Shown piece by piece: positions 1 through 38,865 of a stretch of DNA of 38,865 nt. Location of the stretch: NCBI GenBank assembly GCA_903848955.1, contig CAINHS010000046.1, positions 1 to 38,865 on the forward strand, written 5' to 3'. The position numbers were made by a program, and so were the translations under genes. This stretch comes from an uncultured beta proteobacterium (GTDB taxonomy: Bacteria > Pseudomonadota > Gammaproteobacteria > Burkholderiales > Rhodocyclaceae). Under the pieces are notes generated by a model. The model saw only the letters and a program-made list of their open reading frames with translations. It was not told where the DNA came from and made no database searches. Numbering within the stretch: position 1 is the first letter of the stretch; the number at the start of each line of letters is the position of its first letter.

Positions 1-129
1 ACTTCCGCACTCAACTCAGAACTCGACCCAAGCCTTTCAGCCCAGACCAGCAACCGTACCTTCGATTTCGGCACGACTACCCACCACCACCTCCAGCATC
101 GCAAGCACCTACACCTATCGGTTGTTTGG

Positions 130-207
130 TTTTTAAAGAACGTTGCCGCTTTGTTACAGACGGCATCAAAGAGGGGCGCATTATACGGATCGATTTTCGT
201 TGGTCAA
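130..207 (-). promoter_or_regulatory. rRNA operon promoter and boxA antiterminator
   Basis: Read on the minus strand, a -35 box TTGACC (202-207) is separated by 16 bp from a perfect TATAAT -10 box (180-185). A GC-rich discriminator follows, as is typical of stringently controlled rRNA promoters. About 40 nt further on, GTTCTTTAAAAA (130-141) matches the boxA antitermination element of ribosomal leaders. No 16S sequence is seen before position 1, so the rRNA genes would lie to the left. Positions 1-129 then belong to the transcribed leader. The promoter sits just beyond the tyrS stop codon. The match to rrn leaders is from memory; the boxes themselves are visible. Confidence 0.8.
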
Positions 208-236
208 CAACTTCCTCGGAAATCTTTTCAGCGGTC

Positions 237-1424
237 TCACACAATCGTCACGCGCGCGAATTTTCGCTTGCCGACTTGCAGCACGACGAGCTCTCCAACA
301 CTCAGCATCGCATTGCGATCAGCGGCTTTTTCGCCGTTGATCCGCACCCCGCCGCCGTCGATCATGCGCAGCGCGTCGGAGGTGCTGGGCGTAAGGCCGG
401 CGGCCTTCAGCACCTGGGCCAGCGAGCCCGCTGCGACACTGATCTCGGGCATGTCATCGGGCAATACACCGCGCTGAAAACGCGCCTCGAATTCGGCCAG
501 GGCGGCGTCAGCGTCCTTTGCCGAATGAAAGCGGGCGACGATCTCCTGTCCCAGCAGCACCTTCACATCGCGCGGATTGCGCCCGTCCGCCACTTCGCGC
601 TTGAAACGGGCGATCTCGTCATTGGCGCGGAACGACAGCAGTTCGTAGTAGCGCCACATCAGTTCGTCCGACACCGACATCAGCTTGCCGAAGATCTCCG
701 TGGGCGATTCGGCAATGCCAATGTAATTGCCGAGGGATTTCGACATCTTGTTGACGCCATCCAGCCCCTCGAGCAGGGGCATCATCAGGACACACTGCGG
801 TGACTGACCGTAATGCTTCTGCAACTCGCGGCCCATCAGCAGATTGAACTTCTGGTCGGTGCCGCCCAGTTCGACATCCGCCTTCATGGCCACCGAATCG
901 TAGCCCTGGCAAAGCGGATAAAGGAATTCGTGAATGGCGATCGGCAAGCCACCGGCATAGCGCTTGGAGAAATCGTCGCGTTCGAGCATGCGCGCCACGG
1001 TGTGGCGGGCAGCCAGCTTGATCATGCCGGCCGCGCCGAGCGGCTCAAACCAGGTCGAGTTGAAACAGACCTCGGTCTTCTCCGGGTCGAGGATCTTGAA
1101 CACCTGTGCGCGGTAGGTATCGGCATTTTCCAGAATCTGCTCGCGCGACAAGGGCGGGCGTGTCGCATTCTTGCCGCTCGGATCGCCGATCATGCCGGTG
1201 AAGTCGCCGATCAGGAACATCACATGGTGACCGAGATCCTGAAAGTGACGCAGCTTGTTGATCAGCACCGTATGCCCGAGATGAAGGTCCGGCGCGGTCG
1301 GGTCGAAGCCCGCCTTGACGCGCAGGGGGCGACCGGTCTTGAGTTTTTCGATGAGTTCCGCTTCGATCAGCAGTTCGTCGGCGCCGCGCTTGATCAGTGC
1401 CAGTTGGGAGTCGATATCGACCAT
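237..1424 (-). CDS. tyrS: tyrosyl-tRNA synthetase
   Basis: Class I aminoacyl-tRNA synthetase that charges tRNA-Tyr in the cytoplasm. The 395-residue product shows the HLGH version of the HIGH motif (residues 48-51), the KMSKS loop (226-230), and a C-terminal S4 RNA-binding domain from about residue 330. Length and domain order match bacterial TyrS. The start is the ATG at 1422-1424; no clear Shine-Dalgarno sequence precedes it, so the message may have a very short leader. The gene diverges from the M23 peptidase gene and is followed by an rRNA promoter in the same direction. Nothing suggests damage. Confidence 0.97.
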
Positions 1425-1439
1425 GATGATTAACCCGAT

Positions 1440-1467
1440 TTGACGGAGGGGGGATTTTTGCTACACT
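1440..1467 (+). promoter_or_regulatory. putative promoter of the M23 peptidase–anmK pair
   Basis: TTGACG (1440-1445), a 16-bp spacer and TACACT (1462-1467) with a TG two bases ahead form an extended -10 promoter. Transcription would begin near 1474. This overlaps the earliest possible TTG start of the downstream reading frame, so the true start of that protein must lie further in. Confidence 0.5.
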
Positions 1468-1499
1468 CGCCCGACTATTCAGCCGGTCCGCCCATCCAA

Positions 1500-2852
1500 T
1501 TGCATAAAAACAAGAGCGGGATTTTAGCGCAAGTCCTTCATTACCGATGCGAACGGCCCGCCCCCTTCTGGGCCGGCGCCTTCGTCGTCGGCGCTTCGCT
1601 GTTCGGCATGGTCGCCGCTTTTGGCACCGTTTCAGCCCCGCGAGCGGACGACATGCCCCGCGCCCAGGTGACGGAACAACTCGCGCTGCCGCCCCGGACC
1701 GCGGTGCAGGACACCAGCCAAAGCTTTCTCCACGAAGAACGCGTGCAGCGCGGCGACACGGTGATGGACCTGCTGCAGCGCCTCGGCGTTGATGATGCGG
1801 CGGCCGTCGGATTTTTGAAGGAAAACATCACTGCCCAGAGCCTGTTTCGCCAACTCGGCCCGGGCAAGAACCTGACGGCACGGACGGGTCTTCACGGTGA
1901 ATTGCAGCGCCTGATTTTCCCGCTCAACGGCGGCAAGGACAAGGCGCTGGTGGTTGAGCGCAAGGCAAATAGTGAAGGCGGCGGGTTTTCCGCCTCGGAG
2001 CAATCCCTGCCGCTGGAAACCCAGGTGGTCATGAAGACCGCCGAGATCAGCTACTCCTTGTTTGGCGCGTCCGATGCGGCGGGAATCCCCGACCCGGTTG
2101 CCGCGCAACTGGCGGACATTTTCGGCGGCGACATCGATTTCCATCGCGACCTGCGCAAGGGTGACCGCTTTGCTGTGATCTACGAGTCCGTCAATTACCT
2201 CGGCCGCGCCGTGCGCAGCGGCCGCATCCTCGCCGCCGAGTTTGTGAATAACGGCAAGACCTACCGTGCCGCATGGTTTGCCGATTCTGCCGGCGGAGAA
2301 GATGGCAGCGGCTATTACACCGCCGACGGCAAGAACATCCGCAAGGCCTTCCTGCGTTCGCCGCTCGAGTTTTCACGCATTACCTCCGGCTTCACCGCCG
2401 CCCGTTTTCATCCTGTGCTGCGGGAATGGCGGGCGCACAAGGGCATCGACTACGGCGCGCCGACAGGAACCCGCGTCAAAGCGACGGGCAACGGCACGGT
2501 GGAATATGTGGGCGTGCAAGGCGGCTACGGCAAGGTCGTCCTGCTGCGTCATCAAGGTCGCTATACGACGCTCTACGGCCACCTCTCGGGCTTCGCGCCG
2601 GGCCTGCGCAAAGGCAGCCGGGTCAGCCAGGGGGATGTCATCGCTTTCGTTGGCGCCACCGGCTTGGCCAGCGGCCCGCACCTTCACTACGAGTTCCGCG
2701 TCAGCGGCGTGCATCAGAATCCCCTGGCGATGGCCTTGCCCAGCGCACCGCCGCTGATGCCGCAGCAGCTTGGCCTGTTCCGGGAGCGCACCGGGGCCCA
2801 TCTCGCCCGCCTCGACCTGATTCGCGGCTTCAACCTCGCCCAGGCAGATTGA
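1500..2852 (+). CDS. M23 family peptidase, LysM/OapA-like N-terminus
   Basis: Membrane-anchored or exported cell-wall hydrolase of the lysostaphin-like M23 class (DD-endopeptidase type). It has a short cytoplasmic segment and a transmembrane helix (around FWAGAFVVGASLFGMV), then a LysM/OapA-like stretch (VQRGDTVMDLLQRLG). The C-terminal zinc peptidase domain carries HKGIDYG, GHLSGF and GPHLHYEFR, which supply the metal ligands. The start is uncertain. The open frame begins with TTG at 1440, but that triplet is inside the promoter -35 box. The TTG at 1500 is given here as the first plausible one, without a good ribosome-binding site; there is no ATG before the membrane helix. It is followed one base later by anmK, linking wall cleavage to muropeptide recycling. 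Confidence 0.85.
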   Translation: MHKNKSGILAQVLHYRCERPAPFWAGAFVVGASLFGMVAAFGTVSAPRADDMPRAQVTEQLALPPRTAVQDTSQSFLHEERVQRGDTVMDLLQRLGVDDAAAVGFLKENITAQSLFRQLGPGKNLTARTGLHGELQRLIFPLNGGKDKALVVERKANSEGGGFSASEQSLPLETQVVMKTAEISYSLFGASDAAGIPDPVAAQLADIFGGDIDFHRDLRKGDRFAVIYESVNYLGRAVRSGRILAAEFVNNGKTYRAAWFADSAGGEDGSGYYTADGKNIRKAFLRSPLEFSRITSGFTAARFHPVLREWRAHKGIDYGAPTGTRVKATGNGTVEYVGVQGGYGKVVLLRHQGRYTTLYGHLSGFAPGLRKGSRVSQGDVIAFVGATGLASGPHLHYEFRVSGVHQNPLAMALPSAPPLMPQQLGLFRERTGAHLARLDLIRGFNLAQAD

Positions 2853-2853
2853 C

Positions 2854-3954
2854 ATGGCACCGGCTGCGCCGCTGGTCATAGGACTGATGTCCGGGACCAG
2901 CCTTGATGGCGTCGATGCCGTTCTGGTGGACTTCTGCGCAAGCCGCCCTCGTACGCTGGCAAGTTTCTGGCTGCCGTATCCGCCTGACATTCGTCTGCAG
3001 GCATTGCAACTGCAGGCTGCGCAAGACAACGAAATTCATTCCGCGGCGATCTTTGCCAATCAGTTGGCGCGTTGCTATGCGGAAGCGGTTCGCCAGGTGA
3101 TCGCCGCCGCCGGTGAAGATGCGGCGCATATCGCGGCGATCGGCTGCCACGGCCAGACCATCCGTCATCAACCTGCAGCCGGCTACAGCGTGCAGTTGAA
3201 CAATCCCGCGCTGCTGGCGGAACTGGCCGGAATTGCCGTGGTGGCGGACTTCCGCAGCCGCGACATCGCCGCCGGCGGCCAGGGCGCGCCGCTGGTGCCG
3301 GCCTTTCATGCGGAAGTATTCGGCGATCCTGACCGGCATCGGATCATCCTCAATATCGGCGGCATCGCCAATGTCACCGACCTGAACCCCGGAAAGCCGG
3401 TGCGGGGCTTCGACTGCGGTCCCGGCAATCTCCTGCTGGATGCCTGGATCGAGCGTCACCAGGGGCTGCGCTACGATGAAGCAGGGCGCTGGGCGGCTCA
3501 AGGGCAGGTGCTGCCCGAACTGCTGCAAAGCCTCCTCGCTGAAACCTTCTTCAGCGCACAGCCGCCCAAGAGTTGCGGCCGCGACGAATTCAACATGTCA
3601 TGGATTGATCGCCATCTGACAGGCGGCCAGCGTCCTGAGGATGTCCAGGCCACCCTGCTGGAACTCACCGCCCTGACGGCAACGCAGGCCATCAACCGCT
3701 GGTGCGGCCGCCCCGAAGAACTTTTTGTCTGCGGCGGCGGAGCGCGCAATCTGCAACTGATGGCGCGCCTGCAATACCACCTGCAGGACTGCCGTGTCGC
3801 CGCTACCGACGCTCTGGGTCAGGCTGCCGACTGGGTGGAAGCGGTGGCCTTTGCCTGGCTGGCATGGCGCACGCTGCACGGCGAACCGGGAAATCTACCC
3901 GATGTGACGGGAGCCCGCGGCCCGCGCGTCCTCGGCGCGATCTATCCGCGCTAG
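2854..3954 (+). CDS. anmK: anhydro-N-acetylmuramic acid kinase
   Basis: Converts 1,6-anhydro-MurNAc from wall turnover to MurNAc-6-phosphate in the cytoplasm. The N-terminus GLMSGTSLDGVDAVLV is the signature of the AnmK family (ASKHA kinase fold). Further family-type segments are IGCHGQTIRH, DFRSRDIAAGGQGAPLVPAFH, NIGGIANVT and FDCGPGN. At 366 residues it is the usual length. Its ATG begins one base after the stop of the M23 peptidase, so the two are probably translated from one message. It converges with erpA across a strong hairpin. Confidence 0.96.
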   Translation: MAPAAPLVIGLMSGTSLDGVDAVLVDFCASRPRTLASFWLPYPPDIRLQALQLQAAQDNEIHSAAIFANQLARCYAEAVRQVIAAAGEDAAHIAAIGCHGQTIRHQPAAGYSVQLNNPALLAELAGIAVVADFRSRDIAAGGQGAPLVPAFHAEVFGDPDRHRIILNIGGIANVTDLNPGKPVRGFDCGPGNLLLDAWIERHQGLRYDEAGRWAAQGQVLPELLQSLLAETFFSAQPPKSCGRDEFNMSWIDRHLTGGQRPEDVQATLLELTALTATQAINRWCGRPEELFVCGGGARNLQLMARLQYHLQDCRVAATDALGQAADWVEAVAFAWLAWRTLHGEPGNLPDVTGARGPRVLGAIYPR

Positions 3955-3963
3955 ACGAAGCAA

Positions 3964-3990
3964 GGGCGCCGGGTCGGTGACCCCGCGCCC
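3964..3990. terminator. hairpin between convergent anmK and erpA
   Basis: A 12-position stem (one mismatch) with a 3-nt loop lies in the 55-bp gap between anmK and erpA. The arms are 3964-3975 and 3979-3990. It is GC-rich and symmetrical, so it could stop transcription from either side. Neither side has a clear U-run, so intrinsic termination is only likely. Confidence 0.45.
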
Positions 3991-4009
3991 CTCGATGCTG
4001 CACGACGAA

Positions 4010-4360
4010 TCAGGCGGAGAAGGAAGATCCGCAGCCGCAAGTGCTGGTCGCGTTCGGGTTCTTGATGACGAACTGGGAGCCTTCGAGACCTTCCGAGTAG
4101 TCGATTTCGGCACCGACCAGGTACTGATAGCTCATCGGATCGATCAGCAAGGAGACGCCGTTCTTCTCCATCACGGTGTCGTCTTCGTTGGTGACTTCGT
4201 CGAAGGTGAATCCATACTGAAAGCCGGAACATCCACCGCCGGTGACGAACACCCGCAGTTTGAGTTCGGGGTTGCCTTCCTCGGCGATGAGTTCCTTGAC
4301 CTTGCTGGCCGCGTTATCCGTGAAGTTGAGCGGGGCAGGCATTTCTGTGGGGGCGTTCAT
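4010..4360 (-). CDS. erpA: iron-sulfur cluster insertion protein ErpA
   Basis: A-type Fe-S carrier that delivers clusters to apo-proteins in the cytoplasm. The 116-residue product has the three conserved cysteines: Cys44 in [11 protein letters not shown], and Cys108 and Cys110 in TCGCGSS near the C-terminus. The N-terminal extension ([14 protein letters not shown]) is typical of beta-proteobacterial ErpA. An AGGAGA ribosome-binding site precedes the ATG by 6 nt. The upstream region has a possible -35 TTGAAA (4422-4427) within AT-rich DNA; no confident IscR site could be assigned. Confidence 0.95.
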
Positions 4361-4439
4361 GGTGGTCTCCTGTGGGGGGGGTATTCCGCAATGGGGGAGT
4401 AAGTATGTCTATATATTGTGATTTCAATAGCGCAGAAGG

Positions 4440-4844
4440 TCAATTGCTGGCAGCAAGCTTCAATTCAACGGCTTTCGCCGGCAGGCCCTGATGCACCAGA
4501 CGGCCCTGCACCACGGCCCCCAGATGCATCTCGATGGTGCTGTACTCGACATCGCCCGTGACCTTGGCGCGCGTCTGAAGTTCAAGAAAATCGCTGGAAT
4601 GCACCGGTCCGATGACGGTGCCGTTGACGACCAGATGCGACACCGAGATTTCCCCCTCGATCCGCGCGTGCTCGCTGATCACCAGCGTCGCCGCTTGTCC
4701 GTCGGCGCCGCCGCGTACATTGCCCCTGATTTCGCCGTCGACGCGCAGGCCGCCGGAAAATGTCACGTCGCCGACCAGAGAAGTGCCGGCGCCGATCAGG
4801 CTGTCAATGCGGCCCTGGGGCTTGCTGCTTTTTTTGCCGAACAT
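4440..4844 (-). CDS. bactofilin family protein
   Basis: Polymer-forming cytoskeletal protein (DUF583) of 134 residues. The middle is a run of short beta-helix repeats (LIGAGTSLVGDVTFSGGLRVDGEIRGNV and following) with regularly spaced V/I-x-G motifs, flanked by a short basic N-terminus and a C-terminal tail. Such proteins assemble at the membrane and organise cell-wall enzymes. The start has a good AGGAG site. Neighbours are erpA downstream and a membrane coiled-coil protein upstream, all leftward. The family assignment is firm; the cellular role here is inferred. Confidence 0.92.
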   Translation of the reverse strand: MFGKKSSKPQGRIDSLIGAGTSLVGDVTFSGGLRVDGEIRGNVRGGADGQAATLVISEHARIEGEISVSHLVVNGTVIGPVHSSDFLELQTRAKVTGDVEYSTIEMHLGAVVQGRLVHQGLPAKAVELKLAASN

Positions 4845-4887
4845 CTTTGAAATCTCCTGCCTGTAATTTTTTGCGGGGTGATTTCAC

Positions 4888-5655
4888 TCAAAGCGCCACG
4901 CTCTGACTGGCCTTGACCGCCCCATCCTGAATCAAGCGCGCCTCAACACGCAGGACCCGCGCCTCGGCGGCGACCTTGAACGTCCCCTCCAGGCGCCGGA
5001 AGTAGCGAAAACTCACCTGATACTGGCTGACTGCGGGATCCCCCTGCATCGGAAACTGCATCATAACAGTCTCTTTACCGCGCTGCACGGTGGCAACCAG
5101 TTGGATCATGCCGTTGAATTCCTTGTCTTTCCTGTCGCCGGTCTGGGCCAACAGGAGGCGATAGCGATATTGCCCGCCGCCTCCGGGGACGATCTGCAAC
5201 CGGCTGATGGTCAGGCCGGGACTCCCGGCCGGTCCTCCCGCCAGACTTTCAAACGTCGCCAAATCGGACTTCAGACGGGTATTTTCCTCTTCCAGAATCC
5301 GGATCTGGGCGGTCAATTGTTCCTGCGAGGTGCTCTCTATGCGCAAGCGACTTTCACTTGAGTTCGCCACCTTGCGGACACTTTCCAGGTCCGACTGGAG
5401 TTGCGCAATACGCTCGCGCATTGCGGCGATTTCGTTCTCGCTCACCCCTTGCTGGAATCCTGCAAAGCGCTGCCCGGCATCATAAATCCAGCCGGCCAGA
5501 GCCAGCGATGCACCACTCAGGACGACGACAGACAGAGCCCGCCAGTACCACGGCAGATGCGTCCGCACCGCGACGCGGGGCGCTGAAATGCCGAAGCGGC
5601 CGCGCAGCCGCCGCAGCGTCAGGGCAATACGGGAACTTGCGAAAGACCCGAACAT
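4888..5655 (-). CDS. single-pass membrane protein with coiled coil (DUF6776-like)
   Basis: Protein of 255 residues and unknown function. It has a basic cytoplasmic N-terminus, one transmembrane helix at about residues 36-58 ([21 protein letters not shown]), a coiled coil of about 65 residues ([18 protein letters not shown] onward) and a C-terminal beta-rich domain ending VKASQSVAL. This layout matches the beta-proteobacterial family known as DUF6776, recalled rather than searched. The ATG start overlaps the last 37 bases of argC and lacks an obvious ribosome-binding site, so coupled translation or a later non-ATG start is possible. Its place beside a bactofilin suggests an envelope or cell-shape role; that is inference. 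Confidence 0.8.
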
Positions 5656-6656
5656 TCGTCCAGACCAAACATGATGTTCATGTTCTGCACCGCCTGCCCG
5701 GCGGCCCCCTTGACCAGGTTGTCGATCACCGAGAGCACCACCAGGGTGTCGCCGCCCTGCGGCCGATGCAGCGCGATGCGGCAGGTATTGGCTGCCCGTA
5801 CCGAGCGCGTTTCGGGGTGGGACTTGGGCGGCAGCACATCGACAAAAGGCTCTTTGGCGTAACGCTGCTCGAACAAGGCCTGAAAATCATCTTCGCGGGT
5901 AATGCGGGCATAGAGCGTGGCATGGATGCCGCGAATCATCGGCGTCAGGTGCGGCACGAAGGTGAGGCCGATCTGGCTCGCCGGCGTGCCTGCGGCACGC
6001 GCCAGCCCCTGCCGGATTTCAGGCAGATGACGGTGGCCCGCCACGCCGTACGCCTTGAAATTGTCGGATGCTTCGGCAAACAGAATGCCGATTTCCGCCT
6101 TGCGGCCGGCGCCCGAAACGCCCGACTTGGCATCCGCGATCAAACTGCCGAGGTCGATGCAGCCGGCCTCGACCAGCGGCATGAAGCCCAACTGGGTCGC
6201 CGTCGGGTAGCAACCCGGGTTCGCCACCAGACGCGCGCCGCGGATCTGCTCGCGATTCACCTCGGGCAGGCCATACACCGCCTCGGCGACCAGCGCCGGA
6301 CTGGCGTGGCTCATGCCGTACCACTGCTCCCACAGCGCCACGTCCCTGATGCGGAAATCAGCCGCCAGGTCGATGACCTTCGCCCCCGCTGCGAGCAGGC
6401 CCGGGGCCTGCTGCATGGCGATGCCGTTGGGGGTGGCGAAGAACACCACGTCGCAATCATGCAGCGGAGCATCCTTCGGATCGGTGAACTTCAGATCCAC
6501 GGCACCGCGAAGACTGGGAAACATCTCGGCAACCGCCGTACCGGCCTCGCCGCGCGAGGTAATGGCCGCCAGTTGAACCCCGGGGTGCCGCGCCAGGATG
6601 CGCAACAGTTCGACCCCTGTGTAGCCCGTGCCGCCGACGATACCCGCTTTGATCAT
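5619..6656 (-). CDS. argC: N-acetyl-gamma-glutamyl-phosphate reductase
   Basis: NADPH-dependent enzyme of arginine biosynthesis that reduces N-acetylglutamyl phosphate to the semialdehyde. It shows the N-terminal nucleotide-binding motif [10 protein letters not shown] (residues 5-14) and the catalytic cysteine in NPGCYPTA (Cys149). At 345 residues it is the normal size for the long ArgC type. An AAGGAG site lies upstream of the ATG. It follows rpsI after an intrinsic terminator, so it probably has its own promoter or depends on read-through. Its 3' end overlaps the next leftward gene. Confidence 0.97.
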
Positions 6657-6698
6657 GCCAAACTCCTTGCTGCGAAGGATTGATGGTAACCCACAGAC

Positions 6699-6725
6699 AA
6701 AAAAGCCGCCCGAAGGCGGCTATTT
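6699..6725 (-). terminator. intrinsic terminator of the rplM–rpsI operon
   Basis: On the minus strand, a 7-bp GC-rich stem (arms 6715-6721 and 6704-6710) closes a TTCG tetraloop and is followed by a run of six T. This is a textbook Rho-independent terminator, placed about 30 bp after the rpsI stop and before argC. Confidence 0.88.
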
Positions 6726-6752
6726 TGACAGCAGCCAAGCGGCCGCCGAATC

Positions 6753-7145
6753 TTAGCGCTTCGAGAACTGCTTGCGACGGCGCGCCTTGCGGAAGCCGAC
6801 TTTCTTGCGCTCAACCTCGCGTGCATCGCGGGTGACGAACCCGGCGGTAGACAGTGCCGGCTTCAGCGTCGCGTCGTATTCGATCAGGGCGCGGGTGATG
6901 CCGTGGCGCACCGCACCGGCCTGGCCGGACTCGCCGCCGCCTTCAACATTCACGAGAATGTCGAATGTGCTGGTGTGCTGGGTCAGTTCGAGCGGTTGGC
7001 GTACAACCATGCGGCCGGTTTCGCGCGAGAAGAACTCGTCCACCGGCTTGTCATTGACCACGAACTTGCCTGTGCCGGTGCGCAGAAACACGCGGGCAAT
7101 GGCCGTCTTGCGGCGACCGGTACCATAATATTGGGTGACTGCCAT
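6753..7145 (-). CDS. rpsI: 30S ribosomal protein S9
   Basis: Small-subunit protein whose basic C-terminal tail reaches the ribosomal P site. The 130-residue sequence begins [20 protein letters not shown] and ends in the characteristic [12 protein letters not shown] tail. It starts 9 bp after rplM with an AAGGAG ribosome-binding site, and an intrinsic terminator follows. The rplM–rpsI pairing is the conserved bacterial order. Confidence 0.99.
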
Positions 7146-7154
7146 GAGAACTCC

Positions 7155-7583
7155 TTAGATTTCCAGCGCCTTGGGCTGCTGGGCGGTGTGCGGATGCGCA
7201 GCACCGGCGTAGCACTTCATCTTCTTCAGCATCGCATAGCCCAACGGGCCCTTGGGCAGCATGCCCTTGACGGCTTTTTCCAGAATGCGGCCGGGAAAAC
7301 GCTGCTGCAGCTTGGTGAAGTTGGTTTCGTTGATGCCGCCCGGATAGCCGGTGTGGCGGTAATACTTCTTGTCCTCGGCCTTGTTGCCGGTGACGCGCAG
7401 CTTTTCGACGTTCACCACGACGATGTAATCGCCGGTATCAACGTGCGGCGTGAAGATGGGCTTGTGCTTGCCCCGCAGCCGGTGAGCAATCGCAGCAGCC
7501 AGGCGGCCGAGCACCTTGTCCGTCGCATCGACGACAACCCAGTCGTGCTGGACCTCAAGCGGCTTCGCGGAAAATGTTTTCAT
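7155..7583 (-). CDS. rplM: 50S ribosomal protein L13
   Basis: Large-subunit assembly protein of 142 residues. Conserved segments are [31 protein letters not shown] and the central [10 protein letters not shown], with GMLPKGPLG later. It is the first gene of the rplM–rpsI operon and has a strong promoter about 85 bp upstream. The leader of roughly 75 nt is long enough for autoregulation, as known for L13 in other bacteria, but no specific structure was demonstrated here. Confidence 0.99.
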
Positions 7584-7666
7584 TCTGGTATTCCTTGCGT
7601 GCTTCGATAACCCGGCCTGCGCGGCGATGAATGCAATCCGCCCATGCGCTTCCCGGAAAGCCGAGC

Positions 7667-7696
7667 ATTCTAACCAATCGCCGAAGCCCCTGTCAA
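7667..7696 (-). promoter_or_regulatory. promoter of rplM–rpsI
   Basis: On the minus strand, a perfect TTGACA (7691-7696) is followed after 18 bp by TAGAAT (7667-7672). The start of transcription would be near 7660, giving a leader of about 77 nt before rplM. Confidence 0.75.
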
Positions 7697-7761
7697 ATGG
7701 GAATTCTCCGGCTTGTTGTTCGAACCGGCCGGCAGTGTGCCCGGAGCAGCCAAACCCCTGC

Positions 7762-8862
7762 TCAGGCTTCCCTGTCCAGCCGCCAGTACTGGTACTTCAT
7801 CGTGGCGGCGGCGCCCGCAACGATGGACACCAGGGTCAGCACCGACCCCAGCGCCAGCGTCGACACGCCGGTAATGCCCTGCCCCACGGTACATCCCATC
7901 GACAGCACGCCGCCGATTCCCATCAGCACGGCACCCGCGGCGTGATTGGCGAAGTCGCCGCGATTGACGAACCACTCGAGGCGAAAACTGCGGGCAAACA
8001 CGGCATGAATGAAGGAGCCGACGATCACGCCCGCCAGCGCCATGATGCCGAAATTGATCAGCGAGGTATCGGCCGGGTTCATCACATAGCGCGCCAGATC
8101 GCCCATCGGGCTCATGAAGGTGAAGGACTGTGTCTCCACCCGCAACGGCTTGACGTCGGCAAAGTCGGCGAATTCCTTCCAGGCCAGGCCCATCGCGCCG
8201 CCGGAGACATACCAGCCGACGATGACCGCGCCGCCGATCACGGCACCGCCCAGAACATGATCGAAGCTGCCGCGAAAATCGCGCGAGGAGAAGACGAAAC
8301 CCAACAGCCCTACCGCCAGGACCCCGCCGAACAGCGTATTGCCGACCCCCGTCAGTTCCCCCAGCGCCTGGCTGCTCTTGCCGGCAGCCGCCAGATTGAT
8401 GGTGGTCGCCGACATCATGCCGCCGAAAACACTATCGTAAAAATTGGTCCACAACATGGCGTAGGCGCAGGCCGCGGCAATCGCCAGAACCACCAGCGAC
8501 TTCAGGTTGCCGCCGCCGATGCGCACCAGCGTCTTGTTGCCGCAACCCGACGCCAGGGTCATGCCGATGCCGAACATGAGCCCGCCCAGCACATAGCGCA
8601 GCCAGGCCAGATTGGGTGTCCGGTAGGGCGGGAAGGTGGTGCTGCCGATTGTCGCCGTGCCCGACGCTTCGAGCACCACGACGCCGAGCATGGCCACCGC
8701 GATGGCCAGCAGCCAGGCCCGCAGGCGCCCCGTATCGCCGATGTTCACCCAGTCCGAAACCGCGCCCATGGTGCAGAAATTGGTCTTGCCGGCGACCGCG
8801 CCCATGACCATGCCGGTGACGAAAGCAATGCCCAGGATCTGCAGATGAATGGTGAATTCCAT
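7762..8862 (-). CDS. YeeE/YedE family thiosulfate/sulfur transporter
   Basis: Inner-membrane protein of 366 residues from the YeeE/YedE (TsuA-like) family, which imports thiosulfate or related sulfur compounds. It is almost entirely hydrophobic helices and keeps the three cysteine motifs of the family: [13 protein letters not shown] (Cys30), [18 protein letters not shown] and [12 protein letters not shown]. The ATG at 8860-8862 is chosen because GGGGAGGGG stands 3 nt ahead of it; an upstream in-frame ATG gives ten extra residues of no recognisable value. No TusA-like partner gene is adjacent. Substrate is inferred from the family. Confidence 0.9.
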
Positions 8863-8910
8863 GAACCCCTCCCCAGGCTTCGCCGCGGCCAAGCCCTAGT
8901 AAAACGACCG

Positions 8911-8938
8911 ATTCTAGAACAGCGGCGGGGGCGTGAAA
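8911..8938 (-). promoter_or_regulatory. putative promoter of the YeeE/YedE gene
   Basis: On the minus strand, TTTCAC (8933-8938), a 16-bp spacer and TAGAAT (8911-8916) lie about 50 bp upstream of the start codon and after the queC stop. The -10 is good and the -35 moderate. Confidence 0.4.
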
Positions 8939-8968
8939 TCAGTCTTCTTTGGCATCAAATAATGGCAA

Positions 8969-9649
8969 TCAATTGGCGCCGGAGTAACGGGTCGGGTCTG
9001 CCAGGCCGGCGGCGGCGAAACCCTCGCTGCGCAGCCGGCAGGAATCGCACAAGCCGCAGGCATGACCCGCGGCATCGGCCTGATAACAGGACACCGTAAG
9101 CCGGTAATCGACGCCGAGGCGGCCGCCGTGGGCAATGATCTGCGCCTTGCTCATGTCGATCAGCGGCGCGTGCAGCCTGAGCGGCCGGCCTTCGACTGCC
9201 GCTTTGGTCGCCAGATTCGCCAGCGACTCGAAAGCGCGAATGAATTCCGGCCGGCAATCCGGATAGCCCGAGTAGTCCACGGCGTTGACGCCGACAAAGA
9301 TGTCCTGCGCGCCCAGCACCTCGGCCCAGGCCAGGGCCAGGGACAGCATGATGGTGTTGCGCGCCGGCACATAGGTGACCGGGATGCCGGGCTGCACGCC
9401 CGCAGTCGGCACGGCGATCGAACTGTCGGTCAGCGCCGAGCCGCCCAACTGGCCGAGGTCGAGTTTCAGCACGCGATGCGCCGTGGCGCCGAGAGCGGCG
9501 GCGACGCGAGCCGCGGCCTGCAATTCGGCACCGTGGCGCTGGCCGTAATCCAGCGACAGGCAGTGGCAGGCGAAACCCTGTTCGCGCGCCAGCGCCAGCA
9601 CCGTGGCGGAATCGAGACCGCCGGAAAGAAGGACGACTGCGGGTTGCAT
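8969..9649 (-). CDS. queC: 7-cyano-7-deazaguanine synthase
   Basis: Converts 7-carboxy-7-deazaguanine to preQ0 with ATP and ammonia, in the queuosine tRNA-modification pathway. It has the PP-loop SGGLDS (residues 9-14), [24 protein letters not shown], and the zinc site formed by Cys188 and CGLCDSC (Cys198, 201, 204). The start [11 protein letters not shown] is chosen because family members begin right before the PP-loop; a longer frame would run into the miaB start. At 226 residues it has the normal length. It diverges from miaB, another tRNA-modification gene. Confidence 0.96.
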
Positions 9650-9688
9650 GGCGGCGATGGTAGCAAACAGTCGTCTGCCGCGCTGCTC

Positions 9689-9694
9689 TATAAT
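9689..9694 (+). promoter_or_regulatory. putative -10 box of miaB
   Basis: A perfect TATAAT lies 33 bp before the miaB ATG in the 77-bp gap between divergent queC and miaB. No good -35 box is visible at the right distance, so this is a partial promoter call. Confidence 0.4.
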
Positions 9695-9726
9695 CCGCGC
9701 TCTCCTAATTTCTTGCGCGCCCGACG

Positions 9727-11109
9727 ATGGCAAAGAAAGTGTTCATCCGCACCTTCGGCTGCCAGATGAACGAATACGACTCCGACAAGATGGCCGACGT
9801 ACTGGCCGGCAGCGAAGGCGTGGTCAAGACGGAAAACCCCGAGGAAGCCGACATCATCCTGTTCAATACCTGCTCGGTGCGCGAAAAGGCGCAGGAGAAG
9901 GTGTTCCACGACCTCGGCCGCGTCAGGCACCTGAAGCAGCTCAACCCGAATCTGGTGATCGGCGTCGGCGGCTGCGTCGCCAGCCAGGAAGGTGCGGCCA
10001 TCGTCGCCCGCGCCCCTTATGTCGATCTCGTCTTCGGTCCGCAGACCTTGCACCGCCTGCCGCAGATGCTTGCCGCGCGGCGCAGCAGCGGGCGGGCGCA
10101 GGTGGATGTGTCCTTCCCGGAAATCGAGAAGTTCGACGCCCTGCCCCCTGCCGGCCATACCGGAACCTCGGCCTTCGTCTCGATCATGGAAGGCTGCTCG
10201 AAGTACTGCAGCTTCTGCGTCGTGCCCTACACGCGCGGCGAGGAAGTCTCGCGCCCGCTGGCCGACGTACTCGCCGAAATCACCGCACTGGTCGAGCGCG
10301 GCGTGCGCGAAATTACCCTGCTGGGTCAGAACGTCAATGCCTACCGGGGAAAGTTCGCGGGCGCCGGGGATGACGAAGACGAAGACCTGACGGCGGACCT
10401 GGCCTTCCTCATCGAAACCCTCGCCGGCATCGACGGCATTGAACGCCTGCGCTATACCACGTCGCATCCGCGCGAAATGACGCAAAGGCTGATCGATACC
10501 TACCGCAGCACACCGAAGCTGGTCTCGCACCTGCACCTGCCGGTGCAGTCGGGTTCCGACCGCATTCTGGCGGCGATGAAACGCGGCTATTCAGTACTCG
10601 AATTCAAGTCGCTGGTGAAAAAACTGAAGGCGGCCAGGCCCGATCTTTCGCTTTCTTCCGACTTCATCATCGGCTTCCCCGGCGAGACCGAGGAGGATTT
10701 CGAAAAGACCATGCATCTGGTCGAAGAACTGAACTTCGACAGCAGTTTCTCCTTTGTGTATAGCCCGCGCCCCGGCACGCCGGCCGCCGAAATGGCCGAC
10801 GACACGCCACAGGAAGTCAAGATCCGGCGCCTGATGCGCTTGCAGAAAACCATTGAAGCGCAGGCGCTGAAAATCAGCCAGGCGATGGTCGGCACGACAC
10901 AGCGCATCCTGGTCGAGGGCCATGCGAAAAAAGATGCCGGCGAACTGGCCGGGCGCACCGGCAACAATCGCGTCGTCAACTTTGCCGGGGAACCGTGCCT
11001 GCTCGGCTGCTTTGTCGATGTCGGCATCACCGCGGCGCTGCCGCACAGTTTGCGCGGCGAACTGATCGGGCTTCCCGAAACAGACGGCCAACCGGAACAG
11101 CCATCCTGA
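9727..11109 (+). CDS. miaB: tRNA-2-methylthio-N6-dimethylallyladenosine synthase
   Basis: Radical-SAM methylthiotransferase that adds the 2-methylthio group to i6A37 of tRNA. The N-terminal UPF0004 domain carries Cys12 ([10 protein letters not shown]), Cys49 (NTCSVR) and Cys83 (GGCVASQ) for the auxiliary cluster. The radical-SAM motif is CSKYCSFC (Cys157, 161, 164), and a TRAM domain is at the C-terminus ([10 protein letters not shown] onward). The 460-residue length is typical. No strong ribosome-binding site is seen. It heads the conserved miaB–ybeZ–ybeY–corC–lnt run. Confidence 0.97.
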
Positions 11110-12077
11110 GCGCTTCGCCCCGCCCGCTGACGCTTTCCCTGCAACCGCTCGACAACGCGCGGTTGCAGAACCTCTGCGGCGCGCTCGATGAAAATCTGCG
11201 CCAGATCGAAGCGGCCTTCGATGTCACCATCAGCCGCCGCGGGCAACATTGCCGCATCAGCGGCGAACTCGCGGCATCGCGACTGGCCGCCAGGGCTCTG
11301 CAGCTGTTTTATGAACAGGCAGGCGAGCCCCTGTCGATAGACGAACTCCAACTCGGGCTGGTGGAAATCGCGCGCAACCGCAGCGCAGTTGCGCCGGCGC
11401 AGCCCAATGCCGGACTGCTGACGAAAAAGCCCGACCTGCATGGCCGCACGCCGAACCAGGCAAGGTATCTGCGCGATATCCAGGAACACGACATCACCTT
11501 CGGCATCGGTCCCGCCGGCACCGGCAAGACCTACCTTGCGGTGGCCTCCGCCATCGATGCCTTCGAGCGCGACCAGGTCAGCCGCATCGTCCTCACCCGG
11601 CCAGCCGTCGAAGCCGGCGAGCGGCTCGGCTTCCTGCCCGGCGACCTGGCGCAGAAGATCGATCCCTATCTGCGTCCGCTCTACGATGCGTTGTACGACC
11701 TGATGGGCTTCGAAAAGGTCTCCAAGCTGTTCGAAAAGCAGAACATCGAAATCGCGCCGCTGGCCTACATGCGCGGACGCACGCTGAACCACGCCTTCAT
11801 CATCCTCGACGAAGCGCAGAACACCACGCCGGAACAGATGAAGATGTTCCTCACCCGCATCGGCATCGGCGCCAAGGCGGTGGTCACCGGCGACGTCACG
11901 CAGATCGACCTGCCACGCGGGCAGAAGTCCGGCCTGGTCGAAGCGCGCCGCATCCTGGCCGACGTGCGCGGCCTGGCGTTCACCGATTTCAACGCCTCCG
12001 ACGTGGTGCGCCATCCGCTGGTGGCGCGCATTGTCGATGCCTACGAGAAGCACGATGCCGTCCGCCCGCCCGCTTAA
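11106..12077 (+). CDS. ybeZ: PhoH-like ATPase YbeZ
   Basis: PhoH-family P-loop ATPase, expected to act with YbeY in rRNA processing and RNA quality control. It has Walker [10 protein letters not shown], Walker [11 protein letters not shown] and [21 protein letters not shown], and a short N-terminal domain ([22 protein letters not shown]). The start is a puzzle. Conserved sequence begins just after the miaB stop, yet there is no ATG, GTG or TTG there. The only canonical in-frame start before it is GTG at 10995, deep inside miaB, which would add an unconserved 37 residues. CTG at 11106, overlapping the miaB TGA by four bases, is used here as a tentative start. Confidence 0.88.
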
Positions 12078-12519
12078 GCCCGGCCTGCCTGAACTGCGCC
12101 TGACGGTTCAGTATGCGGCGGGCCAGGACGGTGCGCCGACGCGGCCGCAGTTGCGCCGCTGGGTGCGCGCGGCCTGCAGCACTGCCGCCGAAGTCACGCT
12201 GCGCCTGGTCGACAGCGAAGAAGGCCGCAGCCTCAACCGCGACTATCGCGGCAAGGACTACGCCACCAACGTGCTGTCCTTTGCCTACGAAGACGGCGAC
12301 CGTGTTTGCGGCGATCTGGTGCTGTGCCTGCCGGTAGCGGCGGCGGAGGCGCGGCAACAGGAAAAGTCGCCGGAAGCCCACTTCGCCCACCTGATCGTGC
12401 ATGGTATGCTGCACTTGCAGGGCTATGACCACGAGACCGGCGACGCTGACGCCGAGCGCATGGAAGCAGTGGAGCGCGACATCCTGAATACTCTCGGCTA
12501 CCCCGATCCTTACGTTTAA
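12055..12519 (+). CDS. ybeY: endoribonuclease / rRNA maturation factor YbeY
   Basis: Zinc-dependent RNase (UPF0054) involved in 16S rRNA 3'-end maturation and ribosome quality control. The metal site is in HGMLHLQGYDHETGDADAERM, the family's H-G-x-L-H-L-x-G-Y-D-H pattern. Another conserved segment is LNRDYRGKDYATNVLSF. The ATG at 12055 is preferred to an earlier one at 12031 because it keeps the overlap with ybeZ to 23 nt and gives 154 residues, the usual size. It belongs to the miaB–lnt run. Confidence 0.96.
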   Translation: MPSARPLKPGLPELRLTVQYAAGQDGAPTRPQLRRWVRAACSTAAEVTLRLVDSEEGRSLNRDYRGKDYATNVLSFAYEDGDRVCGDLVLCLPVAAAEARQQEKSPEAHFAHLIVHGMLHLQGYDHETGDADAERMEAVERDILNTLGYPDPYV

Positions 12520-12558
12520 CTTTCATGACGGTGAAAGTCATCCACCGATGACACAACA

Positions 12559-12669
12559 CGCGAAAAGCGATTTGAAGGCCCGCCCCTCCCATCCTCCCCG
12601 CGCGGGGAGGCTACTGATCAGTTCGCTTCGCTCGATTATCGCCAGTCGCTCCGAACAAGTTATTTCACT
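12559..12669. repeat. intergenic hairpin repeat, copy A
   Basis: This 111-bp stretch between ybeY and corC is similar to 21241-21344. Both begin CGCGAAARGCGAWTTGAAGG and end with CGCTCCGRAYRAGTTATTYC plus ACT. The middle differs but each copy holds a G/C hairpin; here it is the perfect 18-bp palindrome CCTCCCCGCGCGGGGAGG (12593-12610). It does not code for anything recognisable. It is probably a dispersed non-coding repeat of the genome. Confidence 0.7.
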
Positions 12670-12678
12670 TCGTTAAGC

Positions 12679-13533
12679 ATGGACCCTTCCAGCAGACCCA
12701 GCCTGATCGAGCGCCTCAGCGCGCTGCTGCTGCGCGAACCCGAAGACCGCGAACAACTCCTTGAACTGCTGCACGGTGCATTCGAACGTCATTTGATGGA
12801 CGCCGACGCGCTGTCCATCATCGAAGGCGCGCTGGCAGTCGCCGACATGGCGGTGCGCGACATCATGGTGCCGCGGGCGCAGATGGATGTGGTGGATATC
12901 AACGATTCGCCGGAGCAAATCGTCGAGATCGTGCTCGAGACGGCGCACTCGCGTTTCCCCGCCATCGGCGAGAGCAAGGACGACGTGCTCGGCATCCTGC
13001 TGGCCAAGGACCTACTGCGCTACTTCGCCGGCAAGGAGTTCGACCTGCGCGACACGCTGCGGCCGGCCATCTTCGTCCCCGAATCGAAACGCCTGAACGT
13101 GCTGCTGCGCGAATTCAGGGCCTCGCGCAACCACATGGCGATTGTCGTCGACGAATACGGCGGCGTCGCCGGACTGGTCACCATCGAAGACGTGCTGGAG
13201 CAGATCGTCGGCGACATCGAAGACGAGTACGACTTCGACGAAACGGCGGACAACATCGTCAAGGACAATACCGGGCGCTACCGGGTCAAGGCCGTGACGG
13301 AAATCGCCGACTTCAACGCCGCTTTTGCCACCCGCTTTGCCGACGAACATTTCGACACGGTGGGCGGTCTGGTCATGCATCAGCTGGGCCGCCTGCCCAA
13401 ACGCAACGAAGTGGTCAGCATTGGCGGCCTGCGCATGCAGGTGCTGCGTGCCGACAGCCGCCGCGTGCATACATTGCTGGTCGATCCGCAAAAGGATCTG
13501 CCGCTGCTGACGCCGCCCGCCGCGGACGAATGA
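12679..13533 (+). CDS. corC: CorC/HlyC-type CBS-domain protein (YbeX)
   Basis: Soluble CBS-pair protein of 284 residues, linked in enterobacteria to Mg/Co efflux and more recently to ribosome metabolism. The N-terminal helical part is followed by two CBS motifs (RDIMVPRAQMDVVDI at about residue 60; HMAIVVDEYGGVAGLVTIEDVLEQIVGDIEDEYD at about 150) and a C-terminal CorC_HlyC domain (GGLVMHQLGRLPKRNE). There is no membrane domain, unlike the longer HlyC/CorC proteins. It lies between ybeY and lnt; its stop overlaps the lnt start (ATGA). Confidence 0.95.
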   Translation: MDPSSRPSLIERLSALLLREPEDREQLLELLHGAFERHLMDADALSIIEGALAVADMAVRDIMVPRAQMDVVDINDSPEQIVEIVLETAHSRFPAIGESKDDVLGILLAKDLLRYFAGKEFDLRDTLRPAIFVPESKRLNVLLREFRASRNHMAIVVDEYGGVAGLVTIEDVLEQIVGDIEDEYDFDETADNIVKDNTGRYRVKAVTEIADFNAAFATRFADEHFDTVGGLVMHQLGRLPKRNEVVSIGGLRMQVLRADSRRVHTLLVDPQKDLPLLTPPAADE

Positions 13534-15047
13534 CGCAAAGCGGACGCCGCCGCCCCCTGCTCGCCACAGCTGCCGCGTTCGTTCTGGGCGCGTCATGCGT
13601 GCTCGCTTTCTCCCCTTTCGCCTTACCGCCTGCCGCGCCTCTGGCATTGGCCGGCCTGTTCCTGCTCTGGCGCAGAGCGGACACGGCACGCCGGGCGATG
13701 CTGCTGGGCCTGGCCTGGGGCGCCGGCTGCTTCCTCGTCGGCGTGTCCTGGATCTATGTCAGCCTGTCGCAATTCGGCGGCATGGAGCCGGCCGCCGCGG
13801 CCGCCGCGACCCTGCTGTTCTGCCTCTATCTGGCCCTGTTTCCGGCGCTGGCCGGGGGCGTATTCCTGCGTTGGCGCAGCAACACGGCGGCGGACGTGCT
13901 GCTCTTCGCCGGACTGTGGACCCTCGGCGAATGGCTGCGCGGAACCCTGTTCACCGGCTTCCCCTGGCTGGCGATCGGTTATTCGCAGAGCCCGCCGAGC
14001 CCGTTGGCCGGCTGGGCCGCGGTGCTGGGGGTATATGGCGTCGGCTTCCTGGTCGCCCTGATCGGCGGACTGCTTGGCGAAATGAGCAGCAGCGGCTGGC
14101 GCAAGCCCTGGTTCTGGAGCGCGATACTGCTGCTGACAGGCCTCGGCAGCGTACTGCGCAGCATGGAGTGGACAGTGCCGGCCGGCGCTCCGGTCAGCGT
14201 CAGCCTGCTGCAGGGCAACGTGCCGCAAAGCCTGAAGTGGGACCCGAAGCGGCTGCCGCTGTCGGTGGATACCTATCTGCGCCTGGCCAGGGAGCATCCG
14301 GCGACACTTACCGTTCTGCCCGAAACCGCCCTGCCGCTGTTCTTCACCGAAGTTCCGCGCCAGGTCTTGCGCGAGCTGACAATCAACGGCAATGCCCTGG
14401 TCGGTGTCGCGGTCGGCACCAGCGACGGCGGCTATACCAACGCCGCCGTCTCGCTGACGCCGGAACTGGCAGTGCGCGCCTACGCCAAGCGCCACCTGGT
14501 CCCGTTCGGCGAATACGTGCCGTCCGGATTTGCCTGGTTTTTCGACTTTGCGCAGATCCCGATGTCTGATTTCAGCGCCGGTCCGGCGCACCAGGAAGCG
14601 ATGAACATTGCCGGACAACGCATCGCGCCGAACATCTGCTACGAGGATCTGTTCGGCGAGGAGTTGCTGGCCGCATTGCCGGCCGCGACCTTGCTGGTCA
14701 ATATTTCCAATACGGCGTGGTTCGGCGATTCGCTGGCCCAACCGCAACACCTGCAGATCGCCCAGTTGCGCGCCATCGAAACCGGCCGCGTGATGCTGCG
14801 TGCCACCAACACGGGCATGACCGCCATGGTGGGGCAGGATGGCGCCATCCTTGCCGCCCTGCCGCCTTTTGTCACCGCGGCGCTGGTGGTTCAGGCCCAG
14901 GGCCGCAGCGGCCTGACGCCTTATGCCCGCTGGGGCAATCTGCTGACGCTGCTGTTCGCCGCCGGCGCCTGCCTGACGGCGCTGCGCCAACGCGACAGGT
15001 CATTGCGCGCCGCGGCTACAGCTTGTATGCCGCCATATCAATGGTGA
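13530..15047 (+). CDS. lnt: apolipoprotein N-acyltransferase
   Basis: Inner-membrane enzyme that adds the third acyl chain to the N-terminal cysteine of lipoproteins. The first 205 residues form several hydrophobic helices; the rest is a periplasmic nitrilase-like domain. The catalytic triad is visible as Glu265 (VLPETALPLFF), Lys320 (AYAKRHLVPFGEYVP) and Cys370 (APNICYEDLFGEE). The 505-residue length is normal. Translation is coupled to corC by a 4-nt overlap. Its 3' end overlaps a convergent small gene by about 30 nt. Confidence 0.97.
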   Translation: MTQSGRRRPLLATAAAFVLGASCVLAFSPFALPPAAPLALAGLFLLWRRADTARRAMLLGLAWGAGCFLVGVSWIYVSLSQFGGMEPAAAAAATLLFCLYLALFPALAGGVFLRWRSNTAADVLLFAGLWTLGEWLRGTLFTGFPWLAIGYSQSPPSPLAGWAAVLGVYGVGFLVALIGGLLGEMSSSGWRKPWFWSAILLLTGLGSVLRSMEWTVPAGAPVSVSLLQGNVPQSLKWDPKRLPLSVDTYLRLAREHPATLTVLPETALPLFFTEVPRQVLRELTINGNALVGVAVGTSDGGYTNAAVSLTPELAVRAYAKRHLVPFGEYVPSGFAWFFDFAQIPMSDFSAGPAHQEAMNIAGQRIAPNICYEDLFGEELLAALPAATLLVNISNTAWFGDSLAQPQHLQIAQLRAIETGRVMLRATNTGMTAMVGQDGAILAALPPFVTAALVVQAQGRSGLTPYARWGNLLTLLFAAGACLTALRQRDRSLRAAATACMPPYQW

Positions 15048-15330
15048 GACTTGGCCGCCCCATGGCCTGCAGCGCCGCGCACAGAAACTTTTTCACCTCG
15101 GGATGCAGCGGATCGTACTCGGCAGGCTTGAAGTTCAGGGCGAGCATCAGGATCTGGTCCACCAGCAGCAGTTTTCCCACGGGATTGGGAGTTTCCAGTT
15201 CTGCGGCATGAAACGCCTCGCCGATCCACCGGCGGGCGCCGGCCGGATCGAAGGCAGCCAGATCTTCCGCACCGAGAGGAAAAGCATAACGCTCGCCGTT
15301 CTTCAACACCACGCTGACTTGATGATCCAC
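15016..15330 (-). CDS. conserved small protein of unknown function
   Basis: A 104-residue product beginning with GTG at 15328-15330, chosen because AAGGAG (15340-15345) stands 9 nt upstream. A longer frame back to 15477 reads into low-quality sequence and is not favoured. The protein is soluble, starts with a short beta strand pair (HQVSVVLKNGERYAFPL) and continues with amphipathic helices (KLLLVDQILMLALNFKPAEY). No motif was recognised. It lies convergent to lnt with 32 nt of overlap and divergent from glyQ. Confidence 0.6.
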   Translation of the reverse strand: MDHQVSVVLKNGERYAFPLGAEDLAAFDPAGARRWIGEAFHAAELETPNPVGKLLLVDQILMLALNFKPAEYDPLHPEVKKFLCAALQAMGRPSLTIDMAAYKL

Positions 15331-15524
15331 GGTAACCTGCTCCTTGTGTCGGTCGTTGTACTGTCGCGGATGATACCGGAAGCGGCTGCAGCAGATGACG
15401 CAAGAACCGGCCGCCGGGCAATAAACGCGCAGCGCCGGCAGACCCGGCAAGTCCGCCTGCCGGCTCAGATGCACCACGGAAACCCTGTAAAATCTGCCCT
15501 CTCGCGAATTAACGGGGTTCCCCG

Positions 15525-16547
15525 ATGAAGAAACAAACGACGTTCAGCTCCGACGTCACGCGCACAAACGCGCATGAGTCTTCGCTGAAGGCGGGCCAAA
15601 AGCCGACTTTTAGCTCCGACGTCACGCGCACAAACGCGCATGAGTCTTCGCTGAAGGCGGGCCACGGCCCGACCTTTCAAGAAGTCATTCTGCGGCTTCA
15701 GGATTTCTGGAACAAGCAGGGCTGTGTCCTGCTCCAGCCCTATGACATCGAAGTCGGCGCCGGCACGTTCCACACCGCCACCTTCCTGCGTTCGATCGGC
15801 CCCGAGCCCTGGCGCGCAGCCTATGTCCAGCCCTCGCGGCGGCCCAAGGACGGGCGCTATGGCGAGAACCCGAACCGCCTGCAGCACTACTACCAGTACC
15901 AGGTGGTGCTCAAGCCCAGTCCGCCGGACATCCAGGAACTCTATCTCGGCAGCCTGCGCGCGCTGGGCATCAACACCTCGGAACATGACATCCGCTTTGT
16001 CGAGGATGACTGGGAATCGCCGACGCTGGGCGCCTGGGGGCTGGGCTGGGAAGTCTGGCTGGACGGCATGGAAGTCACCCAGTTCACCTACTTCCAGGAA
16101 GTCGGATCGATCCCCTGCCGTCCGGTGCTGGGCGAAATCACCTACGGCATAGAGCGCCTCGCCATGTACCTGCAAAGCGTCGAAAACGTCTTCGACCTGG
16201 TCTGGGCGCCGGGCGTTACCTATGGCGACGTGTATCACCAGAACGAGGTCGAGCAATCGACCTACAACTTCGAGCATTCCGATGTCGACTGGCTGTTTGC
16301 GCAGTTCTCCAAATTCGAATCCGAGGCCAAGCGCCTGATCGGCCTCAACCTTCCGCTGCCCGGCTTCGAGATGGTGATGAAGGCCTCGCACAGCTTCAAC
16401 CTGCTCGATGCGCGCGGCGCGATTTCGGTCACCGAACGCGCCGCCTTCATCGGCCGCGTCCGCGCCCTGGCACGTGAAATCGCCCAGGCCTATTTCGATT
16501 CGCGCGAGCGGCTCGGCTTCCCGATGCTGAAAGGAAGCACGACATGA
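15525..16547 (+). CDS. glyQ: glycyl-tRNA synthetase alpha subunit with duplicated N-terminal insert
   Basis: Alpha subunit of the tetrameric (alpha2beta2) glycyl-tRNA synthetase; it carries the class II catalytic core. The core runs from [19 protein letters not shown] to the C-terminus, with [47 protein letters not shown] and [16 protein letters not shown]. The odd part is the N-terminus: after MKKQT come two 22-residue units, [19 protein letters not shown] plus a 3-residue end, before the native TFQ. E. coli GlyQ has only about seven residues there. The unit is palindromic in DNA (see repeat entries). The ATG at 15525 is the only reasonable start, so the extension appears to be translated. 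It overlaps glyS by 4 nt. Confidence 0.96.
15540..15605 (+). repeat. palindromic in-frame repeat in glyQ, unit 1
   Basis: A 66-bp (22-codon) unit. Its core 15543-15589 folds into an imperfect hairpin: outer arms TTCAGC (15543-15548) and GCTGAA (15584-15589), then a 3x3 internal loop, GAC/GTC and TCA/TGA pairs around one bulge, and GCGC/GCGC closing a 6-nt loop. It shares 53 identical consecutive bases with unit 2. Its size, palindrome and in-frame position recall Rickettsia palindromic elements. Confidence 0.85.
15606..15671 (+). repeat. palindromic in-frame repeat in glyQ, unit 2
   Basis: Second 66-bp unit, adjacent and in the same orientation and frame. It differs from unit 1 only at its edges (first codons ACT TTT instead of ACG TTC; last codons CAC GGC CCG instead of CAA AAG CCG). 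The codons for Thr-Phe occur at the start of unit 1, unit 2 and the native core (ACC TTT at 15672), as a target duplication or tandem slippage would leave. Confidence 0.85.
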
Positions 16548-18610
16548 AGGCGACATTGCTGATCGAATTGCTGACAGAGGAACTGCCGCCGAAGTCGCTG
16601 GCCAGGCTGGGCCTGTCTTTCCGCGAACAGATGCAAAAGGCGCTGGCCGAGGCCGGCTTCATCGACGCCGGCAACGAGGGGCGCTGGTTCGCCACGCCGC
16701 GCCGGCTGGCGCTGCAGTTCGACGACTGTCTGGAGAACCAGCCGGACCGCGTCATCGAAAAGAAGGGTCCGGCGGTGGCTTCCGCAGTCGGCGCCGACGG
16801 CAAGCCGACCAAGGCCCTCGAAGGCTTCATGCGCTCCGCCGGCGTCGACTTCGCGCAACTGGAAAAGCTGAGCGACGGCAAGGCCGAGTATTTCGTCGCC
16901 CGCTTCAACAAAACCGGCGGGCGCATCGACGAGCACGTCTCGACGATGGTGGAGGCCGCCCTGAAGAAGCTGCCGGTGGCCAAGCTGATGCGCTGGGGCG
17001 CGGGAGAAGCGCAATTCGTGCGACCGGTGCACGGCCTGATCCTGATGCACGGTGGCCGCATCATTGACGGTCAGGTACTGGGTCTGATCAGCGACAACGT
17101 AACGCGCGGCCACCGCTTCATGAGCGTCGGAGTCATCGATATTCCCCGCGCCGAGGATTACGAAACAGTCCTGGAAACCCAGGGCCGGGTGATCGCCTCC
17201 TTTGACAAACGCCGCGCCATGATCCGCGAGCAACTGGACCAGGCCGCGGGGCCGCTGACCTGGCTGCAGGACGAGGCGCTGCTTGACGAAGTCACGGCAC
17301 TGGTCGAGTTCCCGGCCGTGTATGAGGCGGGCTTCGAGCCGGAGTTCCTCGCCGTACCGCAGGAATGCCTGATCCTGACCATGAAGGCGAACCAGAAGTA
17401 TTTCCCGCTGATGGACGGCGACAAGCTGACCCATCGCTTCCTCGTCGTCTCCAACATGAAGGTGGCCGACCCCGCCAACATCATCACCGGCAATGCCCGC
17501 GTGGTGCGGCCGCGCCTGGCCGACGCCAAGTTCTTTTTCGAGACCGACAAGAAGACGCCGCTCTCGGCGCGCATCGGCAAGCTGTCGCGGGTGGTCTATC
17601 ACAACAAGCTCGGCACGCAGGGCGAGCGCGTCGATCGTCTGGTCAAGCTGGCCGCCAGGATTGCCCGGCGTCTCGGCACCGACGTGGCGCAGGCGGAACG
17701 CGCCGCGCTGCTGGCGAAGGCCGACCTGGTCACCGACATGGTCGGCGAATTCCCCGAACTGCAAGGCATCATGGGCCGCTACTACGCGCTGGCCGACGGC
17801 GAAGCGGCCAGCGTGGCCGACGCCATACAGTCACACTACCAGCCGCGCTTCAACGGCGATGCGCTGCCGCAGGGCGCGGTCGCCTGTGCCGTGGCACTGG
17901 CGGACAAGCTCGATGCGCTGATCGGCTTCTTTGCCATCGGCCAGATTCCGACCGGCGACAAGGATCCCTTCGGTCTGCGCCGCGCCGCGCTCGGCGTGCT
18001 GCGCATCCTGATGGAAACGCCGCTGCCGCTGGCGCTGCCGGACCTGATCGACGATGCCGCCGCCGGCTTCGCGCCGGAACTGTTCAGCGGCGACTGGCGT
18101 GCCGCCAGCGCCGGCTTTCTGAAGGAGCGCCTGCGTCACATGCTGCGTGATGCCGGACATGATCACAGGGCGGTCGATGCCGTGCTGGCGCTCGACCCGG
18201 CGCAGACCGACCAGGTTCCGGCCCGGCTCGCCGCCGTCAAAGCGTTTGCCGAACTGCCCGAAGCGGAGGCCCTGGCCGCCGCCAACAAGCGCATCATCAA
18301 CATCCTGAAAAAATCCGGCGCCGAAGCCGGCGTCGAAGTCAGTGTCGCGCTGCTGCAGGAAGATGCCGAGAAAGCATTGTTCGCCCAGGTCACGGCTGCC
18401 GCACCCGGCATCGAGGCGCAGCTTGCCGCCGGCGACTACAGCGCAGCGCTGAAGGCCCTCGCCGGATTGCGCGGTGCGGTCGATGCCTTCTTCGACGGCG
18501 TCATGGTGATGGCCGAGGACCCGGCAATCCGCAGCAACCGCCTGGCCCTGCTGTCGCGCCTGGCCGGATTGATGAACCGGGTAGCCGACATCTCGAGGCT
18601 TTCTTCTTGA
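16544..18610 (+). CDS. glyS: glycyl-tRNA synthetase beta subunit
   Basis: Beta subunit of the tetrameric glycyl-tRNA synthetase, which binds tRNA and is needed for charging. The 688-residue product starts [19 protein letters not shown], the family N-terminus, and has [36 protein letters not shown] and [18 protein letters not shown] (HD-like region), with a C-terminal anticodon-binding DALR-like domain. AAAGGA precedes the ATG, which overlaps the glyQ stop (ATGA). Confidence 0.98.
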
Positions 18611-18680
18611 CCGAGGGGGTCAGGCAAGGGGGTAAACCCCGTCCTGTTTTTGCCGTGCCCCCCGTGTTCTCCATGGTGAA

Positions 18681-19223
18681 ATGTCTCTCATGAAACTTGT
18701 CATCCTCGACCGCGACGGCGTCATCAACCACGATTCCGACCAGTACATCAAATCGCCGGAGGAGTGGAAGCCGGTTCCCGGCAGCCTCGCCGCCATCGCC
18801 CGCCTCAACCAGGCCGGCTATCGCGTGGTGGTGGCGACCAACCAGTCGGGCATCGGCCGCGGTCTGTTCGAAACGGATACGCTGATGGCCATTCATGACA
18901 AGATGCTGAAGGCCCTGGCGCAAGTCGGCGGCCGCATCGATGCGGTGTTCTTCTGCCCGCACACCAACCTCGACAACTGCGATTGCCGCAAACCGAAGCC
19001 GGGCATGTTCCGCGAGATCGCCGCCCGCTTCAACGCCGATCTCGCCGGGGTGCCGGCCATCGGCGATTCCATGCGCGACCTGCAGGTCGCCGCCGCCGTC
19101 GGCGCACAGCCGATGCTGGTGCTGACCGGCAAGGGCCGCAAGACGGTCGACGACCCGGCCCTGCCCGCCGATACGCTGGTGTTTCCCGATCTCGCTGCCG
19201 CCGCCGCGCACATCGCCCACTGA
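18681..19223 (+). CDS. gmhB: D-glycero-beta-D-manno-heptose-1,7-bisphosphate 7-phosphatase
   Basis: HAD-family phosphatase in the ADP-heptose pathway for lipopolysaccharide inner core. It shows the HAD nucleophile motif ILDRDGVIN (Asp10, Asp12), ATNQSGIGRGLF, the zinc loop CPHTNLDNCDCRKPKPGM (C-x-H-x8-C-x-C is close to the family pattern) and IGDSMRDLQVA. The 180-residue length is normal. An alternative ATG three codons later (18690) would also fit. It lies between glyS and an acyltransferase gene. Confidence 0.93.
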   Translation: MSLMKLVILDRDGVINHDSDQYIKSPEEWKPVPGSLAAIARLNQAGYRVVVATNQSGIGRGLFETDTLMAIHDKMLKALAQVGGRIDAVFFCPHTNLDNCDCRKPKPGMFREIAARFNADLAGVPAIGDSMRDLQVAAAVGAQPMLVLTGKGRKTVDDPALPADTLVFPDLAAAAAHIAH

Positions 19224-19238
19224 GCGGCTGGCGAGCAC

Positions 19239-19967
19239 ATGGCCGTAGTCCGCTCCCTGCTGTTCATGCTGATCCTGCTGCTGGTGACGCCGCCCTACAC
19301 GCTGCTGGTGATCCTGTGCCGGCCCTTGCCGCACCACATGCGGCGGCAGTCGGTGGTGCCGTGGGTGAATTTCGCCATCTGGCTGGTCAAGCATGTACTC
19401 GGCATTCCCTACCGGCTGCTGGGCGCCGAGAACATCCCCGCCGGCGCCGCCATCGTTCTCGCCAAACACCAGTCGGCGTGGGAAACCCTGATGCTGCAGG
19501 AAGTGTTCAAGGACACCGTGTTCGTCTGGCGCAAGGAGATCAAGTACCTGCCGTTTTTCGGCTGGGCGCTGGCCTCGATTCCCATGATCGAGACCGACCG
19601 CAGCGCCAGCAGGTCGAGCCTGAGGCGGCTGGTCGATCAGGGTCGGGATCGACTCGGCCATGGCTACACGGTCATCATATTCCCCGAGGGAACCCGCTCG
19701 CAGCCGGGCGCAAAGGGTCGCTACAAGATCGGCGGCGCGCATCTTGCGGTCGAAACCGGGGCGCAGGTGATTCCGGTGGCGCTCAATTCCGGGGAATTCT
19801 GGGGCCGCAACGCCCTCTTCAAGCGCAGCGGCATCGTCACCGTCAGCATCGGTGCCGCCATCGATCCGGCAGGACTCACGGCGAACGAAGTGACGAGCCG
19901 CGCCGAGGCCTGGATTGAAGCCGAAATGAGCCGCATCAGCCCGCAACTGCATGGAGTCTCCCGGTGA
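19239..19967 (+). CDS. plsC: 1-acyl-sn-glycerol-3-phosphate acyltransferase family protein
   Basis: Membrane-bound phospholipid acyltransferase of 242 residues, presumably converting lysophosphatidate to phosphatidate. It has an N-terminal hydrophobic segment (SLLFMLILLLVTPPYTLLVIL), the catalytic block AKHQSAWETL (His77) and the substrate block IIFPEGTRS. In most PlsC proteins the first block is HX4D; here the position is Glu82. As I recall, KHQSxWET forms are common in a proteobacterial subgroup, so the enzyme is probably active. It starts 15 bp after gmhB and overlaps the next gene by 4 nt. Confidence 0.9.
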   Translation: MAVVRSLLFMLILLLVTPPYTLLVILCRPLPHHMRRQSVVPWVNFAIWLVKHVLGIPYRLLGAENIPAGAAIVLAKHQSAWETLMLQEVFKDTVFVWRKEIKYLPFFGWALASIPMIETDRSASRSSLRRLVDQGRDRLGHGYTVIIFPEGTRSQPGAKGRYKIGGAHLAVETGAQVIPVALNSGEFWGRNALFKRSGIVTVSIGAAIDPAGLTANEVTSRAEAWIEAEMSRISPQLHGVSR

Positions 19968-20458
19968 GCATGGCAACAGGCCGCAACCCGCAACTGAATC
20001 TCAAGCTCGACAGCAGCAGCCCCGATCCGGCCACCCGCTGGCGCGACGGCGCATCGCTGGCATTCATGGGCGGCAGCCTGCGTCTGGTACTCGGCACCCG
20101 GCACAAGGACGCCCTGCACCAGGGCGACACGCTGGACTTGCCGCTGCCGCCCCAGGCCAGCCCGCGCCAGATTCAGGACCGGGCCGAAGCCTGGCTGCGC
20201 GACGAAGCCCGGCGCCGCCTGCAGCAGATCATCGAACAGAAATCGGGTGCCGCGGCGGTACGCCGCGCACCGCGTCTGGCGCTGTCGTTCGCCGCCCGCG
20301 GCCATTGGGTCGAAGTGCAGGACGGCGACACGCTGCGTTGCAACTGGCGCCTGATCGAACAACCCCTGGCCGTCATCGAGCAGGCGATCGCCCGCGCCAT
20401 TGCGGCTTTGCCGCCGGAAGACCGGGAAGCCGATCTGTTCGGCACCCCGGCCGGTTGA
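19964..20458 (+). CDS. degenerate YgjP-like protein lacking the zinc site
   Basis: A 164-residue protein that aligns by eye with the C-terminal two thirds of the next gene's metallopeptidase. Matching pieces are RAEAWLRDEARRRL against LAIRALQKRALTHF, LALSFAARGHW against LGLSSAHTRW, and the shared NWRLI (residues 127-131 here, 188-192 there). Where the partner has VVAHEVAHLLE, this protein has AIARAIAALPP, so the HExxH zinc motif is absent. The N-terminal third of the family is also missing. It starts with ATGA overlapping plsC and ends with TGATG overlapping the peptidase gene, so it is translated as part of the run. Function unknown; a regulatory or structural partner of the peptidase is one guess. 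Confidence 0.8.
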   Translation: MSMATGRNPQLNLKLDSSSPDPATRWRDGASLAFMGGSLRLVLGTRHKDALHQGDTLDLPLPPQASPRQIQDRAEAWLRDEARRRLQQIIEQKSGAAAVRRAPRLALSFAARGHWVEVQDGDTLRCNWRLIEQPLAVIEQAIARAIAALPPEDREADLFGTPAG

Positions 20459-21201
20459 TGTTCCTCGAACAACTCAAGCTGTTCCGGCTGCCCTCGGCGC
20501 CGCCGGAGGCGAAGACGCGCCACCTGCTGATCGGCGGCCGCATTGTCGACTACCGGCTCAAGAGCGGCGCCAAGCGCCTGACCATGACCATCGACGAGCG
20601 CGGTTTGCGCATCGGCGCACCGCGTCGCGTCCCGCTGACGGAGATCGAGGCCTTCGTCCATGGCCACGGCGACTGGGTCCTGAAGAAACTCGGCGAACTG
20701 GCTCACGCCACGCAGCCGCGGCACCTCACCGTCAAAGACGGCCTGCGCCTGCCGCTGCTCGACGGCGATGCCGAAGTTCGCGTCCTGCCGGGCGCCAACC
20801 GGGTGCGCTGGGTCGCCGACGTACTGGTCCTCGAAGCGCGGCCGGAGGCGGACCTGGCCCAGTTGGCGATACGCGCCCTGCAGAAGCGGGCGCTCACCCA
20901 TTTCAGCGGGCGGCTTGCGCATTACAGCGGCCGGCTCGAGCTCGAGCTGCCGAAGCTCGGACTGTCTTCGGCGCATACGCGCTGGGGCAGTTGCAGCAAG
21001 CATGGCGGCATCCGCGTCAATTGGCGGCTGATTCATCTGCCCGCGCACCTGGGTGACTACGTGGTCGCCCACGAAGTCGCCCACCTTCTGGAAATGAACC
21101 ACAGCCCGCGCTTCTGGGCCGTGGTCACCTCGCTCTACCCGGAGTGGAAAGACGCCCGCAGCGAACTCAAGCAGCGCGCCGCCTCTCTGCCCATACTCTA
21201 A
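20458..21201 (+). CDS. YgjP-like M48-type zinc metallopeptidase (DUF45)
   Basis: Putative zinc peptidase of 247 residues. It has the DUF45 beta-rich N-terminus (RIVDYRLKSGAKRLTMTIDERGLRI), then SSAHTRWGSCSKHGGIRVNWRLIHLP and the zinc motif HEVAHLLEMNHSPRFW (His205, Glu206, His209, with His215 the likely third ligand). The start is the ATG at 20458, sharing its A with the stop of the upstream degenerate paralogue. Substrate unknown for the family in bacteria. Confidence 0.93.
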   Translation: MFLEQLKLFRLPSAPPEAKTRHLLIGGRIVDYRLKSGAKRLTMTIDERGLRIGAPRRVPLTEIEAFVHGHGDWVLKKLGELAHATQPRHLTVKDGLRLPLLDGDAEVRVLPGANRVRWVADVLVLEARPEADLAQLAIRALQKRALTHFSGRLAHYSGRLELELPKLGLSSAHTRWGSCSKHGGIRVNWRLIHLPAHLGDYVVAHEVAHLLEMNHSPRFWAVVTSLYPEWKDARSELKQRAASLPIL

Positions 21202-21240
21202 CGCTCATGGCAGCGACAACCACCGGCCGATTATGAAACT

Positions 21241-21344
21241 CGCGAAAGGCGAATTGAAGGCCCGCCCCCATCCCCCTCACGGGGGGCTAATGATGATTCC
21301 CCTGCGGAGCGGGCTAAGCCGCTCCGGATGAGTTATTCCACACT
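21241..21344. repeat. intergenic hairpin repeat, copy B
   Basis: A 104-bp stretch between the YgjP-like gene and gloA, homologous at both ends to 12559-12669. The middle has a C5/G5 hairpin (21272-21285) and a second hairpin with GCGGAGCGGG and GCCGCTCCG. No coding potential was recognised. Confidence 0.7.
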
Positions 21345-21358
21345 AGAAAGGCTCACCC

Positions 21359-21745
21359 ATGAGAATTCTGCACACCATGCTGCGCGTCGGCGATCTCGAC
21401 AAATCCTTGAGCTTCTATACCGGGGTGCTGGGCATGCGCCTGTTGCGGCGCGACGATTATCCGGAAGGAAAATTCACCCTGGCCTTTGTCGGCTATGAGG
21501 ACGAGAAAGACGGCGCCGTGATCGAACTGACCCATAACTGGGGCGTCGGGCACTACGAAATCGGCACCGGCTACGGCCATGTCGCGCTGGCGGTCGAGGA
21601 TGCCGGCGCCGCCTGCGACGCCATCCGCCAGCGCGGCGGCAAGGTCACGCGCGAAGCCGGCCCGATGAAAGGCGGCAGCACCGTCATCGCCTTCGTCGAA
21701 GACCCGGACGGCTACAAGATCGAGCTCATCGAAAAGAAACCGTAA
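21359..21745 (+). CDS. gloA: lactoylglutathione lyase (glyoxalase I)
   Basis: Metal-dependent enzyme that turns the methylglyoxal-glutathione hemithioacetal into lactoylglutathione. The 128-residue product has the two-module glyoxalase fold: [29 protein letters not shown], then [20 protein letters not shown] and [15 protein letters not shown]. The four metal ligands (two His, two Glu: His5, Glu56, His74, Glu122) are in place. AAAGG precedes the ATG. It follows repeat copy B. Confidence 0.96.
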
Positions 21746-21788
21746 CTGCAACCCGTGCCGGGGAGGCCCGCCGGAATAGACTGCAGCC

Positions 21789-22571
21789 ATGGACTTCATT
21801 CCATCTGCATTCATTTCCCACGGCTCGCCGATGCTGCTGCTGGAGCCGGGTCGCACCGGGCCGGCGTGGCAATCGCTGGCGCAGAGCCTGCGGCGGCCGC
21901 GGGCCATCCTCGCCGTCTCGGCGCACTGGAACACCCAGGCGCCCGCAGTGAGTGCCGCCCTGCAGCCGCAAACGATCCACGATTTCTACGGCTTCCCGCC
22001 GGCGCTCTACGAACTCGATTACCGGCCGCCCGGCGCACCCGATCTGGCGGCGGAGATCGTCGGACTGATTCCCGGCATCGACGTCGACCACAGCCGTGGA
22101 CTGGATCACGGCGCCTGGTCGCCGCTGCGCGCCATGTATCCGGCGGCCGATATCCCCGTCATCCAGCTGGCCGTGATGCCGCTGGAAAGTGCCGCAAGCC
22201 ACTACCGGCTGGGGCAGATGCTGCAGCCGCTGGCGCGGCGCGGCGTGCTGATTCTGGCCTCGGGCGGTCTCACCCACAATCTGCGCGACATCGTCGCTGA
22301 CGCCGCAGACGGCGAGGCGCTGCCCTATGTCAGCGAATTCCGCGACTGGTTTGTCGGGGCGCTGCAGCGGCGCGACCTGCCGGCCTTGCTCGACTATCGC
22401 CGCCAGGCGCCGCACGCCGCGCGCGCTCATCCTGCGGCGGAGCATCTGCTGCCGCTCTACGTCGCCCTCGGCGCCGCCGGTGAAAATGCCGCCGCACGCA
22501 GTGCGTACAGCGGCTTCCAACTGGCCGCGCTGGCGATGGACGTCTTCAGCTTTTCCACAGACCAGGCCTGA
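21789..22571 (+). CDS. LigB/DODA-type extradiol ring-cleavage dioxygenase
   Basis: Class III extradiol dioxygenase of 260 residues, like E. coli YgiD and 4,5-DOPA dioxygenases. Visible motifs are FISHGSPMLLLEPG (His11), AVSAHWNTQ (His46), DFYGFPPALYELDYRPPGAP, LDHGAWSPLRAMYP and ASGGLTHNLRD, which together hold the metal and active-site histidines. The natural substrate cannot be told from sequence. A weak ribosome-binding site precedes the ATG. It stands alone between gloA and the Anbu-linked set. Confidence 0.92.
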   Translation: MDFIPSAFISHGSPMLLLEPGRTGPAWQSLAQSLRRPRAILAVSAHWNTQAPAVSAALQPQTIHDFYGFPPALYELDYRPPGAPDLAAEIVGLIPGIDVDHSRGLDHGAWSPLRAMYPAADIPVIQLAVMPLESAASHYRLGQMLQPLARRGVLILASGGLTHNLRDIVADAADGEALPYVSEFRDWFVGALQRRDLPALLDYRRQAPHAARAHPAAEHLLPLYVALGAAGENAAARSAYSGFQLAALAMDVFSFSTDQA

Positions 22572-22596
22572 GTCGCCGCCGCATCGCGCGCCGTCA

Positions 22597-22634
22597 TGGT
22601 GCAGATCCGCTGATGCAGGCGAGGCTCTGCACCA
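22597..22634. other. 9-bp inverted repeat with 20-nt spacer
   Basis: TGGTGCAGA (22597-22605) and its exact complement TCTGCACCA (22626-22634) lie in the 203-bp gap after the dioxygenase gene. There is no T-run. It may end the upstream transcript or be an operator for the downstream set. The rest of the gap shows nothing further that I can support. Confidence 0.4.
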
Positions 22635-22774
22635 CCTTGTGGCACGACGCGCTTTTGCGCTGCGAGCGGTCACGGCGATATTTCTCAACACCATGATTCA
22701 ACTTCGAATTTTCTTCAGGCGTGGTTCGTGCTTTAGTCAGTTGAAGGATTCACCCAATCACCCTGAGGGCAGCA

Positions 22775-24187
22775 ATGAAGACCGCCTACGACGAAATGTA
22801 TGCCGCTGACGGCTCGGTGCGGGAGAGCTATCGGAGCTACGCCGACTGGCTGCGGGCCACCCCGCAAGAGGTTATCGGGCGCAAGCGCGAGGAAGCCGAC
22901 ATCGCCTTTCATCGCGTCGGCATCACCTTTGCCGTGTATGGCGAGGATGCCGGCCAGGAGCGGCTGATTCCCTTCGACATCGTGCCGCGCATCATCCCGG
23001 CGCACGAATGGAAGCGCATGGCCGACGGCCTGCGGCAGCGGGTCAAGGCGCTCAACGCCTTCCTCCACGACATTTATCACGGCCAGGAAATCCTCAAGGC
23101 CGGACGCATTCCGGCGGCACAGGTGCTGGGCAATTCACAGTTCCGCCAGGAGATGGTCGGCGTCGAAGTGCCCGAGCAGATCTACGCCCACATCGCCGGA
23201 GTCGATCTGGTGCGCGCCGGCGAGGGCGAGTACTACGTGCTGGAGGACAACCTGCGCACGCCGTCAGGGGTGTCCTACATGCTCGAAGACCGCAAGATGA
23301 TGATGCGGCTCTTCCCCGAACTGTTCGCACATCAGGCCATCGCCCCGGTCGAGCACTACCCCGACCTGCTGCTCAACAACCTGCGTTCGGTGGCGCCGCA
23401 CGGCGTCGTCAATCCCAACGTGGTGGTGCTGACGCCGGGCCAGTTCAACAGCGCCTACTTCGAGCATGCCTTCCTCGCGCAGCAGATGGGCATCGAACTG
23501 GTGGATGGCAACGACCTGTTCGTGCGCAATGACACGGTGTTCATGCGCACCACTCAGGGACCGCGCCGCGTCGACGTGATCTACCGCCGCATCGATGACG
23601 ATTTCCTCGACCCGCGCGCCTTCCGCAAGGACTCCATGCTCGGCGTTCCCGGCCTGTTCTCGGCCTATCGCGCCGGCACGGTGACGCTGGCCAACGCCGT
23701 CGGCACCGGCATCGCGGACGACAAGGCGATCTATGTCCACGTCCCCGAAATGATCCGCTTCTACTGCGGCGAGGAACCGATCCTGTCCAATGTGCCGACC
23801 TGGGAGTTGAGCAAGGCGGAGGATCGCGAGTACGTGCTGGCGCACCTGGCGGAACTGGTGGTGAAGGAGGTGCACGGCTCCGGCGGTTACGGCATGCTGG
23901 TGGGGCCGACCTCGAGCGCCGCGGAAATCAGTCTGTTCCGCGACAAGATCAGCGCCAGGCCGGAAGGCTACATCGCGCAGCCGACACTGTCGCTGTCCAC
24001 CTGCCCGACCTTCGTTGACAGCGGCGTGGCGCCGCGCCACATCGACCTGCGGCCTTATGTGCTGTCCGGCAAGGAGATCACCATGGTCCCCGGCGGGCTG
24101 ACGCGGGTCGCCCTCAAGCAAGGCTCGCTGGTCGTCAACTCGTCCCAGGGCGGCGGCACCAAGGACACCTGGGTACTGGAAAACTGA
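22775..24187 (+). CDS. circularly permuted ATP-grasp type 2 family protein
   Basis: Protein of 470 residues from the DUF404/DUF407 (COG2308) family, a circularly permuted ATP-grasp fold expected to form amide or peptide-like bonds with ATP. Family segments seen are MYAADGSVRESYR, FHRVGITFAVYGED, IPFDIVPRIIPAHEW, YYVLEDNLRTPSGVSYMLEDR, ERRIDD-type YRRIDDDFLDP, VKEVHGSGGYGMLVGP and the end QGGGTKDTWVL. A GAGGG site precedes the ATG. It is the first of four same-direction genes (alpha-E, Anbu, transglutaminase) that co-occur in many bacteria. The substrate is unknown. Confidence 0.93.
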   Translation: MKTAYDEMYAADGSVRESYRSYADWLRATPQEVIGRKREEADIAFHRVGITFAVYGEDAGQERLIPFDIVPRIIPAHEWKRMADGLRQRVKALNAFLHDIYHGQEILKAGRIPAAQVLGNSQFRQEMVGVEVPEQIYAHIAGVDLVRAGEGEYYVLEDNLRTPSGVSYMLEDRKMMMRLFPELFAHQAIAPVEHYPDLLLNNLRSVAPHGVVNPNVVVLTPGQFNSAYFEHAFLAQQMGIELVDGNDLFVRNDTVFMRTTQGPRRVDVIYRRIDDDFLDPRAFRKDSMLGVPGLFSAYRAGTVTLANAVGTGIADDKAIYVHVPEMIRFYCGEEPILSNVPTWELSKAEDREYVLAHLAELVVKEVHGSGGYGMLVGPTSSAAEISLFRDKISARPEGYIAQPTLSLSTCPTFVDSGVAPRHIDLRPYVLSGKEITMVPGGLTRVALKQGSLVVNSSQGGGTKDTWVLEN

Positions 24188-24208
24188 CCATGACTACTTA
24201 TCCCCCAT

Positions 24209-24229
24209 CCCCTTTTCCAAGAAAAGGGG
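24209..24229. other. intergenic hairpin between ATP-grasp and alpha-E genes
   Basis: CCCCTTTTC (24209-24217) and GAAAAGGGG (24221-24229) form a 9-bp stem with a 3-nt loop inside the 121-bp gap. It resembles the hairpins of intergenic repeats A and B in style (C-rich lead ending in ATCCCC) but is not clearly homologous. It has no T-run and is unlikely to be an efficient terminator. Confidence 0.5.
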
Positions 24230-24308
24230 TGACTATGGTTCGGTCGCTGCGCGACATCCATGTTTATGGACGTATGCCCCCTTGGGGCCGCCCGGTGGAG
24301 GCATAGAA

Positions 24309-25256
24309 ATGCTCTCCTCCACCGCAGATCACCTCTACTGGATGGCCCGCAGCATGGAGCGGGCGGAGAACACCGCGCGCATGCTGGACGTGACCTACCG
24401 CATGTCGCTGCTCAAGCAGGCGGTCGCCGAACCGCGCCACGAATGGCGCGCCATGCTGTCGATCAGCGGCCTGCACGAGGATTTCGAGGCACGTTATGCG
24501 GAGCCCGACGCCGACAACGTGATGCACTTCATGGCGCTCGACGAAAAGAATCCGGGCAGCATCTACAACAGCATTTTCAACGCCCGCGAGAACGCCCGCG
24601 CCGTGCGCGGCTCGATCACTTCCGAGATGTGGGAGGCGCTCAATTCGACCTGGCTGGAGATGCGCGGGATCCATGCCGCTGGCATCGCCGAGGACGGCGT
24701 CTCGCGCTTCTTCGACTGGGTCAAGGAACGCTCCCACCTGTCGCGCGGCATCACCCACGGCACCCTGCTGCGCGACGATACCTATCGCTTCATCCGCCTC
24801 GGAACCTTCTTCGAGCGTGCCGACAATACCGCCCGCATCCTCGACGTCAAATACCACATCCTGCTGCCCGGCATCGACGGCGTCGGCGGTGCCGCCGACT
24901 ATTACCAGTGGGGCGCGCTGCTGCGCTCGGTCTCCGCCTTCGAGTCCTATCGCAAGGTGTATCGCGACCAGATCACGCCGAAGCGGGTCGCCGAACTGCT
25001 GGTGCTGCGGCCCGACATGCCGCGCTCGCTGACGACCTGCATGAACGAAGTCAATCGCCTGCTGCAGGAAATCAACGGCCCGCGTGCGGGGGAACTCATG
25101 CGTCGCTGCGGCCTGCTGCACAGCGAGCTACGCTTCGGCAGCATCGACGACATCTTCGCCCGCGGCCTGCACGAGTACCTGTCCGAATTCCTTGAGCGCA
25201 TCTACGACATGGGCGATCTGATCAACACCACCTATTTCCGGTTTGCGGATGAATGA
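24309..25256 (+). CDS. alpha-E domain-containing protein (DUF403)
   Basis: All-helical protein of 315 residues from the alpha-E (COG2307) family, which is almost always encoded beside the permuted ATP-grasp. It starts MLSSTADHLYWMARSMERAENTARMLDVTYRM and has a second related block RLGTFFERADNTARILDVKYH, a family internal repeat with R/E/R-E-N-TARxLDV. The ATG at 24309 follows GGAGG; an earlier in-frame start adds nine unlikely residues. It may support the ATP-grasp enzyme; the mechanism is unknown. Confidence 0.93.
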   Translation: MLSSTADHLYWMARSMERAENTARMLDVTYRMSLLKQAVAEPRHEWRAMLSISGLHEDFEARYAEPDADNVMHFMALDEKNPGSIYNSIFNARENARAVRGSITSEMWEALNSTWLEMRGIHAAGIAEDGVSRFFDWVKERSHLSRGITHGTLLRDDTYRFIRLGTFFERADNTARILDVKYHILLPGIDGVGGAADYYQWGALLRSVSAFESYRKVYRDQITPKRVAELLVLRPDMPRSLTTCMNEVNRLLQEINGPRAGELMRRCGLLHSELRFGSIDDIFARGLHEYLSEFLERIYDMGDLINTTYFRFADE

Positions 25257-25355
25257 CGGAGGCTACCGCGCGCCGCCTTGCCTGCATGCGTCCATTCCTT
25301 TAAGGTGCTGCCTCCTGCCTGACGATGGCGCCACGGCGCCCGAGAAAATTGAGCC

Positions 25356-26084
25356 ATGACTTATTGCGTTGCCACCATGATCGATGCCGGCATCGTCTTC
25401 GCATCGGATTCGCGCACCAACGCCGGAGTGGACAACATTTCCACCTTCCGCAAGATGAAGACTTTCGAACGTCCCGGCGACCGCTCGCTGGTGATGGTCA
25501 ACTCCGGCAACCTGGCCGTTACGCAGGCCACCATCAACCATCTCGAACAGGCTATCCGGCGCAACATCGAGCCGAACCTGATGAGCGTCTATTCGATGTA
25601 CGACGTGGCCGAACTGGTCGGCCTTGCGCTGCGCGAAGTGCGTCACCGCGACGGCCCCTTCCTGATGGAAAATAACGTCGACGGCAGCGCCAACTTCATC
25701 GTCGGCGGCCAGATCGCGGGCGAGAACCCAAGGCTCTTCCTGGTCTATTCGGAAGGCAATTTCATCGAGGCCACGCCGGAGACGCCGTATTTCCAGATCG
25801 GCGAGGTCAAGTACGGCAAGCCCATCATCGACCGCGTCATCACCGCCGATACCTCGATGGATGACGCTATCAAGTGCGTGCTGGTGTCATTCGATTCGAC
25901 CATGCGTTCCAACCTGTCGGTAGGCATGCCGATCGACCTTGCCTGTTATGAGCGCAATTCGCTGCATCTGGGCCACTGCCTCCGCTTCGACGAGCACGAC
26001 CCCTACATGCTTCGCCTGCGCCAGAGCTGGGGCGAGGGCGTGCGCCGCGCCTTTGCCCAACTGCCGAATCTCGACCGTCCATAG
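25356..26084 (+). CDS. Anbu-type bacterial proteasome-like peptidase
   Basis: Ntn-hydrolase of 242 residues from the Anbu family, distantly related to HslV and 20S beta subunits. The N-terminus MTYCVATMIDAGIVFASDSRTNAG would expose Thr2 as the nucleophile after removal of Met1; Asp18 and Lys33 (TFRKMKTFE) sit where the catalytic partners are expected. Further conserved parts are SGNLAVTQATINHLE, NFIVGGQI and FQIGEVKYGKPIIDR. No unfoldase ATPase is encoded nearby, as is usual for Anbu. Its neighbours are the ATP-grasp/alpha-E pair and the transglutaminase. Confidence 0.95.
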   Translation: MTYCVATMIDAGIVFASDSRTNAGVDNISTFRKMKTFERPGDRSLVMVNSGNLAVTQATINHLEQAIRRNIEPNLMSVYSMYDVAELVGLALREVRHRDGPFLMENNVDGSANFIVGGQIAGENPRLFLVYSEGNFIEATPETPYFQIGEVKYGKPIIDRVITADTSMDDAIKCVLVSFDSTMRSNLSVGMPIDLACYERNSLHLGHCLRFDEHDPYMLRLRQSWGEGVRRAFAQLPNLDRP

Positions 26085-26135
26085 CGGCGCGCCGAACCCG
26101 CTTTCCCCTTGCCCTGACACCCTGAACGGTTCCCG

Positions 26136-29100
26136 ATGACCATCCGCGTTGCTCTCAACCACCAGACCCGTTACAGCTTCGACCGCGCCGTCAGTCTCTG
26201 GCCGCACGAGGTAAGGCTGCGTCCCGCCGCGCACAGTCGCACGCCCATCCTCAGCTATTCGCTGAAGGTCGAGCCGGCCGGCCATTTCCTCAACTGGCAG
26301 CAGGACCCGTTCGGCAACTGGGTTGCCCGCCTGGTGTTCCCGGAGAAGGCCGAAGCGCTTTCGATCAGCGTCGACCTGGTGGCCGACATGACGGTCATCA
26401 ATCCCTTCGATTTCTTCATGGACGAGTTCGCCGAGAACTTTCCCTTCGACTATCCGCAGGAACTCAAGCGCGAACTCGGTCCCTACCTTGAGGCCGACCC
26501 CGCCGGACCGCTGCTGGCCGGTTGGCTGGCCCGCGCACGCAAGGAACTGCTGAACAAGGAGATGCGCACCATCGACATGCTGGTAGGCATCAACCAGCGC
26601 GTTCAGGGTGACGTCGGCTACATCGTGCGCCTCGAAGCCGGTGTGCAGACGCCGGAGGAAACCCTCGAATCGGCGCGCGGTTCCTGCCGCGACTCGGCCT
26701 GGCTGCTGGTGCAGGTGCTGCGCCACCTCGGCCTCGCCGCGCGCTTCGCCTCGGGCTACCTGATCCAGTTGAAGGCCGACGTCAAGGCGCTCGATGGCCC
26801 GTCCGGCACCGACCATGACTTTACCGACCTGCATGCGTGGACCGAGGTCTACATCCCCGGCGCCGGCTGGATCGGACTCGATCCGACCTCGGGCCTGCTG
26901 GCCGGTGAAGGCCATATCCCGCTGGCCTGCACCGCCATGCCCTCCTCGGCGGCACCGGTAATAGGCGCCACGGAAAAATGCGAGACGCATTTCGATTTCG
27001 CCATGCGCGTGACCCGCATCCATGAAGATCCGCGCGTCACCCAACCCTATACCGAAGCGCAATGGCAGGCGGTGCTCGACCTCGGCCAACAGGTCGACGC
27101 CGAACTCCTTGAGCACGACGTGCGTTTGACCATGGGCGGCGAGCCGACCTTTGTTTCCATCGACGACATGGACGGCCCGGAATGGAATTACACGGCCTTG
27201 TCGGACAAGAAACGTGAACTCGCCGGCGATCTGCTCAAGCGTCTGCAGGGACATTTTGCGCCGGGGGCGATGCTGCATTTCGGCCAGGGCAAGTGGTATC
27301 CCGGCGAACCGCTGCCGCGCTGGGCGCTGGGCTGTTACTGGCGCACGGACGGCAAGCCGCTGTGGAAAGAACATGCGCTGATGGTCACCACCGATGGCGA
27401 CGGCGCGCAGCAGGCGAAAGACGCCCTGCATTTCATCCGCCGCCTGACGCGGGAACTCGGTCTCGATCCGGGTTTCGTCATTCCGGCCTTCGAAGACGTC
27501 ACCCGCATCATCGACGAGGAACAGCGCTGGCCGGAAAATTTCGATCCGCTCAAGGCCGACCTGAAGGAACCGGACGAGCGCCGCCGCGTGGCGAAACTCA
27601 TCGAACGCGGCCTGGGCCAGGCCGCGGGTTACGTGCTGCCGCTGAAGTCGCTGCCGCCGCCGGCTGACAACAGGAAATTCGCGTCCCGCTTCCGTTCCAG
27701 TCCGTGGCCGCTGCGGCGCGAGCATCTCTACCTGATTCCCGGCGACTCGCCCTTGGGCCTGCGCCTGCCGCTGGCATCCTTGCCCTGGGTCGCCGCCGGA
27801 GACAAGGAAGAAGACGTCGGCCGTGACCCTTTCGACGCGCCTGAGGCCCTGCCCGATGCGAAGCCCGCGCTGCTGAAGGTCGAAGCGCCGGCGACTCCGC
27901 CCAAAGCCGGCTACGATCCGCGTGAAATCGTGCACACCGCGCTGTGTGCCGAGGTGCGCGACGGCGTGCTGTGCATTTTCCTGCCGCCGGTGCCCCTGCT
28001 CGAAGACTTCGTCACGCTGCTGACCGCGATCGAAGCCAGCGCCGCCGACCTGAAACTGCCGGTGCGCCTGGAAGGCTACACGCCGCCCTCCGACCCGCGC
28101 CTGAAGGAATTCCGCATCACCCCCGATCCGGGCGTGATCGAAGTGAACATCCATCCCGCCAGCACCTGGCCGCAACTGGTGGAGAACACCCGGACGCTTT
28201 ACGAAGAAGCCCGCCTGACGCGCCTCGGCGCCGAGAAATTCATGCTCGACGGCCGCCACACCGGCACCGGCGGCGGCAATCACGTGACGCTGGGCGCCGC
28301 TTCGCCTGCCGACTCGCCCTGCCTGCGCCGGCCCGATCTCTTGATGAGCCTGATCACCTACTGGCAGCATCACCCGGCGCTGTCTTTCCTGTTCTCCGGA
28401 TTGTTCATCGGCCCCACCAGCCAGGCGCCACGCGTCGACGAGGCGCGGCACGAAAGCCTCTACGAGCTCGAGATCGCCTTCCAGCAGATGGCGGAACGCT
28501 TGAAGCCCGGCGAGGAAAGCCTGCAGCCCTGGCTGGTCGATCGCCTGCTGCGCAACCTGTTGGTCGATCTTTCCGGCAACACCCACCGCGCCGAGTTCTG
28601 CATCGACAAGCTGTATTCGCCCGACAGCGCCACCGGGCGCCTCGGCCTGGTCGAGTTCCGCGGTTTCGAGATGCCGCCGCACGCGCAGATGTCGCTGCTG
28701 CAGATGCTGCTGCTGCGCGCGCTGGTCGCCCGCTTCTGGCAGACGCCTTACGCCGGCAACGGCGGCCAGGGCCTGATGCGCTGGGGCACCGAACTGCACG
28801 ACCGCTACATGCTGCCGCACTTCGTCGCCCAGGACATGAAGGACGTCGTGCGCGACCTGCAGCGTGCCGGCTATGCCTTCGACTTCGAGTGGTTCGCGCC
28901 CTTCATCGAGTTCCGCTTTCCGCGCTTCGGCACCGTGGTCTATCAGGGCATCGAGATCGAACTGCGGCAGGCCATCGAACCCTGGCACGTGCTGGGCGAG
29001 GAAGTCGCCGCCGGCGGTACCGCGCGCTACGTCGATTCCTCGGTCGAGCGCATGCAGGTCACGGTGCGCCACATGAACGACAACCGCCACATCCTCACCT

Positions 29101-29528
29101 GCAACGGCCGGCCGTTGCCGCTGGCCGCCACCGGCACACGCGGCGAATATGTCGCCGGCGTGCGCTACCGCGCCTGGAGCCCGCCGTCGGGCCTGCACCC
29201 GACCATAGGCGTGCAGGCACCGCTGGTGTTCGACCTGGTGGACAGCTGGAGCGGACGCTCGATCGGCGGCTGCACCTACCATGTCGCCCATCCCGGCGGC
29301 CGCAACTACGATACCTTTCCGGTCAATGCCAACGAGGCCGAGGCACGCCGCGTCGCGCGCTTCTGGAACCACGGCCACACGCCGGGGCCGATGCACGTGC
29401 GGCGCGAGGGCCGCAATCCGGACTACCCGCTGACGCTGGACCTGCGCCGCGCGCCGGAGGCCTGGATGGAAGGTCCGCCGGGCGTGGCCAGGGAAGTCTC
29501 GGCGGAGCAGCAGCAGGGGCAACAGTAG
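26136..29528 (+). CDS. transglutaminase-like protein fused to DUF2126
   Basis: Protein of 1130 residues. The first roughly 280 residues are a bacterial transglutaminase module: an N-terminal beta domain (IRVALNHQTRYSFDRAVSLWPHEVRLRP), the catalytic Cys184 (SARGSCRDSAWLL), His233 (DLHAWTEVYIPG) and Asp249 (GLDPTSG). The remaining about 850 residues are DUF2126, with DVRLTMGGEPTFVSIDD, GKWYPGEPLPRWALGCYWR, DGRHTGTGGGNHVTLG and RFPRFGTVVYQGIEIELRQAIEPW. This fusion is a regular member of Anbu/ATP-grasp/alpha-E neighbourhoods. It may cleave or remodel amide bonds made by the ATP-grasp partner; that is inference. No clear ribosome-binding site is seen; it begins 51 bp after Anbu. Confidence 0.95.
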   Translation: MTIRVALNHQTRYSFDRAVSLWPHEVRLRPAAHSRTPILSYSLKVEPAGHFLNWQQDPFGNWVARLVFPEKAEALSISVDLVADMTVINPFDFFMDEFAENFPFDYPQELKRELGPYLEADPAGPLLAGWLARARKELLNKEMRTIDMLVGINQRVQGDVGYIVRLEAGVQTPEETLESARGSCRDSAWLLVQVLRHLGLAARFASGYLIQLKADVKALDGPSGTDHDFTDLHAWTEVYIPGAGWIGLDPTSGLLAGEGHIPLACTAMPSSAAPVIGATEKCETHFDFAMRVTRIHEDPRVTQPYTEAQWQAVLDLGQQVDAELLEHDVRLTMGGEPTFVSIDDMDGPEWNYTALSDKKRELAGDLLKRLQGHFAPGAMLHFGQGKWYPGEPLPRWALGCYWRTDGKPLWKEHALMVTTDGDGAQQAKDALHFIRRLTRELGLDPGFVIPAFEDVTRIIDEEQRWPENFDPLKADLKEPDERRRVAKLIERGLGQAAGYVLPLKSLPPPADNRKFASRFRSSPWPLRREHLYLIPGDSPLGLRLPLASLPWVAAGDKEEDVGRDPFDAPEALPDAKPALLKVEAPATPPKAGYDPREIVHTALCAEVRDGVLCIFLPPVPLLEDFVTLLTAIEASAADLKLPVRLEGYTPPSDPRLKEFRITPDPGVIEVNIHPASTWPQLVENTRTLYEEARLTRLGAEKFMLDGRHTGTGGGNHVTLGAASPADSPCLRRPDLLMSLITYWQHHPALSFLFSGLFIGPTSQAPRVDEARHESLYELEIAFQQMAERLKPGEESLQPWLVDRLLRNLLVDLSGNTHRAEFCIDKLYSPDSATGRLGLVEFRGFEMPPHAQMSLLQMLLLRALVARFWQTPYAGNGGQGLMRWGTELHDRYMLPHFVAQDMKDVVRDLQRAGYAFDFEWFAPFIEFRFPRFGTVVYQGIEIELRQAIEPWHVLGEEVAAGGTARYVDSSVERMQVTVRHMNDNRHILTCNGRPLPLAATGTRGEYVAGVRYRAWSPPSGLHPTIGVQAPLVFDLVDSWSGRSIGGCTYHVAHPGGRNYDTFPVNANEAEARRVARFWNHGHTPGPMHVRREGRNPDYPLTLDLRRAPEAWMEGPPGVAREVSAEQQQGQQ

Positions 29529-29692
29529 GGGGCAGGTGACGGCGGCGAGTACTGCAACCCCGCAAGCCGGCGGCAAAGGAGTGAAATGTGCCATGTCCGG
29601 CTGATGCCGACTTTTCCCGGGCGATCTGTCATTGCTGGCGACATGGTCGAAAGACGTGTTGAAAAATCAGCTTTCCATGAACACATTCCCTG

Positions 29693-29772
29693 TAACGTGA
29701 TAAGAAAATGTCGAATTTTATACATATCATAGGCAACGTGATAAACTATCCGCGATTTCTTATCATGTAACG
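29693..29772 (+). promoter_or_regulatory. operator-like repeats in the fic promoter region
   Basis: Three copies of an ACGTGATAA-type motif lie in AT-rich DNA just ahead of fic. TAACGTGATAAGAAA (29693-29707) and AACGTGATAAA (29735-29745) are direct. The third is inverted: TTTCTTATCATGTAACG (29756-29772). TATCA (29725-29729) and TGATA (29739-29743) make a further small dyad. The Fic protein ends in a winged helix that could bind here. The rest of the gap from 29529 shows nothing recognisable. Confidence 0.55.
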
Positions 29773-29784
29773 GCAGGGGAACGC

Positions 29785-30852
29785 ATGACCGAACTGGATA
29801 TTCCCAGTCCCGCCAGCCTTGAGACCAAGGCGGTATGGCAGAGCCTGGCCAAGGCGCACCGCCATCTGGCGGAACTGAAGGGCTTGTGCGAATCACTGCC
29901 CAACCGCGCGATCCTGCTCGATACGCTGGCCATACAGGAGGCGAAGGACAGTTCCGAAATCGAGAACATCATCACCACGCATGACGAGCTCTACGCCTAC
30001 GACCAGAGCAGTTCGGCATCGCCGGCGGCCAAGGAGGTGCAAAACTATGTCGCGGCCTTGAAGGTGGGGTTTACCGACGTGGTGAATTCCGGCCTGATCC
30101 GCATGAGCACCATCCTGCGCGTGCAGGAACAGGTCGAACAGAACAACGCCGGCTTCCGCAAGTTGCCGGGGACGGTGCTGAAGAATCAGGCCACGGGAGC
30201 GGTGGTCTATGCGCCGCCGCAGGATGCCGTTCTGATCGAAAAACTGATGACGCAACTGGTGGAGTTCATCCATGCCGATGACGATTACGACCCCTTGTTG
30301 CGCATGGCGATTGCGCACCACCAGTTCGAAAGCATTCACCCGTTTTACGATGGCAACGGCCGCACCGGGCGCATCCTGAATTTGCTGATGCTGCAGCGCG
30401 AAGGCCTGATGGAACTGCCGGTGTTGTACCTGAGCCGCTACATCACCTCGACCAAGGCGAAGTATTACCAGCTGCTGCAATCGACCCGCGAGACGCATGA
30501 CTGGGCGGACTGGTGCGTTTATGTCGTGAAGGGCGTGGCGCTTACCGCGAGAAGCGAAATCCGGCTGATCAAGCAACTACGCGAGTTGATGCAGGCCACC
30601 AAGCAACGGCTGCGCAAGGAATTGCCGAAGCTGTACAGTCAGGAGTTGCTGAACAACCTGTTCCGCTATCCCTATACGAAAATCGAGTTCGTCGAAAACG
30701 ATCTGGGCGTTTCGCGGATTACGGCAGCGAAGCACCTAGATGCGCTGGCGGCAGCTGGTTATGTGGAAAAGAAAAAAATCGGGCGCACGAATTTTTATAT
30801 CAACCGCCCCTTGTTCACACTACTGACGCAGATCAGCCTGAACGATGAATGA
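29785..30852 (+). CDS. Fic family protein with C-terminal winged helix
   Basis: AMP-transferase-type protein of 355 residues. The catalytic Fic motif HPFYDGNGRTGR starts at His185 and is complete. An inhibitory helix motif of class II type ([S/T]xxxE[G/N]) is present as SSEIEN at residues 56-61 near the N-terminus, so activity is expected to be self-restrained. The C-terminal about 70 residues look like a winged-helix DNA-binding domain (FVENDLGVSRITAAKHLDALAAAGYVEKKKIGRTNFYIN). AGGGGA precedes the ATG. Such genes are frequent inside type I restriction loci, and an hsdR remnant follows immediately. The AT-rich upstream region hints at horizontal gain. Confidence 0.93.
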   Translation: MTELDIPSPASLETKAVWQSLAKAHRHLAELKGLCESLPNRAILLDTLAIQEAKDSSEIENIITTHDELYAYDQSSSASPAAKEVQNYVAALKVGFTDVVNSGLIRMSTILRVQEQVEQNNAGFRKLPGTVLKNQATGAVVYAPPQDAVLIEKLMTQLVEFIHADDDYDPLLRMAIAHHQFESIHPFYDGNGRTGRILNLLMLQREGLMELPVLYLSRYITSTKAKYYQLLQSTRETHDWADWCVYVVKGVALTARSEIRLIKQLRELMQATKQRLRKELPKLYSQELLNNLFRYPYTKIEFVENDLGVSRITAAKHLDALAAAGYVEKKKIGRTNFYINRPLFTLLTQISLNDE

Positions 30853-31007
30853 GACTGAAACCCGCGCCGAGCAAATTGACCCTGCCCTTGCTGAAGCTCA
30901 AATATCACGATTCGATTGCGGATGCGGTGGCTGATCCGGGCAAACCAGATGAGATCGGAAAGGTGTTCAGCGGATTCCAGCGGTATCTCTACGTCGAACG
31001 GGTGTGA
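30845..31007 (+). pseudogene. hsdR remnant: N- and C-terminal ends joined by an internal deletion
   Basis: The ATG at 30845 overlaps the fic stop and encodes MNETETRAEQIDPALAEA, which resembles the first residues of type I restriction HsdR/DEAD-type proteins; this frame stops at 30934. A second frame, from about 30879 to the stop at 31007, encodes LTLPLLKLKYHDSIADAV and then GKPDEIGKVFSGFQRYLYVERV, which resembles the C-terminal end of HsdR. The two ends meet around ATTGACCCTGCC (near 30880-30891), readable as IDPA in one frame and LTLP in the other. A deletion between short direct repeats would explain this. HsdR identity is from memory of family termini. Confidence 0.6.
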
Positions 31008-31061
31008 AGCTTTGTCTGTGCTGATCGGAACAACTGCGCCGGGGTGCGGCGTAACACCAGC

Positions 31062-31115
31062 GCGCACGCCCCAAACTGGACCCGACATGCCGGCAGCGGC
31101 TCCGGTTTGGTGCGC
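31062..31115 (+). promoter_or_regulatory. upstream inverted repeat, candidate enhancer of the cyn operon
   Basis: GCGCACGCCCCAAACTGG (31062-31079) and CCGGTTTGGTGCGC (31102-31115) are inverted copies of one another apart from a short insertion and one mismatch. They lie about 100-150 bp ahead of the expected start of a sigma-54 promoter, where an NtrC-class activator would bind. The sequence is not a good match to the enterobacterial NtrC consensus. Confidence 0.4.
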
Positions 31116-31168
31116 AAAGCCGGCCCGGTGCGCTTCTGCGACTCCGGGCAGCGGGAACAAATGCGATT

Positions 31169-31181
31169 AATCATATCGTTG
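31169..31181 (+). promoter_or_regulatory. candidate IHF site
   Basis: AATCATATCGTTG fits the IHF consensus WATCAR-N4-TTR except at one position. It lies between the upstream inverted repeat and the sigma-54 promoter, where DNA bending is needed. Confidence 0.45.
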
Positions 31182-31188
31182 CAATCGG

Positions 31189-31204
31189 TGGCACGGGACC
31201 TGCG
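31189..31204 (+). promoter_or_regulatory. sigma-54 promoter of the cyanate/nitrate-type operon
   Basis: TGGCACGGGACCTGCG has the invariant GG (31190-31191) and GC (31202-31203) exactly 10 bp apart and matches TGGCACG-N4-TTGC except for one T. Transcription would start near 31214, about 25 nt before the first gene. Nitrogen control through RpoN is expected for cyanate use. Confidence 0.7.
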
Positions 31205-31239
31205 TTTACCCCGGTAACTACTTCTACCGGGAGATCACC

Positions 31240-32589
31240 ATGTCACTGCACGATCCGTTCGATCCGAACCTCCGCACCACGGCATGCAACTGCGGACATC
31301 ACGACTCGCAGACAGAGCACGATGCCGACTTGCATGAAACGGAAAAACTCAACAGCCGCGTCCTCCAATCAACTGTCATGCGGGCGCTGTTCCCGCAGGA
31401 TGCCGAACGGCGCCGTTTCCTTTCCGCCGTGGGCGCCTCGACCGCATGGGCGGCCATTTCCTCGCTGATTCCCTTCGGCACGCTGGAAGCCATGGCCCAG
31501 GAAAAGGGCAGCCTGGAAAAGAAGGACCTCAAGATCGGCTTCATCCCGATCACCTGCGCCAGCCCCCTGCTCATGGCCGACCCGCTGGGCTTCTACAAGA
31601 AGCAGGGGCTCAACGTCACCATGGTCAAGACCGCCGGCTGGGCGCTGATCCGCGACAAGGTGCAGAACCGCGAGTACGACGCCTCGCACATGCTGGCGCC
31701 GATGCCGATAGCCATGTCGATGGGCATCGGCTCCAACCCGATGCCGCTCAACGTGGCGACGATCCAGAACACCAACGGCCAGGCCATCACCCTGCACGTC
31801 AAACACAAGGACAAGCGCGACCCGAAAATGTGGAAGGGCTTCAAGTTCGCCGTGCCTTTCGAGTTCTCGATGCACAACTTCCTGCTGCGCTACTACGTCG
31901 CCGAGCACGGGCTCGACCCGGACAAGGACATCCAGATCCGCGTCGTGCCGCCGCCCGAAATGGTGGCCAACCTGCGTGCCGGCAACCTCGACGGCTACCT
32001 CTCTCCCGACCCCTTCAACCAGCGCGCGGTATATGACGAGGTCGGCTTCCTGCACCTGCTGTCGAGGGACCTGTGGGACGGCCACCCCTGCTGCTCGTTC
32101 GGCGTGCCGACGGATTTCATCCAGCAGAATCCCAACACCTTCGCCGCCCTCTACCGCGCCATCCTGACTGCCGCCGCCATGGCGCGCGACCCGAAGAACC
32201 GCCCGCTGATGGCGGAAGTGCTGTCGCCGGCCAACTACCTGAACCAACCGAAGACCGTGCTGGAACAGGTGCTCAGCGGCAAGTTTGCCGACGGCCTGGG
32301 CAACGTGCAGAACGTGCCCAACCGCGTCGACTTCGATCCCTTCCCCTGGTATTCGATGGCGGTGTGGATCCTCAGCCAGATGAAACGCTGGGGCTACATC
32401 AAGGGCGAGGTGCGCTACCAGGACATCGCCGAGAAGGTCTACCTGCTGACCGACGCCAGGAAGCGCATGGCCGAGATCGGCATGACGCCGCCGAAAGCCG
32501 ACAGCCAGAAGTTCAAGGTCATGGGCAAGGAGTTCGACTACACCAAGCCCGACGCCTACATCAACAGCTTCGCCATCAAGCGCACCTGA
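31240..32589 (+). CDS. cynA: CmpA/NrtA-type ABC transporter substrate-binding protein
   Basis: Periplasmic binding protein of 449 residues for nitrate, cyanate or bicarbonate-like anions. A Tat-type signal (RRRFLSAVGASTAWAAISSLIPFG) begins at Arg57. The mature part has KIGFIPITCASPLLMADPLGFYKKQGL, KTAGWALIRDKV and GYLSPDPFNQRAVYDEVGF, typical of the NrtA/CmpA family. Before the signal is an unusual 56-residue lead containing CNCGHHDSQTEHD, which is rich in Cys and His. GGGAGA precedes the ATG. Linked permease, ATPase and cyanase genes make cyanate the most likely substrate; nitrate cannot be excluded. Confidence 0.9.
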   Translation: MSLHDPFDPNLRTTACNCGHHDSQTEHDADLHETEKLNSRVLQSTVMRALFPQDAERRRFLSAVGASTAWAAISSLIPFGTLEAMAQEKGSLEKKDLKIGFIPITCASPLLMADPLGFYKKQGLNVTMVKTAGWALIRDKVQNREYDASHMLAPMPIAMSMGIGSNPMPLNVATIQNTNGQAITLHVKHKDKRDPKMWKGFKFAVPFEFSMHNFLLRYYVAEHGLDPDKDIQIRVVPPPEMVANLRAGNLDGYLSPDPFNQRAVYDEVGFLHLLSRDLWDGHPCCSFGVPTDFIQQNPNTFAALYRAILTAAAMARDPKNRPLMAEVLSPANYLNQPKTVLEQVLSGKFADGLGNVQNVPNRVDFDPFPWYSMAVWILSQMKRWGYIKGEVRYQDIAEKVYLLTDARKRMAEIGMTPPKADSQKFKVMGKEFDYTKPDAYINSFAIKRT

Positions 32590-32599
32590 GGCGGCCGCG

Positions 32600-33439
32600 A
32601 TGCGTTCCGAATTCCTCAAGGCCGCGCTCATCTCGCTGCTGCTGTTCCTGATTTTCATCGGCGCCTGGCACATGGCCACCCTGCCCAAGGAGTCGGCGAC
32701 GCTTGCCGGCGCCAATGCCGAGTACGCGGCACTGATGGGCAAGGGCGCGGAAAAATCGGGCGGCTTCCCGCCGCCCGCTGAAGTCGGCCGCGCTTTTGTC
32801 ACCTATCTGTCGGACCCGTTCTACGATCGCGGGCCCAATGACAAAGGCATCGCGATCCAGCTCGCCCATTCCCTGGGCCGCGTCGGCATGGGCTTCTTTC
32901 TCGCCGTGCTGGTGGCCTTGCCGCTGGGCTTCGCCATCGGCATGTCGCCGCTGCTGACGCGCGCACTCGATCCGTTCATCCAGGTGCTGAAACCGGTTTC
33001 GCCTCTGGCCTGGATGCCGCTGGCGCTCTACACGCTCAAGGATTCGTCGGTATCCGGCGTGTTCGTGATCTTCATCTGCTCGATCTGGCCGATGCTGATC
33101 AATACCGCCTTCGGCGTCGCCTCGGTGCGGCGCGACTGGCTGAATGTGGCGCGCACGCTGGAAGTCCGGCCGTTGCGCAAGGCATTCCTGGTCATCCTGC
33201 CGGCGGCGGCGCCGACCATACTCACCGGCATGCGCATCTCCATGGGCATCGCCTGGCTGGTCATCGTCGCCGCCGAGATGCTGGTGGGCGGCACCGGCAT
33301 CGGCTATTTCGTCTGGAACGAATGGAACAACCTGGCGCTGCCCAACGTGATTTTCGCCATCACCATGATCGGCGTGGTGGGGATGCTGCTCGACATGGTC
33401 TTCGGCCGGTTGCAGAAGCTGGTCACGTATCGCGAATAG
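32600..33439 (+). CDS. cynB: ABC transporter permease, NrtB/CynB type
   Basis: Inner-membrane permease of 279 residues with an N-terminal anchor helix (AALISLLLFLIFIGAWHMATL) and several further helices. The ATPase-contact EAA-type loop is at VARTLEVRPLRKAFLVILPAAAPTILTGMRISMGIAW. It starts 10 bp after cynA with a GAGGCGG ribosome-binding site. Together with the neighbours it forms a complete importer. Confidence 0.92.
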   Translation: MRSEFLKAALISLLLFLIFIGAWHMATLPKESATLAGANAEYAALMGKGAEKSGGFPPPAEVGRAFVTYLSDPFYDRGPNDKGIAIQLAHSLGRVGMGFFLAVLVALPLGFAIGMSPLLTRALDPFIQVLKPVSPLAWMPLALYTLKDSSVSGVFVIFICSIWPMLINTAFGVASVRRDWLNVARTLEVRPLRKAFLVILPAAAPTILTGMRISMGIAWLVIVAAEMLVGGTGIGYFVWNEWNNLALPNVIFAITMIGVVGMLLDMVFGRLQKLVTYRE

Positions 33440-33448
33440 GAGAAAACC

Positions 33449-34381
33449 ATGAGCTCACATTTTCTTCTGGTCGAGGCGTTGAAGAAGGTCTATCCGTCGG
33501 GCGCCGGCGGCAAGGACAACCCTCCGGTGTTCGAGGACATCCACTTCCACATCGACAAGGGCGAATTCGTCTGCATCGTCGGCCACTCCGGCTGCGGCAA
33601 GACGACCATTCTCAACGTGCTGGCCGGACTCGAACAGGCGACCGCCGGTGACGCCTTCATGGACGGGCGCGAAGTCAAGGGTCCGAGCCTGGATCGCGGC
33701 GTGGTGTTCCAGAGCCACGCCCTGATGCCGTGGATGAGCGTGCTGGGCAATGTCGCCTTTGCCGTCAAGTCAAAGTGGCCGGACTGGTCGCGCGACAAGA
33801 TCACGGCACATTGCACGCGCTATCTCGAGATGGTCGGCCTCGGCCAGTCCATCCACAAGAAGCCGTCCGAACTCTCCGGCGGCATGAAGCAGCGGGTCGG
33901 CATTGCGCGGGCCTTCGCCATCCAGCCCAAGATGTTGCTGCTCGACGAACCCTTCGGCGCGCTCGATGCACTGACCCGCGGCACGATCCAGGACGAGTTG
34001 CTGAAGATCGTGCAGGCCACGCACCAGACCGTTTTCATGATCACGCACGATGTCGACGAGGCGATCCTGCTCGCCGACAAGATCCTGCTGATGAGCAACG
34101 GCCCGCACGCCAAGATCGCCGAGATCGTCGAAATCACCATGCCGCGCCAACGCACGCGGGCTGCGATTCATCACGATCCGCAGTACTACCTCATCCGCAA
34201 TCACCTGGTCGACTTTCTCGTCAACCGTTCGAAGAGCTATGCCGGCGCGGACGCCGAAATGTTTCATGACGCGAAAAATCCGCCTGTGGTGCGGCCGGGT
34301 CTGGAACGGGAACGTGCGCCGGTACTGACGCTGACGACGGAAACGCCCGCCCCCCCATTGAAACGAGCCATCAATCATTGA
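33449..34381 (+). CDS. cynD: ABC transporter ATP-binding protein, NrtD/CynD type
   Basis: ATPase of 310 residues with Walker A GHSGCGKTTILN, the Q-loop around VFQSHALMPW, signature LSGGMKQRVGIARAFA, Walker B MLLLDEPFGALD and the switch histidine in MITHDVDEAI. After about residue 260 there is a short tail without a recognised domain, so it is of the single-domain NrtD kind, not the NrtC fusion. AGGAG precedes the ATG. It is 11 bp ahead of cynS. Confidence 0.93.
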   Translation: MSSHFLLVEALKKVYPSGAGGKDNPPVFEDIHFHIDKGEFVCIVGHSGCGKTTILNVLAGLEQATAGDAFMDGREVKGPSLDRGVVFQSHALMPWMSVLGNVAFAVKSKWPDWSRDKITAHCTRYLEMVGLGQSIHKKPSELSGGMKQRVGIARAFAIQPKMLLLDEPFGALDALTRGTIQDELLKIVQATHQTVFMITHDVDEAILLADKILLMSNGPHAKIAEIVEITMPRQRTRAAIHHDPQYYLIRNHLVDFLVNRSKSYAGADAEMFHDAKNPPVVRPGLERERAPVLTLTTETPAPPLKRAINH

Positions 34382-34392
34382 AAGGAAAAAGC

Positions 34393-34836
34393 ATGAATCG
34401 CAATGACGTCACGGAACTGATCATCGAGGCCAAGATCAAGAAGGGTCTCAAGTGGCAAGATGTCGCCGCAAAGATCGGCCTGTCGAAGGAATGGGTTACG
34501 GCCGGTTGTCTCGGCCAGATGACGTTCGACAAGAAGCAGGCGGCCACCCTCGGCAAGATATTCGGCTTGCCGCCGGAAGCCGTGGCACTACTGCAAGTCG
34601 TGCCTTACAAGGGTTCGCTGCCGACGGCGGTGCCGACCGATCCGCTGATCTATCGCTTCTACGAACTGATCAGCGTGTATGGCACCACCTTCAAGGAGTT
34701 GATCCACGAAGAATTCGGCGACGGCATCATGTCGGCAATCGATTTCAAGATGGACTTGAAGCGCGAGCCGAACCCGGCCGGCGACCGGGTCAGCATCGTC
34801 ATGAGCGGCAAGTTCCTGCCGTACAAGACCTACTGA
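34393..34836 (+). CDS. cynS: cyanate hydratase (cyanase)
   Basis: Converts cyanate and bicarbonate to ammonia and CO2. The 147-residue product has an N-terminal helical DNA-binding-like domain (RNDVTELIIEAKIKKGLKWQDVAAKIGLSKEWV) and the catalytic C-terminal domain with YRFYELISVYG (Arg and Glu) and FGDGIMSAIDF (Ser), the cyanase active-site residues. The ATG at 34393 follows AAGGAA; an upstream TTG in frame is ignored. It is the last gene of cynABD-S, so the imported cyanate is used directly as nitrogen source or detoxified. Confidence 0.97.
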   Translation: MNRNDVTELIIEAKIKKGLKWQDVAAKIGLSKEWVTAGCLGQMTFDKKQAATLGKIFGLPPEAVALLQVVPYKGSLPTAVPTDPLIYRFYELISVYGTTFKELIHEEFGDGIMSAIDFKMDLKREPNPAGDRVSIVMSGKFLPYKTY

Positions 34837-34870
34837 GCCGGAACGACCGGACAATCCGAAACCGGCCGCA

Positions 34871-35878
34871 TCAGAGCTTGGCCGGATCGAACCCGGTTTC
34901 CTTGTAGATGGCCTGCAGCAGATCCTTGCCGACGCGGTCGGCCATCTTGGCGTGCACCGGGATCATGGCCTTCTTGAAGGCCAGCTTCTCGTCTCTGGTC
35001 GGTACGTAGATGGCGGTCTTGCCGCTCTTCCTGACGCCTTCCAGAGCAGAGTCATTTTCTTCCTGCGCAATCTTGTTGGCATAGACCGTGGCTTCCTTCA
35101 TGGCCTGCTCCAACTGGCCGCGAACATCTGCCGGCAATCCGTCCCAGAACTTCTTGTTCACGATCACCGCGTAGCCGAGGTAATTGTGGTCGGTGATGAT
35201 CATGTGCTTCTGCACTTCATGCATCTTCTGGGTAAAAAGATTGGAGTGCGGATTGTCAGTGCCGTCAACCACGCCGGTCTGCAGCGCCTGGTAGACCTCG
35301 GAGAAGGCCATCACCTGCGGCAGCGCACCAAGGGTGCGGAATTCCTCTTCCAGCACCTTCGATGACTGGATGCGCATCTTCTTGCCCTTGAGGTCCGCCG
35401 GCGTCCTGATCGGCGTATTCGCCGAAAACGACTTGAAGCCGTTATCCCAGAACGCCAGTCCCTTGATCCCCTTGGGTTCGAGTTTGAGCAGCAGCGAAGC
35501 GCCTATCGGTCCCTGCGTGATCTTGTGCAGGTCGGTGTAGTCATCGAAAATGTAGGGGAAGTCGAAAACCTCGAATTCCTTCACGCCGAGCGGGCCGAAC
35601 TTGGACAGCGACGGCGCCAGCATCTGCACCGCGCCGAGCTGCAGGGCTTCGACTTCTTCCTTGTCCTTGTACAGGGCGCTGTTGGCATAGACCTCGACCT
35701 TGGCCCGGCCCTTGGTCAGTTCCGCCGCCCTCCTGGCAAAGAACTCGGACGCCTTGCCCTTCGGCGTATCGGCCGCCACGACGTGGCTGAACTTGATCAC
35801 GATGGGCGTCTGGGCCAGCGTCAGAGCGGAGAAAGCCGCCGTGGCGAGACCAATCAACAATGTACGGAGTTTCATCAT
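34871..35878 (-). CDS. TRAP transporter solute-binding protein, DctP family
   Basis: Periplasmic binding protein of 335 residues for an organic acid-like substrate. It has a signal peptide (MMKLRTLLIGLATAAFSALTLAQ) and DctP family segments IKFSHVVAADTPKGKASEFFA, MRIQSSKVLEEEFRTLGALPQ, and EVYQALQTGVVDGTDNPHSNLFTQKMHEVQKH, the last holding the conserved arginine-free loop before the ligand site. The membrane subunits DctQ and DctM are not next to it, so it is an orphan in this window and must use a distant permease. AGGAT precedes the start. It converges with cynS. Confidence 0.94.
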   Translation of the reverse strand: MMKLRTLLIGLATAAFSALTLAQTPIVIKFSHVVAADTPKGKASEFFARRAAELTKGRAKVEVYANSALYKDKEEVEALQLGAVQMLAPSLSKFGPLGVKEFEVFDFPYIFDDYTDLHKITQGPIGASLLLKLEPKGIKGLAFWDNGFKSFSANTPIRTPADLKGKKMRIQSSKVLEEEFRTLGALPQVMAFSEVYQALQTGVVDGTDNPHSNLFTQKMHEVQKHMIITDHNYLGYAVIVNKKFWDGLPADVRGQLEQAMKEATVYANKIAQEENDSALEGVRKSGKTAIYVPTRDEKLAFKKAMIPVHAKMADRVGKDLLQAIYKETGFDPAKL

Positions 35879-35926
35879 CGGTCATCCTGAAAAGTGTGGT
35901 GGCCGCAACACTAACACTTCCCCCGT

Positions 35927-35948
35927 CCCGGCGTGGAAATACGCCGGG
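35927..35948 (-). other. hairpin upstream of the TRAP binding protein gene
   Basis: CCCGGCGT (35927-35934) and ACGCCGGG (35941-35948) form a perfect 8-bp stem with a 6-nt loop, about 50 bp ahead of the start codon. There is no T-run in either direction. It could be an operator or a leader structure. The rest of 35879-36043 shows nothing else. Confidence 0.4.
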
Positions 35949-36043
35949 GCTGTCTTTCATCAAGCCCTGTCTTTCGCTGACGGCAATGATCCCGGGCACC
36001 CCCTGAGCGGTCTCCCGTGTGCGGGCAGCCGCCTGCGGCCGGG

Positions 36044-36214
36044 CTACCGCTTCTTCTTCCGCGCCGCAGCGGCGCGGGGTTTTGCCACAGTGCGCGCCTT
36101 GGCTTCAAGCACGGGCGCCGGCGGCTTGTCGCCGACCAGTTTCTTCAGCGGACAAATCTTGAACGCGGGGCATTTCCGGCAACCGGCGACGATGGCAATC
36201 GGACAAAGAGTCAT
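36044..36214 (-). CDS. small cysteine-rich protein
   Basis: A 56-residue product starting at the ATG 36212-36214, six nt after AGGA. The first half holds four cysteines in MTLCPIAIVAGCRKCPAFKICPLKK, spaced C-x7-C-x2-C-x5-C with Pro after three of them, which suggests a metal or Fe-S site. The second half is Ala/Lys/Arg-rich and ends RAAAARKKKR, as in nucleic-acid-binding tails. A longer frame to 36334 is possible but has poor sequence. I do not recognise a characterised family. Confidence 0.55.
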   Translation of the reverse strand: MTLCPIAIVAGCRKCPAFKICPLKKLVGDKPPAPVLEAKARTVAKPRAAAARKKKR

Positions 36215-36308
36215 GGACATTCCTGTTGATGGTGACTTCAAGCGCGGAGTATGCGCGGGGCCGGTGGGCGAAGGTAGTCTGTTTCGTCTAATGCGCTCTG
36301 CCGTCACG

Positions 36309-36334
36309 CCCGATTCAACACACACCCGATTCAA
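36309..36334. repeat. short direct repeat upstream of the SulP gene
   Basis: CCCGATTCAA occurs twice (36309-36318 and 36325-36334), 16 bp apart start to start, just upstream of the SulP promoter. This may be a two-site operator. The rest of the gap 36215-36399, outside this repeat and the promoter, shows nothing else I can support. Confidence 0.4.
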
Positions 36335-36337
36335 TTC

Positions 36338-36366
36338 CTGACGGATTGATAATCATTTGCTAATAT
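36338..36366 (+). promoter_or_regulatory. putative promoter of the SulP transporter
   Basis: CTGACG (36338-36343), a 17-bp spacer and TAATAT (36361-36366) preceded by TGC make an extended -10 promoter with a start near 36373. Between the boxes, TGATAATCA lies in a stretch resembling part of a Fur box. Confidence 0.45.
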
Positions 36367-36399
36367 ATTGATCCCTGCCGCCGGTCTCGTCTCACCTCC

Positions 36400-38865
36400 A
36401 TGCCATCCCGCCGTAACTTCCTGCTGAGCCGGTGGCTGCCCTTTCTCGGGTGGTGGCCTCTGGTCGGCCGCGAGACGCTGCGCGACGACCTGATCGCCGG
36501 CCTCACCGGCGCCCTCATCGTGCTGCCGCAAGGTGTGGCCTTTGCCACCATCGCCGGCCTGCCGCCGCAATACGGCCTCTACGCCGCGATGCTGCCGACC
36601 GTCATCGCCGCCCTGTTCGGCTCCAGCTGGCACCTGGTTTCGGGCCCGACCACGGCCATTTCCATCGCCGTCTTCGCCGCCTTGTCGCACCACGCCGAGC
36701 CCGGCTCCGCCCACTACATCAGCCTGGCCTTGACGCTGACTTTCCTCGTCGGCATCTTCCAACTGATACTGGGACTGGCGCGCCTCGGCGTGCTGGTGAA
36801 CTTCATCTCGCACACCGTGGTGATCGGCTTCACCGCCGGCGCCGCGATCCTCATCGCCGCCAGCCAGGTCAGGAACTTCTTCGGCATCGACATCCCGCGC
36901 GGCACGCCCTTCTACGAGACACTCCATCAGCTCGTCTTGCAGTTCGCCGGGATCAATCCTTGGGTCACGGCCGTTGCCCTGATCACGCTCGCCAGCGGCA
37001 TCCTGGCGCGGCGCTACCTGAAAAAGCTGCCCTACATGATCCTGGCGATGATCCTCGGCAGCCTCGTCGCCGAAGCGCTCAATCTCTGGCTGGGCCAGGC
37101 CGCCACCGGCATCAGGACGGTCGGCGCGCTGCCGGCAACGCTGCCGCCGCTGTCGCTGCCCGACCTCTCGCTCGAGTCGCTGCGCGCGACCCTCGCCCCG
37201 GCGCTGATCATCACCATGCTGGCGCTGACCGAGGCGGTGTCGATCAGCCGCGCCATCGCCGTGCGCTCCGAGCAGCGCATCGACGGCAACCAGGAGTTCA
37301 TCGGCCAGGGCCTGTCCAACATCGCCGGCGCCTTCTTCTCGGGCTATGCATCGTCCGGCTCGTTCAACCGCAGCGGAGTCAATTTCGAAGGCGGCGCGCG
37401 TACGCCGCTGGCCTCGGTGTTCGCCTCGGCATTCCTGATCCTGGTGCTGCTGCTGGTGGCCCCGCTGGCCGCCTACCTGCCTACCGCCGCCATGGCCGGC
37501 ATCCTCTTCCTGGTAGCCTGGGGCCTGATCGACTTCCATCACATCCACGCCATCTGGCACACTAGCAAGGCCGAATCAACGATCCTGGCAGCGACTCTGG
37601 TCGGCACCCTGTTCGACCTCGAAGCCGGCATATTCGTCGGCGTCTTCCTCTCGCTGGTGATGTTCCTCTACCGCACTTCGCGCCCCGAGATCATCCCCGT
37701 GGTGCCGGCACCGGAAGCCGGTGCCTACCACTTCGTCCGCGCCCGCGGCCGGCCGGAATGCCCGCAACTGCGCATCGTGCGGGTGAACGGTCCGCTCTAC
37801 TTCGGCGCCGCCAACTACGTGCAACAGGCCTTGCAGCAGATCGACGAGGACAACCCGCTGCAAAAGTCCGTGTTGGTCGCGGCGGCCAGCCTGAGCTACA
37901 TCGACGTCGCCGGCGCCGAGGTGCTGGCGCAGGAAGCACGACGCCGGCGGCGACTCGGCGGCGGCCTGTATTTCTACCGGCTCAACCAGCCCCTGCAGAA
38001 TTTCCTCAAGCAGGGCGACTACGTCAAGGAGATTGGCGAAGGCGCCTTCTTCCCGGTCATGAGCAACGTCACCGGCGCGCTCTACTGGACGCTCGACCCC
38101 GACGTCTGCCGCAGCTGCAAGACACGCATCTTCAAGGAATGCCACGGCAAGCTGTTGCCCGACGGCTTGCGCCGCCAGCGCCTGCTGCTGGCCACCGACG
38201 GCAGCGAGTTCTCGAGTGCGCCGACCGCAATCGCCATTGCCCTGGCGCGCAGTTTCGGCGTCACGCTCGACATCATGACCGCCGTCGACACGCCGGCCGA
38301 GCAGGAGCTGGCGCGTGCGCGCCTCGCCCCGGCGCTGCGCCAGGCACTGGTGGCCGGTGTCGTCAGCGAGGAGATCATGCGCCACGGCAAGCCGCCGGCG
38401 CAGGAAGTCATCGCCGCTGCCGCTGCAGCCGACAGCAACATCCTGATCATCGGCCGGCGACCGCCGCGCGACCTCAAGGACCGGCTGCTTGGCGACGCCG
38501 CGGCGCAGGTCATCGGCAGTGCGCCCTGCCATGTCCTGGTGGCCGGCTGGCAGGCGGCCATGTGGCACAAGCGCATCCTCCTCGCCAGCGATGGCAGCGA
38601 CCACAGCGACAGCGTCGCCGAACTCGCAGCCCAGCTCGCCCGGGTCACCGGCACGCCGGTCACCATCGTCTCCGCCATCGCCCACGAAAAGCAGCGCGCC
38701 GGAGCCGCCGCCGATGCCGCGCACAAGGCCGGGCTGATGCGGCTCGACGGGGTGGTCTGCGACACGCGTATCGTCATCGCCTCAGCGCAACAGGCCATCA
38801 TCGAGGCGGCGGAGGAACTGGATGCCGACCTGGTCGTGATCGGTCAGCGCCGCGGCAAGGGTCTG
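36400..38865 (+). CDS. SulP anion transporter with STAS and tandem USP domains (partial)
   Basis: Open to the right edge; 822 codons are present without a stop. The N-terminal about 430 residues are a SulP/SLC26 membrane domain: TGALIVLPQGVAFATIAGLPPQYGLYAAMLP, GPTTAISIAVFAAL and FFSGYASSGSFNRSGVNFEGGARTPLA. A STAS domain follows (LRIVRVNGPLYFGAANYV at about residue 455). A short Cys/His linker then has Cys570, Cys573, Cys581 and His582. Two universal-stress-protein domains come next (RLLLATDGSEFSS at about 593; RILLASDGSDHSD at about 725). The first USP lacks the G-x2-G part of the ATP-binding loop; the second keeps IGQRRGKG. Substrate may be sulfate, bicarbonate or another anion. No ribosome-binding site is obvious ahead of the ATG. 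Confidence 0.9.
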   Translation, partial: MPSRRNFLLSRWLPFLGWWPLVGRETLRDDLIAGLTGALIVLPQGVAFATIAGLPPQYGLYAAMLPTVIAALFGSSWHLVSGPTTAISIAVFAALSHHAEPGSAHYISLALTLTFLVGIFQLILGLARLGVLVNFISHTVVIGFTAGAAILIAASQVRNFFGIDIPRGTPFYETLHQLVLQFAGINPWVTAVALITLASGILARRYLKKLPYMILAMILGSLVAEALNLWLGQAATGIRTVGALPATLPPLSLPDLSLESLRATLAPALIITMLALTEAVSISRAIAVRSEQRIDGNQEFIGQGLSNIAGAFFSGYASSGSFNRSGVNFEGGARTPLASVFASAFLILVLLLVAPLAAYLPTAAMAGILFLVAWGLIDFHHIHAIWHTSKAESTILAATLVGTLFDLEAGIFVGVFLSLVMFLYRTSRPEIIPVVPAPEAGAYHFVRARGRPECPQLRIVRVNGPLYFGAANYVQQALQQIDEDNPLQKSVLVAAASLSYIDVAGAEVLAQEARRRRRLGGGLYFYRLNQPLQNFLKQGDYVKEIGEGAFFPVMSNVTGALYWTLDPDVCRSCKTRIFKECHGKLLPDGLRRQRLLLATDGSEFSSAPTAIAIALARSFGVTLDIMTAVDTPAEQELARARLAPALRQALVAGVVSEEIMRHGKPPAQEVIAAAAAADSNILIIGRRPPRDLKDRLLGDAAAQVIGSAPCHVLVAGWQAAMWHKRILLASDGSDHSDSVAELAAQLARVTGTPVTIVSAIAHEKQRAGAAADAAHKAGLMRLDGVVCDTRIVIASAQQAIIEAAEELDADLVVIGQRRGKGL

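Follow-up and report, generated by a model that had tools for sequence, protein, structure and literature searches.

A tandem pair of in-frame palindromic elements in a betaproteobacterial glyQ gene, probably from a dispersed family of mobile palindromes

Palindromic elements that sit in frame within protein genes are best known from Rickettsia. The Rickettsia palindromic elements (RPE-1 to RPE-3 and others) are dispersed palindromes that are translated in frame in unrelated housekeeping proteins and occupy the same site in orthologs (PMC3767692, PMC10969869). Their length is given as 100–150 bp, with one RPE-4 insert listed at 84 (PMC3767692). Because the R. conorii elements RPE-4 and RPE-6 have also been classed as CGTC REPs, size is no clean criterion for those two (PMC3733652). 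The same text presents the GTAG and CGTC REPs as short dispersed palindromes, some of them intragenic, including in tRNA synthetases (PMC3733652).

Within the window (the whole stretch of DNA analysed, 38,865 nt), glyQ contains two 66-bp tandem units, which we read, with a probability of about 0.8, as a tandem pair from a dispersed betaproteobacterial family of mobile palindromic elements. A preliminary description of the locus likened the insert to RPEs in size, palindromic form and tolerance of translation. The last two stand and the shared in-frame insertion into unrelated protein genes supports the likeness, but the size does not fit: here the element is 49 nt in a 66-bp unit, and across the family the element is about 46–51 nt and the insert 54–66 bp, against the 100–150 bp of the RPEs as described. 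Unlike the RPEs of Rickettsia and Wolbachia, the element is betaproteobacterial, lies 3′ of a TTT and often has its left flank duplicated. It resembles both REP superfamilies in being a short dispersed palindrome with some copies in genes; CGTC REPs, as the cited text portrays them, have an unpaired end tag (PMC3733652), whereas here the motif lies internally, forms base pairs and frequently reads CGAC or CGGC with AT after it. The element ends in TTTAG paired with CTGAA, so that the unpaired GTAG of GTAG REPs is absent, and unlike those REPs it shows no association with a RAYT (Y1) transposase. In being small, palindromic and presumably non-autonomous, it is like the prokaryotic MITEs. MITEs carry a fixed short target duplication, whereas the flank duplication here varies from about 9 bp (at glyQ) to about 60 bp.

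The glyQ ORF lies on the forward strand at 15525–16547, from its ATG at 15525 to a stop ending at 16547, and encodes a 340-aa glycine--tRNA ligase alpha subunit that scores above the cut-offs of NCBIfam TIGR00388 and NF006827, the match beginning at residue 50. TRF reports the 66-bp tandem at 15538–15664; we place unit 1 at 15540–15605 and unit 2 at 15606–15671, 22 codons each. They are identical at 60 of 66 positions overall and do share the 53 consecutive bases (15546–15598 and 15612–15664) noted in the preliminary description. Each unit contains a 49-nt copy of the element, or hairpin 1, at 15542–15590 (covariance model R1, E 8.0e-13) and 15608–15656 (E 4.6e-14), followed by a linker. By sequence and linker comparison, the linker at 15591–15605 carries a degenerate second hairpin; the linker at 15657–15671 carries the second hairpin CGGGCC-AC-GGCCCG, with a stem that shows covariation across the glyQ copies. 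As had been observed, each of the three unit boundaries has Thr-Phe codons (ACG TTC, ACT TTT and ACC TTT), and the third, with ACC at 15672–15674 and TTT next, is the start of the conserved GlyQ core. Since GlyQ in element-free sister genomes (loci L047–L053) has 296 aa and the N-terminus MN[E/Q]KPTFQE[V/I]ILRLQ, the proposed gain of 44 residues is borne out. No in-frame ATG, GTG or TTG offers an alternative start between the ATG at 15525 and the conserved FQEVILRL core, and any complete GlyQ begun at a usual start codon must therefore contain the 44 extra residues. An AlphaFold2 prediction from 26 GlyQ sequences (mean pLDDT 69.6) gives residues 1–44 a pLDDT below 50, with ten-residue blocks at 29–30 up to residue 40, and begins the fold with a helix at 51–64 (about 90). 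The element-encoded residues are predicted to form a disordered N-terminal tail ahead of this first helix.

Each unit had been said to fold as an imperfect 47-nt hairpin of about 16 pairs. The imperfect fold is found at 15543–15589 with 15 pairs and −20 kcal/mol as RNA, and 2 of 200 shuffles are as stable (z −3.4); the full 132 nt, when folded as DNA, stand out less (z −1.5, with 16 of 200 shuffles equally good). Across copies, the element is an imperfect palindrome, mostly 46–51 nt, with the consensus TTTAGyTyCGrCrTmACGC...loop...GCrTkAGyCTkCrCTGAA. Model R1 (49 positions, 19 pairs) was built from 22 copies of relatives, those of alignment A2 after one decayed copy of the 23 (L023) was left out. 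The stem covaries in these 22 copies, with 23 two-sided cells versus 7.9 after shuffling; four of five measures exceed the shuffles and also slid structures, while the fifth, further pair types, gives no excess (13 versus 12.7). Among 109 distinct copies the count is 165 versus 53.7 and all five measures are in excess, in an alignment that was itself fitted to R1. The second hairpin of the glyQ linkers covaries as well (80 of 90 cells; shuffle maximum 78), as assessed on 18 hand-picked linkers that omit two of the three from genome G016, that of the broken copy in G013 and that of G113.

Absence of the core from the rest of the genome had been named in the preliminary description as evidence against mobility, and taken literally this is what blastn returns: the 132 bp match themselves and eight chance-level stretches. 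Model R1 nevertheless finds 13 places in the genome at E ≤ 0.002, 11 of them outside glyQ; blastn misses these because members of the family share structure and conserved arms, not the loop. Besides the tandem pair, the copies in this genome are at most 82% alike, and recent transposition is accordingly not seen there. Among genomes of the host's own family, R1 matches occur in at least 43 of 199, and in at least 21 of 68 genera, both lower bounds because 30 candidates were scored per genome. A control draw across the phylum gave matches in 2 of 249 genomes, of which one was the host's own; the other, a one-contig genome from the same order, has 18 matches. Three of the 18 are identical 51-mers far apart, but within a larger dispersed repeat. 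The phylum draw and the 156 element-free genomes of the family argue against chance matches. Scanning one genome per species (84,980 species) for the exact consensus pattern gave 89 stretches, whose record titles comprise 79 Betaproteobacteria, 4 Hydrogenophilia and 6 unclassified Proteobacteria; none names Rickettsia or Wolbachia, although an exact pattern would miss diverged relatives. By blastn, 26 genomes in a set of 150 relatives, the host's own included, were matched at E ≤ 0.01. The stronger matches, read singly, are the same element at glyQ, in tsaD and in an ABC-F gene, and also between two pairs of genes that we recognise by eye as rplJ and rplL, and ntrB and ntrC. On inspection, a number of the weakest matches, six loci among them, proved unrelated. 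One in-frame copy with its flanks had no match in phage and plasmid collections.

We next consider copies inside proteins. After merging copies identical with their flanks, and leaving out 3 weak rows of 115 and 7 of 64 (six duplicate-id loci and one weak), the list holds 157 distinct copies, most of the named records being metagenome assemblies and copies in related genomes not being independent. A simple gene caller places 117 between genes, 29 in genes in the sense orientation and 11 antisense, some of the antisense assignments being doubtful. Of the 29 sense copies, 28 read in the frame that makes the TTT a Phe codon, a count that is partly circular since a called gene must be open; 12 of the 29 are glyQ copies. 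The 49-nt length is found in 20 of 29 sense copies versus 10 of 117 intergenic ones. Thirty-seven copies, some doubtful, keep the Phe frame open for at least 60 codons past the element. NCBIfam searches of ten proteins confirmed GlyQ, PurL, TsaD (two), Uup, UvrC, ArgF, RhlE (a fragment), UvrD and HisH as in-frame hosts, with the insert ahead of the conserved domain in GlyQ, ArgF and RhlE and within it in the others. The idea of a dispersed palindrome tolerated in frame is thus upheld by nine unrelated proteins, alongside the further copies in the host's own genome. Outside glyQ the commonest insert is F[SSDITPASGHESSLKLR]F, of 54 bp; in most glyQ copies the insert is 63–66 bp. One copy in the host's own genome (L110) lies antisense and seems to supply the C-terminus of what, by eye, we take to be a HisC-like protein.

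The element lies directly 3′ of a TTT that in coding genes is generally a Phe codon, and this placement leaves a TTT at both ends of the insert. When about 30 nt from the left of the element were sought within 90 nt to its right in 154 of the 157 copies, a duplicated left flank scored at least 12 in 29 of 154 (about a fifth), compared with 1.0% of mismatched pairs. Where individual cases were read, the same TTT also closes the repeat. The best repeats copy 50–60 nt or more, including the start codon and sometimes a presumed ribosome-binding site. The flank so duplicated is often a gene start, as for fabD, murG and rmlB, so that an intact gene stands downstream. Searches confirmed nine of ten such downstream genes (rmlB, murG, fabD, glyA, rsmA, secA, aroE, cheA and rpoA), the tenth protein, MobA-like, giving no match at 1e-40; no long flank repeat was scored for rpoA or glyA. 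Among the 25 start-duplicating copies, from 11 gene families of which some were named by eye, 23 have the TTT in Phe phase, against a background of 183 of 522 TTTs near starts; the two out-of-phase rows, one with an alignment one base short and one with a mis-picked start, are still counted as exceptions. In 9 of these 25, the upstream ORF's stop and the real start share bases in the form ATGA. The same pattern is seen beside a 5S rRNA gene (locus L242), where 25 nt of the gene's end are repeated, one of them mismatched, past the element, and the gene itself is whole; the duplication is therefore not confined to protein genes. This 5S junction recurs at a distant site, presumably in a second rrn operon. 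Flanking bases likewise show a tendency to pair, the first three offsets giving z 2.2, 9.4 and 8.4. One analysis of intergenic copies took 114 of the 117, and the pairing test took 154 copies: pairing extends by at least 5 further in 25 of the 154, versus 2.3% when shuffled, and all 25 are intergenic, with none among 28 sense copies.

Filled and empty sites, the latter anticipated for close relatives in the preliminary description, are seen at both genes compared. At glyQ, 12 of 30 loci read have 1 to 3 copies and 18 have none, among the latter G017, the sister of G014. All 18 linkers compared, from element to GlyQ core, are multiples of three in length. In the glyQ of G013 (L041), the first copy is closed by a TGA, and GlyQ begins at a new ATG within the array; this new start serves the second copy, and a short upstream ORF is left behind. 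In 25 genomes of one genus, fabD has a single start in 16 and a start-element-second start arrangement in 9. On a tree of 27 of the 30 glyQ loci, in which 6 of 24 inner branches are well supported, presence of the element requires at least 9 changes; on a 28-row fabD tree with many weak branches it requires at least 8. The same glyQ site is filled in other genera (G035, G069) and holds a decayed form in another family (G113), from which the insertion, or a hot spot, looks old. Of the suggested recent activity or slippage, then, only the tandem doubling looks recent. We note that a glyQ site common to several genera speaks against the mobile reading, as one old insertion followed by many losses would also fit.

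These presence patterns bear on the alternative that the element is a cis-acting RNA (a leader peptide, attenuator or coupling device) selected to regulate housekeeping genes, with the in-frame copies as by-products. Stem covariation would be expected of such an RNA, and copies in the host's own genome lie upstream of glyA, secA, rpoA, cheA and aroE; the short upstream ORFs with their ATGA overlaps and the terminator-like form of the second glyQ hairpin point the same way. However, presence flips among close relatives on both trees, each of which has many weak branches, the host genes have no pathway in common, copies are found within proteins and next to a 5S rRNA gene, and Rfam has no match on the element in positions 15000–16000 of the window or in ten loci. 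Template switching of DNA in palindromes is, moreover, another possible source of covariation. We consider a regulatory RNA improbable. An old N-terminal extension of GlyQ, kept for the sake of the protein and merely repeated in tandem here, is less probable still. It would account for one site being filled in 12 of 30 loci from several genera, and the preliminary description had counted conservation across distant GlyQ proteins against mobility; that conservation is partial, with copy number varying from 0 to 3 and a close sister lacking the insert, the tail is predicted to be disordered, and the same peptide in TsaD, PurL, UvrC and others already contradicts a GlyQ-specific role and leaves the mobile-element reading standing. 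Equally remote is local replication slippage or template switching alone at a quasi-palindromic hot spot, which tandem arrays, flank complementarity and direct and inverted flank copies might suggest, but which cannot carry a sequence between loci and is contradicted for the family by one consensus at unlinked loci and in several orders, even if such a process may have doubled the glyQ unit.

Under the preferred reading of a mobile palindrome, stem covariation, unlinked copies, filled and empty orthologous sites, in-frame copies and left-flank duplication are direct observations, and we infer that the element moves and that flank duplication is part of the insertion event. Most likely it is tolerated selfish DNA, for which a host function is not needed. 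Duplication of the flank would let the element enter near a gene start, the intact start being copied downstream and a short upstream ORF left behind; the 49-nt form may survive in proteins because element and linker add 54 bp without a stop, and the second glyQ unit would stem from a recent local tandem duplication. It counts against this reading that no mobility enzyme was found. The Pfam domain Y1_Tnp, whose model lumps RAYTs with other Y1 enzymes, is absent from the host's own genome and shows no association with the element (18 of 43 element-bearing versus 79 of 156 other genomes), nor does RVT_1, the reverse transcriptase domain (18 of 43 versus 70 of 156), both counts having been cross-tabulated by hand against R1 matches. 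By this lack of association, a Y1 transposase or reverse transcriptase is not supported as mobiliser. A search with the left arm in 12 copy-rich genomes, where not every arm was read in context, brought no longer autonomous partner to notice. A tentative and more specific model, which we think possible but would not yet favor, is a transposase-free palindrome whose insertion re-synthesizes the sequence to its left (X-TTT-element-X′-X-TTT), for example by hairpin-primed template switching or RNA-primed copying, and which in coding DNA persists only in the Phe frame; it would so spread across essential genes, whose starts it would duplicate and upstream of which it would create translationally coupled ORFs. 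Hairpin-primed template switching would perhaps explain why flank copies are both inverted and direct, and the stem would stay perfect with no need for an RNA function.

On the preferred reading, the family consists of mobile palindromes that proteins tolerate, with a recent doubling in this glyQ, and it is apparently undescribed: no description is found among the matches listed in the open-access literature, though a prior one is possible as most subscription papers fall outside it, and the consensus strings recovered from that literature a single 13-mer in one paper, which we take as chance. The family has filled and empty sites in sister species, so that it becomes possible to test how the element is inserted and lost and how essential proteins tolerate it, and its flank duplication points to an insertion route unlike those of the two enzyme classes considered, Y1 transposases and reverse transcriptases. 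As additional observations, tandem arrays of two to four elements with flanks occur in other genes and spacers, at five loci. Eight loci, from Thiobacillus UBA2597 and further genomes, have the element embedded in a larger dispersed repeat, approximately ggcgaagcggggcgtg-element-cttcgttttctttgg...gcacgagcaaagaaag...gccgggcg.ccccggcc. The window itself has further short tandem repeats at 20885–20937 (21-bp period) and 28685–28716 (15-bp period).
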